NCBI GenBank assembly: GCA_903904755.1
Contig: CAIVDV010000064.1
Span: 1 to 64,000 of the forward strand
DNA from: an uncultured Acidobacteriaceae bacterium
GTDB taxonomy: Bacteria > Acidobacteriota > Terriglobia > Terriglobales > Acidobacteriaceae
Direction: 5' to 3'
DNA: 64,000 nt
Shown here: in pieces, positions 1-64,000 of the stretch
Layout of the letters: each line of letters starts with the position of its first letter
Position numbering within the stretch: the first letter of the stretch is position 1
Position numbers and translations under genes: made by a program
Notes under the pieces: model-generated
Seen by the model: only the letters and a program-made list of their open reading frames with translations
Told to the model about the DNA's origin: nothing
Database searches by the model: none

Positions 1-1
1 C

Positions 2-340
2 GAGAAAAAGCTCCGCGACATGGGCCTCATCCGCGGCGCAGGCCCTGAAAGCGCCATCATCGTCACCCCCGACGGCCCCGAAAACGGCCCCCTCCGCTTC
101 CACAACGAGTACGTCCGCCACAAGGTCCTCGACCTCATCGGTGACCTCGCCCTCGCCGGAAAACGCATACAGGGCAAGGTCTACGCCATGCGCGCCGGAC
201 ACGCCATGCACACCGCCCTCGTCAGCCGCCTCATCAAAGACCGCGGGGCCTGGGAAATGGTCCACGCCGGCGTCCCCCACCCCGTCCCTGATGCCGCCGC
301 CGACCCTGAATGGAACGGCCAGGCACTCCTCAGCGCCTAG
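2..340 (+). CDS. lpxC: UDP-3-O-acyl-N-acetylglucosamine deacetylase, C-terminal fragment
   Basis: Open from the window edge, so only the last ~112 residues are present. LpxC is the zinc-dependent deacetylase that commits UDP-3-O-acyl-GlcNAc to lipid A synthesis in the cytoplasm, implying an LPS-bearing outer membrane. The fragment shows the C-terminal hallmarks of the family: FHNEYVRHKVLDLIGDLAL (family pattern F..E.VRHK.LD..GDLAL) and AGHAMHTALV, matching the GHALN.AL helix with its conserved His. The start lies upstream of the window. The next gene begins ~80 nt downstream in a visibly less GC-rich segment, so the operon probably ends here. Confidence 0.9.
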   Translation, partial: EKKLRDMGLIRGAGPESAIIVTPDGPENGPLRFHNEYVRHKVLDLIGDLALAGKRIQGKVYAMRAGHAMHTALVSRLIKDRGAWEMVHAGVPHPVPDAAADPEWNGQALLSA

Positions 341-423
341 CCGTCAATTTTCGACCCCTCTGCCCTTTCAACAGGAGAAGTTGGTAAGCTCTTTGCATCC
401 TCTTTTCTTCCTGAAGATTGACG

Positions 424-843
424 ATGATTCCGACCCCATATACAGATACGCAACCAGCGCATAGTGCTCTTGAGCGCTTGAGCCAGGTTTCCGGTCAAAG
501 CTGGCAGCATGTTTTCCATGCAAGAATGAGAACTCGCGAACTGCTAAACCGCTTGGAAATCGACCTTGGCGGGCTGAGTAACGAAGACGCGAGCATCGTC
601 GTGTTTGGGTCGCTGGCCCGCCAGGAAGCGACAGATGGCAGTGATGTGGATTGGACTCTCTTGGCCGATGGCAAAGCCGACGTCCAGCATCGCCCAATGG
701 CACGCCGGGTAAGGCGCGTCCTGCGTGAAAATGGCTGGAAGCAGCCTGGTTCAGAGAGAATTTTTGGCGACCTATCCTTTAGCCACCAAATCCTGAATTT
801 TATCGGCGGCGAAGACGACTCCAACGCAAACACCACCAGATGA
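424..843 (+). pseudogene. Nucleotidyltransferase, N-terminal half cut by in-frame TGA
   Basis: Carries a Pol-beta-type nucleotidyltransferase signature, GSLARQEATDGSDVDW, with G62-S63 and the metal-binding pair D74/D76. The frame stops at TGA 841-843 after NTTR, and the same frame continues at once with ATG 844. In the family as I know it the stretch reads like DxNxNTTxRxLLLLES, so the TGA sits inside a normally continuous segment; CGA to TGA is the simplest change. Joined, the halves give ~360 aa. The start is taken as ATG 424, with GAAG seven bases upstream; a TTG at 418 is possible. The NTP-transfer target is unknown. Alternatives are genuine readthrough or two separately translated halves. 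Confidence 0.75.
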
Positions 844-1503
844 ATGCTCCTGCTTCTGGAGTCCCTCCCTGTCGGCAACAGCAGTGCCTGGGAGGCAGGG
901 CGACGCAACCTCCTGGAGCGGTACCTCACGGAAGACCATGGACTTCGCTCCGCTCGAAACCAAAGATCCGTACCTCTGTTTTTACTCAACGACATCGCCC
1001 GGTACTGGCGAACCATGGTGGTCGATTTCGCTTACAAGCAACGGGATCGCGAGAACGAAGGATATGCGCTACGCAACATCAAGCTGGGCCTATCAAGAAA
1101 GTTGATCTATGCATCAGGTCTCTTGGCATGCTTCAGTTGCGATTTGAAGTTCCCCGAAAAAACACTGTTCCGCAGCCAGCAATCACATCAGGCCATTGAC
1201 GAGCTCAATTTGACTTTCAAGAAAACTCCGCTCGAACTCATTGCAGAACTCACCGCGCCCTACGATGCACTCCTGGCGCCGACCATACGGCTGTTGACTG
1301 CATACGACCAATTTCTCGGGTTGCTCTCTGACTCCAGCCAAAGAGAACTGCTGAGGAACCTTCCTCCATCGCAAATTGATTCCGACCCCACCTTCGAGGC
1401 TGCCCGGTCGATTCGCAACAACTTTGGCTCCGCAATCCTCGACATCTTCCTCCGCATCGAGTCCCCCATCCAAAAGCTCATGATTGAGCGAGGAGTCTTA
1501 TAA
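844..1503 (+). pseudogene. Nucleotidyltransferase, C-terminal half after the in-frame stop
   Basis: The 219-residue continuation of the preceding frame, starting at the ATG directly after the TGA. It is helical, with conserved-looking segments such as FLLNDIARYWRTMVVDFAYK and KLIYASGLLACF, typical of the C-terminal half of these nucleotidyltransferases. It lacks the nucleotide-binding motif and would be inactive alone unless it pairs with the N-terminal half. No clear ribosome-binding site precedes ATG 844, although termination-reinitiation at TGA-ATG is conceivable. Its stop overlaps the next gene's start (TAATG at 1501-1505), so both were built as one translation unit. Base composition is less GC-rich than flanking DNA. 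Confidence 0.7.
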
Positions 1504-2216
1504 TGCGCCCTATCGGCTTTTCCACCGGAGCACTCGCCCTGTCCGATTTCTCGCTCGCTGTCGATTGGCTCATCGCGCGCAATGTACGCACCGTCGAGCT
1601 TTCTGCCCTGCGTATGGCAGAACTCGCACCCCTCCTCAATGCAATCCCCAATCTCAATCTCGGAACCTTCGATCACATCGGCGTACACGCCCCCAGCAGC
1701 TTCACCGCAGATCAGGAACCCGAAGTCGTATCCCTCTTGCTCCGCCACGTACCCAAAGCCTGGCCCATCGTCCTGCATCCAGACACGATTCACGACTTCT
1801 CGCTGTGGAACCCATTCGGCAGCCAACTCGCCATTGAAAACATGGACCGCCGCAAACCCATCGGGCGCACCGTGGAGGAACTGGAACCCATCTTCAATCA
1901 GCTTCCCCTGGCATCGCTCACCTTCGACATCGGCCACGCCCGCCAGTGCGACACCACCATGACGGAAGCCTACCGAATCCTGACGCGATACTCCGATCGG
2001 ATCGCCTGGATGCATCTGAGCGAAGTAAACACCCTTAGCCACCACGAGCCGCTTTCCTACGCAGCTATTTGGGCCTTTGCCGAGGTCGCAGACCTCATTC
2101 CGGAATCAACACCGGTAATCCTTGAGTCTCGCGTTCCAGCCGAATCAATCTCTGGCGAAATTGAAAAGGCCCAAATTGCATTAACCCCAGTCTCTCTGCA
2201 CACAAAAACGGCATAA
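1503..2216 (+). CDS. TIM-barrel sugar-phosphate isomerase/epimerase-like protein
   Basis: A 237-aa protein resembling the xylose-isomerase-like/AP endonuclease 2 TIM-barrel superfamily. Candidate metal ligands are in the usual order: E in AIENMD, D and H in FDIGHARQ, H in WMHLSEV, and E in VILESRV. The substrate cannot be told from sequence. It is translationally coupled to the split nucleotidyltransferase (TAATG overlap), so the two products were probably made together and may share a substrate or pathway. Codon choice is less C-biased than in neighbouring genes, hinting at acquisition from elsewhere. The next gene is convergent, 50 bp away. Confidence 0.7.
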   Translation: MRPIGFSTGALALSDFSLAVDWLIARNVRTVELSALRMAELAPLLNAIPNLNLGTFDHIGVHAPSSFTADQEPEVVSLLLRHVPKAWPIVLHPDTIHDFSLWNPFGSQLAIENMDRRKPIGRTVEELEPIFNQLPLASLTFDIGHARQCDTTMTEAYRILTRYSDRIAWMHLSEVNTLSHHEPLSYAAIWAFAEVADLIPESTPVILESRVPAESISGEIEKAQIALTPVSLHTKTA

Positions 2217-2269
2217 ACCATGTTCGAGGAGACCGCGCCGTCTCGGAGCGTCTTTACGAACGAACTTCC

Positions 2270-3469
2270 CTACACAAACACCACGCACATCGGCTTCGGG
2301 CAGGGAACATTCTTCCCCTCCTTCGCCAGCAGACCCGTCTTCGCATCCCGCGCAATCACCGTCAGGTTCCCCGAGTTCTGGTTCGCCACTATCACCCAGT
2401 TCTCCGTCGGATCCAGCCGGAAATTCCGCGGCGTCTTGCCGCCGCTCGGCACCCGCGCGTCCTCGCCCAGCAGTGTCAGCTTGCCCGTCTTCCCCTCCAC
2501 CGCATAACCAACCAGGAAGTCGTGCCCGCGGTTGGCAAAGTACGCAAACTTCCCGTCCTTCGTCAGCACCGTATCGCAGCCGGTATTCACCACCGCCTTG
2601 TCCTCCCCGGCCGGCAGCAGCGATACTCGCTGCACGCTGTCCAGTGACCGGTCGCTCGCGCTCCACGCCAGCACATCCACGCTGGAGTCCAGCTCGTTCA
2701 TGCAATACGCCACCTTCCCGTTGGGATGGAAATGCAGCGTCCGCGGCCCCGACCCCGGCTTCGCATTGAACGCCCCCGAGCTCACCAGGTTCCCCGATCC
2801 CGAGTCCAGGTTGTAAATGTGGATCAGATCCCCGCCCAGGTCATTCACAAACGCAAACCGGTTATCCGGCGAAAAGCTCGCAAAGTGCGCATGCGCCGCT
2901 TCCTGCCTGTCCGCCACCGGCCCCTTGCCGCCCGGCGCGCCCTTTTCTTCGTAGCCCCCGTAGTGCTCGCTCCACTGCGGCCCGTTCAGCTTGCCGCCCT
3001 GGCTCACAAAGCTAGAAGCCGACCCGCCACCGTAATCGGCCGCCACCAGCACATTCCCCGTCTGGTCCACGCCCACATGGCACGTCCCCGCACTCGCCGT
3101 ATTCACCTGGTTCACCACTTGCAGCTTGTCCGCCACAAACTTGTAGCTCGAAACAGCCCCCGTCGGCTTGCCCTGGAACTCGCTCAGCTCGCTCGCCACG
3201 TACACATACTTCCGGTCCGGCGACAGCTCCAGCCACGTCGAGTCCGCAATCTGGGCCACTTCCCCTTCCGGCGTCAGCGTTCCCGTGGCCGCATCCCAGT
3301 GGAACGCCACAATCGAACCCGACCCCTCTCCCTTCCCGGTTCCCACCAGAATGCGTGACGAGCTCTTCAGAGCTGAGGCGTAGGCGTTAAGGCGAGTGGC
3401 AAGAAAGCCGGCGGTGACGGTTGCTGCCGTCCCGCGCTTGAGGAAGGAGCGACGGGTGAGTTTGACCAT
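2270..3469 (-). CDS. Tat-exported lactonase-family beta-propeller protein
   Basis: A 399-aa protein of the lactonase family (6-phosphogluconolactonase Pgl/YbhE-type seven-bladed propeller). The start MVKLTRRSFLKRG gives a twin-arginine signal peptide, so the protein is exported folded; this is unlike cytoplasmic Pgl of the pentose-phosphate pathway, so a periplasmic lactonase or binding role is possible. Propeller strands recur, for example YVYVASELSEF, AHFASFSPDNRFAFVNDLGGD, and RTLHFHPNGKVAYCMNELDSSV. An upstream extension to 3619 exists but would bury the Tat signal. It faces the thioesterase gene divergently across a ~150-bp gap that must hold both promoters. Confidence 0.8.
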   Translation of the reverse strand: MVKLTRRSFLKRGTAATVTAGFLATRLNAYASALKSSSRILVGTGKGEGSGSIVAFHWDAATGTLTPEGEVAQIADSTWLELSPDRKYVYVASELSEFQGKPTGAVSSYKFVADKLQVVNQVNTASAGTCHVGVDQTGNVLVAADYGGGSASSFVSQGGKLNGPQWSEHYGGYEEKGAPGGKGPVADRQEAAHAHFASFSPDNRFAFVNDLGGDLIHIYNLDSGSGNLVSSGAFNAKPGSGPRTLHFHPNGKVAYCMNELDSSVDVLAWSASDRSLDSVQRVSLLPAGEDKAVVNTGCDTVLTKDGKFAYFANRGHDFLVGYAVEGKTGKLTLLGEDARVPSGGKTPRNFRLDPTENWVIVANQNSGNLTVIARDAKTGLLAKEGKNVPCPKPMCVVFV

Positions 3470-3621
3470 ATGGCAGAGAATTGTCACCCATCCACCCCAC
3501 AACACGCCAGAAAACTTTTCCTCAACCGTATTTTCCGAATCTCCCCTGCAAAATCGAGTTACCCGCTCACCGGCCGGCCCTCCCAAATTCCCGGCTAAAC
3601 TAGAGCCTGAGGCACCCACCC

Positions 3622-4215
3622 TTGGCCCATATCAACAGCTTCGTCCGCATCCCCCTCCTGGCCCTCCGCCAGGCCATACGGCCGCTGCCTCCCCTCGCAC
3701 CCTTCTCCCCAGACGTCGTCCGCATGACGGTCTACCCCAACGACATCGACTTCAACCTCCACCTCAACAACTCCCGCTACCTCTCCATCATGGATTACGG
3801 ACGCATGCGCCTCACCGCCCGCGTCGGCATGCTCTCCCACATCCTCCGCCTGCGCCTCACCCCCCTGGTCGGCGGAGTCTGGATCACCTACCGCCGCTCC
3901 CTCGGCCTCTTTGCCTCCTTCCACCTCTCCACCCGCCTCATCGGCTGGGACGACCGCTGGTTCTACTTCGAGCAAACCCTCACCGGCTCCCAGGGCCTCG
4001 CCGCCATCGCCCAGGTCCGCGGCACCCTCGCCAACTCCTCCGGCATCGTCCCGCCCCAGTCCCTCATCGATCTCGTCAGCCCGGCACTGGGAATGCCCGG
4101 CCTCACCAGCCCGCCCCTGCCCGCCGCCCTCCTCACCCTCAACGACCTCACCAAAGACAAACTGGACGCCGAAAAGGCCCAGGCCACCAACATCGAGTCA
4201 GGAGCAGCCCAGTGA
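3622..4215 (+). CDS. Hotdog-fold acyl-CoA thioesterase family protein
   Basis: A 197-aa protein matching the 4HBT-like thioesterase family with a hydrophobic N-terminal helix. The signature NDIDFNLHLNNSRYLSIMD (pattern ND.D.N.H.NN.RYL) covers the proposed catalytic Asp and substrate-binding loop. The start is TTG 3622, because the helix LLALRQAIRP upstream of the domain is typical of the family; ATG 3724 would delete it. The end overlaps lipB (GTGA at 4212-4215), so the two are translationally coupled, consistent with both acting on acyl thioesters. The exact substrate is unknown. Confidence 0.7.
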   Translation: MAHINSFVRIPLLALRQAIRPLPPLAPFSPDVVRMTVYPNDIDFNLHLNNSRYLSIMDYGRMRLTARVGMLSHILRLRLTPLVGGVWITYRRSLGLFASFHLSTRLIGWDDRWFYFEQTLTGSQGLAAIAQVRGTLANSSGIVPPQSLIDLVSPALGMPGLTSPPLPAALLTLNDLTKDKLDAEKAQATNIESGAAQ

Positions 4216-5060
4216 TCCAGTACCTCTACCTCGGCCGCACCAGCTATCCCACCGGCCTCGCCCTCCAGCAGGAGCTCATTGAAGCCCGCCACCAGGGCCT
4301 CGTCCAGAACGTCCTCCTCCTCCTCGAACACCCGCCCGTGCTCACCCTCGGCCGCAACGCCCACCGCTCCAACATCCTCGCCTCTGACCAGCTCCTCGCC
4401 ACCCACGGCATCACCGTGCACGAAATCAACCGCGGCGGCGACGTCACCTACCACGGCCCCGGCCAGCTCGTCGGCTACCCCATCTTCGACCTCCGCAGTC
4501 TCAGTAACGGCAAGGGCGGCCGCCTCGGCCCCGTCGACTACGTCCGCCGCATGGAAGAAGCCCTCATGCGCCTCTGCGCCGGCTACGGCATCGTCACCGG
4601 CCGCGTCCAGGGCCGCACCGGCGTCTGGACCAACCCGCCCGCCCCCAACGCCAACCCAGCCGGTACCCCCACTACCCTCCCTGAAAAGAAAATCGGCGCC
4701 ATCGGCGTCCACGTCTCCCGCGGCATCACCTCCCACGGCTTCGCTCTCAACGTCTCCACCCGCCTCCAGGACTTCCAGTGGATTGTCCCGTGCGGCATCG
4801 CCGACCGCGAAGTCACCAGCATCGAGCACGAAGTGCGCCCCCCCTACGCTCTCCCCACCCTCGAAGAGGCCGCCAACGCCGCCGCCCGCTGCTTCGGCCA
4901 AACCTTCAACGAGCACGTCCTCGCCCTCCCCGACCTCGCCGCCCTCCGCGCCAACTACGCCGCCCCTGTTCCCGCTCAGGACGTCCCGCTCACCATCCCC
5001 GCCGACCTCCGGCGCCTCCATCCCGGCCCCGCCCCATCCCGCGAGACGGAACGCGCCTGA
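4212..5060 (+). CDS. lipB: Lipoyl(octanoyl) transferase
   Basis: LipB moves octanoate from octanoyl-ACP to a lipoyl-domain lysine, the first step of de novo lipoylation. At 282 aa it is slightly long for the family. It shows the RGGDVTYHGPGQLVGYPI motif, the KIGAIGVHVSRGITSHGFAL segment with catalytic Lys at ~160, and the acyl-accepting Cys at ~194 in IVPCGI. A Pro/Asn-rich insert (about residues 138-156) lies just before the Lys motif. The GTG start overlaps the thioesterase stop. The E2 acyltransferase gene, whose product is a LipB substrate, starts 72 nt downstream, supporting an operon devoted to lipoate-dependent dehydrogenases. Confidence 0.95.
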   Translation: MIQYLYLGRTSYPTGLALQQELIEARHQGLVQNVLLLLEHPPVLTLGRNAHRSNILASDQLLATHGITVHEINRGGDVTYHGPGQLVGYPIFDLRSLSNGKGGRLGPVDYVRRMEEALMRLCAGYGIVTGRVQGRTGVWTNPPAPNANPAGTPTTLPEKKIGAIGVHVSRGITSHGFALNVSTRLQDFQWIVPCGIADREVTSIEHEVRPPYALPTLEEAANAAARCFGQTFNEHVLALPDLAALRANYAAPVPAQDVPLTIPADLRRLHPGPAPSRETERA

Positions 5061-5132
5061 CCGCGCGCTTTATACTGTCTTCGGCAGGGCGCTTTCCCGC
5101 AATCGGCAGCGCCACCACGAGGCACACGCTCC

Positions 5133-6641
5133 ATGGCAACTGAAGTCATCATGCCCCAGATGGGCGAGTCCATCTTCGAAGGCACCATCACCAAGTGGCT
5201 CAAGCAGGTCGGCGACCCCGTCCTCAAAGACGAGCCCCTCTTCGAAATCTCCACCGACAAAGTCGACGCCGAAATCCCCGCGCCCGCCGCCGGCATCCTC
5301 GCCGAAATCCGCGCCCACGAGGGCGAAACCGTCACCATCAACACCGTCGTCGCCCTCATCGCCGAATCCGGCGAAGCCCTCCCCGCCCCCGAGCCGGCCG
5401 GAAATACCCTCTCCGGCGGCGTCGATGTCGTCATGCCTCAGATGGGAGAGTCCATCTTTGAAGGCACCATCACCCGCTGGCTCAAGCAGGTCGGCGACTC
5501 CGTCCAGAAGGACGAACCCCTCTTCGAAATCTCCACCGACAAGGTCGATGCCGAGATTCCCGCCCCCGTCGCCGGCAAACTCACCGCCATCCTCGCCACG
5601 CAGGGACAAACCGTCACCATCAACACCGTCGTCGCCGTCATCGGCGGCACCGTCGGCGCTGCCCCCGCGGCCCCAGCTCCCGAGCCCGAAGCACCCGAAG
5701 CCGAGCCCATCCCCGAGTCCCTGCCGGAAGTTGAGCACCCCGGCGGTCGCATCCGCTCCAGCCCGCTTGTCCGCCGCATCGCCAAAGAAAACAACCTCGA
5801 CCTCCGCTTCATCGCCGGCACCGGCATGGGCGGCCGCATCACCCGCGACGACGCCCTCGCCTTCCTCTCCAAATACGGTGCCGGAGCCAGCGCGCCCCGT
5901 CCCGCCGCGGAAGTCGCCGCCGCCACAGCACCCTCCCCCGGTGAACTCGTCCCCATGAGCCGCATGCGCGCCATCATCGCCCAGCGCATGGCCGAAAGCG
6001 CCTTCACCGCGCCCCACGTCTACTCCGTCTACAAAGTGGATATGACCCGCATCGTCCAGCTCCGCGCCAAAGAGCGCAAGGGCTTCGAACAGCGCCAGGG
6101 CGTCAAACTCACCTACATGCCCTTCATCGCCGCCGCCGCCATCCAGGCCCTGCGCAACTACCCAATCCTCAACGCATCCCTCGAAGGCGACAGCATCCGC
6201 TACCACCAGCACATCCACCTCGGCATCGCCGTCGCTCTCGAATGGGGCCTCATCGTCCCCGTCATCCGCGAAGCCCAGAACCAGAGCTTCCTCGGCCTCT
6301 CCCACGCCGTCGGAGACCTCGCCGAACGCGCCCGCGCCAAGCGCCTCAAGCCCGAAGAAGCCTCCGGCTCCACCTTCACCCTCACCAACTCCGGCGTCTT
6401 CGGCGGCGAGTTCGGAACCCCCATCCTCAACCAGCCCGAGTCCGCCATCCTCGCCATCGGCGGCCTCAACAAAGAGCCCGCCATCGTCACCGACGCCGAC
6501 GGCAACGACACCATCGGCATCCGCTGGATGCAGCACTACTGCCTCGGCTTCGACCACCGCATCATCGACGGCGCCGACGCCGGCAAATTCATGTCCGAAC
6601 TCAAAAAGAACCTCGAAACCTGGTCCCTCCCCCTGGAGTAG
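5133..6641 (+). CDS. Dihydrolipoamide acyltransferase (E2) with two lipoyl domains
   Basis: A 502-aa E2 core of a 2-oxoacid dehydrogenase complex, probably 2-oxoglutarate (succinyltransferase) or branched-chain type. Two lipoyl domains are present, each with EISTDKVDAEIPAP and lipoylated Lys ~43 and ~137; the DNA of the two domains is nearly identical, indicating a recent internal duplication. Ala/Pro linkers follow, then an E1/E3-binding domain (about 205-245, RSSPLVRRIAKENNLDL...GGRITRDD), and the catalytic domain ending in the active-site DHRIIDG. lipB lies immediately upstream and an E3 gene ~7.4 kb downstream. The substrate class cannot be decided without E1, which is not in the window. 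Confidence 0.92.
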   Translation: MATEVIMPQMGESIFEGTITKWLKQVGDPVLKDEPLFEISTDKVDAEIPAPAAGILAEIRAHEGETVTINTVVALIAESGEALPAPEPAGNTLSGGVDVVMPQMGESIFEGTITRWLKQVGDSVQKDEPLFEISTDKVDAEIPAPVAGKLTAILATQGQTVTINTVVAVIGGTVGAAPAAPAPEPEAPEAEPIPESLPEVEHPGGRIRSSPLVRRIAKENNLDLRFIAGTGMGGRITRDDALAFLSKYGAGASAPRPAAEVAAATAPSPGELVPMSRMRAIIAQRMAESAFTAPHVYSVYKVDMTRIVQLRAKERKGFEQRQGVKLTYMPFIAAAAIQALRNYPILNASLEGDSIRYHQHIHLGIAVALEWGLIVPVIREAQNQSFLGLSHAVGDLAERARAKRLKPEEASGSTFTLTNSGVFGGEFGTPILNQPESAILAIGGLNKEPAIVTDADGNDTIGIRWMQHYCLGFDHRIIDGADAGKFMSELKKNLETWSLPLE

Positions 6642-6673
6642 GGCCGGGCTCTCGGTGCATGCTGCCTCGCGGC

Positions 6674-6886
6674 CTAAAGCAGTTCGCGGAACGCCTCAAT
6701 CGTCAGGCCCGCATCCCGCACAATCCCGCCCATCGTGAATGCATTCACCGGGTTATGCCTGGGAATCGTCAGAATCCGCGCTCCATCCGTCATCACAATG
6801 TGAGCGCCTTGCCGAAGCACACGAAACCCTGCCTTTTCCAGCGCGGCAACAGCTTTCCAATGTGGCATTCCGGGCAACTTGGGCAT
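6674..6886 (-). CDS. hicA: HicA-type mRNA interferase toxin
   Basis: A 70-aa protein of the HicA/YcfA family, a small dsRNA-binding-fold ribonuclease that cleaves mRNA on the ribosome. Family features are the N-terminal GxxHWKAVAALEKAGF helix, the active-site strand RQGAHIVMTDG with the catalytic His, and the LTIPRHNPVNAFTMGGIVRDAGL segment. It lies 18 nt downstream of hicB on the same strand, so antitoxin precedes toxin, the reverse of the common hicA-hicB order. It is convergent with the E2 gene, whose stop is only 32 bp away. Confidence 0.85.
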   Translation of the reverse strand: MPKLPGMPHWKAVAALEKAGFRVLRQGAHIVMTDGARILTIPRHNPVNAFTMGGIVRDAGLTIEAFRELL

Positions 6887-6904
6887 GGTCGCATCTCCTC
6901 GCCC

Positions 6905-7108
6905 TCAGGCGACAGCAACCTCAACCACCCGGCTGTCCTCATCACGCGACAGTTCCTCAACCGCCTCCAGATACTCCCGTATCGCCACGCGAATATTCTC
7001 CAGCGCCTCAGCCTCGGTCACACCCTGCGACCAGCAGCCCGGCAGCCCCGGACAAGAGACCCCAAAACCCTCTTCAGACGGATGCAAAATCACTCGGTAG
7101 CTCGACAT
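6905..7108 (-). CDS. hicB: HicB-type antitoxin
   Basis: A 67-aa protein with the partial RNase H fold of HicB: YRVILHPSEEGFGVSCPGLPGCWSQG followed by T.AEALENIRVAIREYLEAV. HicB binds and inhibits HicA. This short version ends just after the helix and lacks an obvious C-terminal ribbon-helix-helix or HTH domain, so operon autoregulation may depend on another protein or be absent. It is first in the hicB-hicA pair. A palindromic intergenic repeat lies upstream of its start (7155-7192). Confidence 0.85.
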   Translation of the reverse strand: MSSYRVILHPSEEGFGVSCPGLPGCWSQGVTEAEALENIRVAIREYLEAVEELSRDEDSRVVEVAVA

Positions 7109-7154
7109 GGAAATATCCTACACCGCTTCCGCCCAACCACACCCCGCAACCGCC

Positions 7155-7192
7155 ATCGAGCGAAGCTCGATCCAACTGATCCCTGATCTCTG
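7155..7192. repeat. Intergenic palindromic repeat, family B (copy 1)
   Basis: Begins with a perfect 7-bp inverted repeat, ATCGAGC-GAA-GCTCGAT, followed by CCAACTGATCCCTGATCTCTG. The same arrangement recurs at 39286-39323 with three or so mismatches, and shortened relatives (ATCGAGCGC...CTCAATC) occur at 34082 and 37424. All copies lie between genes. This is a REP-like dispersed element; its function is unknown. Confidence 0.7.
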
Positions 7193-7207
7193 TCCCGCCA
7201 AACGCAA

Positions 7208-7238
7208 CCGAGGCGTCCCCACCCAGGGGACGCCTCGG
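7208..7238 (-). terminator. Strong hairpin downstream of the S53 protease gene
   Basis: A perfect 13-bp stem (CCGAGGCGTCCCC / GGGGACGCCTCGG) with a 5-nt ACCCA loop. It sits 17 bp past the stop of the minus-strand protease gene and in front of hicB. No long U tract follows on either strand, so it may act as a weak intrinsic terminator or as a 3'-end stabiliser of the protease mRNA. Confidence 0.6.
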
Positions 7239-7254
7239 CCCATCCACCTACCAG

Positions 7255-10200
7255 CTACTTCGTCACATTCACGGCAAACGTCACCGTCTTCGCCACGGTA
7301 CCCGTCGGCCCGGTTGCCGTAATCGTCAGGTTATAGCTGCCCACGGCCACCTTGTTGTTCGCGCCGCTGCTGCCGCAACCCACGCCCGCCGCGGTAATCG
7401 CCAGCACCACCACCAGGCACAGCATCTGCCGTACCCGCTTGTGCCTGCTGAACGGCAACAGCAGCAACCCGGCCAGCGCCAGTCCGGAAGGAATCTTCCA
7501 CAACCCGCTCTCCCGCATTGCCGCCACCGTCGCAGCCGTGTTGATCGTCACCGTCACCGTCGCCGGGTGCAGCCCATCCAGCGTCACGCTTGCCTTCGAC
7601 AGCGTGCAGCTCCCGTTGGCCGGCGCGCCCGAGCAGGCCAGCGTCACCGCCTGCGCAAACCCGCCCAGCGGCACCAGGTTCACCGCCGCCGTCCCGCTCT
7701 GCCCATCCTGAATGCTGAGCGTCGCCGGCAGCGCCTGCAGCACATAATCGGCCACCGTGCCAATCGTCGGGCTCGAACTCGATGCCTGCAACGCCGTGTC
7801 GCCCGGATACACGGCAGACAAGCTGTCCACCCCCGCCGGCAACGACTTCAGCACCAGCGTCGCGTTCCCGTTCGCATCCAGCGCGGCCGACCCAATGCTC
7901 GTCGTCCCGTTCAGGAAACTCACCGTCCCCGTCGCCGTGTAGTGCCGCAAATCGCTCGACACATTCGCCGTCAGCGTCACCGTCTGCCCTGCGTACGGGT
8001 TCGCGTTATCCACGCTCAGCGACGTGTACGACGACGTATTCGCCGGGAACGGCACCTGGTAAATCTGGAACGCCGCCAGCACATTCTTGTCGCCGCTGTA
8101 ATCCACACGAATGTTCCGCGTGCCCGTCTTCGTCTCTGTCACCAGAATGTCGTACGAGCCGCCATACAGCGCACTCAACGGCCCCGACCCCAGCACCACC
8201 GGGACTGCATCCGTGATATCCGTAATCGTCATGGTTCCGCCATAATCGGCGTACCCGTTGTTGGTAAAGGCCACCTGCCCATCCAGGTCCACAGGCACAT
8301 TCGCTATCTGCGTCCCCGCCGGGAAGAAGTCCACAATCTGCCCCTGCGCCGGCGTCACGTTGTAGTTGTAGCTGCCCTGGCTGCTGCCAAAGCTCGCATC
8401 CCCCGGATAGCTCGCCACCAGCGTATGCGGCCCAGCGCCCAGCGCCGGCGTCGGCACAATATAGGAGACCGTGCTCGACTCGCTCGAAGGCAGCGAGCTC
8501 AGCAGTTGCGAATTCTCCCCATAGTTCAGCGTCAGCAGGCTCGGCGTCAGCGCCCCCGTGCCCCGGTCATAGGAGTACGTCGTCACCGGCTGCCCATCGG
8601 CAGTCAGTGTCAGCATTCCCGTCGGATATCCCTTGCCTGAGTTGCCCGCCACCACCAGGCCCACCTGGTACGCCAGCCCGTACTGAATCGTCAGCGGAGC
8701 CTGCGTATACGAACCGCCGCCAATCAGCCCGGCAAAGGTCTGGCTCGGCTCCGGCGTTACCGTCACCGCCACCGCGTTTGAGGCGCTCGACGTGTGCGTC
8801 CCGTCGCCGCCGTAGCGCGCCACCAGGCTGTAGCTGCCGCCCGGGACCGCCGCATCCACAATATCCGCGTTCCCCAGCGCATCCAGCGCCGTCGGTGCAG
8901 CCGTCACCGTGGCCCCGCCACTGGTGCCCGCCACCACCACCGAACCCACCGGCGTCGTGCAGGCACCACCTCCGCTGCACGTCACATTCGCCTTCAGCGC
9001 AATCGAAGATCCGTGTACCACCATCGCTGCCTGCCCGCCCGCCAGCGCCAGCGTGGTCGCCGTGCCTGTGCTCGCCGCCGCAGCCTGCCAGTGGTTCACC
9101 AGCGCATTCGCGTCAAACGATCCCAGCCCGCTGGCCAGATCGTAGCCCACCCCGGCGTCATACCCCACCGTGTACAGCCCGCTCGGATCCGGCACCTTGT
9201 TGTCGCCAACCACCGTATCGTGGAAGATCCCCGGCACCGCAGCCAGCCGGTACAGAATCGTGTTCGCCAGCCCCTGCGGCTGGCCGCCCATCTTCTGGTT
9301 CACCAGTGCCATAATTCCAGCCGCCGCCGGGCTCGATACCGACGTGCCGCCCGCCGTGTAGAAATACTCCCCATACGAGCAATAGCTGTTGAAGCAGAAC
9401 AGGTACGCATCATGCAGCGCCGCGCTCAGCGAAATATCCGGCACGTCGCGCACGCCGTCCGCCGGCACTCCCGTGCCCACCTGCCAGTCCGGCTTGGCAT
9501 AGATAAGGCTCGCGCCGCCGCTGCCCGAATACAGCAGCACTGCGTTCGGGTCGTTGTTGCTCTCGTTCCAAACCCGCTCCGGGATATACCCCAGCGCCGA
9601 CTCACCCGTCACCGCATCCGTGTTCTGACTCCAGTACGCATCCGGATTCGCCGTGTCGTCAAACTGCGTTCCACCCACCGCCACGTTGTACGGCGTCGAG
9701 GCCAGCCCGTTCACCGCAAACACGCCCGACGAGTACAGCCCCGCGCCCGGTGCGTCGCAACCCGCGCCCCCGTTATCGCCCGAAGAGACAAAGGACGTAA
9801 TCCCTTCCGCCGCCGCCTGCTGCCACAGCGCGTTATAGAAATCCGCTTCCACCGGCCCAATCGCCTGCTCGCACGCCCCATAGCTCGTGCTCATCACCGG
9901 CGCCAAATCGTTGTCCACAATGTACGCCGCGCTCACGTCCACGCCATCGGCAAAGTTGCTCTGCGACACCACAAACTTGATCGTTGCCTTCGGCGCCACC
10001 GCGCCCGACCAGGTCACATCAATCATCGCTTCGCCCACATCCCCCGTCTGCCCCGGGTCGTCCCCGTTCACAATCACCTGCGGGTCGTTCGCCGGCAGAT
10101 TCAGCAGATTCCGGAAGTCCCGCACATCCTGCACGTTGATGTTGCTGCGCCCCACAATCGCAATCGTCTGCCCGGTTCCGTCAATGCCCGCGTCGTACAG

Positions 10201-10920
10201 CGGCTGAACGTTGTAGATCTTCGCAAAGTCCGCCGGCGTAATGTAGTGCGACCCATCCCCAAACGTAAACTGCCCCGTCTTCTTCTGGAACGGCACCTTC
10301 TTGCCCAGCACCATCTGCGTCCCCGCCGGGTCACTGTGCAGCCGCGTCACACCCTTCACCACATCCCGCAGCGCAACCGGAATCTGCACATCCGACGCGT
10401 TCGAAACAAAACTCTTCTCGCCGATGGCATACGAATACATCTCCGTCGCAAACGCCCGCTCCACCTGCGCCACATTGCCGCTGAAGACGATAAACCGCCG
10501 GCTCTGCGCCACACTGTGCACCGCAAATCCCTGCGCCTGCAGCCACTGGCTCGCCTTCGCCGCGCCCTCCTGCGACACGCCAAATCGGTTGCCAAACTCC
10601 GCCGGCGTCAGCCACTTGTGGTAGCTCGGCGATGCCGGATCATGCTGCGACGCCACCAGCTTCGCGGCCGCAGCCTCCTGCGCCTTGCCCGGCGCCAGCA
10701 CCAGAACCATCCGGCCCAAATCCCTGTTCCCCGCCAGCCGGCCCGTCTCCCTGCTCATCTGCAGCAACTTCGTCGGCGCAGAATCCTTCACCCGAAACAT
10801 CCCGCCCGCCACGCCAGCGCTGGCCGCACCAGCCTGGGCAAAAAGGGATACACCACTTGCGAGTCCAATCAAACCCGCGCAGAGAGCAATGCGAAAAAGA
10901 GACAGTCGAGCGTTCATCAA
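7255..10920 (-). CDS. S53 (sedolisin/pro-kumamolisin) protease with Ig-like repeats and membrane tail
   Basis: A 1221-aa secreted serine-carboxyl peptidase. Order: signal peptide (1-~28), pro-kumamolisin activation domain (~40-190), S53 catalytic domain (~220-610), Ig-like repeats (~640-1110), then a C-terminal double hydrophobic segment (~1130-1185) and a short exposed tail. The catalytic set is visible: E297 and D301 in GEAMIDV, and S527 in GGTSVSSPAAAG. Such enzymes act at acidic pH in the periplasm or outside the cell. The tail (LALAGLLLLPF...VVLAITAAGVGCGSSG) suggests membrane anchoring. It is large but typical of acidobacterial S53 proteins. A strong hairpin follows the stop. Confidence 0.9.
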   Translation of the reverse strand: MMNARLSLFRIALCAGLIGLASGVSLFAQAGAASAGVAGGMFRVKDSAPTKLLQMSRETGRLAGNRDLGRMVLVLAPGKAQEAAAAKLVASQHDPASPSYHKWLTPAEFGNRFGVSQEGAAKASQWLQAQGFAVHSVAQSRRFIVFSGNVAQVERAFATEMYSYAIGEKSFVSNASDVQIPVALRDVVKGVTRLHSDPAGTQMVLGKKVPFQKKTGQFTFGDGSHYITPADFAKIYNVQPLYDAGIDGTGQTIAIVGRSNINVQDVRDFRNLLNLPANDPQVIVNGDDPGQTGDVGEAMIDVTWSGAVAPKATIKFVVSQSNFADGVDVSAAYIVDNDLAPVMSTSYGACEQAIGPVEADFYNALWQQAAAEGITSFVSSGDNGGAGCDAPGAGLYSSGVFAVNGLASTPYNVAVGGTQFDDTANPDAYWSQNTDAVTGESALGYIPERVWNESNNDPNAVLLYSGSGGASLIYAKPDWQVGTGVPADGVRDVPDISLSAALHDAYLFCFNSYCSYGEYFYTAGGTSVSSPAAAGIMALVNQKMGGQPQGLANTILYRLAAVPGIFHDTVVGDNKVPDPSGLYTVGYDAGVGYDLASGLGSFDANALVNHWQAAAASTGTATTLALAGGQAAMVVHGSSIALKANVTCSGGGACTTPVGSVVVAGTSGGATVTAAPTALDALGNADIVDAAVPGGSYSLVARYGGDGTHTSSASNAVAVTVTPEPSQTFAGLIGGGSYTQAPLTIQYGLAYQVGLVVAGNSGKGYPTGMLTLTADGQPVTTYSYDRGTGALTPSLLTLNYGENSQLLSSLPSSESSTVSYIVPTPALGAGPHTLVASYPGDASFGSSQGSYNYNVTPAQGQIVDFFPAGTQIANVPVDLDGQVAFTNNGYADYGGTMTITDITDAVPVVLGSGPLSALYGGSYDILVTETKTGTRNIRVDYSGDKNVLAAFQIYQVPFPANTSSYTSLSVDNANPYAGQTVTLTANVSSDLRHYTATGTVSFLNGTTSIGSAALDANGNATLVLKSLPAGVDSLSAVYPGDTALQASSSSPTIGTVADYVLQALPATLSIQDGQSGTAAVNLVPLGGFAQAVTLACSGAPANGSCTLSKASVTLDGLHPATVTVTINTAATVAAMRESGLWKIPSGLALAGLLLLPFSRHKRVRQMLCLVVVLAITAAGVGCGSSGANNKVAVGSYNLTITATGPTGTVAKTVTFAVNVTK

Positions 10921-11029
10921 GAGAAGGGATCTCCATGAATCGAGGTTCCAGCAATCCTACGCTACGCCACCCCAGGAACCGCTCAACAGCCCCCAATCCC
11001 TGGCCCCTATGTCCCTGGTCCCTACGTCC

Positions 11030-12505
11030 CTACGTCCCCGCCTTTATCCCCCTCCCCTGCATCACCGTCTCATCCAGCTTCCCGTCCTTGACCACCACCG
11101 TTCCCGCCACCAGCACATACCGGAACCCCGTCGAGTACAACCCCGGCTCCCCATACGTCGCCCGGTCCGTCACCGTCGCCGGGTCAAACACAGCCAAATC
11201 CGCATCCGCCCCCAACTGCACACGTCCCTTGTGCCGCATCGCCGGGCTCATCCCCTCCAGCCGCTGCGCCGGCGCCAGCGAGCTCCGCCGTATCGCCTCC
11301 ATCAGCGTCAGCACCTTCCGCTCCCGCACATACCTCCCCAGCAGCCGCGCATAGCTGCCCGCCGCCCGCGGATGTCCCTTGCCCCCCGCCAATATCCCGT
11401 CGGTCGCAATCATCACTGCCGGGTCCGCCATCGCACGGTCCACCATCTCTTCGGTATTGGTAAACAGCAGCACCAGCCCGCCCTGCTTCCTGTACCGCAC
11501 AAAGCTCTCCGCCGTCAGCCGCTCGCCTGTCGCCACCCACTGCAAATCCCCATAGCCAATATCCAACTGCCTCTGCCAATCCCCCGCAAACACCCCACTC
11601 TCCAGCCGCGTCTCCCCCGCCGTATACGGATACGCCTCCGTCGTCACATCCAGCCCCCGCGCCTCGGCTCCGTGAATCATCTCCAGCGCCACCGGCGTCA
11701 GTTTATTCGCCATCGAGTTGATGTGTACGATGTGTACTGCTGCACCCGTAACAGCAGCATCGGCAATCATCTCCTGCAGCGAATCCACCACCCCCGGCAC
11801 CAGCCCGCCCGGCGTCCGCATGTGCACAAATATCGGCCGCTTCGTCTCCGCCGCCAGCGCAAACACCCGCAGCACATCCGCCGGCGTCTCATGCGGCGTA
11901 TACGCCAGCCCCATCCCGATGCCCAGCCCGCCCTCTGCCAGCCCCTCCCGCAAATCTTTCAGCTCCTCGGCATGCTCCGCCGCCGTCGGCGTCTCCGTCA
12001 CCACCCGGTCCCTCGGCAGAAAATCCCCCGAGTCCCCCATCACCGCCATCAGCACCGGAATCTGCCCCACGCTCGCCCCAAAATGGATAAGCGCCTTGCC
12101 CTCCCGCGCCTGGTACCACGGCGCAACCGGCCACACCCCCACCTCCAGCTCCAGCGCCGTCGTCACCCCGTCCATCGCCTTGGCGCGATAATTCTCCGCA
12201 TCCTGCCCGTGCTGGTGCAGGTCAATGAATCCTGGCGCAACCACCAGCCCGCTCGCCTCCAGCACCTTCCGCCCCTGCAACTCGTCAGCCGTCACCGCAG
12301 CAATCTTCCCGTCGCGAATCCCCACATTCCGCACCGCATCCAGCCCCGTCTCGGGGTCCATCACCCGCCCGTGCAGCACCACCACGTCATACACCGGGGC
12401 AGCTGCCTGCCCCCAGGCCAAACCAACCGAAAACAGCCCGACCCAAACTCCAGCCACCACCACCCAGCTCGCCATTATCCGCTCAATTCGCATGCACCGC
12501 ATCAT
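11030..12505 (-). CDS. Secreted N-acyl-D-amino-acid deacylase-type amidohydrolase
   Basis: A 491-aa metal-dependent amidohydrolase with a Sec signal peptide (hydrophobic ~10-30, ending GLAWGQA). Superfamily features: HxH in GFIDLHQHGQD, a conserved EAYPYTAG segment, His in AVHIVHINS, Asp in MIATDGI, and a C-terminal beta-sandwich (GADADLAVFDPATV). It resembles D-aminoacylases/dihydroorotase-like enzymes that hydrolyse N-acyl-D-amino acids, which would suit turnover of peptidoglycan or D-amino-acid conjugates. Start choice is uncertain (M1, M2 or M5-6). It is divergent from the GlcD-type gene with very little space between the starts. Confidence 0.75.
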   Translation of the reverse strand: MMRCMRIERIMASWVVVAGVWVGLFSVGLAWGQAAAPVYDVVVLHGRVMDPETGLDAVRNVGIRDGKIAAVTADELQGRKVLEASGLVVAPGFIDLHQHGQDAENYRAKAMDGVTTALELEVGVWPVAPWYQAREGKALIHFGASVGQIPVLMAVMGDSGDFLPRDRVVTETPTAAEHAEELKDLREGLAEGGLGIGMGLAYTPHETPADVLRVFALAAETKRPIFVHMRTPGGLVPGVVDSLQEMIADAAVTGAAVHIVHINSMANKLTPVALEMIHGAEARGLDVTTEAYPYTAGETRLESGVFAGDWQRQLDIGYGDLQWVATGERLTAESFVRYRKQGGLVLLFTNTEEMVDRAMADPAVMIATDGILAGGKGHPRAAGSYARLLGRYVRERKVLTLMEAIRRSSLAPAQRLEGMSPAMRHKGRVQLGADADLAVFDPATVTDRATYGEPGLYSTGFRYVLVAGTVVVKDGKLDETVMQGRGIKAGT

Positions 12506-12548
12506 AGCCCACCGCAGCTAAAATCAGATGCGGGAGACACGCAGCCAG

Positions 12549-13934
12549 ATGACAACCCCCACCCGCGCCCAGGCAGTCGCCTCGGCCCTCGCCGAACTCT
12601 CCGCCCTCCTCGGCGACCGCGTCTCCGCAGCACTCGCCGTTCGCGACCATCACAGCCACGGCGAAGACACCCACACCCCCGCCCCGCCCGATCTCGTCTG
12701 CTTCCCCCACACCACCGGCGAAGTCAGCCGCATCGTCCAGATAGCCGCCGCCCACAGCCTCCCCGTCATCCCCTTCGGCGCAGGCACTTCCCTCGAAGGC
12801 CACGTCCAGGCCACCTTCGGCGGCATCTGCCTCGACATGCGCCAGATGAACCGCATCCTCCGCGTCAGCCCTGCGGACATGGACGCCACCGTCGAAGCCG
12901 GCGTCAGCCGCAAGCAGCTCGCCAAATCCCTCGAACCCACCGGCCTCACCTTCTTCATCGACCCCGGTGCAGACGCCACCCTCGGCGGCATGGCCTCCAC
13001 CCGTGCATCCGGCACCACCGCCGTCCGCTACGGCACCATGCGCGAAAACGTCCTCGGCCTCACCGTCGTCCTCGCTGATGGCCGCATCATCCACACCGGC
13101 ACCCGCGCCCGAAAATCCTCCGCCGGCTACGACCTCACCCGCCTCTTCGTCGGCGCAGAGGGCACCCTCGGCGTCATCACGGAAATCACCCTCCGCCTCC
13201 ACCCCCAGCCGGAAGCCGTTTCCGCTGCCATCGCCTGTTTCCCCTCCATCCAGGCCGCCGTGGACACCGTCATTGAGGCCATCCAGCTCGGCGTCAACCC
13301 CGCCCGCATCGAGTTCCTCGACGGTTCTCAGGTCGACGCCGTCAACCGCTACTCCGGCATCGGCCTCGACCCCGTCCCCACCCTCCTCTTTGAGTTCCAC
13401 GGCACATCCGAATCCGCCGTCACTGAGTCCGCCACCATGGCCCAGGGCCTCTGCCACGAACACGGCTGCACCCACTTTGAGCAGCAGTCCTCCCTCGCCG
13501 ACCGCGAGCGCCTTTGGAAGGCCCGCCACGACGTCTACTACGCCACACGCGCCGTCCGCCCCGGCTCCCGCGTCCTCACCACCGATGTCTGCGTCCCCAT
13601 CTCCCGCCTCGCCGAATGCATCGTGGCCACACGCGCCGAGCTCGACCACGAGCGCTTCCCCGCCGTCATCGTCGGCCACGTCGGCGACGGCAACTTCCAC
13701 GTCCAGTGCCTCCCCAGCGACGAGGAATACCCCGAGGCCGAGGCCTTCGCCCACCGCCTCGTCCAGCGCGCCCAGTCCATGGGCGGCACCTGCTCCGGAG
13801 AGCACGGCATCGGCCTTGGCAAGAAGAAATATCTCCCCGCCGAGCACGGCGAAGCCCTCTCCGTCATGCGCCTCCTCAAGCAGGCTCTCGACCCCGAAAA
13901 CCGCATGAACCCCGGAAAAATCATCGACCTCTAG
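12549..13934 (+). CDS. FAD-linked oxidase, GlcD/D-lactate dehydrogenase type
   Basis: A 461-aa flavoprotein: an FAD-binding PCMH domain (PVIPFGAGTSLEGHV, TLGGMASTRASGTTAVRYGTM) followed by the FAD-oxidase C-terminal domain ending DPENRMNPGKIIDL, with metal/substrate residues in GHVGDGNFH and SGEHGIGLGKK. It oxidises a 2-hydroxyacid such as D-lactate or glycolate and passes electrons to the respiratory chain. The start chosen is ATG 12549, with GGGAG 12 nt upstream; ATG 12528 adds seven residues and has no visible ribosome-binding site. glcE/glcF partners are absent, favouring the single-subunit D-LDH-like class. Confidence 0.85.
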   Translation: MTTPTRAQAVASALAELSALLGDRVSAALAVRDHHSHGEDTHTPAPPDLVCFPHTTGEVSRIVQIAAAHSLPVIPFGAGTSLEGHVQATFGGICLDMRQMNRILRVSPADMDATVEAGVSRKQLAKSLEPTGLTFFIDPGADATLGGMASTRASGTTAVRYGTMRENVLGLTVVLADGRIIHTGTRARKSSAGYDLTRLFVGAEGTLGVITEITLRLHPQPEAVSAAIACFPSIQAAVDTVIEAIQLGVNPARIEFLDGSQVDAVNRYSGIGLDPVPTLLFEFHGTSESAVTESATMAQGLCHEHGCTHFEQQSSLADRERLWKARHDVYYATRAVRPGSRVLTTDVCVPISRLAECIVATRAELDHERFPAVIVGHVGDGNFHVQCLPSDEEYPEAEAFAHRLVQRAQSMGGTCSGEHGIGLGKKKYLPAEHGEALSVMRLLKQALDPENRMNPGKIIDL

Positions 13935-14081
13935 CCCCCCTACCCACCACCCCGGCGGAATCTTCCGCCCTCCCCGCGCATCGAATTCATCCAGAAGACC
14001 GGCAATCCTGCCCGCCCCGGCAGCACAATAGAACTAGCAGCACCCCGGCAGCCCGCACCGCCGGACCCAGGAAGGAACACT

Positions 14082-15503
14082 GTGAGCGAGATCATCTACG
14101 ACGTTGCAATCATCGGCGGCGGCCCCGCCGGATACACCGCAGCCATCCGCGCTGGCCAGTACGGCCTCAAAGTCGCCCTCATCGAGCGCACCCCCAAGCT
14201 CGGCGGCACCTGCCTCCACTGGGGATGCATCCCCACCAAGGCGCTCCTCTTCAACGCCGAAATCTGGGACTACGTCAAAGACGCCAGCGAGTACGGCATC
14301 GACGGCCTCGGCACTCCCGTCCTCAACTGGACCACCGTCCAGGCTCGCAAAAACTCCATCATCCTCAAGCACGCCAAGGGCCTCGACTTCCTCATGAAGA
14401 AGAACAAGGTCACCGTCATCACCGGCTCCGCAGCCCTCACCGGCCCCGCCGCGGAGGGCGTCCACACCGTAGACGTCACCGCCGCCGACGCCACCGGCTC
14501 CCAGGTCCGCGCCCGCAACATCATCGTCGCCACCGGCTCCGATGCCAAGCTCCTCCCCGGCCTCGTTGAAGACGACCGCGTCCTCACCAACACCGGCATC
14601 CTCTCCATCAGCGACGTGCCCAAGTCCCTCGTCGTCATCGGCGCAGGCGCAGTCGGCGTCGAGTTCAGCTCCATCTTCCGCAGCTTCGGCACAGAAGTCT
14701 CCATCGTCGAGTTCCTCCCCCGCCTCGTCCCCGTCGAAGACGAAGAAATCTCCAAAGAACTCGCCCGCAACTTCAAAAAGCGCCGCATCGACGTCAACAC
14801 CGGCGCCAAAGTCGAATCCGTCGAGCGCACAGAAGAGGGCGTCCGCGTCACATTCACTGACGCCAACGGCAAGCAGCAGGTCAGGGAAGCCGAAAAGGTC
14901 CTCGTCGCCGTCGGCCGCTCTCCCCGCACCGCAGGCCTCGGACTCGAAAAGACCCGCGCCGTCCTCGACCGCGGCTTCGTCCAGGTCTCTGACGCCATGG
15001 AAACCGCCGAGCCCGGCCTCTACGCCATCGGCGACATCGTCGCCGGAATGCCCCAGCTCGCCCACGTCGGCGCCATGGCCGGCATGGTCGCCGCCGCCCG
15101 CATCGCCGGACGCCCCTACCGCGCCATCAAGCGCGACCGCATCCCCGGCTGCACATACACCGAACCCCAAATCGGCTCCGTCGGCCTCACGGAAGCTGCC
15201 GCCCGCGAAAAGGGCCACGACGTCAAAATCGGAAAATTCCCCTTCGGCGGCAACTCCAAGGCCACCATCCTTGACTCACACGAGGGATTCGTCAAAATCG
15301 TCGCCGACGCCAAATACGGCGAACTCCTCGGCGTCCACATCATCGGCGCATCCGCCACCGAACTCATCTCCGAAGCCGTCGTCGCCCTCGAACTCGAAGG
15401 CACCATCGACGACCTCATGTTCACCATCCACGCCCACCCCACGCTCTCTGAGGCCATGCTCGACGCCTACGCCGCCGTCGAAGGCATGGCAATCAACGCG
15501 TAA
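14082..15503 (+). CDS. lpdA: Dihydrolipoyl dehydrogenase (E3)
   Basis: A 473-aa FAD/NAD disulfide oxidoreductase that reoxidises dihydrolipoamide in 2-oxoacid dehydrogenase and glycine cleavage complexes. It shows the FAD-binding GGGPAGYTAAIRAGQ, the redox disulfide GGTCLHWGCIP, the NAD-binding GAGAVGVEFSSIF, an FAD motif GLYAIGDIV, and the His-Glu pair in HAHPTLSEAM. GTG 14082 is the start, with AGGAAGGA just upstream. It complements the lipB-E2 pair at 4-6.6 kb; gcvT at 55 kb is another possible client pathway. Confidence 0.95.
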   Translation: MSEIIYDVAIIGGGPAGYTAAIRAGQYGLKVALIERTPKLGGTCLHWGCIPTKALLFNAEIWDYVKDASEYGIDGLGTPVLNWTTVQARKNSIILKHAKGLDFLMKKNKVTVITGSAALTGPAAEGVHTVDVTAADATGSQVRARNIIVATGSDAKLLPGLVEDDRVLTNTGILSISDVPKSLVVIGAGAVGVEFSSIFRSFGTEVSIVEFLPRLVPVEDEEISKELARNFKKRRIDVNTGAKVESVERTEEGVRVTFTDANGKQQVREAEKVLVAVGRSPRTAGLGLEKTRAVLDRGFVQVSDAMETAEPGLYAIGDIVAGMPQLAHVGAMAGMVAAARIAGRPYRAIKRDRIPGCTYTEPQIGSVGLTEAAAREKGHDVKIGKFPFGGNSKATILDSHEGFVKIVADAKYGELLGVHIIGASATELISEAVVALELEGTIDDLMFTIHAHPTLSEAMLDAYAAVEGMAINA

Positions 15504-15517
15504 TCGGCACACAAAAT

Positions 15518-15558
15518 CAGGCCTGAATCTCACCCGTTTCCGGTGCGCTTCAGGCCTG
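15518..15558. terminator. Bidirectional hairpin between lpdA and the DinB gene
   Basis: A 10-bp perfect stem, CAGGCCTGAA / TTCAGGCCTG, around a ~21-nt loop between convergent genes. The distal arm overlaps the last codons and stop of the minus-strand DinB gene (stop at 15550). T-rich runs are weak on both sides. Confidence 0.5.
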
Positions 15559-16041
15559 CTTCATCCATATCCCCAAATAATCCATCTGCCACCCTGGCCT
15601 AATCCCGTGCTCCCGCACCAGCGTCGCCAGTTGTGCATAATGCCGAATTCCGTGCATCAGCAGATGGATAAACACCGCCCGCCGACTCGCGCAAAGCTTC
15701 CCCGCACTCCGGGTCGTGAACTCGATCTCTTCTTCCCAATCCGCCCGCGGCACTTCCAGCAGCTTCTTCAGCAACCCCATCGCTCGATCGTGCGTCGCAA
15801 AAATCTCCCCGCCTGAACCCATCGGGATATCCGCATACGGGGTTTCCGGCAAATCGCTCAGCCGCTCCGCATATCTCAGTTCCACGGCCACAACGTGCTG
15901 CAAGAGCCCAGCCACACTCTGCGTCTCCCGCACATCACACGGCAACTCCAGAATCTCCGGCTGCTGCTCCACCAGCACGCGCCACCCAGCCGCAGTCTTC
16001 TCCGCCCAAACCAGCAGTTCCTCAGCCGTGAGCGCAACCAT
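15550..16041 (-). CDS. DinB/DUF664-family four-helix protein
   Basis: A 163-aa all-helical protein of the DinB superfamily, in which three His residues on a four-helix bundle bind a divalent metal. Candidates are H in LLQHVVAVELR and the pair in HLLMHGIRHYAQLATL near the C terminus, the classic end motif. Members include thiol transferases (BshA/YfiT-like) and damage-induced proteins of unknown role. No neighbouring gene points to a substrate. Confidence 0.75.
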   Translation of the reverse strand: MVALTAEELLVWAEKTAAGWRVLVEQQPEILELPCDVRETQSVAGLLQHVVAVELRYAERLSDLPETPYADIPMGSGGEIFATHDRAMGLLKKLLEVPRADWEEEIEFTTRSAGKLCASRRAVFIHLLMHGIRHYAQLATLVREHGIRPGWQMDYLGIWMKQA

Positions 16042-16082
16042 TCATCCCCTCCCCAATCCACCTGATCCCTGACCACTCACCA

Positions 16083-16985
16083 CTACTTCGGCTTCTTCGG
16101 TGCATCCTTCGGCGTCTTCCCGTCCTCTTCCACTTCCGTCCCGTTATACAAAATCGTCGACGTCGTCCCGTACTGCTTGTAGTCCGTGTACTTCACCGTC
16201 TGGCGAATGTGCACATCCTCGCTCATGTACCCGCTCCCGCCGGTAAAGTGCAGTATCCCCTCCGCCTTCGTATACGTCGGGAACCAGTACTGCCCGTCCA
16301 CCTGCTCCCGGTACGTCGTAAACGGCGGCGACAGGTCCTCGTGCCCCTTCCGCATATCATCCGGCACATTTTTCGCGCTCGTAATCACAATCTGCAAGTC
16401 TTCCTGGTCCACCCAAATCTTCCCCTGCAAATAGCGCTTCCCCTTCTCCATCACCTTCGGCCCCACCTGGAAGACGTAGCACGGCACATCATCCACCTTC
16501 TGCCGCCCCAGGTACGTCACGTCATACTGCCCGATATCCTCCTTCGTCAGCACAAACGGCAGCCGCTGCTGGATATCCTGGAAATCCGCCGGACTCATGC
16601 TGATCCGCTCCAGCGTGTTCTGCGGTGCAAACACCACCTTCTCCATCCGCTTGCCCTGGGCGTCAAACATCACGTCATCTACCTCGTAATATTCCCCGTC
16701 CACCTTGTTGTCTTCGCTGATCGTCTGCACCCGCACCGTCCGCCGGTACGTGTAGTGGTTCAGCGCCTGCCGAAACTCGCTCTCCTTCGCCGTAAACTGC
16801 CGGATAATCTCATCCGGCTCCATCTGCGGCGGTGTCAGGTCCATCGGCCCAAACCCCGAATCCAGCGGCATCGCCGTATAGCTGTCCCGCGGCTTCTCCA
16901 CCTTCTCCTTTTTGTTGTCCTTCGCTACTGCCTGGCCCAGCAACACTCCTGCCATCGCCACCACCGCCAAAACCCGCATTCCCAT
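16083..16985 (-). CDS. Secreted protein of unknown function, LolA/MucB-like beta fold suspected
   Basis: About 300 aa with a signal peptide (MGMRVLAVVAMAGVLLGQAVA) then a charged Lys-rich linker and a mainly beta region with YTYRRTVRVQTI, GKIWVDQEDLQIV and YWFPTYTKAEGILHF. This pattern resembles periplasmic outer-membrane lipoprotein-sorting-like proteins of Acidobacteria, but I cannot assign a substrate. The start chosen is the ATG just before the signal peptide; an in-frame ATG at 17024 adds an Arg/Gly-rich leader and is less likely. A motif found upstream (17071-17099) is shared with the giant Ig-like protein gene at 22.4-25.7 kb. Confidence 0.6.
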   Translation of the reverse strand: MGMRVLAVVAMAGVLLGQAVAKDNKKEKVEKPRDSYTAMPLDSGFGPMDLTPPQMEPDEIIRQFTAKESEFRQALNHYTYRRTVRVQTISEDNKVDGEYYEVDDVMFDAQGKRMEKVVFAPQNTLERISMSPADFQDIQQRLPFVLTKEDIGQYDVTYLGRQKVDDVPCYVFQVGPKVMEKGKRYLQGKIWVDQEDLQIVITSAKNVPDDMRKGHEDLSPPFTTYREQVDGQYWFPTYTKAEGILHFTGGSGYMSEDVHIRQTVKYTDYKQYGTTSTILYNGTEVEEDGKTPKDAPKKPK

Positions 16986-17070
16986 CCTCACCCGCACTCG
17001 CCCCCCCTGCCAAACTCTCGTCATATGACTTTCGTAACGTACAATTCCTCTGCAACCCGTGACAAATCCG

Positions 17071-17099
17071 GTTCACTAACACTTTAGACGGATACGATT
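17071..17099 (-). promoter_or_regulatory. Shared upstream motif, copy 1
   Basis: Read on the gene strand it contains the blocks AATCGTA, TCTAAAG and TAGTGAAC in that order, with 4- and 3-nt spacers. The same three blocks occur contiguously at 25802-25823, upstream of another minus-strand secreted-protein gene. It may be a promoter or activator site; no experimental basis. Confidence 0.4.
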
Positions 17100-17332
17100 C
17101 ATTACGGATTCGCGCCATCATCAACCAGCACCCGGAATATCTTTTGGTAACCAGATTTCCCGGGTTATGCTGTCTGTGGTTTCCCTCATCTTTGTCGCTC
17201 CTTGGGCAAAGTTTCCTGCCGGGAATAAAATAGCCCGGTACATCCAAACCCGCTTGCGCACGCCCCAGGCTGGTTTCCCCCACCGATTTCCTGAAGCCAT
17301 CGCGCTTTCGGGAGAAATTGGCGTCTTTCACC

Positions 17333-19366
17333 ATGCTTGACGATTATCAAGTCCCGGCGGCAGCACTCGTTACTGCTCTGCTGCTCGCCTTCGGATACCT
17401 CGACCACCACTTCCGCAGCCCGCGCATCCGCCTCTGGATGCTTGCCATGCTCTGCGTCGAGGTACACTCCCTCTTTTTCTGGCGCGTCAGCAACAGCCAT
17501 TCCACCATCCTCCCCTGGGCCTTCAGCGGTGACCTCTCCCCCGCCAGCCCCTGGATGGCCGTCGTAGCCGAAGTTGCCCTCATGGTCAGCTCCGCGCTCT
17601 TCCTCGCCTCCCTCTCGCCACTCACCTTCCGCATCGGAAAAATGCGGATCATGTACGTCGTCCCCTACACCATCCCTCTCATCCTCTACTCCGTCCTCGT
17701 CTACTCCTTCGGCCGCGTTCCCGGCCACCTCTTCTGGGTCTATGTCGGGCTCGCCGTTTGGGTGCTCATCGCTGGCATGGCATGGAGCATCTCCCGCGGA
17801 ACCCTTCCCATCTGGCTCTCCTGCCTCATCGTCAGCGTCGCCGCCATCTGCAGCCTCCCCTTCTACCTCTACGGCAACGTCTACTGGCCCCTTCGTGTTG
17901 TCCAGTCCGGCAACATGCTCATGACCGCTCTGCTCGTCATCTACACCTTCCGACGCCTCACCCCCGGCGTCCTGCTTACCTCCCTCGGCTTCCTCGCATG
18001 GTCGCTGCCGCCGTTCTTCGGTCTGGAGTCCAACTCCGGCCTCTCCATACTCGCAATCTCCCTTGCACGCGCCATGATCCTCGGCAAGGTCGTCGTCGCC
18101 ATCGGACTCATCCTCATCGTCGTTGAAGACGAAATCGCCAAAAACCAGCTCGCCCGCCACCGCGAGCGCCGCGTCCGCCTCGAACTCGAAGCCTACGCCC
18201 GACAGGCCCTCACCGCACGCAACCTCGAAGAATTCGATCGCGAATCCGGAAAAATCTGCGCCGCCATCGTCCAGCACAGCCGCTTCACCCGCGCCGCCCT
18301 GCTCGCCCGCACCAACCAGGACTCCTTCACCCTCATCGGCGCCGCCGGTATGGATGGCGCCACTGTCGCTGCACTCGACGCCCTCGCCCAGCGCCTCGTT
18401 CCCGAAGCATTCAACCTCAACGGCCCTCGCATCGCCACCGACTCCAACACCCTCGACCTCGACCTCACCCCCTGGCTCACCCCAGGCGACGACCTCGAAC
18501 GCCTCCGCCTCACCCGCGTCGGCGCAGTCCCCATGCTCGGCCCGGAACGCACCGTCGAGGGCGCTATCTTCCTCTCCGGCCTCCGCCATCCGCAGGAAGA
18601 TCCCCGCGCGGATGACCTCCTCCCCGTCGAAGCGCTCGCGGGGCGAGTCCAGGCCGCCCGCTCCCAGGCACTCATGCTCGGCAAGCTCATTGACTCCGAG
18701 CGATTCGCCGGCGTCGGACAGCTCGCCACCAACGTCGCCCAGCAGCTCAACAACCCTCTCACCGTTATCCTCGGCTACGCCGCCATCCTCCAGGATGCTG
18801 TCGCCCATACCCACGACTTCCGAGCCGCAGAAACCATCCTCGTCGAAGCCCGCCGCATGAAGGCGCTCCTCGAGCGCATCGCCATGTTCTCCCGCCACTC
18901 CACTGAGCGATATTCCAGCTACTCCATCGCCGATCTCATGTCCGATATGGAGCAACTCCACCGCATGGAGTTCCTCACCCACGCCATCGACTTCCACATG
19001 CGCGTCGCCCCCAACCTCCCCGAACTCGTCGGCAACGCCCACCAGGTCCGCCAGTCCCTCATGCACGCCCTCCAGTGGGCCATTGAAAGCGTCGAGCGCC
19101 TCAGCTCCGACCAGGCCCGCGAAGTCCGTCTCGAGGCCACACCGTCCAAAGTCGGTGTCTGCGTCCTCATCGGCCACTCCGGCCGCGGCTTCGCACACCC
19201 TGACCGCGCCTTCGACTCCCTCTCCACCGGTGTCATGGGCACCGACGCCACCACCATCGGCCTCAGCCTCTGCGCCGCCATCATCCGCGAACACCAGGGC
19301 GACATCGAGGCCGTCAACCTCGAACCCTACGGCGCCGCCGTCCTCCTCGAACTCCCCTCAAACTAG
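17333..19366 (+). CDS. Membrane-bound histidine kinase homologue lacking catalytic residues
   Basis: A 677-aa protein: seven or so membrane segments (1-~265), a GAF-like sensor region (~285-440), then HisKA- and HATPase-like regions. The H-box aligns as VAQQLNNPLTVILGYAA, so the phosphoacceptor His and following acidic residue are Gln (Q470, Q471). The N-box segment reads LMHALQWAIES, with Trp in place of the Asn, and the G1 segment IGHSGRGF has His where the ATP-binding Asp is expected. All three catalytic features are therefore lost. It is probably a non-catalytic sensor or scaffold. No response regulator is adjacent. A TTG at 17318 is an alternative start. Its TAG stop overlaps the end of a MITE-like element. 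Confidence 0.75.
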   Translation: MLDDYQVPAAALVTALLLAFGYLDHHFRSPRIRLWMLAMLCVEVHSLFFWRVSNSHSTILPWAFSGDLSPASPWMAVVAEVALMVSSALFLASLSPLTFRIGKMRIMYVVPYTIPLILYSVLVYSFGRVPGHLFWVYVGLAVWVLIAGMAWSISRGTLPIWLSCLIVSVAAICSLPFYLYGNVYWPLRVVQSGNMLMTALLVIYTFRRLTPGVLLTSLGFLAWSLPPFFGLESNSGLSILAISLARAMILGKVVVAIGLILIVVEDEIAKNQLARHRERRVRLELEAYARQALTARNLEEFDRESGKICAAIVQHSRFTRAALLARTNQDSFTLIGAAGMDGATVAALDALAQRLVPEAFNLNGPRIATDSNTLDLDLTPWLTPGDDLERLRLTRVGAVPMLGPERTVEGAIFLSGLRHPQEDPRADDLLPVEALAGRVQAARSQALMLGKLIDSERFAGVGQLATNVAQQLNNPLTVILGYAAILQDAVAHTHDFRAAETILVEARRMKALLERIAMFSRHSTERYSSYSIADLMSDMEQLHRMEFLTHAIDFHMRVAPNLPELVGNAHQVRQSLMHALQWAIESVERLSSDQAREVRLEATPSKVGVCVLIGHSGRGFAHPDRAFDSLSTGVMGTDATTIGLSLCAAIIREHQGDIEAVNLEPYGAAVLLELPSN

Positions 19367-19646
19367 GGCCTGTTCCCACTACCGGGATGGATGGCGTTGC
19401 GAGCGTGAATCGGGCCAGGCAATTCTGGGCACGCAAGACCGAGCCCGAGAGCTGCGGCGACCCCACCGCCGAGGGCGAAAACGCAGTATGGCCCGATTTG
19501 CGCCGCAACCCGAAGGGACGGGGCCAGTTTTCCCCATTTCTGCGTCGCGCCTCGCTTCAGTAACCAGTTACAGCGCACTCGTCGTTTCTTGAACTGGGGA
19601 AAACTCCTCTCCCGTCGCCACCACTCAGGTAGTGGGAACAGGCCCT
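19365..19646. mobile_element. MITE-like element with 19-bp perfect terminal inverted repeats
   Basis: The left end GGGCCTGTTCCCACTACC (19366-19383) is the exact reverse complement of the right end (19628-19645), extended by one more matching base on each side. Between them are ~245 bp with no convincing gene but a second internal 11-bp inverted repeat, AGTTTTCCCCA (19526-19536) / TGGGGAAAACT (19595-19605). Size, perfect ends and lack of coding potential fit a non-autonomous miniature inverted-repeat element. No clear target-site duplication is visible. The left end supplies part of the TAG stop codon of the upstream kinase-like gene. Confidence 0.75.
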
Positions 19647-19770
19647 GACCCCCTGCGCCAGCGGCCCGCCACCCCAGGCCGCCACTGGCGCACCCTCCCC
19701 CGGGCCTGGCCCCCAGTCCTCCCCCTCGACCCCCCAAATCCCCCACCCAAAAAATCTCTCAAGATTTCTC

Positions 19771-19799
19771 TTGACTTCATTGACTCTATTTTGTAGAGT
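19771..19799 (+). promoter_or_regulatory. Sigma-70-like promoter with embedded palindromic operator
   Basis: TTGACT (19771-19776), a 17-bp spacer and TAGAGT (19794-19799) form a reasonable -35/-10 pair for the gene starting at 19853. A perfect inverted repeat ACTCTA-N5-TAGAGT (19783-19799) covers the spacer and the -10. Such a site is where the winged-helix regulator encoded in this operon (20469) would be expected to bind for autorepression. Confidence 0.6.
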
Positions 19800-19852
19800 T
19801 CTCTTCATCGAGGAACACTCTACGAAGTTCCCCGCCGAAAGGAACCTCCACC

Positions 19853-20476
19853 ATGACCGATTCCAACAGCTCCCCTGCCGACACCGCTGAACTCCGCGAG
19901 CGCCTCGCCATCATCGAGTCCATGCTCACCGAAGGCCGCTCCAAAACCGAATCCTGGGGATGGAGCTTCGTCGTCTGGGGCGTCGCCTACTACGTCGCCA
20001 CCGCATGGGCCACCCTCGGCGAAGCCAAATTTGCCTGGCCCATCACCATGCTCGCCGCTGCCGCCATCACCTCCATCGGCGCATTCAAAACCCGCGAGCA
20101 CCAGGCCGAAACCACCCTCAGCCGCGCCATCGGCATCATCTGGATGGCCATGGGCTGCTCGCTCTTTGTCATTTGCATCTGCGTCGCCTCCAGTGGCCAC
20201 GCCGAGCAGCATGTCTTCCTCGCCATGATTGAGACCGCACTCGGCACCGCCAACGTCACCTCCGGCGCGCTCCTGCGCTGGCGCGTACAAATGCTGGTCG
20301 GCATCGCTTGGTGGGTGGCGGCGGCATCCACATGCTTTGCCTCTATCCCCCAAACCGGATACATCTTTCTTGGCGCCATCTTTGTCTGCCAAATCCTCTT
20401 TGGCATCTACATGATGGTTGGCGAAGCCAGACAGCGTCGCGCCAGCGCCGCGCGCTCCGGTGCCAGCCATGCCTGA
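19853..20476 (+). CDS. Integral membrane protein of unknown function in regulator operon
   Basis: A 207-aa protein with a short charged N-terminal helix (ELRERLAIIESML) and about five hydrophobic segments (for example FVVWGVAYYVATAWATL, WPITMLAAAAITSIGAF, IGIIWMAMGCSLFVICICV, FLGAIFVCQILFGIYMMV). No catalytic motif is recognised. Ribosome-binding site AAAGGAA precedes ATG 19853. It overlaps the downstream winged-helix regulator by 8 nt, so the pair is co-translated, an arrangement common for small membrane proteins controlled by a cognate HTH_34/PadR-like repressor. Confidence 0.65.
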   Translation: MTDSNSSPADTAELRERLAIIESMLTEGRSKTESWGWSFVVWGVAYYVATAWATLGEAKFAWPITMLAAAAITSIGAFKTREHQAETTLSRAIGIIWMAMGCSLFVICICVASSGHAEQHVFLAMIETALGTANVTSGALLRWRVQMLVGIAWWVAAASTCFASIPQTGYIFLGAIFVCQILFGIYMMVGEARQRRASAARSGASHA

Positions 20477-20771
20477 GCTGCCCGAACTCAACCCCATCAT
20501 CCACGGCAAACTCCGCCTGGCCCTGCTCTCGCTGCTGGCCACCGTCGAAGAAGCCGAATTCACCTGGCTCCGCGCCAAAACCGGCTCTACGGACGGCAAC
20601 CTCGGCGCACAACTCCTCAAACTCGAAGAGGCCGGCTACGTCGAAATGGAAAAGCGCTTCGTCCTGCGCAAACCCCAAACCCTCTACCGCATCACCGAAT
20701 CCGGGCGCACCGCACTCACCCAGTACGTCCAGGCCCTTCGCCAACTCCTCGGCGCCGCCATCGACGCCTGA
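20469..20771 (+). CDS. Winged-helix transcriptional regulator (HTH_34 type)
   Basis: A 100-aa single-domain DNA-binding protein. The sequence HGKLRLALLSLLATVEEAEFTWLRAKTGSTDGNLGAQLLKLEEAGYVEMEKRFVLRKPQTLYRIT.SG follows the winged-helix family typified by small MarR/HTH_34 regulators (GNL..HL.KLE.AGYV..K.F), with the wing in the RKPQT loop. It likely binds the ACTCTA-N5-TAGAGT palindrome in the operon promoter. The start is ATG 20469, inside the preceding gene's last codons; the frame is open further upstream but that extension is Ala/Pro-rich and unlike the family. The effector is unknown. Confidence 0.85.
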   Translation: MPELPELNPIIHGKLRLALLSLLATVEEAEFTWLRAKTGSTDGNLGAQLLKLEEAGYVEMEKRFVLRKPQTLYRITESGRTALTQYVQALRQLLGAAIDA

Positions 20772-20794
20772 ACCGCAAACCCAACTACCTCTCC

Positions 20795-20833
20795 GGGTGC
20801 CCCCGGTCTCGCTTCTGAGACCGGGGATCAGCC
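20795..20833. repeat. REP-like palindrome, family A (copy 1)
   Basis: GGGTGCCCCCGG... with a perfect 10-bp stem CCCCGGTCTC / GAGACCGGGG and a 6-nt loop, then ATCAG. It lies between the winged-helix gene and the next membrane-protein gene. Related copies occur at 22006-22083, 34001-34036 and 37361-37400. Confidence 0.75.
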
Positions 20834-20870
20834 AACCCAACCCCCAACCCTTTCCCCAGGGAGATCCGCC

Positions 20871-21440
20871 ATGCACCACACACTCACCGCCAACGAAATC
20901 CAGGGCCGCGCCACCGGCGCCATCTTCTTCGCCGCCTTCGGCACCCTCTGGATCGCCCTCGCCCTCTACGCCCGCGAAAGCCTCCGCCCCGCTTCCCTCG
21001 CCTGGCTCGCCATGATCCTCATCGTCCTGCTCGTCATGGCCCGCTGGGTCTACCGCCAGGCCGGCCGCTTCCCCACCCTGCCCGGCAACCCCGCCCAAAC
21101 CCGCACCTTCAACCGCGTCAACCTCATCCAGTGGATCGCCGTCGCCCTCACCGCCTTCACCTTTTCCCGACTCCACATCGACGCCTATGTCCTCTCCGCC
21201 ATCACCGCCATCGTCGGCGTCCATCTCTTCCCCCTCGCCCGCCTCTTCCGCTATCGCCCCCACTACTTCACCGGCGGCCTACTCTGCGCCTGGGCACTCG
21301 TCAGCGCCCTCGCCTTCCCCCTCGATCGCATGCAGGGCCTCACCGCCATAGGCACCGGCATCCTCCTCCTCGCCTCCTCCTACCTCACGCTCGACCTCGC
21401 CGCCGCCAAACTCCGCCGCACCCATCCACTCCCCTGCTAG
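20871..21440 (+). CDS. Multi-pass membrane protein of unknown function
   Basis: A 189-aa protein with about six hydrophobic helices (for example ATGAIFFAAFGTLWIALALYA, LAWLAMILIVLLVMARWVY, LLCAWALVSALAF, TGILLLASSYLTLDLA) and short loops. I recognise no family motif. CAGGGAG precedes ATG 20871. It follows the winged-helix regulator on the same strand, with a palindromic repeat in the ~100-nt gap, so it may be the third gene of that operon or separately transcribed. Confidence 0.6.
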   Translation: MHHTLTANEIQGRATGAIFFAAFGTLWIALALYARESLRPASLAWLAMILIVLLVMARWVYRQAGRFPTLPGNPAQTRTFNRVNLIQWIAVALTAFTFSRLHIDAYVLSAITAIVGVHLFPLARLFRYRPHYFTGGLLCAWALVSALAFPLDRMQGLTAIGTGILLLASSYLTLDLAAAKLRRTHPLPC

Positions 21441-21551
21441 CCCAATTCCTGCGCCCCCAGTCCCTCAGTCCCTGCGTCCCTACCCAACCCCCACCAACCT
21501 GTGCAACCATTGTCCCCAGCACACTTCTCCCCCACTCGGAGGGCCCAGCAT

Positions 21552-21989
21552 ATGCAGGATTGGGACGCACGCTTTCTCGAAATGGCCATCCTCGTCTCCA
21601 AATGGAGCAAGGACCCCAGCACACAGGTCGGCTCCGTCATCACCAAGGGCAAATTCGTCGTCTCCCTCGGCTTCAACGGCCACCCCGCCGGCGTCCACGA
21701 CTCTCCAGACCGCCTCGAAAACCGCGAAGTCAAGTACCGCACCATCATCCACGCCGAGGTCAACGCCATCCTCTCCGCCGGCAAAGACCTCCACGGATGC
21801 ACCCTCTACGTCTGGCCCTTCATGCCCTGCAGCCAGTGCGCCTCCATCATCATCCAGGCCGGCATCCGCCGCGTCGTCACCGTCCCCAACACCTCCGAAC
21901 GCTGGGCCGAATCCTTCCGCTACACCACCGAACTCTTCCACGAAGCCGGCGTCGAACTCATCGTCCGCGACCCCAATCCGCAGCCCTGA
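21552..21989 (+). CDS. Deoxycytidylate/cytidine deaminase-family zinc enzyme
   Basis: A 145-aa deaminase of the dCMP deaminase/ComE-like class. It has the zinc-binding and proton-shuttle motif HAEVNAIL and the PCSQC zinc pair in WPFMPCSQCASIIIQAGI. The N-terminal WDARFLEMAILVSKWSKDPSTQVGSVI is typical of dCMP deaminases, which convert dCMP to dUMP for thymidylate synthesis. The start ATG 21552 has GGAGGG nine bases upstream; the frame extends to 21501 but with an atypical leader. No nucleotide-metabolism neighbours, so the exact substrate is inferred only from family similarity. Confidence 0.85.
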   Translation: MQDWDARFLEMAILVSKWSKDPSTQVGSVITKGKFVVSLGFNGHPAGVHDSPDRLENREVKYRTIIHAEVNAILSAGKDLHGCTLYVWPFMPCSQCASIIIQAGIRRVVTVPNTSERWAESFRYTTELFHEAGVELIVRDPNPQP

Positions 21990-22005
21990 CGCACACCCCA
22001 AATAA

Positions 22006-22083
22006 GGGTGCCCCCGGTGACCGTTTCCAACTCACAAGTGCGGGTGCCCCCGGTCCCCCGCATTCGGGGACCGGGGTGATCAG
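22006..22083. repeat. REP-like palindromes, family A (tandem copies 2a and 2b)
   Basis: Two adjacent units each begin GGGTGCCCCCGGT. The first (from 22006) lacks the closing arm. The second (22042-22083) has a long stem, CCCCGGTCCCC / GGGGACCGGGG around GCATTC, followed by TGATCAG as in copy 1. Confidence 0.7.
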
Positions 22084-22355
22084 CACACCCGGCAGAACGG
22101 TGCCTTTTGGCTGTCATGCCCGAAGGGAATCTGCTGTTGCTCTTGGCGGGCGGCCCACTTCAGCCCAACCACAAAATCTGGGGCACCCCATCCTCGCCAC
22201 GTCTTTGTTTTTGTGGCTACGAGCCCCCGCAGACAGGTCTTCGTCCGTGAGGAAATCTGGGCGGGAGCGACAAATGCCAGCCCTGTTCATGCCTTTGTCC
22301 TTCCTGTCCGCTGCCACCCCGCAAACCCAAATCGCAAGTCTCCCGCATTCCAAAC

Positions 22356-22388
22356 AAAAAAAGGGCCGCGCTCCCCCGAGCGCGGCCC
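22356..22388 (-). terminator. Intrinsic terminator of the giant Ig-like protein gene
   Basis: An 11-bp perfect GC-rich stem (GGGCCGCGCTC / GAGCGCGGCCC, 4-nt loop) flanked on the plus strand by seven A residues at 22356-22362, which gives a U tract when transcribed from the minus strand. It lies 15 bp past the stop of the gene at 22404-25748. This is a textbook rho-independent terminator. Confidence 0.85.
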
Positions 22389-22403
22389 AAATCCTGTTTC
22401 TCC

Positions 22404-25400
22404 CTACTGCACCGTCAGCGATAACGTGGCGGTGCGCGGCTGCGCTCCGCCCGTACCGGTAACCGTCAGCGTATACGTTCCAGGAAGCGTGGTCGCTGCA
22501 GGTGTCAGCTTCAGCGCGGATACGCCGGAACCCGTCACCGTTGCAGGGGTGAATACGCCCTTGCAACCCGTCGGCAATCCCGAAACCGTCAGCGCGACGC
22601 TGCCGTTGAAGCCGCTCAGCGCACCCACCGTTACCGATTCCGTGCTGGACGAGCCCCTGGTTACAATCACGCCCGCGTCAGCAGTCGTCACCGTGAAATC
22701 GGCAATCGTGATGCTGCCGTTTACCGTCTGCGTTTGCCCGAAAGTGTCGGTCACCGTCAACACCACCGGCGAAACTCCCAGCACCGTCGGAGTTCCGGAA
22801 AGGATACCGCCGACAGAGAGCGACACTCCAGTTGGCAGGCCAGTCGCAGTCCACTTCAGTGCTCCCACGCCGCCAGTGGCAGTCGCGCCACCCTTGTAGG
22901 GTGCGTTGATCAGGCTCGCCGGCAGACTAACCTTCCCAATCACAATCGGTGGAACCACTTTGATCGTCACGGTCTGGTTATATGTGGCAACCTGCCCAAT
23001 TCCGTCCTGCACCGTAAGCGTCACTGCAAATACCCCATCGCTCAGCGGTGTTCCAGAGATGACTCCACCTGATGTGATGGAAACACCTCCGGGCAAGCCG
23101 GTTGCTGACCACGTGCGAGCGTGGACGCCGCCCGAGGCCGACGCCGAACCCGTGTAAAGGCGACCAACATACCCCGTAGCCGGCAAGCGAACCGCTCCCA
23201 TCACCACCGGCGCAGCCGCCAGGATTGAGATGTTCTTCCTGAAGCTCCTCGCCAGCCCAACGCTGTCCGTCACGGTGATTGTTGGGACATAGGCCGCAAC
23301 GCTCGAAGGGTTGCCCGAGATCGTGCCGTCCGCACCAATGGTAACGCCATCAGGCAGTCCCACAGCCGTCCACGTCAGTGCACCCGTTCCGCCCGTCGCT
23401 GCAACCGAACCCGTGTAGGCAAAGCCCGCATATCCCGCTGCCGGAACATTCAGCGTTCCCCACACTATCGCCGGATCCGTCGCCAGAACCACCGTCCCCG
23501 TCGTGGTTTTCACTTGCCCAATGCTGTCCGTCACCCGCAGCGTCACATGGTAGGTGCCGGCAAGCGTTGGTGTACCCGAAATCGTTCCATCCGGCGTAAT
23601 CGTAACCCCTGCCGGCAGCCCTGAGGACTTCCAGGTAAGCGTTCCAATTCCACCAGAGGCGCTGGCCGAACCCGAGTAGGCGACGCCCTTGTATCCGTTG
23701 GCTGGCAGGTTGATCGTGCCCAGCGTAATCGCAGGAGGCGCGGCAATCGTCAGGCTCAGGTTCGTATGAACCGTCTCGCCAACGCTGTCGCTTACCGAAA
23801 TCACAACCGAGTAGACCCCGTTGAGCCCAACTGAAGGCGTACCGCTGATCGCCGTACCATCAAAACTGAGCGCATTCGGCAAGCCGCTCACACTCACCGT
23901 GAAGGGTCCAACTCCACCCGCCGGAACCACATCGGTCGTCGCATACGCCACGCCAACCTGGCCGTCAGGCAGTGCAGTCGGATTGCCAAGGCTCAACCCC
24001 GGCGCAATCGTCATCGATACGGCGGTGCAGTTGCCCGAGCCATCCACCGTGCCGGTGAAGCTGGCCAGTTCCCCATTCACCAGCGAACTCGCCGGCGAAA
24101 CATAGTTGATGCTGGCAGGCAGCGTCGCCGTCTGTCCGCCCGGGTTGCCCTTGCCACCACCGATATCAATTGAGGAGGCACCCACCGACGTAATCACCTT
24201 GTTCGTCGCAGAGCACGCAACCGGAACACCCACAGCCGAAACCGTCAGCGTCGCCGTGGCAGAGTTCGAGCAGCCCAGATGGTCCGTCACCTGAATCGTG
24301 ACTGAAGGCGTACCCGTAGTCGTTGGCGTACCCGTAATCGCATTGCCCACCAGCGCCAAACCAACTGTTGCCAGCTTGTTCGTCGGTTCGGCAAACGTGT
24401 AAGGCGCTACGCCGCCCGTGATGTTGATTGTCTGGCTATACGCCGTACCAACAGTCGCCGGGGCCAGCGTGAACGGGCTCGCGAAGACAATCGGCGAATC
24501 CCCAACAATCAGGTTCGTGGAGCCGCTCGTCGAGGTGCTGTTGGTCGTATCCGTAACCGTAATCGTCAACGGAAACGTTCCAATCGCCGTCGGGCTGCCG
24601 CTGATCGTATTGCCCGTCAGCGTCAAACCAGCAGGCAATCCGGTTACGGCATAGGTCAGCGTATCCCCGGGGTTGCCCGGCGTGGCGCTGATGACCTGGC
24701 TGTACGAAACCCCATACTCCCCGCCTGCAATCGATGCATTCAGCGTCGGGGCAATCGGCAGCGGCGGAGCTGCGGGAATCTTGCCATCAAAATTGATGCC
24801 GGCATTCTGCGCCACGATAAACGCGCCCAAATCGCCCGGGCTCGGGCCAATCGCACCCGGCGTATCGCCATTCGGACCAACCAGTGCTTCATTGGTCGCC
24901 GGGTCGCGCTGTCCTGTGTACTTGTAGAACTCAAAGCGGTAAACCACGCCGGTCGCCCCAGGATCCAGCGCCACCCCGGTCAAATCAATCTGACCGGAAC
25001 CAGGGCTGCCCGAATCCACCTGAAGCAGTTGCCACTCCATCTGCACCTGCGTCTGTGCCTTCTTCAGAACCGCGTTCTCGGCCACCAGGTCTTCCACGGC
25101 AACGTCTTTCACCGTGCCCGTCGCCGTCACCTTCACCCAGCGCGGCTCGCCAAACTCATACCCCAGCGGCTGCGGAGCAACAATCACCACATTCACCGCT
25201 GGCGGCTGCGGAACGTTGTTCACAATCACAACAGGTCCCACCGTCCAAACCGGGTTCGGCACCGTCGCCAAAACCGGAACCAGCGTGCTCGATCCCGGTG
25301 TCGCTTCCACCAGCCACTTGTACGTCACATTCGGCGTGGCCACCGACGTGCTCACGCCAAAGTGGTCGCACGGATAATTCGGCCCATAGCTGGGCGCGCC

Positions 25401-25748
25401 ATAAGGCCAGCAACTGTCCGAAGGGCTCACCGGAAGGGTTCCAGAAGGGGTACCGGAAGACCAACCACCGGCCCCGTAGGTCGCCTCGTAAACAATCTTC
25501 ACGCCCGTTCCCGTCGATGTCACCACCGGGCTGCCGTAACGCTCCATCCCGGGCCAACGGCTCGCATCGCCAAACAGCGACGTAATCTCGCTCGGCGTGA
25601 TTCCCTCAATGTCAATCTCAAAGCCGTGTGCCGTCTCACCCGTATCGTTCACTACGTCAAAGTTAGCCAACGATCCATACACACCGGCTGAAGCCGGAAC
25701 CGCCACGACAGCGCACATCAGCAGAACAAACCAAATCTTTTTAATCAC
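22404..25748 (-). CDS. Very large secreted protein with tandem Ig-like (He_PIG type) repeats
   Basis: An 1114-aa exported protein with signal peptide (MIKKIWFVLLMCAVVAVPASA) and a unique N-terminal region (~22-330) not recognised, followed by a ladder of ~85-95-residue beta repeats. Each repeat carries the pattern LPAGVTI..DGTISGTPT..G.Y.V.L.VTDS.GQ, the putative-Ig signature found in bacterial surface proteins. At least seven units are visible. The last ~90 residues form a different beta domain (SVTVGALSGFNGSVALTVSGLP). The role is probably adhesion or matrix binding. GTG start with AGGGAAAGC upstream. A perfect terminator follows. The upstream region has a motif shared with the gene at 16.1-17.0 kb. 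Confidence 0.8.
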   Translation of the reverse strand: MIKKIWFVLLMCAVVAVPASAGVYGSLANFDVVNDTGETAHGFEIDIEGITPSEITSLFGDASRWPGMERYGSPVVTSTGTGVKIVYEATYGAGGWSSGTPSGTLPVSPSDSCWPYGAPSYGPNYPCDHFGVSTSVATPNVTYKWLVEATPGSSTLVPVLATVPNPVWTVGPVVIVNNVPQPPAVNVVIVAPQPLGYEFGEPRWVKVTATGTVKDVAVEDLVAENAVLKKAQTQVQMEWQLLQVDSGSPGSGQIDLTGVALDPGATGVVYRFEFYKYTGQRDPATNEALVGPNGDTPGAIGPSPGDLGAFIVAQNAGINFDGKIPAAPPLPIAPTLNASIAGGEYGVSYSQVISATPGNPGDTLTYAVTGLPAGLTLTGNTISGSPTAIGTFPLTITVTDTTNSTSTSGSTNLIVGDSPIVFASPFTLAPATVGTAYSQTINITGGVAPYTFAEPTNKLATVGLALVGNAITGTPTTTGTPSVTIQVTDHLGCSNSATATLTVSAVGVPVACSATNKVITSVGASSIDIGGGKGNPGGQTATLPASINYVSPASSLVNGELASFTGTVDGSGNCTAVSMTIAPGLSLGNPTALPDGQVGVAYATTDVVPAGGVGPFTVSVSGLPNALSFDGTAISGTPSVGLNGVYSVVISVSDSVGETVHTNLSLTIAAPPAITLGTINLPANGYKGVAYSGSASASGGIGTLTWKSSGLPAGVTITPDGTISGTPTLAGTYHVTLRVTDSIGQVKTTTGTVVLATDPAIVWGTLNVPAAGYAGFAYTGSVAATGGTGALTWTAVGLPDGVTIGADGTISGNPSSVAAYVPTITVTDSVGLARSFRKNISILAAAPVVMGAVRLPATGYVGRLYTGSASASGGVHARTWSATGLPGGVSITSGGVISGTPLSDGVFAVTLTVQDGIGQVATYNQTVTIKVVPPIVIGKVSLPASLINAPYKGGATATGGVGALKWTATGLPTGVSLSVGGILSGTPTVLGVSPVVLTVTDTFGQTQTVNGSITIADFTVTTADAGVIVTRGSSSTESVTVGALSGFNGSVALTVSGLPTGCKGVFTPATVTGSGVSALKLTPAATTLPGTYTLTVTGTGGAQPRTATLSLTVQ

Positions 25749-26104
25749 AGCTTTCCCTCGTCTTCCTTTTTTCAGTGCCAGGCAGGATTGGAAGGAATGC
25801 AGTTCACTACTTTAGATACGATTTTTCTTGAATAGCTGGCCGTATCTGCCTAAGCCAAGTCCAAGGTAACGCAGTTTCGTAGCGATTCAATCTCAAACTG
25901 GCCAGAATGAACCACTCTTCATCGAGCCGTCATTTCATCGTCATAATTGGCAAATCGACTGCTTCGCATGCGCCCTGCCTTCCTCAAAAATCCTCACCTC
26001 CACCCGCTCTCAGCCACTCTTCCATGCCCCCCGATACCACCCCCCTTGCCCCTACAACCCCATAACCCCTACACTTCCCCCATCCCTACAGGAGCACCCT
26101 GACC
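25749..26104. other. Divergent intergenic region, 356 bp
   Basis: Separates two outward-reading secreted-protein genes. It holds the ribosome-binding site of each gene and the shared motif at 25802-25823. From about 25830 to 25990 the DNA is noticeably AT-richer than elsewhere, consistent with promoter DNA. No small gene is convincing. Confidence 0.5.
25802..25823 (-). promoter_or_regulatory. Shared upstream motif, copy 2
   Basis: On the gene strand, AATCGTA, TCTAAAG and TAGTGAAC follow each other directly, ending 54 nt before the GTG start of the giant Ig-like protein. The same blocks with short spacers lie upstream of the secreted-protein gene at 16.1 kb (17071-17099). It may be a common promoter or operator. 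Confidence 0.4.
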
Positions 26105-26515
26105 ATGCGTATCCACAAGCCCCTCCTCGCTCTCGCACTCTTCGCCCTCACCGCCGCCGCAGCCCACGCCGCCACGCCGTCGCTCACCGGCAACTACAAG
26201 GTGCACATCTCCGTCGCCGGCACTGAGGCCGACTCCGATTGCACCTTCACCCAGACCGACAAGGAACTCACCGGCACCTGCAAGGGCGACAACGGCACCA
26301 CCACCCTCAAGGGCTCCGTCGATGGAGCAAAAGCCACCTGGAAATACGACATCGACTACAACGGCATGGCGCTGACCCTCGTCTACACCGGCACCATCGC
26401 TGACTCCGGCAAAATCGAGGGCGACATCGACGTCCAGCCCGTCGGCGCAGCTGGCTCCTTCACCGCCGTTCCCGTCACGGATGCTCCGGCCCCCGCCGCT
26501 GCACCCGCCAAATAA
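26105..26515 (+). CDS. Small secreted protein of unknown function
   Basis: A 136-aa protein with a signal peptide cleaved near AHA-ATPSL, a single ~95-residue beta-rich domain (GNYKVHISVAGTE...DCTFTQTDKELTGTCKG with two Cys that could pair; KGSVDGAKATWKYDI) and an Ala/Pro tail. The pattern of alternating strands with TGTCKGD and GKIEGDI turns suggests a small lipocalin-like or beta-barrel fold, but this is a guess. CAGGAGC precedes the ATG. It is followed at ~80 bp by the GH43 gene on the same strand. Confidence 0.6.
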   Translation: MRIHKPLLALALFALTAAAAHAATPSLTGNYKVHISVAGTEADSDCTFTQTDKELTGTCKGDNGTTTLKGSVDGAKATWKYDIDYNGMALTLVYTGTIADSGKIEGDIDVQPVGAAGSFTAVPVTDAPAPAAAPAK

Positions 26516-26594
26516 CTCACCCAGGCCGCTGCCGCTCCGGCGGCGGCCACCCCTCCCTGCCGCACTGCTGCCCCAGCGGGCATTGAGTCCCATC

Positions 26595-28022
26595 ATGCAC
26601 CTCTCTCGTCGCAGCGCGCTCAAAAGCGCCGCCCTCACCGGCCTTGGCCTCGCCGCCAATCTCGCCCTGCCCCCCCTCGTCCGCGCTGCTGCCGCCCGCC
26701 GCGTCGTCTCCCAGGGCAACCCAATCATCCCCAACCTCGGTGCCTGCGACCCCCAGGTCCGCGTCTACGACGGCCACGTCTACCTCTACTCCACCCACGA
26801 CGCATCCCCCGACAGCACCGACTTCGTCATGCACGACTGGCGCGTCTGGCACACCACTGACCTCGTCCAATGGGAACTCGTCAGCACCCTCCGCCCTGAG
26901 CAAACCTACTTCCGCAAGCCCAGCTCCCAGTGCTGGGCCACTGACGCGGCCCGCCGCAACGGCAACTATTACCTCTACTTCTCCATGGGGCCCGAAGACA
27001 TCGGCGTCGTTCAGGGCCCCACCCCCGCCGGCCCCTGGCACGACCCCCTTGGCCACGCCCTCATTCCCAAAGGAATGCTCCCCACAGAGGCTCGCGACCC
27101 CGGCATCCTCCAGGAAGAGGACGGCACCACATACATTGTCTTCGGCACCATGAGCTACTACATCGCCCGCCTCAACTCGGACATGGTCTCCCTCGCCGAA
27201 ACGCCCCGCCTCATTCAGGTCAACCATCCCGAGGGCCCCTACGGCAAGGGCACCACCGACGACAAGCCATTCCTCCACCGACGCGGCGGCAAGTACTACC
27301 TCAGTTGGGGCTGCTACTACGCCATCGGCGACTCCCCCTACGGCCCCTTCGACTGCAAGGGCTCGCTCATCCACGCCGACCGCCTCTCACCCGAATTCCT
27401 TGACCCCACCAACCGCACCGGCCCCCACGCACCGGCCCCCGAGGGGCGTCCCCAGGACTGGCTCGGCTACGACCGCCACGGCTCCTTTTTTGAACTTCAC
27501 GGCCAGTGGTATTACATCTGCAACGACCAGGCCCTGCCCGGCAGCAGCACCTACTTCCGCAACTCCGTGCTCTCCTATATCCGCTACCGCGACAACGGCG
27601 AAATCGACCCCGTCCGCATCAGCACCATCGGCGTAGCCCAGTACAATGCCGCGCAGCCCATCCCCGCCACAGATTTCTTCGCCATCTCCGGGGGGCGCGT
27701 CGCCGAGCGTCCAGATGTTCCTGGCACCTTCCAAGTCCGAGACCTCGTCTCCGGCAGCACCCTCACCTACCCGCGGATCCGAAACCTGGCGCAGCGCAGG
27801 CAGCTCACCCTCACCGGCACAGTCCTCGCTCCCGTAAAGGTCGAAATCCGCCGCGGCAACGCCGCTGGCGTCTCTCTCGGCTCCCTCAGCCTCACCCCCG
27901 GCCCCGCCGGCTCACCCCACACCGTCACCCTCGCCCGCCTGCGCGACACAGACAACCTCTGCCTCGTCCTCCACGGCGGCCCCGGCGAGCTGATCCGGCT
28001 CGATTCCCTCTCCTTCAGCTAG
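26595..28022 (+). CDS. Tat-exported glycoside hydrolase family 43-type enzyme
   Basis: A 475-aa protein with a twin-arginine signal (MHLSRRSALKSAAL). The five-bladed propeller typical of GH43/GH62 follows: catalytic-base Asp candidate in LGACDPQVRVYDG, modulator Asp in TEARDPGIL, general-acid Glu candidate in GSFFELHGQWYY. A C-terminal beta-sandwich (~375-475) resembles a CBM6-like module. GH43 members act on arabinan, arabinoxylan or xylan side chains, so this is likely plant-polysaccharide use in the periplasm or outside. The true substrate is not readable. The start is set by the Tat motif; the open frame upstream is low-complexity. Confidence 0.85.
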   Translation: MHLSRRSALKSAALTGLGLAANLALPPLVRAAAARRVVSQGNPIIPNLGACDPQVRVYDGHVYLYSTHDASPDSTDFVMHDWRVWHTTDLVQWELVSTLRPEQTYFRKPSSQCWATDAARRNGNYYLYFSMGPEDIGVVQGPTPAGPWHDPLGHALIPKGMLPTEARDPGILQEEDGTTYIVFGTMSYYIARLNSDMVSLAETPRLIQVNHPEGPYGKGTTDDKPFLHRRGGKYYLSWGCYYAIGDSPYGPFDCKGSLIHADRLSPEFLDPTNRTGPHAPAPEGRPQDWLGYDRHGSFFELHGQWYYICNDQALPGSSTYFRNSVLSYIRYRDNGEIDPVRISTIGVAQYNAAQPIPATDFFAISGGRVAERPDVPGTFQVRDLVSGSTLTYPRIRNLAQRRQLTLTGTVLAPVKVEIRRGNAAGVSLGSLSLTPGPAGSPHTVTLARLRDTDNLCLVLHGGPGELIRLDSLSFS

Positions 28023-28026
28023 CCGC

Positions 28027-28980
28027 TTACGAGGCCCGCAACCCCTCGCCCATCTCCGCGCCGCTCACCCGCTGCGCCTTCACATCCCGCATCGGCGGCA
28101 TCCCAAACAGCCGGCTGTACTCCCGGTTAAACTGGCTCGCGCTCTCATACCCCACATCAAACGCCGCACTCGCCGCGTCAATTCCCTCCGTCAGCATCCG
28201 CACCCGTGCCACATGCAGCCGCAGCCGTTTCTGGTACTGCAGCGGACTCATCTGCGTCAGCGATCGGAAGTGGTGGTGGAACGTCGAAACCCCCATCTGC
28301 GCAACCCCCGCCAAATCCTCCACCCGCACCGGCTTCCGGTAGTTCGCCTTCAGCCACGCCACCGCCTTCGCCGTCCGGTTTTCGTTCTCTCCCAAGGTCG
28401 CAATCGCACGCAAATGCCGCCCCAGCGGCGACCGCAGCAGCCGGTACACCATCTCCCGCTCTATCAGGTTGCCCATAAACGGAATATCCCGCGGAGAATT
28501 CAGCAGATCCATCAGCCGCAGGCACGTCCGCAGAATCTCCACCGGAGTCTTCCCCACCGCCATGCCCCGCGCCCCAAACGCCGCCGCGGGCTCGCGAAAC
28601 TCATCCTGGCTCAAGATCTCCCGCACCAGCCCCATATCCAGCCGCAGCACCAGCCCCAGCATCGGTGCGCTCACGCTCGCCTTCGTAATCTGGCTCACCA
28701 CCGGCAGGTCCACGCTGGTCAGCAGCATGCTCGTCCCGTCACAGTGGTGCGTCACCCCGCCCACCGTCACCTGCTTCTCTCCCTGCGCAAACACCACAAA
28801 CTCCGGCTGGTAACTCGCCGACCCGCACTCGGTCTGCTCCGTCCTCTTGGCCAGGAAAAAACTCGGCATCGGCGTCTCCTGCGGCCCCTCTACCTTCACA
28901 TAGGCATCAATCTTCCGCGCCAGTTCCGCCCGCAGTACCTCCTGCTCCGCCCCGGCTACCGCTTCCGTCATCGTCGTCAT
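28027..28980 (-). CDS. AraC-family transcriptional regulator with AraC_N domain
   Basis: A 317-aa regulator. The N-terminal ~190 residues match the AraC_N-type effector domain (LLTSVDLPVVSQITKASVSAPMLGLVLRLD), and the C terminus carries two helix-turn-helix units (VEDLAGVAQMGVSTFHHHFR and DAASAAFDVGYESASQFNREYSRLFG). AAGGAG lies eight bases before the ATG. Regulators of this subfamily (for example YqhC) usually sit next to and activate alcohol dehydrogenase and aldo/keto reductase genes in response to aldehydes. Here the ADH-CMD-AKR-cupin run lies on the other strand beyond a porin gene, making it the likely target. Confidence 0.85.
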   Translation of the reverse strand: MTTMTEAVAGAEQEVLRAELARKIDAYVKVEGPQETPMPSFFLAKRTEQTECGSASYQPEFVVFAQGEKQVTVGGVTHHCDGTSMLLTSVDLPVVSQITKASVSAPMLGLVLRLDMGLVREILSQDEFREPAAAFGARGMAVGKTPVEILRTCLRLMDLLNSPRDIPFMGNLIEREMVYRLLRSPLGRHLRAIATLGENENRTAKAVAWLKANYRKPVRVEDLAGVAQMGVSTFHHHFRSLTQMSPLQYQKRLRLHVARVRMLTEGIDAASAAFDVGYESASQFNREYSRLFGMPPMRDVKAQRVSGAEMGEGLRAS

Positions 28981-29177
28981 CTCGCTGCTCCTTACCCCTC
29001 CAGCCTACCCCCAAACCGCAAACCACCGCGCAGAAAAATGCGCGACCTCAGAGAATTAGGCAATCAATCAGCAGAATCTGGATACCGCCTTTCTCCCCCT
29101 TCGCCGTACCCTCAAATTGCGGTCATACCATTCCGGCTCAGGCCTCAACTGGTAACACCCAACCGCAGGAGACCCTG

Positions 29178-30503
29178 GTGCACGTTACCGACTGCAAGCT
29201 TCGCAACCTCTTTCTCTCCGCTCTGTTTCTGGCCCTGGCCGCTCCCCTCGCCCTCGCCCAGGCCACCCCGGCACCCGCACCCGCCCAGCCCGCAAACAAC
29301 ATGGAAGACCTCAACTTCCGCGGTGGCGATGCAGCCATGCCCCCCTTTGCCGACAGCAATATCCCTGTCAACTCCCGCTTCCGTCAGGCACTTTTGAGCA
29401 AAGGCGTCGCCCTCCGCCTCATCGCCCTCGACAGCTACGCCCAGGACATCCTCAAGGCCCCCGCACCCACCCACCAGCAGGCCTTCGTCGGCGACAGCAT
29501 CTTTGACGCATCCCTCATGCACCTCATCTTCACCTCCGACCTCCGCCAGCTTGGCCTCCACCACGCCGAACTCCACTTCAGCGGCGTCTGGAACTGGGCC
29601 ACCTGGGAACCCGCCGGCCCCAAAGCCATCGACATCTGGTCCCTCAACCTCTACAAGGAATTCGCCAACGACCGCGTCGAAGCCAAAATCGGATACAACT
29701 CCGAAGAACTCGAATTCATCGGCATGCAGGTCGGCGGTTCCACCGCCTCCGGCGTCCAGGGCGTCTACGCCGTACTCCCCTACGAAGTCGGCATGGCTTA
29801 CTTCCCCCTCACCGCACCCATGGCAAACCTCAAGCTCCGCGGCCCCCAGTACACCTACTTCAAATCCGGCTTCCAGCGCTCTCTCGATCCCAACGGCGGC
29901 CCCGCCACCGAGCATCGCAACAACTCCGGCTTCCGCTTCGCCCCCAAGGGCGACAAACTCCTCATCCTCGAAGAAGCCGGCTACCAGCGCCCCGGCTCAG
30001 CCACCCAAAACCAGGCCTGGCTCCGCGCCGGCTACCTCCACAACTCCACCCCCTACACCAACCACGCCACCGGCAAGCCCGAGGCCGGCAACTACGCCGC
30101 CTACGCCCTCCTCGACTACCAGCTCCGCAAACCCGACCCCCTCCAGCCCTACAAGGGACTCTACGCCGGCCTCTCCGCCATGACCGTCCCCTCCAAATTC
30201 AACCCCTACGACCGCTACTTCGAGGCCCGCCTCTACCAGATGGCCCCATTCGCCCGCCGCCCCGGCGACGTTGCCTCCCTCCTTTCCACCTACACCAGCC
30301 ACTCCAAATACTTCACTGACCCGCTCGTTGCCGCAGGCCACCCCGTATGGCGCAACTCCGGCTCCCTCACTGGCAGCTACAACATCCACGTCGCGCCCGG
30401 AAACTACCTCTCCGTCGGTCTCAGCTACATCCGCGGAGCCGCAATCACACCACGCGTCGATGACACCGTCACCTTCTCCGCCGCCTACTCACTGTTCTTT
30501 TAA
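29178..30503 (+). CDS. OprB-type carbohydrate-selective porin
   Basis: A 441-aa outer-membrane beta-barrel with a signal peptide (LFLSALFLALAAPLALA) and a C-terminal aromatic end (AAYSLFF) typical for BAM recognition. Strands such as LHHAELHFSGVWNWATWEP, DRVEAKIGYNSEELEFIGM and GNYLSVGLSYIRGAAITPR fit the OprB/carbohydrate porin family that takes up glucose and other sugars. GTG 29178 is the start, with AGGAG seven bases upstream. It stands between the AraC gene and the ADH gene and may serve the nearby GH43 enzyme. Confidence 0.8.
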   Translation: MHVTDCKLRNLFLSALFLALAAPLALAQATPAPAPAQPANNMEDLNFRGGDAAMPPFADSNIPVNSRFRQALLSKGVALRLIALDSYAQDILKAPAPTHQQAFVGDSIFDASLMHLIFTSDLRQLGLHHAELHFSGVWNWATWEPAGPKAIDIWSLNLYKEFANDRVEAKIGYNSEELEFIGMQVGGSTASGVQGVYAVLPYEVGMAYFPLTAPMANLKLRGPQYTYFKSGFQRSLDPNGGPATEHRNNSGFRFAPKGDKLLILEEAGYQRPGSATQNQAWLRAGYLHNSTPYTNHATGKPEAGNYAAYALLDYQLRKPDPLQPYKGLYAGLSAMTVPSKFNPYDRYFEARLYQMAPFARRPGDVASLLSTYTSHSKYFTDPLVAAGHPVWRNSGSLTGSYNIHVAPGNYLSVGLSYIRGAAITPRVDDTVTFSAAYSLFF

Positions 30504-30606
30504 CCAAACTCCCCTGGAATCGGCGCTCCATTCTGCCCTTTCCCGAATCTAACCCTCTGAGCGTCCATCCCAACCCGGACGCACCCATCCAACACGAGAG
30601 GTTCCG

Positions 30607-31665
30607 ATGTACAAAGCAAAAGCCTGGTCCGTCGCAAGCGCCACTTCCCCCTTCGCGGCAGACACCATCAACCGCCGCGAACCCACCGCAGACGATGTCC
30701 AGATCGAAATCCTCTTCTGCGGCATCTGTCACTCCGATCTCCACACCGCACGCAACGAGTGGGCCTCCATCATGCCCACCGCTTACCCCTGCGTCCCCGG
30801 CCACGAAATCGTCGGCCGCGTCACCGCCGTCGGCTCTTCCGTCACCAAATACAAGGCCGGCGACATCGTCGGCGTCGGCTGCCTCGTCGATGCCGACCTC
30901 ACCTGCCCCAACTGCCGCGACAACTTTGAGCAGTTCTGCCCCAACGGCGTCTTCACCTACAACGCCCCCGACAAGCACCTCGGCGGCGTCACCTACGGCG
31001 GCTACTCCGACTCCATCGTCGTCCACCAGCACTTCGTCCTCTCCATCCCCACCAACCTCGACCTCGCCGGAGCCGCCCCGCTCCTTTGCGCCGGCATCAC
31101 CACTTACTCCCCCATGCGCCACTGGGGCGTCACCAAGGGCAAAAAGGTCGGTGTCGTCGGCCTCGGCGGACTCGGCCACATGGGCGTCAAATTCGCCCAC
31201 GCCCTCGGCGCCCACACCGTCGTCTTCACCACATCCGAAAGCAAGCGCGATGACGCCCTCCGCCTCGGCGCAGACGAAGTCGTCCTCTCCCGCGACGCCA
31301 ACCAGATGGCCGCCCACGCCGGCAGCTTCGACTTCATCCTCGACGCCGTCGCCGCTGAGCACGACATCAACGCCTACATCCACATGCTCCGCCGCGACGG
31401 CAACATCACCATGGTCGGCGCGCCCGACAAGCCGCTTCCGGTCAACGTCTTCGGCCTCCTCTTCGGCCGCAAGTCCTTCTCCGGCTCCCTCATCGGCGGC
31501 CTCGCAGAAACCCAGGAAATGCTCGACTTCTGCGGCGATCACAACATCACCTCCGACGTCGAAATCATCCCCATCCAGAAGCTCAACGAGGCCTACGAGC
31601 GCATGCTCCGCTCCGACGTCAAGTACCGCTTCTCCATCGACATGGCCTCCCTCAAATACGCTTAA
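30607..31665 (+). CDS. Zinc-dependent alcohol dehydrogenase, YahK/CAD class
   Basis: A 352-aa medium-chain dehydrogenase/reductase. Catalytic zinc ligands are in CGICHSDLHTARNEW and PGHEIVGRV. Structural zinc is held by the four Cys of CLVDADLTCPNCRDNFEQFC. The Rossmann motif GLGGLGHMGVKFA suits NAD(P). This class reduces a broad range of aldehydes. GAGAGG lies upstream of the ATG. A perfect hairpin with a T-rich tail follows the stop, so part of its transcript probably ends before the CMD gene. Confidence 0.9.
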   Translation: MYKAKAWSVASATSPFAADTINRREPTADDVQIEILFCGICHSDLHTARNEWASIMPTAYPCVPGHEIVGRVTAVGSSVTKYKAGDIVGVGCLVDADLTCPNCRDNFEQFCPNGVFTYNAPDKHLGGVTYGGYSDSIVVHQHFVLSIPTNLDLAGAAPLLCAGITTYSPMRHWGVTKGKKVGVVGLGGLGHMGVKFAHALGAHTVVFTTSESKRDDALRLGADEVVLSRDANQMAAHAGSFDFILDAVAAEHDINAYIHMLRRDGNITMVGAPDKPLPVNVFGLLFGRKSFSGSLIGGLAETQEMLDFCGDHNITSDVEIIPIQKLNEAYERMLRSDVKYRFSIDMASLKYA

Positions 31666-31673
31666 CCCCACCC

Positions 31674-31710
31674 GCCCGGCGCATCAGCTCACACCCATGC
31701 GCCGGGCTTT
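31674..31710 (+). terminator. Intrinsic terminator after the ADH gene
   Basis: An 11-bp perfect stem, GCCCGGCGCAT / ATGCGCCGGGC, with a 12-nt loop, followed by TTTACTT. It is positioned 8 bp after the ADH stop codon and ~25 bp before the CMD gene, so the downstream genes are reached by readthrough or their own promoter. Confidence 0.75.
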
Positions 31711-31733
31711 ACTTCTCTCCGCCGGAGTCCCCC

Positions 31734-33538
<1,805 letters not shown>

Positions 33539-33575
33539 CCCGGCCCAACGCCCGCTAACCCGCAAAGGAACCACC

Positions 33576-33977
33576 ATGAACATCCAGCGCATCGGCTCCA
33601 TACCCTCCGGCCGCGGCCCCGCGGACTACTTCACCGGCACCGTCCGCGTCGACATGCTCTTCAACGCTCCTGACCCCGCCCGCGTCGTCGGCGCGCATGT
33701 CACCTTCGAGCCCGGCGCACGCACCGCCTGGCACACCCACCCCCTCGGCCAAACCCTCATCGTCACCTCCGGCTCCGGCCGAGTCCAGCGCTGGGATGGC
33801 CCCATCGAAGAAATCCACCCCGGCGACGTCATCTGGTTCGCCCCCGGCGAAAAACACTGGCACGGCGCCGGCCCCACCACCGCCATGACCCACATCGCCA
33901 TCCAGGAAAAACTCAACGACTCCACCGTCACCTGGCTCGAACACGTCTCCGACTCCCAATACAACCCTGCCGGGTGA
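33576..33977 (+). CDS. Small cupin-domain protein
   Basis: A 133-aa single-domain cupin. Metal ligands of cupin motif 1 are in [12 protein letters not shown] (two His, Gln in the Glu position) and of motif 2 in [11 protein letters not shown]. This matches the (R)-mandelonitrile lyase-like/ChrR-like cupins that accompany CMD and AKR genes in many bacteria. Only 37 bp separates it from the AKR gene. The reaction is unknown. Confidence 0.85.
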
Positions 33978-34490
33978 CAACACTCGGTTGCCACGAATCA
34001 GGTGCCACCGGTCCCTCGCACTTGGAGACCGGTGATACCTGATATCCCGCAATACTCCCCAACCAAACCCCTCCATCCACTATCGAGCGCATCTCAATCC
34101 CTCAACCGGCACCGCCCGTCCATCGCCCTCCCGGGCGCCTGCAGCACCGTCCATAAAACCTCCGTACCGTAAAAAGTCCCCGCCAAACAACGAATTTGGG
34201 CGACTTCCTCCTCGTACTTCAATACACTTTCGTTCGGAACTCAGGGGATTGCCCTACCCCCATGAGACTTGCGCGGGACCCTCTTTCCCAACGATTCCTA
34301 CGGGATTGGGCCGACGCCGGGTCACAATTCCCGGCTGCATGCCACTTGGTTGTGTATCTGTTCTGCCTCCCTCACTTCGCCTCGGTTGCAACTCCGCTTC
34401 TCCAGGCACCCCTGACCGGATTCGCCCCCACGAGTTTCCGCTCCGGCTCTGCTGGAGCATTATCCTTCCCAAATCACCCAGGAGAACCCC
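33978..34490. other. Repeat pair plus long leader, 513 bp
   Basis: Starts with a family-A palindrome (34001-34036) and a degenerate family-B copy (34082-34107), then ~380 bp leading to the NHL/Ig-like gene. The leader is less GC-biased than coding DNA and contains GGGGATTGCCCTACCCCC near 34243, able to form a small stem. No ORF has native codon use. A long 5' untranslated leader is possible. Confidence 0.45.
34001..34036. repeat. REP-like palindrome, family A (copy 3)
   Basis: GGTGCCACCGGTCCC, a CTCGCACTTG loop region, then GAGACCGGTGATA. The loop sequence CCTCGCACTTGG is shared with the copy at 37361. A shortened family-B palindrome follows ~45 bp on, the same order as at 37361/37424. Confidence 0.65.
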
Positions 34491-36926
34491 TTGAAAAACT
34501 CTCGTCTGATTGCTCGAACTGTGGCATGTGCTTCCATCGCTCTTGCCCTCGCATTTGCTCTCGCTGCACCGAATCTAACCGCACAGGCCGCTCCCAATGC
34601 CGCCATCACCCTTGAGCCTCCCACCGGCGCTGAGCTCCATGCCCACCTCTTCGACGCTCAGGGGGCCAAACTACCCGAAGCCCCCGCGAACTTCCGGCGT
34701 CTCGGTCAGGCCACCGTCGGTCTCCAGGCAGACGTGCACCTGCTCTCCCTCCGCTTCTCCGAAACCCAAAAGGTCACCGGGCTCAAAACCACCGCCGACT
34801 TCCGCGTCGAGAAGGGCGGCACTTGCGCGGAAGGCAACGTCTACCAGGCCGGCACCACCTGCACCGTACTCGTCCGCTTCACTCCCCAGGGTGCCGGAAA
34901 CCGCTTCGGCCGACTCTCCGTCACCACCAACCTCTCCCCCACTCCCATGGCCTTTGGACTCGGCGGATACGGCTACTCACCCATCGTGAGCATCATCCCC
35001 GCACAAATCAGCACCCTCGCAGGCACCTACCCCTCGAACGTTGGCCTGCTGAACGGCGCGCAATACCTCACCGTCGATGGCTCCGATACCTTGTCGGTTG
35101 CGGACACTGGCAATGGTCTCCTTCGACAAAAGGATTCCAGCGGCAACTTCGTCACCCTCGCCTCCGGATACACCGGCCTCTCCGGCGTCGCGGTGGATAC
35201 CTTCGGCGAGGTGTACTTCGATGTTCCTTCCAAAGGACTCATGTATGAAATCTACGACTACGGCCCGGTCGTCCAGACTAGCGGCTCGGGCTCTGACGTC
35301 TGCGCGGCATCGGCCCCCTGCAACCTCAACGCGGAAGCCTTGAGCTTACCTGGGGCAATCAGCACCGATGGCTACAACCGCCTGTTCTTCGCCGATGCAC
35401 ACAGGGGGGCCGCGTTTTCTCAAGTGCAGCCCAGCCCTTCCAGCCTCATCTTCCTCTATGATCCGTTCGCGTACCAGACCAACCCCTCGTCCCCCATGGC
35501 TGTCGACAACGCCGACAACATCTATACCCTTTGGTCAAACGGGAGCCTCTGCGCAATCATGCAGCAAACGCTCTATAACGCGGAAAACAGCAACGTCTCA
35601 TTCAACAAAATCGCGGGCGGTCATACCTGCGGATTCGCCGGGGACGGCGGGCTGGCCGGAAGTGCCGAAATCGGCGCCGTGGTAGGCCAATTCGCTTTTG
35701 ATACTGCGGGAAATCTCTACTTCACCGACACCAACAACCAGCGCGTGCGCAGAATCGACAACAGCACGGGAGTCATCCGTACCATCGCCGGCACCGGCGT
35801 TGCCGGCTACGCTGGCGATGGCGCGGGAGCAACCTCCGCCACCCTCAGCGCTCCCACAGGCGTCGGCGTGGACTCCACCGGAAGTGTCTATGTCATCAGC
35901 AACACCGCGGCAGTCGGCACAGCCCAGGTCATCCGTAAAATCGGACCCAACGGATACATCAATGCCGGCAGCCAGCTCAAAGGCACTACCGGAACCGCAA
36001 AGATGTTGACCATTTCCAATACCGGAAACTCCGCCATGACTCTCACTGGCTACTCCATCTTCGGATCCGGTTCTGGGGATTTCAGTGTCAGTCCCACCTC
36101 GACAACCTGCCTCTTGACCCCGGGCAGCATCCTCCCGGCCGGTCAAAGCTGCTTCATCGGCATCACCTTCACGCCCACCGCCTCAGGTGCCAGAAGCGCA
36201 ACCTTGCGCCTGGCTACCAACACCATCGCAGGATTCAACGACACCACCCTCATCGGCACCGGAACCCTCCCCATCCCGGTCATCGCCATCACCTCCCCTG
36301 CCCCTGGCGCATCGTTCGCTTCCGGCACGGCGGTCAACTTCTCCGTCAGCGTCACGGCAACCCCTGTCCCCACCGGTACCGTGCAGTTCAAGGTCGATGG
36401 CGCAGCCTATGGAGCGCCTGTCGCTCTCTCCGTCACCGGCACCGCCTCCACCAGCGTCACCGGCCTCACGCAAACCACCCACACCCTGTCGGCAAGCTAC
36501 AGCGGAAGCACCTCCTATGCGGCTGTCAATTCGGCAACCATCTCCATCGGTGTCACCGCTGCTGCGCCGAAGGCAGGAACCCGGATCTCGCTCTCCCCCC
36601 TTGCGAGCACTGGCTCCTGCACTTCCGGCCATTTCATGGCCACTGTCAACAGCACCTCCAACGTCCTTCCCACTGGCACCGTAACCCTGCTGGACGGCAA
36701 GGTCAGCCTCACCTCCGCCACCCTCATCAACGGAAAGGCGACCATCGCTGTGTCACTCGTCGGAACTGGCCAGCATCACCTCTCCGCCTACTATTCAGGA
36801 GACTCCCAGCACCTGCCCGCAACCTCAGCAGCCTTGACTCAGCCCGGTTCCGGCTCCGGCACCTGCAGGCCGCAGCCCATCAGCCCCCTCAACCAGGCCC
36901 GGCTTGACCTCAACAGTCAGCAGTGA
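34491..36926 (+). CDS. Secreted NHL-repeat/Ig-like surface protein
   Basis: An 811-aa exported protein: signal peptide (about 1-32), an ASPM/SPD-2-like choice-of-anchor segment (~75-155, GTTCTVLVRFTPQGAGNRFGRL), NHL-type beta-propeller (~170-490, for example FDTAGNLYFTDTNNQRVRRID and IRTIAGTGVAGYAGDG), a second ASPM-like domain (~495-590, ISNTGNSAMTLTGYSI) and two Ig_3-like repeats (~600-790, TGTVQFKVDGA, SASYSGSTSYAAV). TTG 34491 is the start, with AGGAGAA just upstream. This architecture is common in Acidobacteria; its ligand is unknown. Confidence 0.8.
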   Translation: MKNSRLIARTVACASIALALAFALAAPNLTAQAAPNAAITLEPPTGAELHAHLFDAQGAKLPEAPANFRRLGQATVGLQADVHLLSLRFSETQKVTGLKTTADFRVEKGGTCAEGNVYQAGTTCTVLVRFTPQGAGNRFGRLSVTTNLSPTPMAFGLGGYGYSPIVSIIPAQISTLAGTYPSNVGLLNGAQYLTVDGSDTLSVADTGNGLLRQKDSSGNFVTLASGYTGLSGVAVDTFGEVYFDVPSKGLMYEIYDYGPVVQTSGSGSDVCAASAPCNLNAEALSLPGAISTDGYNRLFFADAHRGAAFSQVQPSPSSLIFLYDPFAYQTNPSSPMAVDNADNIYTLWSNGSLCAIMQQTLYNAENSNVSFNKIAGGHTCGFAGDGGLAGSAEIGAVVGQFAFDTAGNLYFTDTNNQRVRRIDNSTGVIRTIAGTGVAGYAGDGAGATSATLSAPTGVGVDSTGSVYVISNTAAVGTAQVIRKIGPNGYINAGSQLKGTTGTAKMLTISNTGNSAMTLTGYSIFGSGSGDFSVSPTSTTCLLTPGSILPAGQSCFIGITFTPTASGARSATLRLATNTIAGFNDTTLIGTGTLPIPVIAITSPAPGASFASGTAVNFSVSVTATPVPTGTVQFKVDGAAYGAPVALSVTGTASTSVTGLTQTTHTLSASYSGSTSYAAVNSATISIGVTAAAPKAGTRISLSPLASTGSCTSGHFMATVNSTSNVLPTGTVTLLDGKVSLTSATLINGKATIAVSLVGTGQHHLSAYYSGDSQHLPATSAALTQPGSGSGTCRPQPISPLNQARLDLNSQQ

Positions 36927-37097
36927 CACCTGACCTCAACCAATAACCGGAGGGGCTCGCAGCCATCAACAGATCGGTTGCGAGCCTCCCACAACAAACT
37001 GCAGCAATACGGAATCGGCGCCTAACCACCACCGCGGGGCTTGCTTCATCCCCGCTTTTGGAAAGAACGGAAACAAATGCCCCATCCCAACATCTCC

Positions 37098-37192
37098 CAA
37101 ATCCCGGGCCGCAGGCGCAGCGTAGATTAGCCCAGCGATTCATCGCTGGGTACGCAAGCCTCATCAAGCCCCGGAGTCCCGCAGGGACGGTG
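37098..37192. repeat. Two-hairpin intergenic repeat
   Basis: Begins ATCCCGGGCCGCAGGCGC, then a perfect 9-bp stem CCCAGCGAT-TC-ATCGCTGGG (37131-37150), then CCCCGGAGTCCCGCAGGGAC with a 5-bp stem. The opening CTCCCAAATCCC..GCCGCAGGCGC recurs at 37668-37693, inside the 3' end of the next gene. Confidence 0.6.
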
Positions 37193-37360
37193 CCAATCCG
37201 ATTCCCCTACATCGCCAGTTGGCAACGGCACACCCTCGCAACACACAGCTCGGTTGCCCTGCGCTTCCCAATTCTGAAAGCGTGGGCGAGACCCGTGTCA
37301 GCCCCGTTCTTGCCTCTGCTCTTCCCTCATTCAGCCCCACCCAAAACCGGACCCCGATGC

Positions 37361-37400
37361 GGGTGCCACCGCTCCCTCGCACTTGGGAACCGGAGAAATC
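37361..37400. repeat. REP-like palindrome, family A (copy 4)
   Basis: GGGTGCCACCGCTCCCTCGC, then ACTTGGGAACCGGAGAAATCAA. The arms CCGCTCCC/GGGAACCGG are imperfect. It is followed at ~25 bp by a C run and a shortened family-B unit. Confidence 0.6.
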
Positions 37401-37491
37401 AATGCCCCCACCCCCCCCCCCACCATCGAGCGCAGCTCAATCAGCTCTGGCCCCTCCCTCTGCCACTCCCGCCGAAAAAACCGAATTCAGC

Positions 37492-37586
37492 GTGTCCTTT
37501 GAAAGGGCATGACTTCATCACTCCTGCCGAAAATCCAAAATCCAGAGTGTTTTGTAAAGGGGCATGACTTCAGTCATGCCGAAAAT
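37492..37586. repeat. Imperfect direct repeat with terminal palindrome
   Basis: Two ~40-bp units (37492-37534 and 37547-37586) share GTGT, AAAGGGGCATGACTTCA and GCCGAAAAT. The second contains a perfect 9-bp palindrome, GGCATGACT-TC-AGTCATGCC (37561-37580); the first has a decayed version. This is consistent with a REP-like element duplicated in place. Confidence 0.65.
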
Positions 37587-37608
37587 GCCCCATCGAAATA
37601 CCCGGGCT

Positions 37609-38136
37609 TCAGCCCCTGCATACTCCTGGCGGTCGATCGAATCTCCCCATCACTCCCTGCCCACCTCTCCCAAATCCCGCGCCGCAGGCGCCCCTTGGGT
37701 AACTCGTGTACGGATCGAGCCATTGATGGTGCTCGCTTGTCATCCGATAGCTCTGGCCAGGAGCAATCGGGAAGTTCCACGTGCAACTGCTTGTCGGCAT
37801 CCCCTGGATGTTGTTTCCCAAAACCGGATTTGGTACCGAGATGTTTTTGCACTCTTGCGCCTCGAGCGACGACGAAACCTCAACACCGCCGGGGTCTGTC
37901 CGGACAATGCAGACCGTGCTGAAATCCTTGTAGTATTTGTTCTGGCCAGTCAAGCTGCTCTGCTGCGTATTTGGGTCAACAGCTGTCGTCGTACTAGTTG
38001 TATCCGCTGTCTTCCCGTCTCCATGCGACGCGAGAATCGAAGTCATCCATACGGTCGACGGTGTTTGGGTGCCGGCAACCGAAGCGGAAAGAAGTGCGGC
38101 GACAAGAGCGGCGGCGTAATGGAGGGCGGTCTTCAT
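37609..38136 (-). CDS. Secreted protein of unknown function, 3' end in repeat DNA
   Basis: A 175-aa protein with a signal peptide (MKTALHYAAALVAALLSASVAGT). The mature part has Thr/Ser-rich stretches and four Cys, ending with a segment, TSSCTWNFPIAPGQSYRMTSEHHQWLDPYTSYPRG. The last ~25 residues (Gly/Arg-rich) are encoded by sequence resembling the intergenic repeat at 37098, so the original stop was probably earlier and has been lost by repeat insertion or drift. The start is set by the signal peptide. It lies ~117 bp downstream of another secreted-protein gene on the same strand. No family recognised. Confidence 0.5.
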   Translation of the reverse strand: MKTALHYAAALVAALLSASVAGTQTPSTVWMTSILASHGDGKTADTTSTTTAVDPNTQQSSLTGQNKYYKDFSTVCIVRTDPGGVEVSSSLEAQECKNISVPNPVLGNNIQGMPTSSCTWNFPIAPGQSYRMTSEHHQWLDPYTSYPRGACGAGFGRGGQGVMGRFDRPPGVCRG

Positions 38137-38252
38137 GATTGTGGGACCGTCTTCGCGGATTTCGAGCCATCCTCTGTGTGGGAAGATGTCTTGCCCTGGT
38201 TGGTATGCCCATATCCCAAGGCCGCCTTTCCCTCCCAGCTCATCCAATAGAC

Positions 38253-38777
38253 TTAAGCATCCAGCTTCTTGAAATCTTCAGTGCTAAACGCCTGCCTCAA
38301 TTTCGCAATCATCTCCTCAACGAGCACCTTTTTCTCCGCCTTTTCCTCGTCCCTCAGACGGCTGTACTGCTCCGGGGACATCCCACTGGACGCTGAACTT
38401 GCCCTGACATGTTCGCCTTGAATCTCCTGGAGCCGAACCCAGACCGGGCGCATGATCTCCCGCATAGCCTGCTCTTCCTCCGGACTGATGCCCAAAAGCC
38501 GGCTGTAGGTGGTCATCGGACAGTGGCAGGCCTTAACCTCCTCGGCTGTCATTGGATGGGATGCCACCTGAGGCACAAACTCCTCGTAGACGTCGTTCTG
38601 CGCCACCCACCCCTCCGTCGTCGGCAGATCCGCCGGGTCCTCCCGCTGCCAGGGCATCAGTGTGGTCGACTTAGGTTTTGTCTGCGATTGCCCGCGAACA
38701 ACCGAAGGGAAAGTGACAAGCAGAAGAAAAAGAACCGTAACCAGACTCGAAGGAAAGGCCCGCGAAAAAATATTCAT
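38253..38777 (-). CDS. Secreted helical protein, weakly Spy/CpxP-like
   Basis: A 174-aa protein with a signal peptide (FPSSLVTVLFLLLVTFPSVVRG) and a charged, helical mature part: LLGISPEEEQAMREIMRPVWVRLQ and LRDEEKAEKKVLVEEMIAKLRQAF. The periodic acidic/basic helices and a terminal EDFKKLDA recall the helical hairpin of Spy/CpxP/ZraP periplasmic proteins, but the LTxxQ motifs are not present, so this is a structural guess. One CHC pair (KACHCPM) could bind metal. It is likely co-transcribed with the 175-aa secreted protein downstream. Confidence 0.55.
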   Translation of the reverse strand: MNIFSRAFPSSLVTVLFLLLVTFPSVVRGQSQTKPKSTTLMPWQREDPADLPTTEGWVAQNDVYEEFVPQVASHPMTAEEVKACHCPMTTYSRLLGISPEEEQAMREIMRPVWVRLQEIQGEHVRASSASSGMSPEQYSRLRDEEKAEKKVLVEEMIAKLRQAFSTEDFKKLDA

Positions 38778-38849
38778 CGCCGTCTCCAGAGCTTTCGGTT
38801 GATTGAAGCAAGAATGCACCCGCTCGGGCGGTAAGTCAAAAACCTCTAT

Positions 38850-39285
38850 TTATGATTTAGATCTCAAGGTGCTCACCTCTTCCCGAAGCAGCAATGCCCG
38901 GTTCATATCTCGGGGCTTTCCCTGAAGAACAAATGCAATGTCAAGATTCCATATTTTCGTGCTATCTCCAACCCCAACCAATCCAACCACATACACCCAA
39001 ATAAAACCCGCCGCAGCCCTGCTTGCAATTACCCCCCAGAAGCGCACAATAGTCAAAGCAGACCACAGGCCCAAAGAAAGCCCACAGTACCTCGGTAACA
39101 TTACCCCGGCTCTGACCCCGAGCTCAATGTGCAAAAATGCACGCAAAAAGCGCACAAGAACACCTATTTTGCAACCAGGTAACCACCAACTAACCTTCAC
39201 AGAATCAATTGGATAGGAGTCAATAATCGCAAAATACTCCCCCTCCCCCCCCTTTTGAGGCAAAAAAGCCCGGCAACATCCCGAA
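38850..39285 (-). CDS. Possible small membrane protein, weakly supported
   Basis: A minus-strand frame in AT-richer DNA. Its second half reads like protein: two hydrophobic stretches (LSLGLWSALTIVRFWGVIASRAAAGFIWVYVVGLVGVG) followed by a charged tail (KIWNLDIAFVLQGKPRDMNRALLLREEVSTL). The frame continues upstream into a family-B repeat, so the true start is inside; no good ribosome-binding site is evident and the exact 5' end is unknown. It may be a lineage-specific gene or a decayed remnant. Confidence 0.3.
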
Positions 39286-39323
39286 ATCAAGCGAAGCTCG
39301 ATCCAACTGATCTCTGATCTCTG
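39286..39323. repeat. Intergenic palindromic repeat, family B (copy 2)
   Basis: ATCAAGCGAAGCTCGATCC followed by AACTGATCTCTGATCTCTG, almost the same as 7155-7192; one base in the left arm is changed. It ends 12 bp from the selO stop codon. Orientation is the same as copy 1 although the neighbouring genes differ. Confidence 0.7.
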
Positions 39324-39334
39324 AAAGCTGCCCT

Positions 39335-40813
39335 TCACGTCCCGCAGAACGTCCTCTCCACCCGCTCCTCAGCCCGCGCCGGCTCCATATACGCTTCCCA
39401 TCCGGCCCGCTCCTCCCAAGGATGCGTCACCACCTCCAGCAACTCCTCAAACACCCCAAAATCCCCCCGCATCCCCGCCTGAATCGCCGCCTCCACCCGA
39501 TGATTTCTCGGGATATACGCCGGACTCACTCGCCGCATCCCCGCCGCGCGCTCCCCGCTCAGCCTGCCTTCCACACCCAGCCGGTCGCGCCACCGCTCCG
39601 CCCAGCCATCCCAAAGCGCCCCATCGGAAAACAGCCCCCGCACGCCGGCAGAATTCCCCTCCGCAGCATCCGCCAGCCGCCGGAAGCCCAGCGTAAAGTC
39701 CACGCCTCCGCGAGCCATCCGCTCCAGCCAATCCTCCGCCAACTCGGCATCGCCTTCCTGCTCCGTCGCCAGGCCCAGCTTCGCCCGCAACCCCGCAAGC
39801 CGCGCACGGTGAAACTCCGGCTCAAACTCCGCCAGCCGCGCCCGCGCCTCCGCCAGCGCCGCATCCGGCCCGCCCAGCTCCTCCGCCATCACCGGCAGCA
39901 GCGCCTCCGCCAGCCGCGCCAGGTTCCACAGCGCAGCATTCGCCTGGTTCCCGTACGCATACCGCCCGCCCGCATCAATTGAGCTGAACACCTTTCCCGG
40001 CTCATACGCCTCCAGGAAGGCGCACGGCCCGTAGTCAATCGTCTCCCCACTGATGGTCATGTTGTCCGTATTCATCACCCCATGCACAAACCCCAACCCC
40101 ATCCACTGCGCCACCAGCCGCGCCTGCCGCCCAATCACTCCCGCCAGCAGCGACCCCGCCGTACGCACCTCAACCTCCGGGTAGTGCCGCTCCAGCGCAT
40201 ACCCCACCAGCAGCCGCAGCGCCTCCACATCCCCCCGCGCCGCAAAGTACTGGAATGTCCCCACCCGCAGATGGCTCGCCGCCACCCGCGTCAGCACCGC
40301 CCCCGGTAGCGCCCCCTCCCGGTACACCAACTCCCCCGTCGTCACCGCCGCCAGCGCTCGCGTCGTGGGCACCCCCAGTGCCGCCATCGCCTCACTCACC
40401 ACATACTCCCGCACCACCGGCCCCACCGCCGCTCTTCCATCCCCCCCGCGCGAAAATGGCGTCCGCCCCGATCCCTTGAGTTGAATGTCCCTGCGTTTCC
40501 CATCCCGGCCCACTACCTCGCCCAGCAGGCAAGCCCGCCCGTCGCCCAACTGCGGTACGAAATGCCCAAACTGGTGCCCCGCATAGGCCATCGCCACCGG
40601 TTCCGACCCCTCAGCCACGGCATTGCCCGCCAGCACGGCTACCCCCACCCCGGTCCCCAGCGCCGCCGCATCCAGCCCCAGCTCTTCCGCCAGCCCGGCA
40701 TTCACCCGGATAAGGTCCGGCCGCGCCACCCCCACCGGGCTCACCCGCGCATACATCCGCTCCGGCATCCGCGCGTACGAATTCTCAAACCCAAACCACA
40801 CCCGATCCGTCAT
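39335..40813 (-). CDS. selO: SelO/YdiU-family protein adenylyltransferase
   Basis: A 492-aa pseudokinase-fold enzyme that transfers AMP from ATP to hydroxyl side chains of proteins, linked to redox homeostasis. Family motifs: [39 protein letters not shown] (inverted ATP-binding site), HGVMNTDNM with catalytic Asp/Asn, and the C-terminal RTFCGT, where eukaryotic SelO has selenocysteine and this bacterium has Cys. ATG 40813 is chosen because GGGAGGAGG lies just upstream; a TTG at 40828 would include that site in the coding sequence. It is divergent from mutL. Confidence 0.93.
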
Positions 40814-40936
40814 CCTGCCTCCTCCCAACTCCTCTTGGATGCACCACCCCCCAATCCGTCGCTTTTGCCTCGTTCGTCGTGATTCTGATCCTCCTCCCCA
40901 ATCCCCTTGCCGCGATGGATTAGCCTAGACACAGCC

Positions 40937-42982
40937 ATGGGCCGCATCCGCATCCTTCCCGACCACGTCGCAAACCAGATCGCCGCCGGCGAGGTCGTCG
41001 ACCGTCCCGCATCCGTCGTCAAGGAACTCCTCGAGAACTCCCTCGACGCCGGCGCAACCCGCATACGAGTCGAAATCGAAGCAGGTGGCCGCCGCCTCAT
41101 CCGCATCACCGACAACGGCTGCGGCATGAACCGCGATGACGCTCTGCTCGCCTTCGAGCGTCACGCCACCTCCAAGCTCCGCACCGCCGACGACCTGCTC
41201 TCCATCGCCACCCTTGGCTTCCGTGGAGAGGCCCTGCCCTCCATCGCCTCCGTCGCACGCGTCCTCGTCGAAACCACCCCTGCCGACGACCTCTCCGCCT
41301 GCACACGCATCGAGATCGCCGGCGGAAAGATTCTCCGTGTTGAAGACGCCGCCCTCCCCGCCGGCACCTCCATTACGGTCCAGGACCTCTTTTACAATGT
41401 CCCCGCACGCCGCAAGTTCCTCCGCGCAGAGTCCACCGAGCTCTCCCACGTCACCGCCCTCGTCACCCACTACGCCCTCGTCCATCCGGATAAGCACTTC
41501 GAACTCCTCTCCTCCTCCCATGCAATCCTCCAGGCCCCCCCGGTTGCCCGGCCCGCTGAGCGCATCTTCCAGATCTTTGGCGCCGACACCCTCGCCCAAC
41601 TCCTCCCTGTCGCCGCCGAGCGCGCCCTCGACCACTCCGGCCTACCCGCCCCACCTCCCTGGAAACAGCAGCCCGACAGTACCCCACCCCCCCCAGGCCA
41701 CCTCCGCCTCACCGGTTTCTTCTCCAAGCCCGAACTCCAGAAGCTCAATCGCAACTCCATATACATCTTCGTCAACAAACGCCTCATCCGCGACCGCCTT
41801 ATGCTCCACGCAATCTCTGAGGCCTACCGCAACATCATCCCCCCCACATCCTTCCCCGTCGTCCTGCTTTTCCTTGAACTCCCTCCCGAAGAGGTCGACG
41901 TCAACGTCCACCCGGCCAAGACTGAGGTCCGCTTCCGCCAGCAGTCTGCCATCCACGACTTCGTCCGCGACAGCCTGCGCGCCGCCCTGGTCGCTGCCCG
42001 CCCCGCAGCCGCCTTCCTCTCTGCGCTCGACGCTGCACCTCTCGCCAGCCCCTCGCTCGTCCCCCAGCCGGCCTCGCACCTCCCCGGCCCGGCAGAACCG
42101 CTCGACTCCGCATCCATCCATCCCGAGTCGGCCGACCCAAATTTTCGACTCACCCCCCTCCAGCCCTCGCCCCAGCCCGGCTCCCTGCCCTTCCAGGGCT
42201 CTCTCGGCCAGGACTTCCCAGCTTCCCCCTCCCGGCAAGCCTGGGCCCAGGCTGCCTCCGCCCTCTTTGCCCCCGCTGCTGGCATCCCTTCGTGCGGAGA
42301 CCCGGGCCACTCCGCAGCCCAAGCAGAAAATCAAGTCGCCGCCGCAACCGCCCAGGTTGAGGCCCAGAACCAGCAGCACACCCTCGCCTCCCTGGCTACC
42401 TTGCGCCCGCTCGGCCAGCTCCGCGACTCTTTCATCCTCGCCGTCAATGACGAGGGACTCTGGATCATCGACCAACACGTCGCCCACGAGCGCGTCCTCT
42501 TCGAGAAGATCCTCGCCTCCCGCGATACGGAAGCCATCCAGCGCCAGCGCCTGCTCATGCCTCTGCTCGTCGATCTTCAGCCCCACCAGATGGCCATCTT
42601 CGCCGACATTGCCGATGAGCTTGATAAAAACGGCTTTGAAGCCGAACCCTTCGGCCCCCGCACCCTCGCCGTCAAAGCCGCTCCCGTTGGTCTCGAAGGC
42701 CGCGAACTCGAACGCATGCTGGCGGAAGTCATTGACCAGGCCGCCCACCCCGACTCCCTCTCCGGACGCCGGGAAGACCTCGGAACGCTCCGCGGTCGAA
42801 TCGCCGCCTCCATCGCCTGCCACGCCGCCATCAAGGTAAATACCCCCCTTGAACCTCAAAAAATGGCCTGGTTACTTCAGGAACTCGCAAAAACTTTGCA
42901 TCCGACCTCATGTCCGCATGGCAGACCAATCGCTTTGAGGTATTCTTGGATAGAGATCCAGCGGGCCTTCCAGCGGATTTAA
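40937..42982 (+). CDS. mutL: DNA mismatch repair protein MutL
   Basis: A 681-aa GHKL ATPase that couples MutS mismatch recognition to strand removal. The N-terminal motifs are intact: IAAGEVVDRPASVVKELLENSLDAGA, DNGCGM, and FRGEALPSIASV. A long Pro/Ala/Ser-rich linker (~340-480) precedes the dimerisation domain. That domain keeps the metal-binding endonuclease motif DQHVAHERVLFE and a C-terminal CPHGRP, so this is a nicking-type MutL, as expected in bacteria without MutH. ATG 40937 matches the family start (GRIRILPDHVANQIAAGEV). mutS is not in the window. A coupled small ORF follows 18 nt after the stop. Confidence 0.95.
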   Translation: MGRIRILPDHVANQIAAGEVVDRPASVVKELLENSLDAGATRIRVEIEAGGRRLIRITDNGCGMNRDDALLAFERHATSKLRTADDLLSIATLGFRGEALPSIASVARVLVETTPADDLSACTRIEIAGGKILRVEDAALPAGTSITVQDLFYNVPARRKFLRAESTELSHVTALVTHYALVHPDKHFELLSSSHAILQAPPVARPAERIFQIFGADTLAQLLPVAAERALDHSGLPAPPPWKQQPDSTPPPPGHLRLTGFFSKPELQKLNRNSIYIFVNKRLIRDRLMLHAISEAYRNIIPPTSFPVVLLFLELPPEEVDVNVHPAKTEVRFRQQSAIHDFVRDSLRAALVAARPAAAFLSALDAAPLASPSLVPQPASHLPGPAEPLDSASIHPESADPNFRLTPLQPSPQPGSLPFQGSLGQDFPASPSRQAWAQAASALFAPAAGIPSCGDPGHSAAQAENQVAAATAQVEAQNQQHTLASLATLRPLGQLRDSFILAVNDEGLWIIDQHVAHERVLFEKILASRDTEAIQRQRLLMPLLVDLQPHQMAIFADIADELDKNGFEAEPFGPRTLAVKAAPVGLEGRELERMLAEVIDQAAHPDSLSGRREDLGTLRGRIAASIACHAAIKVNTPLEPQKMAWLLQELAKTLHPTSCPHGRPIALRYSWIEIQRAFQRI

Positions 42983-43000
42983 TCCCGGGGGAGGGTGGCA

Positions 43001-43174
43001 TTGACTGTTCTGAGGGACAGCGGTGCCCGGCAAGTTCGCCAGATCGCACACGTTGTCTTCGACCAACATTCCGGCGCACCCCGGCTGTCCCTGCAGGGTG
43101 ACGACTTTTCTGGGAGAATTGCAGAAGACATTCAAACGTTTGCGATTCAGCCTGGAAAAGAGGTTTTTCTTTGA
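43001..43174 (+). CDS. 57-aa protein of unknown function between mutL and the winged-helix gene
   Basis: A short frame with strong start and stop context. TTG 43001 is preceded by GGGGGAGGG at about six bases spacing, and TGA 43172-43174 overlaps the TTG start of the next gene (TTGA). The product (TVLRDSGARQVRQIAHVVF, then DQHSGAPRLSLQGDDFSGRI, then AEDIQTFAIQPGKEVFL) has the residue mix of a folded alpha/beta mini-domain and no low-complexity bias. It lies in a mutL-to-cmk operon with tight spacing. I recognise no family. A frameshifted N-terminal piece of the next gene is the main alternative. Confidence 0.6.
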   Translation: MTVLRDSGARQVRQIAHVVFDQHSGAPRLSLQGDDFSGRIAEDIQTFAIQPGKEVFL

Positions 43175-44262
43175 CAGCAGAGCAATTGGAAGCAGCGCGC
43201 TCCGAACGGATGCGCCAAAACGGGCACCCAGCTATCACTCTTGAGGATGCTCGTACCTGGATCGAGGAGACTGGACTTTGTATTTTCCTTCCTCGTTCCG
43301 CGCAGGCGGGTTTTACCGCGCCCACCTTTGTGGAAGCCGTCGCTGGCCAACGTACCCCTGAGCCCACGCTCGAGCTTATCGAGACTGCGGAACAGCTCCT
43401 GGTCCGTCTGGAAGCCGATGGCGTCGCCGTTCGGCTCAATCTGGCCGGGCAACCTGGCGACCAGCCCGACTACGTCGTAGCCGGATGGGTTCTTCCCTAC
43501 GTCTATGCTCTGCGTGGCGATCGCGACTGGCGTCGCGGACCTCAGCTTACTGGCTCGCGCCAAGTCTCCCAACTCGCCGTCCAGGCATCCAAGCAGCTTG
43601 AACAGGGCAACCAGAACGCTGGTCAGATTCGCGATGCCCTCGGCCGCGAAGTGACTGAGACCGCTGTTCTGCGCGCACTCCACGAGCTCTGGAAACAGCT
43701 CCGCATCATCCCAGTCGTTCCGGATGCTGGACAGCCTGCCCTCTGGCAGCCGCTTCGTCAGCGCTTCCAGAAGGCCATCGCCGAAGGCGCGTCCACCTCT
43801 CAGGTCACGGCCATCAGCGTCCTCGCCTCCATCTACCTGCAGGCTGTCATCGCCGCCAGCATGGAAGATGTGGAACTCTTCCTCTCCCCGCTCACATCGC
43901 GCAGCAAGATTCGCGAAGTTGTGCGCGGACTGGCCGCCACTCGCCAGGTACACACCACCAACATGGGCCACCAGTCGCTCTACTACGTCGCCGGCACGTT
44001 GCCCGACTTCCCGGCAGTCCCGGCCTATCAAACCTCAACGACCTATGCTGCCTCGTACCTGTCGGCCACCCGTGGCTCAAGCTACCAGCGCTCCTGGTCT
44101 TCCGCCGCTGTGGAAGAAGACGAAAGCGAAGTCTTCGGCATCGCTGCAGAAGCCGTTGAAGCCTCCCTGGCCAGTGTCGCCCGCGCCTCTGAGCGCCCGC
44201 CTCACATCACCTACTCCGGACCGTCGCGCACCGGCTCCCTCCAGCCCAAGGTACGCGGATGA
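43171..44262 (+). CDS. Protein of unknown function with winged-helix-like core (possible AlkZ/YcaQ relative)
   Basis: A 363-aa protein starting at TTG 43171, overlapping the upstream 57-aa ORF by 4 nt and overlapping cmk by 4 nt (ATGA). The central part (about 125-280) contains repeated helix-turn-helix-like stretches: NAGQIRDALGREVTETAVLRALHELWKQL and SRSKIREVVRGLAATRQVHTT, resembling winged-helix arrays of the DNA glycosylase AlkZ/YcaQ family, but I do not see that family's catalytic QxQ/QxD signature, so function is unproven. The Ser/Thr-rich tail is likely disordered. The operon position next to mutL makes a nucleic-acid role plausible. Confidence 0.5.
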   Translation: MTAEQLEAARSERMRQNGHPAITLEDARTWIEETGLCIFLPRSAQAGFTAPTFVEAVAGQRTPEPTLELIETAEQLLVRLEADGVAVRLNLAGQPGDQPDYVVAGWVLPYVYALRGDRDWRRGPQLTGSRQVSQLAVQASKQLEQGNQNAGQIRDALGREVTETAVLRALHELWKQLRIIPVVPDAGQPALWQPLRQRFQKAIAEGASTSQVTAISVLASIYLQAVIAASMEDVELFLSPLTSRSKIREVVRGLAATRQVHTTNMGHQSLYYVAGTLPDFPAVPAYQTSTTYAASYLSATRGSSYQRSWSSAAVEEDESEVFGIAAEAVEASLASVARASERPPHITYSGPSRTGSLQPKVRG

Positions 44263-45011
44263 GTTCCACCGCCCCATCCGCAACTGCCGTGCGTCACACG
44301 GCAGTTGCGGCACCTCTCGTGAACCGCGCCGGCCGCCGTCCCATTGTCGCCATTGACGGCCCCGCAGGAGCCGGCAAAAGCACCGTCGCCGGTCATCTCG
44401 CCAAGCATTTCGGCCTGCTCAATCTGGAAACCGGAGCCATGTACCGCGCCTTCGCCCTCAAAGCGATTGCCGCAGGTGTCGCCCTGGAGGACGTGCCGGC
44501 ATTGGTCGCTCTTTCCACAACAACCACCATTGATATCGAGCCCGGCCAGGCTGGAAACCGCGTCTTCCTCGACGGTACTGAGATTACGGGCAAGCTCCGC
44601 GAAGCCGGAGTCACCGACGGCGCATCCCGTGTCAGCGTCCACCCCCCCATACGCGCATGGATGGTTCGCCTGCAGCAGCAACTCGGCGAAAAGGGCGGCA
44701 TCGTGATGGAAGGACGCGATATCGGCACAGTGGTTTTCCCCAATGCCGACGTCAAGATCTTCCTCGACGCCGACTCTGAGATCCGCGGTCTTCGCCGCTT
44801 CGACCAGATAGGCGGCCCCAGCGCAAAACCTCCCGTGCAGCCCGAGGAGATTATCCGCGACATCCGCGCCCGCGACGAGCGGGATCGCAACCGCGCCGAG
44901 TCTCCCCTGAAGGCAGCCGACGACGCGGTTGTCCTCGACTCCACCCATATGACCCTGGCTCAAGTTCTCAGCCGGGCCGAAGAGATTGTCCTCTCCAGCC
45001 TCTCCGCCTGA
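44259..45011 (+). CDS. cmk: Cytidylate kinase
   Basis: A 250-aa NMP kinase phosphorylating CMP and dCMP to the diphosphates. The P-loop is in VAIDGPAGAGKSTVAGHLAK, the substrate-binding LETGAMYRAFALKA follows, and the GRDIGTVVFPNADVKIFLDA segment with later RDERDRNRAESPL is diagnostic. The N-terminal ~27 residues are a non-conserved extension. The ATG overlaps the previous stop (ATGA), so it is translationally coupled to the winged-helix-like gene. A strong bidirectional terminator follows. Confidence 0.95.
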   Translation: MSSTAPSATAVRHTAVAAPLVNRAGRRPIVAIDGPAGAGKSTVAGHLAKHFGLLNLETGAMYRAFALKAIAAGVALEDVPALVALSTTTTIDIEPGQAGNRVFLDGTEITGKLREAGVTDGASRVSVHPPIRAWMVRLQQQLGEKGGIVMEGRDIGTVVFPNADVKIFLDADSEIRGLRRFDQIGGPSAKPPVQPEEIIRDIRARDERDRNRAESPLKAADDAVVLDSTHMTLAQVLSRAEEIVLSSLSA

Positions 45012-45039
45012 CCAGCCAGCCGACACATTGATTCATGCA

Positions 45040-45077
45040 AACAACAAGAGCGCCGGAATCCCGGCGCTCTCGTTGTT
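45040..45077. terminator. Bidirectional terminator between cmk and the DUF4097 operon
   Basis: A 17-bp stem with one mismatch: ACAAGAGCGCCGG pairs with CCGGCGCTCTCGTTGT around an AATC loop. The A-rich left side and T-rich right side give U tracts in both directions. It sits exactly between the convergent genes at 45011 and 45093. Confidence 0.85.
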
Positions 45078-45092
45078 TCTGCTTCCAGAAGG

Positions 45093-46718
45093 TTACTGCG
45101 AGACCGGCTTCTCGGCCGCTCCCTTGCCCACCTTCAGGTGCGGTACTCCGGGTGCCGCGGGCGCTGCCGGCGCAACAACAGCTTTCCCAGGCACCGGTAC
45201 CGCAGGAGGTGCAGGCGGAACTTCCGTTCCACGCCGCAGGTGCAGATCGGCATGTTCGGTCGAAAGCGTCAGCTTCGGCCCACCGTGCCCAATCGTTCCT
45301 GTCACCCGCTTGTCGTCCTCTCCGCTTATCTCCAGCGAGAAGTCTGACACCACGTCCCCGTTGTTCGTGCGGCCATCTACGGTCACAGCCGCACCGGGCG
45401 GCAACGTGATGTCTACGTCGCCCTTGTTGTTCTTCACATCGGTCGCATAGGAGCCGGCCAGGCCAACTTCAACCCGTCCATCGCGGTCCTCAATCGTGGA
45501 CTCGCCGTAGACCTGGTTGAGTTCGATGTCTTTGGAATGCGTCCGAATCCGGATTGGCCCAACCACTTCGGTCCCATGCAGCGACTCCAGCGAAAGCGAC
45601 AAATCCCCAGGCAGCCGGCCAAGTTCCATATCCGTCCGTGAACTGTGGAAGTGTACCGGCTGATCTGCCCGCTCCAGATGCACGTTGCTGTAGTCGCCCT
45701 GCACCGTGACCACGCCATGCACATCGGTCAGCGTCAAATCGCCGCCTGATCCATCCACCGCCAGGTCACCCTTCACGTCATGCGCGGCAAAGTCGCCGTC
45801 ATGGCTCAGATGGGCGTGCACATGGCCCTCAATCGCGGTCGTCTCCAAATCGCCGTGCTGCACAGTTGCGTCCACGTTTCCAGCCAGGCCCGCAATGGTC
45901 ACGCCGCCCCGTCCACTGTTCACGTTCACGCTTACCGACTTCGGCACGGTGATGACGAGATTGGTTTTCCCGGCCTGGTTGCCATCCACCTTCAGCAGAA
46001 CGGCGTTGCCACTCACAGTCACGTGCGCCTGCTGAGCGGCAAAGATCTTTTCTGCCTCCTTGTCGCTGCCGGCATAGGCAATCTGATGGGCGCGGACCGA
46101 AATCTGGCTGCCCTCTCCCACGGCCACGCTCACATCTCCGCGAGGAAGCTGGATCTCAACCTGGGCGTTGGCGGGGATGGCTGTCTCTACGACAGCCTGG
46201 TCCTGGTCGTGCTGCGGTTGGCCAAGTGCCGAGAAAAATTCGTCGCCATCATCGCCGAAGTTGGCCCGCAGCGGACCCCAGAAGTGGTCCCAGCCCGCCG
46301 CACCAATGCCGAGGATAGCCAGCAGAACCACCAGGCCGCCGTAGCCACCAAAGTGGCGGGCCCGCGGAGAATCCCGGCGCAAATCCAGCGCCCACTCGCC
46401 GAGAGCGACCAGCCCGATGCCGATGAGCAGCAGCGGCCACCAGTGCCGGTACCAGCCCCAGAAGACGTCAGCATCAAGCCTGCCCGTCATCAGGAGCAGG
46501 AAGACAACTCCCACGCTGATCAGCAGTATGGGGCCGGCAATCGACGGCACGCGGTTGGCACGGTTCTGTGCCCGCAGTACTTCGCGCTGCGCCTTCCAGT
46601 TGGCCTGCTGTGCACGCCAGGCTGCCTTGCGCTGTTCCTTTTGAAATCGCCAATAGTCACGCGGGTCACCGCCAAAAGGCGGGCCGCCATAGGGAGTTCC
46701 GGGAGGTACGCTGCCCAT
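45093..46718 (-). CDS. DUF4097-type beta-repeat envelope protein with LiaF-like TM region
   Basis: A 541-aa protein. A charged helical N terminus (FQKEQRKAAWRAQQANWKAQREVLRAQ) precedes two or three membrane segments (IAGPILLISVGVVFLLLMT, HWWPLLLIGIGLVALG, GGLVVLLAILGIGAAGW) that resemble the DUF5668/LiaF-TM group. From ~190 to 500 comes a DUF4097 right-handed beta-solenoid-like array (RGGVTIAGLAGNVDATVQHGD, GGDLTLTDVHGVVTVQGDY, TNNGDVVSDFSLEI), ending in a Pro/Ala tail. Its start overlaps the upstream stop (TAATG). As the last gene of an ECF sigma operon it is probably the envelope effector or sensor. Confidence 0.8.
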   Translation of the reverse strand: MGSVPPGTPYGGPPFGGDPRDYWRFQKEQRKAAWRAQQANWKAQREVLRAQNRANRVPSIAGPILLISVGVVFLLLMTGRLDADVFWGWYRHWWPLLLIGIGLVALGEWALDLRRDSPRARHFGGYGGLVVLLAILGIGAAGWDHFWGPLRANFGDDGDEFFSALGQPQHDQDQAVVETAIPANAQVEIQLPRGDVSVAVGEGSQISVRAHQIAYAGSDKEAEKIFAAQQAHVTVSGNAVLLKVDGNQAGKTNLVITVPKSVSVNVNSGRGGVTIAGLAGNVDATVQHGDLETTAIEGHVHAHLSHDGDFAAHDVKGDLAVDGSGGDLTLTDVHGVVTVQGDYSNVHLERADQPVHFHSSRTDMELGRLPGDLSLSLESLHGTEVVGPIRIRTHSKDIELNQVYGESTIEDRDGRVEVGLAGSYATDVKNNKGDVDITLPPGAAVTVDGRTNNGDVVSDFSLEISGEDDKRVTGTIGHGGPKLTLSTEHADLHLRRGTEVPPAPPAVPVPGKAVVAPAAPAAPGVPHLKVGKGAAEKPVSQ

Positions 46719-47053
46719 TATCGTTCCTCCTCACTTGCATTCGCGCTGAAATCGGCTCGCGCCGGAACGCTTTCGGCCGCTGCCGCTGGTGCCGCAGGGG
46801 CGGGTTGTGGCGGGGGCTGGGGCGCAGCTCCGCCGACCGGATACTGCCCATAGCCCGCGTAGGGATAGACCGGTGGCGGCTCATTGGCCAGCAGCAGTCG
46901 CTCGGCGAGGGCCAGCACGCCAAACAGAATCAGGTACAGCGGCCACGCCTGGTGCCAGTGCAGAATATCCGCCTGGTTCAGCAGGGCAATCACACCGGTC
47001 AGCAAGAGCGCTGCCGGCCAGCGCAAACGGCAAATCATCATGTATCGGTTCAT
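46718..47053 (-). CDS. Small LiaF-TM-like membrane protein
   Basis: A 111-aa protein with two membrane helices (LRWPAALLLTGVIALLNQ and AWPLYLILFGVLALAERLLL) of the LiaI/LiaF-TM (DUF5668-like) type, followed by a Pro/Ala-rich cytoplasmic or periplasmic tail ending in a charged SANASEEER. ATG 47053 overlaps the upstream stop (ATGA) and its own stop overlaps the DUF4097 gene start (TAATG). The middle position implies coordinated translation of three envelope proteins. Confidence 0.7.
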   Translation of the reverse strand: MNRYMMICRLRWPAALLLTGVIALLNQADILHWHQAWPLYLILFGVLALAERLLLANEPPPVYPYAGYGQYPVGGAAPQPPPQPAPAAPAAAAESVPARADFSANASEEER

Positions 47054-47997
47054 TGTTGCCCTCCTTGCGCACCCATCGCGCGCCGCACTATCAGCCAAAC
47101 ACCCAGACCGATCAACAAGAGCGGCCATCCGTAACGAAACACGTGCACTACAAAACCCATGCTGTTCAGCAGAAACAGAATGCCCAGCACAATCATCACC
47201 ACTGCCCACACCGGCTCCCGCTGCCGCCAGTTATAGGGCGGAATCGGAGGAACAGGCGGCACCGGAGGAACCGGTGATACCGGCGGAACTCCCGGCGGTG
47301 CCCACGGATCCTGATACCCGGTGTAGCCCGGATACCCCGCCTGACCGGTATACGGCACCTGGTAATCCCCGGTCGTCCCTGCGGGATTCGGTGGCGTACT
47401 CGGCGCCTGATACGTGCCTTCCTGCCAGTTCTGGCCCGCAGCAGCCTGCCCCCCTGGGTTAACCGGATTCTGAGGTGCGGCCTGCGGAGGTGCTGCCTGC
47501 CCGCCGTTGTTCGGATGAATCCCGATTCCGCTCATGTTCAGCCACTGACCAACCTCGTTCAAACCGAAGGGGTCAGGAACTGCAACGCCATCGCGCCGGG
47601 CCTTGGCCGTGTGGAACGCCTCAAAGGACTGGTACAGCACCCAGGCACCCACAAAAATCCCAACCAGCGGATAGTGCTCCGTCACCGCAATCAGAATCGC
47701 GAAGATCACCACGTGGATCAGCCCCTTGAAGAGCTGCCCGTTGTACATCGCGCCAACTCCCGGAATCAGTCCCAGCACCGCTGCTGCCGAGGGGTTCGGC
47801 ACACCCGGCGGAGGCGCGACAAAATTCGCTGCTGCCTGCCAGTAGGCTCGGCTCGGATCCCCTCCCGTCGCCAAATAGCAGGGCTCACAAAGAATCTGGC
47901 CTGCCGGTGTCTTTCGCACGCACTCTGTGCACATCCCCTTGCCACAATGCTGGCAATAAGAGGTTACTTCCGCATCTGCATGATTTACGCAACGCAT
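47050..47997 (-). CDS. B-box zinc-finger membrane protein with C-terminal LiaF-TM domain
   Basis: A 315-aa protein starting with a B-box-like zinc finger (CVNHADAEVTSYCQHCGKGMCTECV...CEPCY; eight Cys and His ligands) facing the cytoplasm. Two or three membrane segments follow (AAAVLGLIPGVGAMYNGQLF, IHVVIFAILIAVTEHYPLVGIF), then a ~100-residue Pro/Gly/Gln-rich linker with PPVPPVPPIPPY and finally a LiaF-TM-like pair of helices (WAVVMIVLGILFLLNS, YGWPLLLIGLGVWLIV). Its start lies within the anti-sigma gene's last codons (13-nt overlap). It may act as a scaffold of the envelope-stress complex. Confidence 0.75.
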   Translation of the reverse strand: MRCVNHADAEVTSYCQHCGKGMCTECVRKTPAGQILCEPCYLATGGDPSRAYWQAAANFVAPPPGVPNPSAAAVLGLIPGVGAMYNGQLFKGLIHVVIFAILIAVTEHYPLVGIFVGAWVLYQSFEAFHTAKARRDGVAVPDPFGLNEVGQWLNMSGIGIHPNNGGQAAPPQAAPQNPVNPGGQAAAGQNWQEGTYQAPSTPPNPAGTTGDYQVPYTGQAGYPGYTGYQDPWAPPGVPPVSPVPPVPPVPPIPPYNWRQREPVWAVVMIVLGILFLLNSMGFVVHVFRYGWPLLLIGLGVWLIVRRAMGAQGGQQ

Positions 47998-48866
47998 CGC
48001 TCACTCCCTTCCGGCATTGCCAACCCGTTTCGCCGGGAAAAGACGGATGCCCCATTACTGTTGCTGTCTACTGCCCCACGCGGTACTCCCTGCCACCGCG
48101 TCTCTTCCATTTCGCCGTTCCAGGCTGGCTGGTTCTGGCCCCGCTCTGGAGCAACATCACGACTGGGCGGCTCCTGCTTCCATTCAGAACCCCCGTCCTT
48201 GCTTTTTGACTCGCCCTGAGGCTTGGCCTCATTCGGCGCTTCCGTCGTCGGCTGCTCATCGCCCCCGCGACGCATCTCCCGCATCCGGCTCTCCATCTCG
48301 TACACAAACAGCAGATGGTCGTAGTAGCGAACCACCGGCGTGGAAGCCGTCATAATCCGCTTCTCCAGGTAAGAGCGAACCGCGGTCGGCCGCAGATCCG
48401 CCATTTTGAAGCTGCTGAACTTCACTCCGCTGACGCTGATGGTCAGCGCGATGGAGAAAAATGCCATCGCCGCCGTCATCATCAGCCTTGGCTCCGCAAA
48501 CCGGCGCATCCTGACCATCAAGCCTGGCCGCTGCCACATCGGCGGCATGGCGACCACGTTGCCCGCGCCGCCTGCCACCGCCAACGCCGGCATCGCACGG
48601 TGCCCGCGCTGCGTCTCAGCCAGAATGCGCTCCAGCAGCCCCTCCGGCATCTCAGGCTCTGCGGCCAGATACCCAAGCCACTCCTGTCCACGCCGCGCCT
48701 CTTCAAACATGGCCGCGCAGGCTGCACAGGTTGCCATGTGATTTGTAAACACGGCCTCATCCTCTACACCCAGCGTCCCATCCAGCGCGTCGGCCAGCAG
48801 TGTCTCCCACTGCCCGCAGGCGGGGGAGTTGGGCAAAGCTACCCTGAAAATCCTCTCGTCCGCCAT
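47985..48866 (-). CDS. Zinc-finger anti-sigma factor (membrane-anchored)
   Basis: A 293-aa protein with an N-terminal zinc-binding motif of the anti-sigma type, HMATCAAC (HxxxCxxC), in a helical domain (~1-70) and one transmembrane segment (~128-148, LMMTAAMAFFSIALTISVSGV), followed by a helical extracytoplasmic part and a Glu/Lys/Gln-rich tail. It is expected to hold the ECF sigma encoded immediately upstream: the sigma stop (48867) is adjacent to this ATG. Release on an envelope signal would turn on target genes. The C-terminal ~60 residues look disordered. Confidence 0.8.
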   Translation of the reverse strand: MADERIFRVALPNSPACGQWETLLADALDGTLGVEDEAVFTNHMATCAACAAMFEEARRGQEWLGYLAAEPEMPEGLLERILAETQRGHRAMPALAVAGGAGNVVAMPPMWQRPGLMVRMRRFAEPRLMMTAAMAFFSIALTISVSGVKFSSFKMADLRPTAVRSYLEKRIMTASTPVVRYYDHLLFVYEMESRMREMRRGGDEQPTTEAPNEAKPQGESKSKDGGSEWKQEPPSRDVAPERGQNQPAWNGEMEETRWQGVPRGAVDSNSNGASVFSRRNGLAMPEGSERCVA

Positions 48867-49613
48867 TTACATCACCTCCCGTTTGTTCTTTTCCAGCAGG
48901 CGCGCCAACTCCGCGCGACCCCTGCTGATGCGGGACTTCACCGTCCCTTCGGGGATGCCCAGAACCTGGGCAATCTCCCGGTAATCCATATCCTGCAAAT
49001 CGCGCAGAATCACAGCCTCGCGCAACTCAGGCGAAACCTTGGCCAGCGCACCCTGCACCATCTTTTCGAGTTCCTTGCGGGTGGCCTGCTCGTGCTGGTT
49101 CACGCCCCGTGACTCCAGCCGGTCAATCGGCCGCAGCTCGCCGGCTTCATCCCAGCCCGCATCCAGGGAATCCGTCACCCGCAGGTTCCGGGCCCGGCGG
49201 AAGTGGTCCACCAGCAGGTTCCGCGTCAGGGTCGTAATCCACACCGGGAAGCTGCCACGCTCCGCGTCAAAGCTGTGCAGGTTCGAGTAAATCTTCAGGA
49301 AGACATCCTGGGTCAAATCCTCAGCGTCCGTCGGCGAACCCGTAAACCGGTAGCACAGCGCGTACACGCGGCGATGGTGCGCCGTCACCAGCTCTGTCCA
49401 TGCCGAGGACTCGCCTTTCAAGCAACGCCCGGCAACTTCGCTCCAGTCCTTCTCCACTCGCGCAACCGCCTCCTGGCGAACAAGGGGCCGGCTTTGCCTG
49501 GGCTGGCTCCCGGCTCCAGGCGTCACGGTATCCATTACCGTCACCTGAGGCCGCTGCCGCTCTGGCATTGCCCATCCCATGCTGAACCAGTTCATTGTAG
49601 CCGCGCATTCCAT
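48867..49613 (-). CDS. ECF RNA polymerase sigma factor, SigW/RpoE-like
   Basis: A 248-aa sigma-70-family factor. Region 2 (TGSPTDAEDLTQDVFLKIYSNL) and region 4 (SPELREAVILRDLQDMDYREIAQVLGIPEGTVKSRISRGRAEL) are both present with the helix-turn-helix. The N-terminal ~60 residues are a non-conserved extension. AAGGAAAG four bases before ATG 49613 supports the long start. It is the first gene of a five-gene minus-strand operon with no gaps, in which the second is its anti-sigma. Promoter DNA is in 49614-49690 and is not resolved. Confidence 0.9.
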   Translation of the reverse strand: MECAATMNWFSMGWAMPERQRPQVTVMDTVTPGAGSQPRQSRPLVRQEAVARVEKDWSEVAGRCLKGESSAWTELVTAHHRRVYALCYRFTGSPTDAEDLTQDVFLKIYSNLHSFDAERGSFPVWITTLTRNLLVDHFRRARNLRVTDSLDAGWDEAGELRPIDRLESRGVNQHEQATRKELEKMVQGALAKVSPELREAVILRDLQDMDYREIAQVLGIPEGTVKSRISRGRAELARLLEKNKREVM

Positions 49614-49689
49614 ACTCTTTCCTTACGGAGACGCGCTGAGATTTGTTCCATGCCGATGTTTTGCCCAGCAATATCCGAGAATCTTCCAC

Positions 49690-49723
49690 GGAAAAGGAAA
49701 AGGGGCCGGCGTTTGCCGGCCCC
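49690..49723 (-). terminator. Terminator-like hairpin upstream of the sigma operon
   Basis: A 9-bp perfect stem GGGGCCGGC-GTTT-GCCGGCCCC (49702-49723). On the minus strand it is followed by TTTTCCTTTTCC, so it can act as an intrinsic terminator for transcripts arriving from glgC. The same 22-nt hairpin sequence is repeated at 49863-49884. Confidence 0.7.
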
Positions 49724-49750
49724 CAGTCTGCTGATAAACCCGCTATTGCG

Positions 49751-49812
49751 GTAGGCCGGGGTTTTAACCCCGGCTTAAAGCCAATGGAATCAACGAGGCT
49801 TTAGCCCCTGAG
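49751..49812. repeat. REP-like unit with two nested palindromes
   Basis: Contains a perfect 7-bp stem GCCGGGG-TTTTAA-CCCCGGC (49755-49774) and a second stem TTAAAGCC ... GGCTTTAG. The tail GGCTTTAGCCCCTGAGG resembles GGCTTCAGCCCCTGCA at 37605, so this may be one family. Lies between two copies of the GGGGCCGGC hairpin. Confidence 0.65.
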
Positions 49813-49862
49813 GTATGCTTTTCGCGGCTTTCTTCCGAATATCACCCTTTTTCAGCAGCCTC

Positions 49863-49884
49863 GGGGCCGGCGTTTGCCGGCCCC
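49863..49884 (-). terminator. Hairpin just after glgC, duplicate of 49702-49723
   Basis: GGGGCCGGC-GTTT-GCCGGCCCC again, 22 nt downstream of the glgC stop on the minus strand. No U tract follows, so it may be an mRNA-stabilising 3' end or a repeat-derived hairpin rather than a strong terminator. Confidence 0.55.
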
Positions 49885-49905
49885 CTGGGATGACCCTCCA
49901 CTGTC

Positions 49906-51159
49906 TTAGTACCGCTTCTGGAAATCCGGCTCCACCGGGTTCTCAAACAGCGACCGGTCGCGGGTCACAATCGTCAGACCGGACGGCGTCACAAAGTACC
50001 GCCTCTTGTCCTCCACCGGATCGTACCCAATCACTGTTCCCTCGGGCAGGTGCACGTCGCGGTCGATAATCGCCTTCCGAATCCGGCAGTGCCGCCCGAT
50101 GTTCACATGCGAGAAGATGATGCTCGCGTCTACTTCGGAGTACGAGTTCACACGCACATCCTGGCTCAGCACGGAGTTGGTCACTTCAGCGCCGGAGATG
50201 ATGACCCCGGCGGTGATGACCGAGTTCACGGCCATACCAGTACGCCCAGGTTCACCAAACACAAACTTGGCCGGCGGATACTGCCGGACTCGGGTGCGCA
50301 TCGGCCAGTGCTTGTCGTACAGGTTGAAGGTCGGCGAAACCGAGCACAAGTCCATGTTCGCGTCGTAGTAGCTGTCCAGCGTACCCACGTCGCGCCAGTA
50401 AAGCGCCTCTTGCCGGTTCTCGTCCACGAAGTTGTAAGCCACCATCTTCTTCTTGCCCAGGATATTCGGCAGAATATTGTGGCCAAAATCGTGCTTCGAG
50501 TTCGGATCCTCAGCATCGGCAATCAGTTCCTTCAACAGCGTCTCCGTGTTGAAGATATAAATGCCCATCGAGGCGTCCACTGCATTCGGGTTGAACGGGG
50601 AGCGGAAGCTGGTCGCCTTCGGCTTTTCCTCAAAACCGAGAATCTCGCCCATCTTGCCCACCTCAACCACGCCAAACCGCGAAACCTCATCCGGCGCAAT
50701 CGGCAGCGTGGCCAACGTGACCTCAGCCTTGGACTTGATGTGGTGCTCCAGCATCAGGCTGTAGTCCATCTTGTAGATGTGGTCGCCCGACAGGATAATG
50801 ACGTACTTCGGCTGCTCCGAGCCAATGGAATAGATATTCTGATACACCGCATCGGCTGTGCCCATGTACCAGTTGGCACCCGTACGCTGCATCGGAGGCA
50901 TAATCTCGAAAAATTCGCCCAGCTCCTGCGCCACAATGCCCGTCCACCCTTCGCGGATGTGACGGTTCAGGCTCAGCGCCTTGTACTGAGTCATGATGTA
51001 TACCTTGCGCAGGCCAGAGTTGATGCAGTTTGACAGGGTGATATCGATGATGCGGTAGTGACCGCCAAACGGCACTGCTGGCTTGGCGCGATCCCGCGTC
51101 AAGGGGAAGAGTCGTTCTCCAGCGCCGCCTGCTAACAGGACTCCAAGGGTATCTTTCAT
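49906..51159 (-). CDS. glgC: Glucose-1-phosphate adenylyltransferase
   Basis: A 417-aa ADP-glucose pyrophosphorylase, the rate-limiting step of bacterial glycogen synthesis. It shows the nucleotide-binding LAGGAGERLFPLTRDRAKPAVPFGG, the catalytic HYRIIDITLSNCINSG, glucose-1-P-binding segments (GFEEKPKA, ASMGIYIF), and a C-terminal left-handed beta-helix (GAEVTNSVLSQDVRV, GRHCRIRKAIIDRDVHLPEG). Start is ATG 51159; a GTG directly before it and an upstream frame to 51231 are possible. AGGAGAG lies 12-14 bases upstream. It is a stand-alone gene here, with no glgA/glgB in the window. Confidence 0.95.
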   Translation of the reverse strand: MKDTLGVLLAGGAGERLFPLTRDRAKPAVPFGGHYRIIDITLSNCINSGLRKVYIMTQYKALSLNRHIREGWTGIVAQELGEFFEIMPPMQRTGANWYMGTADAVYQNIYSIGSEQPKYVIILSGDHIYKMDYSLMLEHHIKSKAEVTLATLPIAPDEVSRFGVVEVGKMGEILGFEEKPKATSFRSPFNPNAVDASMGIYIFNTETLLKELIADAEDPNSKHDFGHNILPNILGKKKMVAYNFVDENRQEALYWRDVGTLDSYYDANMDLCSVSPTFNLYDKHWPMRTRVRQYPPAKFVFGEPGRTGMAVNSVITAGVIISGAEVTNSVLSQDVRVNSYSEVDASIIFSHVNIGRHCRIRKAIIDRDVHLPEGTVIGYDPVEDKRRYFVTPSGLTIVTRDRSLFENPVEPDFQKRY

Positions 51160-51535
51160 CACGGTGTCAATCTCTCCTGTTCCACCAGCCTCGTACCGCA
51201 GCGTGCCTTTGCATTTCGCCTTGTGGTACAAGTGCTTTCCGGGAAGGGAATTACATTAGAACTCCCCGGACGGGCGAGAATACCACAACAGGGTTGCATT
51301 CCGTTGACACCTTATCTAACAGAAAACAGGGGCATCGCCAGCCGGCTGCACCCATTCTGCAAATGCTCATAAGTAAATCGTTTTGTATTGCCTCAGCACT
51401 GCTCCCATGGCAGCGGCCCTTCACTCAGCGCCAAGCCTCATCCGCCCGGCATATCTCGCAATGCCCAATTCGTAGATAGTTTCCCCTGAGAAATCCTGAA
51501 ACAGCGAGCGCCTCGCGCTCCGGTAAATGCCCGGA
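51160..51535. other. 376-bp gene-free stretch upstream of glgC
   Basis: AT-richer than coding DNA. It must contain the glgC promoter on the minus strand; candidates such as TATTCT (RC of 51279-51284) lack a convincing -35. No conserved repeat or short gene is supported. Confidence 0.4.
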
Positions 51536-51811
51536 CTACACAGCGCCTTCCACCGATATCCGCAGCGATTTCAGAAAATTGAGGTCATGCGTCGTGAACG
51601 GTCCGTCTTCGCTCTCAACCGCTTCCCCGGCTTCGCCCTCTGCCTCATTGGCTATGTCGTTCAGCCCTATCGTCGCTTCCAGCACAAGCATCACATCAAA
51701 TCCCTGTCGGCGGATGTTCTGGACCACCCCCGCAATCTGGTCGCTCTCCAGCACGGACTCGTGAATGGCCTCTCCAAGCTGCTCTATCAACTCGCGCAAG
51801 CGTGAATTCAT
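51536..51811 (-). CDS. Small acidic protein of unknown function
   Basis: A 91-aa acidic protein (many Glu/Asp; [25 protein letters not shown]) with an N-terminal amphipathic helix ([35 protein letters not shown]). No signal peptide, TM or family. AGGAAGA lies just upstream of ATG 51811. Codon use is normal, arguing for a real gene. It stands between glgC and an oppositely oriented membrane-protein gene. Confidence 0.55.
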
Positions 51812-51982
51812 CGTCTTCCTCCGTGTTGGGCGTTGTCCGGATAAGAGATCCGGAGATGCCGGACCCGTCCACGCGGGCCAGGATTCTTATACCTTACTTC
51901 CGACTTGGCCACGCGGCAACTGTTAGCAGCGGAAAAGTACCGGAATCCAGCTTGGCCGGCCCGCTGCTACACTCAAAACGGC

Positions 51983-52447
51983 ATGGAACCCACAGAATTT
52001 GGAAGAAAACTGGGCATCGGGATGCGCCTCGCAGGGCGCCTGGCCGGGGAACGCCTGCAAGCAGCCGCCAACAGCCCAAACCCCGTCGCCCAGGCCCAGG
52101 CACTCGCGCAGGAGGCTCAGGGACTGCGCACCCAGGCCAACCAGGCCGCCCGGCAGGTGGCCGTGCAAGCCGGCGGAAAGGCTGCAAAAGCTGCCGGACG
52201 CGGCATCCTCGGCTTCCTCCGTCCCTTCACCCGCGTCGGCCACATCCTTTGGCTCGAAGTCACTGGGGTCTTCTTCGGCCTCTTCACGCTCTGGTTCGCC
52301 GTCGATTTGGACAGGATTCCCCATACTGCGTACGCTCCCGGCTGGCTCTCCGGCCCCTACCATCAGCGCATCCTCATGGATGCAGGCCTGGCACTCCTCT
52401 TCACCTACCTCGCCCTCAGCTCTTTCTGGCGAGCCCGCCGCAGATAG
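51983..52447 (+). CDS. Single- or double-pass membrane protein with Ala/Gln-rich helix
   Basis: A 154-aa protein. The N-terminal half is a long Ala/Gln/Arg-rich helix ([49 protein letters not shown]), probably coiled-coil. A membrane segment ([23 protein letters not shown]) and a second short one ([20 protein letters not shown]) follow. No family is recognised. Start ATG 51983 is at the first in-frame Met with sensible composition; an upstream frame to 51905 exists. It is on the same strand as and ~70 bp before the mutase gene. Confidence 0.55.
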
Positions 52448-52518
52448 CCGCCCCCCCCGGCCTCCCTGTTCCACTCACGAGCGAACTTGCTACACTCCTC
52501 CCGCAGGAGATTCGCCGC

Positions 52519-54075
<1,557 letters not shown>

Positions 54076-54084
54076 GCAACAGAT

Positions 54085-54276
54085 TCACGGCTGCTGAATC
54101 GGCCGTGGCTTCAGCGTCAACTGCCAGATGCCCAGCAGAATGCCGACCGCAGCCAGACCAAATTCCATCCATGCCTGCTTGATCCCCGGATGCACATGCC
54201 AGATTGCCCAGCCCTGGTACACCGCAAAGACGCCAACCAGCAGCAGCAGAATTCCCCGAATCTTGTTCCGAACCAT
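54085..54276 (-). CDS. Small single-pass membrane protein
   Basis: A 63-aa protein with two hydrophobic stretches (KIRGILLLLVGVFAVYQGWAIW and FGLAAVGILLGIWQLTL). The start ATG 54276 follows GGAGG by 11 bases; the frame also opens at 54306. The stop is just ten bases from the mutase stop (convergent). It may be co-expressed with the CDP-alcohol transferase upstream on the same strand (15-45 bp gap). Function unknown. Confidence 0.5.
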   Translation of the reverse strand: MVRNKIRGILLLLVGVFAVYQGWAIWHVHPGIKQAWMEFGLAAVGILLGIWQLTLKPRPIQQP

Positions 54277-54320
54277 GATTCCCCGAGCCTCCATTGTAAG
54301 CAGCAATTTTCTCTATTGTC

Positions 54321-54920
54321 TCAGGTCGTGCGGCCCAGTTGCTCGCCCCGCAGCCGCATGGCCACCCCCAGCGACTTCACATCGTGGGTCCATTGCGGCA
54401 GCAGCAGGCTCATCGTCAGCCCTTCGGCATCGCAGACAATTCCCCACACAATGGCAAGGCTCAGCAGCCAATAGGCGGCATCAAAGCACAGCGCGGAGAC
54501 GGTGGCCACCACCAGCACAATCCCCCAGCTTTTTGCGAGATACGAGTGGTAGCTGGAGATGCGCCCGTACTTCCAGAAGTCGAAGAGGAAGCGGATGGCC
54601 TCCATCGCAGCCAGCCCTGCCAGCGGTGCCAGCCGGGCGTGAATCTCCGGCCAGTGGCGCAGGCCCAGCGCGACGGCCACCCCGATGTAGAAAACCGTAT
54701 CCACTGAGGTATCCGCAACCCGCAGCTTCCCGGTCGCCGTTCCCCAGCGGCGCGCCAGAATGCCGTCAAAGACATCCGACAGGAAGCCCGCCACCAGCAT
54801 TCCGCCCATCCAGCCCTGCGGATTCGGCACTTGCCACGCCACCAGCGGCATCGCCGGCCCCAGGCAGAATCGCAGCCCAACCAGAGACCACGGAATGTAT
54901 TTCGCCAAAAATGGTTTCAT
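54321..54920 (-). CDS. CDP-alcohol phosphatidyltransferase-family membrane protein
   Basis: A 199-aa integral membrane enzyme. The CDP-OH-P motif is DVFDGILARRWGTATGKLRVADTSVD: D-x2-D-G-x2-A-R is intact and the last D-x3-D pair is present, but the usual Gly four residues before it is Leu. Such subfamilies exist among uncharacterised members. About five to six TM helices. It would join a CDP-activated lipid to an alcohol to make a phospholipid headgroup; the acceptor is unknown. Starts 112 bp from gcvT, divergent. Confidence 0.75.
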   Translation of the reverse strand: MKPFLAKYIPWSLVGLRFCLGPAMPLVAWQVPNPQGWMGGMLVAGFLSDVFDGILARRWGTATGKLRVADTSVDTVFYIGVAVALGLRHWPEIHARLAPLAGLAAMEAIRFLFDFWKYGRISSYHSYLAKSWGIVLVVATVSALCFDAAYWLLSLAIVWGIVCDAEGLTMSLLLPQWTHDVKSLGVAMRLRGEQLGRTT

Positions 54921-55032
54921 CCAGCTTCACTCTCACAGCCCCGGCGCATTGACCGCCGCAGTCCAGACTCCTATCTTCATCTAAGGGACAGAAGCCAGCA
55001 ACTCCCGGAACTTCTGACGAGGCCAAACAATC

Positions 55033-56169
55033 ATGTCAACCGTTGCACCCACTCCGCTGAAGCAGACTGCACTGAACGCCACCCACCGCGCACTCAAAGC
55101 CAAGATGGTCGATTTCGGCGGCTGGGATATGCCTGTCGAGTATTCCGGCCTCATCGCCGAGCACCTCGCCGTCCGCACCGCCGTCGGCCTTTTTGACGTC
55201 AGCCACATGGGCGAGATCCAGTTCCGCGGGCCCTCGGCGCTCGCCGCCGTGCAGTCCATCACCATGAACGACGCCTCAAAGCTCAAGGACGGCCAGGCCC
55301 AGTACTCCGCTCTGCTCACCCCCGAAGGCACCTTTGTCGACGACATCCTCGTCCACCGCCTGGGCGAAAACGACTACCTCCTGGTCGTCAACGCCGGCAC
55401 CAAGGACAAGGACTACGCCTGGATTCGCCGCCACGTGGGCATGAGCCACGGCCTGCACATCTCCGACTACTCGCCCTACTACTCGCAGCTTGCCGTGCAG
55501 GGCCCGCGCGCGCTGGAGACGCTGCAGAAGCTGACCAAGGTCGATCTCGCCGCAATCAAAAACTACTGGTTTACCGAGGGGCAGGTCGCAGGCATCTACA
55601 ACACCCTCATCGCCCGTACCGGTTACTCCGGCGAAGACGGCTTTGAGCTCTACGTCCCCTCCGACGTTGCCACCACCGAAAAGCTGTGGAACGCGCTGAT
55701 GGAAGCCGGCGCCGAGTTCGGAATCCTGCCCTGCGGCCTGGGCGCGCGCAACACCCTGCGGCTGGAAGCCGGCATGCCCCTCTACGGCCACGAAATCTCC
55801 GACGAAATCACCCCGCTGGAAGCCGGCCTCGACCGCTGGCTGAAGCTGGACAAGCCGACCGACTTTCTGGGCCGCACGGCGCTGCAGGCACTGAAGGACT
55901 CCGGTGGCCCCGCGCGCAAGCTCGTTGGCCTCGAGATGGTGGAGCGCGGCATCGCCCGCGACGGCTACCCGGTCCTGAACGAAGCCGGCGAAACCATCGG
56001 CAGCGTCACCAGCGGCTCGCCCGCGCCCTTCCTGAAGACCAACATCGCCTACGCCTACGTCCCTACGGCAGTCGCTGCCAGCGGAGAAGACGTCTTCGTC
56101 CAGGTCCGCGCCAACAAGGTGAGGGCGAAGCAGGTGCCCACGCCGTTTTACAAGCGGGTGAGGAAGTAA
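55033..56169 (+). CDS. gcvT: Aminomethyltransferase (glycine cleavage T protein)
   Basis: A 378-aa folate-dependent T protein that releases ammonia and makes 5,10-methylene-THF from the aminomethyl-lipoyl H protein. It shows the N-terminal VDFGGWDMPVEYSGLIAEHLAVR, FDVSHMGEI, the conserved GYSGEDGFELYVP, and LGARNTLRLEAGMPLYGHEI segments with the catalytic Asp expected in the barrel's YSALLTPEG..VDDILVHR region. gcvH and gcvP are absent here. GAGG lies 10 bases upstream of the ATG. The following hydrolase gene is 45 bp on. Confidence 0.95.
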   Translation: MSTVAPTPLKQTALNATHRALKAKMVDFGGWDMPVEYSGLIAEHLAVRTAVGLFDVSHMGEIQFRGPSALAAVQSITMNDASKLKDGQAQYSALLTPEGTFVDDILVHRLGENDYLLVVNAGTKDKDYAWIRRHVGMSHGLHISDYSPYYSQLAVQGPRALETLQKLTKVDLAAIKNYWFTEGQVAGIYNTLIARTGYSGEDGFELYVPSDVATTEKLWNALMEAGAEFGILPCGLGARNTLRLEAGMPLYGHEISDEITPLEAGLDRWLKLDKPTDFLGRTALQALKDSGGPARKLVGLEMVERGIARDGYPVLNEAGETIGSVTSGSPAPFLKTNIAYAYVPTAVAASGEDVFVQVRANKVRAKQVPTPFYKRVRK

Positions 56170-56213
56170 ATTCGCCGCTTTGATACCATCGGGGAATCCC
56201 TAGAGGTTCCCCG

Positions 56214-57116
56214 ATGCGACGACTTCTCTGCTCCGCCATCCTCTTCGCTGCGTTCTCCCCCGCCCTTCATGCCCAGGCTCCGCTGCTGGCGCCCGAATCC
56301 TCCCTGCCGCCGCAGAAGACTGCGCTGGTCTTCGGCCAGAAGATTGCTTATTACGAAGCCGGTTCCGGCCCAACGATCGTGCTCGTCCACGGCTTTGCCA
56401 GCCAGGCGCGCTTTGATTGGGGCAACGTGATTCCGGCGCTTGCGAAAGAGCACCACGTCCTCGCACTCGACCAGATCGGCTTCGGACAATCTGACAAGCC
56501 CCAAATCGACTACTCCATCCAGACCTTTGTGGACTTCCTCGGCGAGTTCCTCCGGTTCGAACATGTTCACGAGTTCACACTGGCCGGCGAGTCCCTGGGT
56601 GGGTGGATCAGCGCGCTCTACACCATTGAAGCGCTGGCTCCGAGCAATGTTGGCCCCTATCCGCTCCCCATCCCAACCCGGCTGATTCTTGAGGATGCCG
56701 CCGGCATGACTCCCCTGCCGCGTACGGAAGGCAGCTACCCTGTCCGCGGCACCTTTGCGGACGCGCATGGAGTGGCCGTCGTCTTCCACGACAAGTCCCG
56801 CGTTACGGAAGAGTTTGTGCGCGAAAACTGGGCGATGAGCCTGGCTTCCAACGATGGATTCACGCAGCGCTCCGTCTGGGCGAGCCCCAAGCTGGCCGGT
56901 GAAGTGGTGAAAGACCGCATCGGCAAAATCACCATCCCCACCCTGGTCGTGTGGGGCGGCAGAGACGAACTCGTACCGCTGGAAAACGGCCGCGCCTACG
57001 CCGCGGGAATACCGGGCGCACGGCTCGCCATCATTCCCGAGTGCGGCCACGGCCCGTCGGTCGAAAAGCCCGCCGAGTTCCTGGCCGCAGTGTTGCCGTT
57101 TCTTGATGGGAAATAG
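56214..57116 (+). CDS. Secreted alpha/beta hydrolase
   Basis: A 300-aa hydrolase with a signal peptide (LLCSAILFAAFSPALHA). The alpha/beta fold is clear: oxyanion-hole VLVHGFASQARFDW, nucleophile elbow AGESLGGW (Ser in GxSxG), acid in WGGRDELVP, His in CGHGPSVEKP. Substrate unknown; an esterase/lipase or dehalogenase-like role in the periplasm fits. It is on the same strand as gcvT but has a different fold partner context, so an operon is possible but not demanded. Faces the AsmA-like gene convergently. Confidence 0.85.
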   Translation: MRRLLCSAILFAAFSPALHAQAPLLAPESSLPPQKTALVFGQKIAYYEAGSGPTIVLVHGFASQARFDWGNVIPALAKEHHVLALDQIGFGQSDKPQIDYSIQTFVDFLGEFLRFEHVHEFTLAGESLGGWISALYTIEALAPSNVGPYPLPIPTRLILEDAAGMTPLPRTEGSYPVRGTFADAHGVAVVFHDKSRVTEEFVRENWAMSLASNDGFTQRSVWASPKLAGEVVKDRIGKITIPTLVVWGGRDELVPLENGRAYAAGIPGARLAIIPECGHGPSVEKPAEFLAAVLPFLDGK

Positions 57117-57141
57117 CTCGGCGCAACGACGGCGGCCGGTC

Positions 57142-58926
57142 TCACTTCCCTATCCGGTCCCAGTCCACACCAAACTTCGGCGCAGCGCGATTGCCGGTCA
57201 AATGCACCGGAACATCGGTCGCAGCGCCGTTCCTGCGCAGGAAGCGGTCGGCCGGCTTCAGCAGAAATCCCTTCCATCCGCCCACCATCTTGGACAGCGG
57301 CGCCTCCATCTTCGCATCGCCGTCAAAGTTCAGCGTTCCTGCAGCGAGCTCGTAGCTGCCGTGCACATCAATCTCGGCGCCCGGCACTCGCGCCACCACG
57401 TCCGGCACCGTCAGCACTCCGCCTGCCAGCGTGAAATGCGAGGTCAGCGCAGTCTCAATGGTCGCGGCATCCGTGGCCTTCACCTGCCCCGGCTGGCCCA
57501 GCCCGCGCAGGCTTATCTGCTTCACCGTCTCCTGAATCTTGCCGCTGGTGAAGTGAACTCCGGCGGCCTGGGCCTGACCCTCCAGCTCCAGCCGCTCCAG
57601 CACTGGCTGCGTATCCGCTCCCGCGTTTGGCCGCAGATGGAAGTGGGTGGAAAGCGTGAGGTTGCCTGTCATCAGCGGCTGCTCTGCGGTGGAGACATTC
57701 AGGAAGTCCTCAATCCTGCCCCGGTCTACGGCCACCTCCAGCGTGATGTCGTGCCCCCTGGTGCCGGTGCCGGCATCCACGGCGCGCTCCACCAGCCCAT
57801 GCGCAATGAGGTGCGAGTGCCCCAGCGTGGCTTCCACATGGTCGAGCGCGACGTTTCCGTTGGTGCCATCTACGGTTGCCTGGAACTCGGTTGCCAGGGC
57901 AACACCCGGCCCGGTATCGGCGCGCTCCAAACGGAAGTCTGGGCACTGGCTGCGGCCCGCGACGGCGATGCGGTGCAGCACCCCGTCAAAGCGGCCCGTG
58001 GCCTCAAGATGCCCGCTAATGCCCTTGATGCTGGAAAGATCCGCCTTGCTGAAGGTGAAGTCGCCGGTGACCGGCAAATCGGCGGGCGAAAACCGGCCGG
58101 TTCCCTCGGCCCCCTTCCATGGACCCACCTTGCCCACCGCGTGCACGGTCCCCACCGGACGGGGATTGATCATGTCCACAGCAAATGCGGTTGGGCCACC
58201 GCTGCTGTCGGGCGTCAGCGCCAGGTCGCGCAGGGCAAAGTCGAGTGGCGGCTTTGTTGGCGTGGGCTCGGCACCCCCAGCCGGAACGCCGGCGCGAGGC
58301 TTGCCGCCCCCCAGGCCGCGCTCAATGACGAGATCCACATCCGCGCACTCAATCCGCCGCACCACAATCTTCGGCGGCTGCAGCAGTCCGGCCAGGGTGC
58401 TGCGAGCCAGCCCGCTTGCGCTCTCGGCCGGGAGCTGGGCCGTCTCCTGGGTCTGCGCCGCAGTACCGGCAGAAAGATGCGGCCGGTCAACCGATGGCGG
58501 CACAAGGATGCGGACGCCCTCGACCCGCACCACGGCAATTTCCACGGGGTCGCCGGGATGCATCCGCCAGTTCGCGTGGAAGTGGAACCGCTCAACGGTA
58601 ATCCACGGCTGCTGGAACCACGGCGCACTGGAATCCTCTCCGCTCGCCGGCCCAGGCAGCCAGATGCGCAACCCACTGCCCTCCACCTCAAGTCCCTCAA
58701 CCAGAGTGGTCCGAAAACTGGCCAGCTCTACCTTGCCGTGGAAATGGTGCTCCAGCTCCGCAACAATTCCGGCCCGCAACTCCGGCTCAATCTGGCGCAT
58801 CAGCCAGGCTTCCACGCCCAGCACAGCGGCCACCACCACCACCAGCCCGGCCAGCAGCCACGCGCCCCGGCGCAGAAGACGCCTCATCCTCGACGGGCTT
58901 GCGCTGTTGTCGCTCTCACTCGGCAT
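57142..58926 (-). CDS. AsmA-family/translocation-module-like envelope protein
   Basis: A 594-aa protein with an N-terminal TM anchor (GAWLLAGLVVVVAAVLGVEAWLM) and a long beta-rich extracytoplasmic region. The start segment EAWLMRQIEPELRAGIVAELEHHFHGKVELASFRTTLVEGLEVEGSGL is typical of the AsmA/TamB/YhdP group, which forms lipid-transporting bridge proteins between the inner and outer membrane. The middle contains Gly/Pro-rich linkers, and the end (GSYELAAGTLNFDGDAKMEAPLSKM..GWKGFLLKPADRFLRRNG...HLTGNRAAPKFGVD) matches the family's C-terminal domain. Role in lipid trafficking is inferred. Confidence 0.75.
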   Translation of the reverse strand: MPSESDNSASPSRMRRLLRRGAWLLAGLVVVVAAVLGVEAWLMRQIEPELRAGIVAELEHHFHGKVELASFRTTLVEGLEVEGSGLRIWLPGPASGEDSSAPWFQQPWITVERFHFHANWRMHPGDPVEIAVVRVEGVRILVPPSVDRPHLSAGTAAQTQETAQLPAESASGLARSTLAGLLQPPKIVVRRIECADVDLVIERGLGGGKPRAGVPAGGAEPTPTKPPLDFALRDLALTPDSSGGPTAFAVDMINPRPVGTVHAVGKVGPWKGAEGTGRFSPADLPVTGDFTFSKADLSSIKGISGHLEATGRFDGVLHRIAVAGRSQCPDFRLERADTGPGVALATEFQATVDGTNGNVALDHVEATLGHSHLIAHGLVERAVDAGTGTRGHDITLEVAVDRGRIEDFLNVSTAEQPLMTGNLTLSTHFHLRPNAGADTQPVLERLELEGQAQAAGVHFTSGKIQETVKQISLRGLGQPGQVKATDAATIETALTSHFTLAGGVLTVPDVVARVPGAEIDVHGSYELAAGTLNFDGDAKMEAPLSKMVGGWKGFLLKPADRFLRRNGAATDVPVHLTGNRAAPKFGVDWDRIGK

Positions 58927-58963
58927 AGTTCTCCGACGCGGCTGGCTGAGAAATGTAGTCGGT

Positions 58964-60010
58964 CTATTGAGTCAGCGCGCTCAGCCCGGCGCGCTCGGCG
59001 TGGGCTTCCATCTGGTGCTGAATCTCAAGCGCAAGAGCCAGCGCCTCGCGCCCCTGCCGCGCAGTCACCCTCGGCTGCTGCCGGCTCCGGACGGCCTGCA
59101 CAAAGGCCTCCAGTTCCAGCCGCAGCGGCTCTCCGGGCGCAACTGCGGGCTTGGAAAAGCTCAGCCCGGGCAACCCTTCCTGGAATCCCCCGGCAGCCCC
59201 TGCCGCCATCGCCGACTCCAGGTTGAAGCCCTCATCCACCTGAATCACCAGCACATCGCGCCGGGCGTAGTCGATGGAAACATACTGCCGCGGCTCAAAG
59301 TAGCGCAGCTTGCGCACCCGTTCGGTTGAGACGCGGGAGGCGGTAAAGTTGGCCACGCAGCCGGACTCGAACTCCACCCGGACGTTCGCGATATCCACCT
59401 TGGAAGAGAGGATGGGCAGGCCCACGGCGCGCACTTCCCTGACCGGGCTGGCAGCAAAGGCCAGCACCACATCCAGGTCGTGAATCATCAGGTCAAGCAC
59501 TACATCCACGTCCAGCGCCCGGGGCGTAAAGATGCTGAGCCTGTGCGCCTCAAAAAACATCGGTTTCTTCTTGGCCGCTTCCATCGTCACCACGGCTGGG
59601 TTGAATCGCTCCAGGTGGCCCGGCTGCAGGATGCGCCCATGCCGCTCGGCAATGGCAATCAAATCGTCCGCCTCGACAAGCTTTGCTGCCAGCGGCTTCT
59701 CCACCAGGCAGTCAATTCCGGCGGAAAGCAACTGACTGGCGACTGCGTGATGAAAGACGGTCGGCACGGCAACACTCGCCGCATCCAGCTTCAAATCCGC
59801 AACCAGCGCCTCGTCCACACTCCCAAACACCGGAATCCCATACTTTGCCGCCACCTCGGCGGCGCGCTCGGCGTTGGGCTCAATCGCGGCAGCCAGGGTA
59901 ACCCCCTGGTCGGCCATCTCGCTGTAGACGCGCAGATGGTTGCGGCCAAATGACCCTGTTCCGGCCACGGCAACCCGCAGCGGCCTACCGGCTTGTGCTG
60001 CCTCGGTCAC
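58964..60010 (-). CDS. Gfo/Idh/MocA-family oxidoreductase
   Basis: A 348-aa NAD(P)-dependent oxidoreductase. The N-terminal Rossmann motif is VAVAGTGSFGRNHLRVYS, the family signature EKPLAAKLVEADDLI gives the EKP motif with catalytic Lys, and VDVVLDLMIHDLDVVLAFA holds the conserved acid/His. Many relatives act on UDP-sugars or sugar acids (WlbA/Idh-like), but the substrate is not evident. GTG 60010 overlaps the stop of the preceding 73-aa ORF (TAGTG), so it is translationally coupled. The earlier in-frame extension to 60256 crosses that ORF in another frame and is not used. Confidence 0.88.
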   Translation of the reverse strand: MTEAAQAGRPLRVAVAGTGSFGRNHLRVYSEMADQGVTLAAAIEPNAERAAEVAAKYGIPVFGSVDEALVADLKLDAASVAVPTVFHHAVASQLLSAGIDCLVEKPLAAKLVEADDLIAIAERHGRILQPGHLERFNPAVVTMEAAKKKPMFFEAHRLSIFTPRALDVDVVLDLMIHDLDVVLAFAASPVREVRAVGLPILSSKVDIANVRVEFESGCVANFTASRVSTERVRKLRYFEPRQYVSIDYARRDVLVIQVDEGFNLESAMAAGAAGGFQEGLPGLSFSKPAVAPGEPLRLELEAFVQAVRSRQQPRVTARQGREALALALEIQHQMEAHAERAGLSALTQ

Positions 60011-60231
60011 TAGGCTTTGGTCCCGCCGTTCACCACGTTCAGGCAGCGCCCGTACAGGTCCAGCAGTTGATTCACTTGGTCTTCCGGCTTCGGTGCCGGG
60101 ATGCTGTTGAAGCCCGTCGATGGCGTCACCGTGCGCCCAAAACCAGTCGAAGCCGCTACAAACTTCAGCAGATCCAGGGCAATATCCTCGTTGCTGCGTG
60201 CGCCCAGACCACCCGATCCCGCGTTTTCCAT
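60010..60231 (-). CDS. 73-aa protein of unknown function, coupled to the Gfo/Idh/MocA gene
   Basis: A small soluble protein (MENAGSGGLGARSNEDIALDLLKFVAASTGFG...SIPAPKPEDQVNQLLDLYGRCLNVVNGG) with a helical middle and end. Start ATG 60231 has TCTGGAGGATGC just upstream (GGAGG). Its stop overlaps the oxidoreductase GTG. The coupling suggests a functional link, perhaps as an accessory subunit. No family is recognised. Confidence 0.6.
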   Translation of the reverse strand: MENAGSGGLGARSNEDIALDLLKFVAASTGFGRTVTPSTGFNSIPAPKPEDQVNQLLDLYGRCLNVVNGGTKA

Positions 60232-60411
60232 TGCATCCTCCAGAAGAAAACTCCAAAACAGGATGCTATCAGGGGCCACCACTCCCCACCTAGCCCGCCC
60301 AATCCACCTGCCGACCCAGTTCTTTTCCAGTGCCTGTTAACCAACCGGCCCCCTGGTTCGTTGAACAGGCAGGACGCGCCCTAAAACCTGACGCAAGAAG
60401 GAAGTTCCCAC

Positions 60412-61350
60412 ATGTCTCGCACCCGCCGCACAATTATCTCCCTGGCCATCGCCGCCACACTCGGCCTCTCCACTCTCGCCACCTTTGGGCAGCTCAGTCC
60501 GGCCAAGGCTTCCCCGGCCGCCAAAGCCGTCCCCGCCGTCGACGCCCCCGGCAACGACACCAACTTCCCCGCCACCCAGGAGCAGTTCCTAAAGCTGCTG
60601 CGCCTCAGTCCCACGCTGACGGAAGTCGTAGCTCGCGACCCCTCGCTGCTCGCCAATCAGGAGTACGTCAACCGCAACAACCCCGAACTCGGCCAGTTCC
60701 TGGTCACCAATCCGCAAATTGCCCGCAACCCCCAGTACTATCTCTTCACCCATCTGCCCCCCGGCTCCGGCAGCAACGAAGAAGCCCTGGAACGCAAGGT
60801 GTGGCCTGACATGGCTCCGCACGAATACCACCAAAGCCAGCTTGAGTTCCTCATCGACCACGTCGGGCCATTTTTCATCTTCATCGCCGTCCTCGGGGCC
60901 TTGCTGTGGCTGCTGCGCACCCTCTTTGAAAATCGCCGATGGGGCCGCATCTTCAAGCTGCAGACTGAGGTCCACAGCCGACTCATCGAGCGCTTCGGCA
61001 CCAGCCAGGAACTGCTGACCTACATGGAAACCGAAGCAGGAAGCCGATTCCTGAAGGCCGCCCCTATCCCCATCGACCCGGAGCAGGTACAAGCCATGCC
61101 CAATGCCGTCGCACGCATCCTCACCTCCCTCCAGGTGGGCGCAATCCTCACCCTGCTTGGCATCGGCTTCTACCTCATGCGCCATAACAACCACGAGTTC
61201 ACAACCCTGTGCGAGCTACTGGCGGTCTTTACCCTCATGCCGGGAATTGGCTGTATCATCTCCGCAGCGGCTACCTGGTTTCTGGCCGGTCGGCTTGGCC
61301 TCATGCCGGCCCCCGGAGCACCCTCGCAGCACTCCCTGGAAAAGCAGTGA
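60412..61350 (+). CDS. Inner-membrane protein upstream of an ECF sigma gene
   Basis: A 312-aa protein with a signal-like N terminus (TIISLAIAATLGLSTLATFG), a periplasmic helical region with paired short repeats (VTNPQIARNPQYYLF; VARDPSLLANQEYVNRNNP), a TM helix (GPFFIFIAVLGALLWLLRTLF), a cytoplasmic part, and two more TMs (LTSLQVGAILTLLGIGFYLM, FTLMPGIGCIISAAATWFLAG). Three bases separate its stop from the sigma start, so it belongs to the sigma/anti-sigma operon and may be a third regulator or target. Function unknown. Confidence 0.65.
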   Translation: MSRTRRTIISLAIAATLGLSTLATFGQLSPAKASPAAKAVPAVDAPGNDTNFPATQEQFLKLLRLSPTLTEVVARDPSLLANQEYVNRNNPELGQFLVTNPQIARNPQYYLFTHLPPGSGSNEEALERKVWPDMAPHEYHQSQLEFLIDHVGPFFIFIAVLGALLWLLRTLFENRRWGRIFKLQTEVHSRLIERFGTSQELLTYMETEAGSRFLKAAPIPIDPEQVQAMPNAVARILTSLQVGAILTLLGIGFYLMRHNNHEFTTLCELLAVFTLMPGIGCIISAAATWFLAGRLGLMPAPGAPSQHSLEKQ

Positions 61351-61353
61351 CGG

Positions 61354-61968
61354 ATGGCAGCCGAGCCCGAACCACCTCGGCCCATCCAACCGGATTCGGA
61401 GCAACGCACCATGTTCTGGCAAATCGCCCTTCCCAAACCCGCCGCAGTCGAGCAGCCCGCAGAACTCCGCATGGACAGTGATGCCTTTGCGGCCTTCTAC
61501 GAGCGCTCGGCCCGGCCGCTTTGGGCGTACCTGGCGCGTGTCTCCGGAAATCCGGCCCTGGCGGACGACCTCATGCAGGAGGCCTTCCTCCGCTTCCTGG
61601 CGGCGCAACTCTCCCTCGATGGCGAGATTGCCGCCCGGCGTTACCTCTTCCGCATCGCCACCAACCTGCTGCGCGACCACTGGCGGCGGCCGGTCAGCGA
61701 TTCGCTGGAGTCCGTTCCAGAGCCCCACGCCCCTGCCGTGCTGACTGATTCACACGCGGCCGACATGCTGGGCCCGGCGCTGGCTGCCGTCTCTCCACGC
61801 GACCGGCAACTGCTCTGGCTCGCATATGCCGAGGGCTACTCGCACAAGGAAATTGCGGAGATTACTGGCCTGCAGTCGGCAAGCATCCGCCTGCTGCTCT
61901 TCCGCTCGCGGCGGCGCGTGGCGCAACTGCTGCTGAAGCAGGCAAAAGGAGCATCCCTATGCGACTGA
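61354..61968 (+). CDS. ECF RNA polymerase sigma factor
   Basis: A 204-aa sigma factor: region 2 with DSDAFAAFYERSARPLWAYLARVSGNPALADDLMQEAFLRFL and region 4 with SPRDRQLLWLAYAEGYSHKEIAEITGLQSASIRLLLFRSRRR. The N-terminal ~35 residues are non-conserved. It overlaps the next gene by 10 nt; that gene has a zinc-finger anti-sigma motif. This is therefore a second, independent sigma/anti-sigma pair in the window. Autoregulation is likely but no promoter motif is identified. Confidence 0.88.
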   Translation: MAAEPEPPRPIQPDSEQRTMFWQIALPKPAAVEQPAELRMDSDAFAAFYERSARPLWAYLARVSGNPALADDLMQEAFLRFLAAQLSLDGEIAARRYLFRIATNLLRDHWRRPVSDSLESVPEPHAPAVLTDSHAADMLGPALAAVSPRDRQLLWLAYAEGYSHKEIAEITGLQSASIRLLLFRSRRRVAQLLLKQAKGASLCD

Positions 61969-62504
61969 TTGCCTGCCCTCGTGAAAAAGAGGTCTCCACC
62001 GAGCTGGCCAGCGGACACTGGCCCCACGCCGTAGCCCAGGACCTGCTGTCCCACAGCCACAGTTGCTCCCGCTGCCGGGAGCTGCTGCTGGTCTCGCAGG
62101 CCTTCCGCCAGGCCCGTCAGGCTACGATTGCAGCCGCGCCCCTTCCCGCTCACGGGCTGGTGTGGTGGCGCGCACAGTTGCGCGGACGGGGAGAAGCGGT
62201 GCAGAAGCTGGAGCGGCCGTTCCTGACCGTGCAGATCTTCACCCTGCTGCTCACGCTGGCCGCCGCAGCTCTGCTTCTGGCCTCGCAAATTCATCGCGGA
62301 GTCGGCTGGCAACCCTGGGCGCTGTGGCACGACTCGCACCCCCTCGCCACGGCCTGGCAGGAGACGGAGAGCATCCTTGCCGGTTGTCTCGACTGGTTCG
62401 CCCACTGGCCCCTTGCGCTGCTGCTGCCCAGCCTGACCGCTGTGGCGCTGTTTGCCGCGGTGGCGGTCTTCCTCGCCCTTCAAAGAGACCCCAACCGCTC
62501 CTGA
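61959..62504 (+). CDS. Zinc-finger anti-sigma factor, membrane-anchored
   Basis: A 181-aa protein starting inside the sigma gene. It has the anti-sigma zinc motif HSHSCSRC near the N terminus (HxxxCxxC), a helical middle, and two hydrophobic segments (LTVQIFTLLLTLAAAALLLASQI and LALLLPSLTAVALFAAVAVFLAL) with a short external loop. It should bind the sigma factor above and release it in response to an envelope signal. A hairpin at 62518-62543 follows, before the GH32 gene. Confidence 0.75.
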   Translation: MRLIACPREKEVSTELASGHWPHAVAQDLLSHSHSCSRCRELLLVSQAFRQARQATIAAAPLPAHGLVWWRAQLRGRGEAVQKLERPFLTVQIFTLLLTLAAAALLLASQIHRGVGWQPWALWHDSHPLATAWQETESILAGCLDWFAHWPLALLLPSLTAVALFAAVAVFLALQRDPNRS

Positions 62505-62517
62505 ACCGGTACAACTG

Positions 62518-62543
62518 GCGAGTCTGCCCGCATGCAGACTCGC
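62518..62543 (+). terminator. Hairpin after the second sigma operon
   Basis: A perfect 10-bp stem GCGAGTCTGC / GCAGACTCGC with a 6-nt CCGCAT loop, 14 bp after the anti-sigma stop. There is no run of T after it; likely a weak terminator or a protector of the 3' end. Confidence 0.6.
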
Positions 62544-62596
62544 CCACACCCCCCACATTCGCTATCATCGTTCCGTTGACCCAACGGAGCCCACCT

Positions 62597-64000
62597 ATGC
62601 CCATCTCACGTCGCCAGTTTCTAGCCGCATCCGCCGCAGTTGCCGCCGCACGCCTCGCTCCGGCTCAAGCCCGTTCTCCGCTTGCCGATGACCCACGCCG
62701 CCCCCAGTTCCACCTGCTGCCCGCGCGCAACTGGATGAACGACCCCAACGGGCCCATTTACTGGCAGGGCCAGTACCACATGTTCTTCCAGTACAACCCC
62801 CACGCCGCCGTCTGGGGAGACATGCACTGGTACCACGCCGTTTCCCCAGACATGATCCACTGGCGTCACCGCCCCGTTGCCATCGCGCCTACCCCCGGCT
62901 GGGCAGACTCCGAAGGCGTCTTCTCCGGCACCGCCATCGTGCATCAGGGCAAGGTGGCCATGCTCTACACCGGCGTGCAGAATGCCCCGCCCGAGAACTC
63001 CTCCATCCGCGATGGCCAGCACAACTTCCACGAATCGCAACTGCTGGCCTGGGCCGACGATGCCAGCCTCAACTCCTTCACCAAAGTGATGAAGCCGGTC
63101 ATCCCCAACCCGCCTGAGGGCATGACGGTCACCGGCTTCCGCGACCCCTCCCCCTGGCGCGCCGGCGACCGCTTCTACATGACCGTCGGCTCAGGCATTG
63201 AGAAGCAGGGCGGCTGCGTGCTGCTCTACTCCTCGCCCGATCTGGTGCACTGGAAGTACGAGCACATCCTCGCACAAGGTCTAGGCGACTCGGCCCAAAC
63301 CCCCAACCCCGTGGACTCCGGCGATATGTGGGAGTGCCCGGAGTTCTTCCCGCTCGACGGCAAGCACGTGCTGCTGTACTCGTCCCTGAGCCGCGTGCAG
63401 TGGCAGGTAGGCACCCTGGACGAAAAGGCGATGGTCTTCCACCCGGAGACGCATGGCACCTTCGATGCCGGGCCCTTCTACGCCTCGAAGTCGCAGCTCG
63501 ACAAGGACGGCAACCGCATTCTCTGGGGATGGATTGAGGAGACACGGCCGGAGGCGGAGTTTTCAGCCTCTGGCTGGGCGGGCTGCATGAGCCTGCCGCG
63601 GGTACTCTCCGTTGGGCCGGACAATCGACTGCATTGCCGGTTTCTGCCGGCGCTCGCGAAGCTGCGGGACACGCGAGTCCTACCCTCAGGCCACGGAAAA
63701 GGATGCGGCGTTGGGAGTTGTACAGATGGAACCGGCTCCGGAGTCGGCTGCCTGAGCGGGGTCTGTGAGGTAGTCGAGGAAGCTTGCGGAGAAATCCTGT
63801 ACCGCGCGGCTGGGAAGAGCTTCAAGTTGACTGCCAAGCGAGATGGGGACATCGAAGTGATAGGCGTGGAGTGGGACGAAAAGACACCCAGCGAGCTGAA
63901 GGTTGACGGAAAGGTCTATTCGCTCGGGACGGATGCGAAGGAGTCACCTGATTTTCACTTTTTTGTGGATGGCTCAGTGCTGGAGATGATTGCCGGAGGA
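62597..64000 (+). CDS. Tat-exported GH32 beta-fructosidase, 3' end beyond window
   Basis: At least 468 aa, open to the last base. Twin-arginine signal (MPISRRQFLAASAAVA). GH32 catalytic residues: nucleophile D49 in WMNDPNG, stabiliser D183 in FRDPSPW, acid/base E246 in WECPEFF; the C-terminal beta-sandwich begins after ~360 (FVDGSVLEMIAGG). It hydrolyses beta-fructosides such as levan, inulin or sucrose. Near 63680-63753 the current frame gives an odd Gly/Cys-rich linker (HGKGCGVGSCTDGTGSGVGC), while the +1 frame reads PQATEKDAALGVVQMEPAPE, suggesting a compensated frameshift or sequencing artefact. Confidence 0.9.
   Translation, partial: MPISRRQFLAASAAVAAARLAPAQARSPLADDPRRPQFHLLPARNWMNDPNGPIYWQGQYHMFFQYNPHAAVWGDMHWYHAVSPDMIHWRHRPVAIAPTPGWADSEGVFSGTAIVHQGKVAMLYTGVQNAPPENSSIRDGQHNFHESQLLAWADDASLNSFTKVMKPVIPNPPEGMTVTGFRDPSPWRAGDRFYMTVGSGIEKQGGCVLLYSSPDLVHWKYEHILAQGLGDSAQTPNPVDSGDMWECPEFFPLDGKHVLLYSSLSRVQWQVGTLDEKAMVFHPETHGTFDAGPFYASKSQLDKDGNRILWGWIEETRPEAEFSASGWAGCMSLPRVLSVGPDNRLHCRFLPALAKLRDTRVLPSGHGKGCGVGSCTDGTGSGVGCLSGVCEVVEEACGEILYRAAGKSFKLTAKRDGDIEVIGVEWDEKTPSELKVDGKVYSLGTDAKESPDFHFFVDGSVLEMIAGG

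Follow-up and report, generated by a model that had tools for sequence, protein, structure and literature searches.

A 280-bp element at the 3' end of a histidine-kinase-like gene in the window, by which we mean the whole 64,000-nucleotide stretch of uncultured Acidobacteriaceae DNA analysed, is likely to be a non-autonomous, MITE-like DNA transposon that is moved in trans by IS5-family transposases, keeping a folded core while re-acquiring its ends. We observed many copies of it with precise ends and mostly TA-type flanks, IS5-family ends in relatives that match its own, a branched fold, and nearly the same cores joined to different ends. A broader reading, which we put forward tentatively, is that it belongs to a superfamily of parasitic elements that spans phyla and is defined in the long run by its folded DNA core, not by its ends, the core being selected on either strand and repeatedly capturing IS5-family ends; because ends of different IS5-family transposons are captured, the core would outlive any single transposase and cross phyla. 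The original prediction, which described a MITE-like element whose end forms the stop codon of the upstream gene, is partly supported as a whole. What it chiefly missed is a conserved folded core whose ends are exchangeable.

The features of the element are collected in Table 1. The predicted size of 280 bp holds, and no transposase ORF was seen inside the element in the window sequence or its ORF list, again as predicted. The terminal inverted repeats pair perfectly over 18 bp, or over 19 bp including the flanking A and T; the predicted 19-bp perfect ends are thus correct on the second count, though the string printed with them had 18 letters. An inverted-repeat search of the window returned 26-nt arms at 19365-19390 and 19621-19646 that are 88% complementary, and in shuffles of the window the 18-mer GGGCCTGTTCCCACTACC had a mean of 0.03 matches at up to three mismatches. 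Inner inverted repeats are present too (19403-19417 with 19489-19503, 87%; 19526-19540 with 19591-19605, 93%), but they are longer than the single 11-bp palindrome that had been proposed. RNA-fold z-scores were -8.2 for the plus strand and -6.6 for the minus strand, and none of 200 shuffles folded as well on either strand.

Table 1. Coordinates of the element, its parts and the adjoining gene in the window
Feature	Position	Strand	Basis or remark
Histidine-kinase-like gene (HisKA, HATPase_c) upstream of the element	17318..19366	+	ORF and domain matches
Whole non-autonomous element, 280 bp	19366..19645	+	paired ends; copies elsewhere terminate at the same bases
Left terminal inverted repeat GGGCCTGTTCCCACTACC	19366..19383	+	perfect pairing with right end
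Right terminal inverted repeat	19628..19645	-	reverse complement of GGGCCTGTTCCCACTACC, zero mismatches
Left flanking TA	19364..19365	.	presumed target dinucleotide; bases 1-2 of the TAG stop
Right flanking TG (TA expected)	19646..19647	.	read from window sequence
Arm A of folded core, closed by GTTGCG / CGCAAC	19396..19509	+	21 basal-helix pairs, 9 double-sided changes
Core motif CCGCAACCCGAAGGGACGGG with CCC-GAA-GGG mini-hairpin between arms	19503..19522	+	served as search query
Arm B of folded core, closed by GGACGGGG / CCCGTC	19517..19616	+	19 helix pairs, 9 double-sided changes

The kinase ORF ends in a TAG at 19364-19366, and the element starts on the G of that codon, confirming that the left end lies inside the stop codon. 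The proposal that the insertion redefined the C terminus fails on comparison with relatives: the six closest kinase orthologues, which belong to other same-genus genomes and lack the element, stop at the same position as the window gene, with the C termini LPIS*, LPVS*, LPIS*, LPVS*, LPIS* and LPTT* versus LPSN* here. In three of these six, a TAG stop follows C or T. Seven remoter orthologues (40-49% identity), likewise element-free, extend about six or more residues further, and element end tips were found at none of the fetched loci of these 13 same-genus orthologues. On this evidence the element entered the TA of the stop codon; because it starts with G, the TAG was rewritten and the protein length kept. 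In our view, then, the element is MITE-like, belongs with the IS5 family and lies in a stop codon that its arrival did not destroy. Several other copies are also placed at the last codons of genes. In-frame stops for ORFs of at least 300 nt are supplied by 23 of the 116 element ends tested, a raw count with no chance baseline that divides into 14 left and 9 right ends and in which some ORFs are possibly spurious. A further class, copies lying 'inside ORF', comprises 26 of 50 and is inflated by spurious long ORFs; among 18 of the 26 that were inspected, four ORFs stop exactly at the junction and five more within eight codons.

A DNA search placed the element at 13 sites in its own genome. Four of these lie within contigs and the other nine extend past a contig end, so that the element seems to break draft assemblies. 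Real matches occur in nine of 14 same-genus genomes, with best-match identities of 68-78% and some of them partial; one of the remaining genomes has a 20-bp match only and four have none. Outside the genus the same search yielded only matches of 23-25 bp, in two of 26 genomes. The search of the genome and its relatives that the original prediction called for thus yields further copies, which occupy different loci, and the alternative of single-copy ends at one position shared by every relative does not describe an element that is multicopy and absent at the 13 kinase-orthologue loci. Together with the TA-type flanks and the match of its ends to same-genus IS5-family elements, this supports its predicted identity as MITE-like, mobile and many-copy.

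The flanks point to a target sequence. Among 29 left ends read within the genus, 27 have YTA followed by GGGCC or nearly so, and at the right end TA comes next in 17 of 24 copies and TG in four. A wider set of 58 elements, from which 13 of 71 paired-end elements were left out as their ends could not be set, gave CTA 31, TTA 8 and CA 14 on the left and TAG 27, TAA 10 and TG 16 on the right; no flanks other than TA, CA or TG were admitted by the end-finder, and other bases cannot show in these tallies. As most flanks read YTA, element, TAR, a TA target duplication is suggested, and insertion at YTAR with the TA duplicated seems the natural reading; since no empty-site pair was found among the element loci examined, the duplication itself is unproven. 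In the 58 copies the flanking TA is more variable at its outer base, giving CA at left ends and TG at right ends, than at its inner one, a comparison biased by the end-finder, and the inner A/T may for this reason belong to the element.

Several observations concern the fate of single copies. Remnants of 18-49 bp built from two element end tips occur in two genomes, G003 and G014, and once in the element's own genome (L081 2927-2959, L084 2986-3015, L087 3010-3039, L089 2426-2474, L098 359-376 and L099 2840-2863); TA follows all six and precedes five, and they probably reflect loss of the hairpin interior by deletion. Two copies in one metagenome-assembled genome (MAG; L175 and L210 in JOPF035) have a common right flank and different left flanks, which suggests recombination or misassembly at the element. 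A full copy lies at 8782-9048 of L314, within a 134-kb IMG/VR viral contig; plasmid and phage records held no match to two element queries.

The ends identify a candidate helper. Over 16 bases the left end of the window element agrees at 15 with an IS5-family left end GGGCCTGTTCACACTA in the relative G002 and at 14 with GGGCGTGTTCACACTA in G014, and copies in its own genome that have CAC instead of CCC reach 16/16 and 15/16, respectively. In G002, GGGCCTGTTCACACTA opens the reading frame MELTEAQYERIKEALP..., which is interrupted by the contig end, and another contig of this genome starts with the 3' part of such a transposase and a right end, then TAA. Complete IS5-family insertion sequences (IS) with GGGCNTGTTMACACTA-like ends and two reading frames were found at 13 loci in other genera of the same family, with lengths of 814-824 bp at 12 of them (one has masked bases), YTA on the left in 12/13 and TAR on the right in 13/13. 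The proteins of one, L128, match PF13340, PF01609 and NF033580 (IS5 family), the second frame scoring above the NF033580 cut-off and the first just below it. A full-length IS with the predicted ends thus exists in other genera, with fragments in G002 and G014, but not in the window's own genome, where we found no transposase with matching ends; the anticipated transposase elsewhere in that genome was located only in relatives. Perhaps IS copies were collapsed in the draft assembly, or the family has been orphaned there. As movers we also considered IS630-type transposases (PF13358), for which the two genomes richest in copies, G000 and G003, gave no match, and DUF4096 transposases (PF13340) of the genus, which are lacking in the same two genomes; none of 14 DUF4096 loci fetched from other same-genus genomes showed a recognisable pair of element-type ends. 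Beyond the ends, the element core gave no blastn match at E 0.01 to five IS5-family IS.

A second end type, GGGTGTATCGACATAT, is carried both by elements and by IS5-family IS (L287 in G235 and L296 in G244). L289 and L300 in G233, the genome of the elements L189 and L171, bear a slightly different form of it with one end seen. When 14 element/genome entries were compared with 30 of 38 IS5-type loci, only for L189 did an IS with similar ends turn up; for the other 13 there was no convincing match among these loci.

The core reaches far beyond the genus. Scanning genome contigs with the 20-base core motif CCGCAACCCGAAGGGMCGGG, a query that selects for its own conservation, returned at least 115 stretches, where by our own arithmetic about one would be expected by chance, and the remainder of the branched core, which is about 230 bp in all, is also common to the matches listed. 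Recognisable paired ends accompany 71 of the 115 stretches listed and are lacking in 44; they occur, among the matches listed, in 51 of 82 with Acidobacteriota-type titles and in 20 of 33 with other titles. The 20 paired-end elements outside Acidobacteriota comprise, again among the matches listed, 14 labelled Betaproteobacteria or its orders (including the isolate Nitrosovibrio tenuis Nv1 and a MAG labelled Bordetella), three labelled Gammaproteobacteria and one each labelled Phycisphaera, Longimicrobiales and Omnitrophota. These hosts rest on record titles, 19 of the 20 being MAGs and one the Nitrosovibrio isolate, and we take the labels to stand for Betaproteobacteria, Gammaproteobacteria, Planctomycetota, Gemmatimonadota and Omnitrophota. 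A Roseococcus match (L229) without paired ends looks like chance.

By eye, at least a dozen distinct end sequences occur among the matches listed; besides GGGCCTGTTMACACTA they include GGGTGTATCGACATATA, GGGTGTGTCATCAAACTCC, GAGCCTGTTATSCCC, GAGCCTGTCTCAATAATA, GGAGCCTGTCGGGCTTGCT and others. In selected pairs, cores are 82-92% identical where the ends are 35-50% identical, against a yardstick of 49% for shuffled cores. Two Acidobacteriaceae elements, L180 and L246, share 92% of the core and 45% of the first 20 nt, and for L171 and L189 the figures are 87% and 50%; this last pair comes from one MAG, which therefore carries two end types, and both match IS5-family ends. Seven elements whose ends were trimmed or misplaced (L190, L203, L212, L218, L219, L254 and L258) were left out of this comparison. 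The contrast belongs to particular pairs and not to the whole set: after elements of more than 88% identity had been collapsed (87 to 49), the ends of all 49 non-redundant elements fell just a little short of the core in conservation (0.67 versus 0.72). An interior common to several labelled phyla combined with differing ends is the reverse of the usual MITE pattern, and here lies the novelty of the family.

An alignment of 17 copies folds into a branched structure consisting of an end stem, arm A, the CCC-GAA-GGG hairpin and arm B. The folds of both strands have 79 pairs in common, 32 of which have changed on both sides. Double-change cells number 114, compared with 41.7 in shuffled data (none of 500 shuffles reached the observed value) and 5-23 when the alignment was slid; the arms fold separately and every larger helix covaries. 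Across 29 element pairs we counted 23 compensated doubles and 14 others, where 8.8 doubles would be expected if the two sides were independent. In close pairs (identity of at least 0.966), paired columns held 22 single changes, two uncompensated doubles and no compensated ones, and young copies thus appear to decay freely. Seven duplicate rows were excluded from both counts. Since single changes come first in close pairs, arm-to-arm copying by template switching is not favoured as the sole cause of the covariation. Among the core columns of the 49 elements, conservation is higher at unpaired than at paired positions (0.74 versus 0.67), indicating that sequence matters too.

In some proteobacterial copies each arm can be recognised as an inverted duplicate of the other. 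The likeness between arm A and the reverse complement of arm B exceeded that in every one of 200 shuffles for L232 (57), L272 (42) and L247 (27), and barely so for L187 (23), with shuffled means near 14; in the other nine of 13 elements tested the likeness did not rise above shuffles. In L232 and L272 it extends to a common ATATCGCGAATAT loop. Small palindromic inserts resembling CGGGGTCCCC or GGGGACCCC, possibly another repeat family, are nested in loops or arms of some copies (arm A of L248; arm B of L176, L179, L242 and L245; also L186 and L220), and L210 and L263 are 315 long like L248.

A fold kept as RNA is expected to favour G-U pairs on its own strand. On pairs present in both strands' folds, G-U and A-C were about equally common, 25 versus 21 in the genus and 75 versus 82 in the wide set, and 13 versus 13 among states common within subfamilies (L011, with its damaged right end, was dropped from these strand counts, and the seven duplicate rows from the last). 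As a yardstick, 15 tRNAs gave 25 versus 0, a figure biased by the tRNA finder. As no strand bias appears, the fold is in our view maintained at the DNA level; judged from these base changes, the core looks like DNA and not RNA.

The strand counts bear most directly on the possibility that the element is a mobile structured RNA (a regulatory RNA, a ribozyme or a 3'-end stabiliser) for which the IS5 ends are only a vehicle. Strong covariation of the core pairs would suit such an RNA, as would the excess of columns at least 90% identical among unpaired core positions (22/122, against 5/72 paired) and the number of copies directly behind genes. We nevertheless regard it as quite unlikely, given the parity of G-U and A-C where tRNAs are one-sided, and given ORF stops that adjoin the left and the right side of the element and therefore show no clear orientation preference. 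Rfam likewise gave no match for 19000-20000 of the window at E up to 1; at the gathering score the elements in 18 loci had none either, the sole match there being a tRNA elsewhere. A fixed terminator or structural repeat, immobile and occupying one shared position in every relative, would account for strong hairpins on both strands and for a position directly behind a gene; with none of 13 same-genus kinase-orthologue loci carrying element end tips and with copies at differing loci, it is already refuted as the main explanation, and we give it hardly any weight.

An ordinary MITE of a single origin, formed by deletion in an IS5-family element, would have a fold that is a by-product of inverted repeats and ends that differ by ordinary divergence. 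Ends matching IS5-family IS, the deletion remnants and the uncompensated decay of young copies all agree with this origin, which we consider unlikely on the following grounds: the selected pairs with similar cores and dissimilar ends are unlike uniform divergence, compensated doubles exceed the number expected for independent sides, the arms fold separately with covariation in all larger helices, and the cores find no counterpart in the five IS5-family IS beyond the ends.

According to the preferred explanation, a non-autonomous transposon with a retained core, IS5-family transposases of the NF033580 type with two reading frames would act in trans, recognising the outer 16 bp or so of the element, inserting it at YTAR and presumably duplicating the TA. 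The core may be retained for what its hairpins do for the element at the DNA level, whichever strand they are on; they might, for instance, provide signals for binding or folding when the element is excised, or help it to survive beside genes. New ends would be acquired repeatedly to fit whichever IS5 lineage the host carries. On the usual view, the fate of a non-autonomous element is tied to the one transposase whose ends it bears. If the explanation is true, a constant interior with changing ends is a way to switch helpers, persist for long and cross phyla, and what a transposase-free element needs of its interior becomes testable.

We found no published description of the element, and its core 14-mer is absent from the papers searched, a collection lying mostly outside subscription journals. 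Among known systems, the IS5-family IS (NF033580 type, DUF4096 and DDE, two frames) share with it the outer 16 bp or so and the YTA/TAR flanks and differ in being about 820 bp long with a transposase. ERIC and Correia/NEMIS resemble it in TA-type insertion, stable folding and size; by description they are set apart by confinement to narrower groups and by one set of ends. Both are named among structured intergenic repeats in the consulted part of a paper on BRE (PMC3110155). BRE, a betaproteobacterial repeat of about 90 bp that is usually intergenic and partly in tandem arrays, with paired ends not mentioned in that part, is similar in that our family is also repeated in records labelled Betaproteobacteria, but differs by description in size and layout and was rejected as the identity of the element (PMC3110155). 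A 2024 review of prokaryotic MITEs covers, in the sections consulted, ordinary MITEs (PMC10969869). MITEAba12 is alike in being short and transposase-free, with many copies and paired ends common to an autonomous IS; in the part of its description consulted, a target duplication is present, where for the window element one is only inferred, and the terminal inverted repeats are its most conserved part, with only 10 bases conserved across all 90 copies (PMC6382973). Unlike MITEAba12 as described there, the family in the window keeps its interior across labelled phyla and exchanges its ends (PMC6382973).
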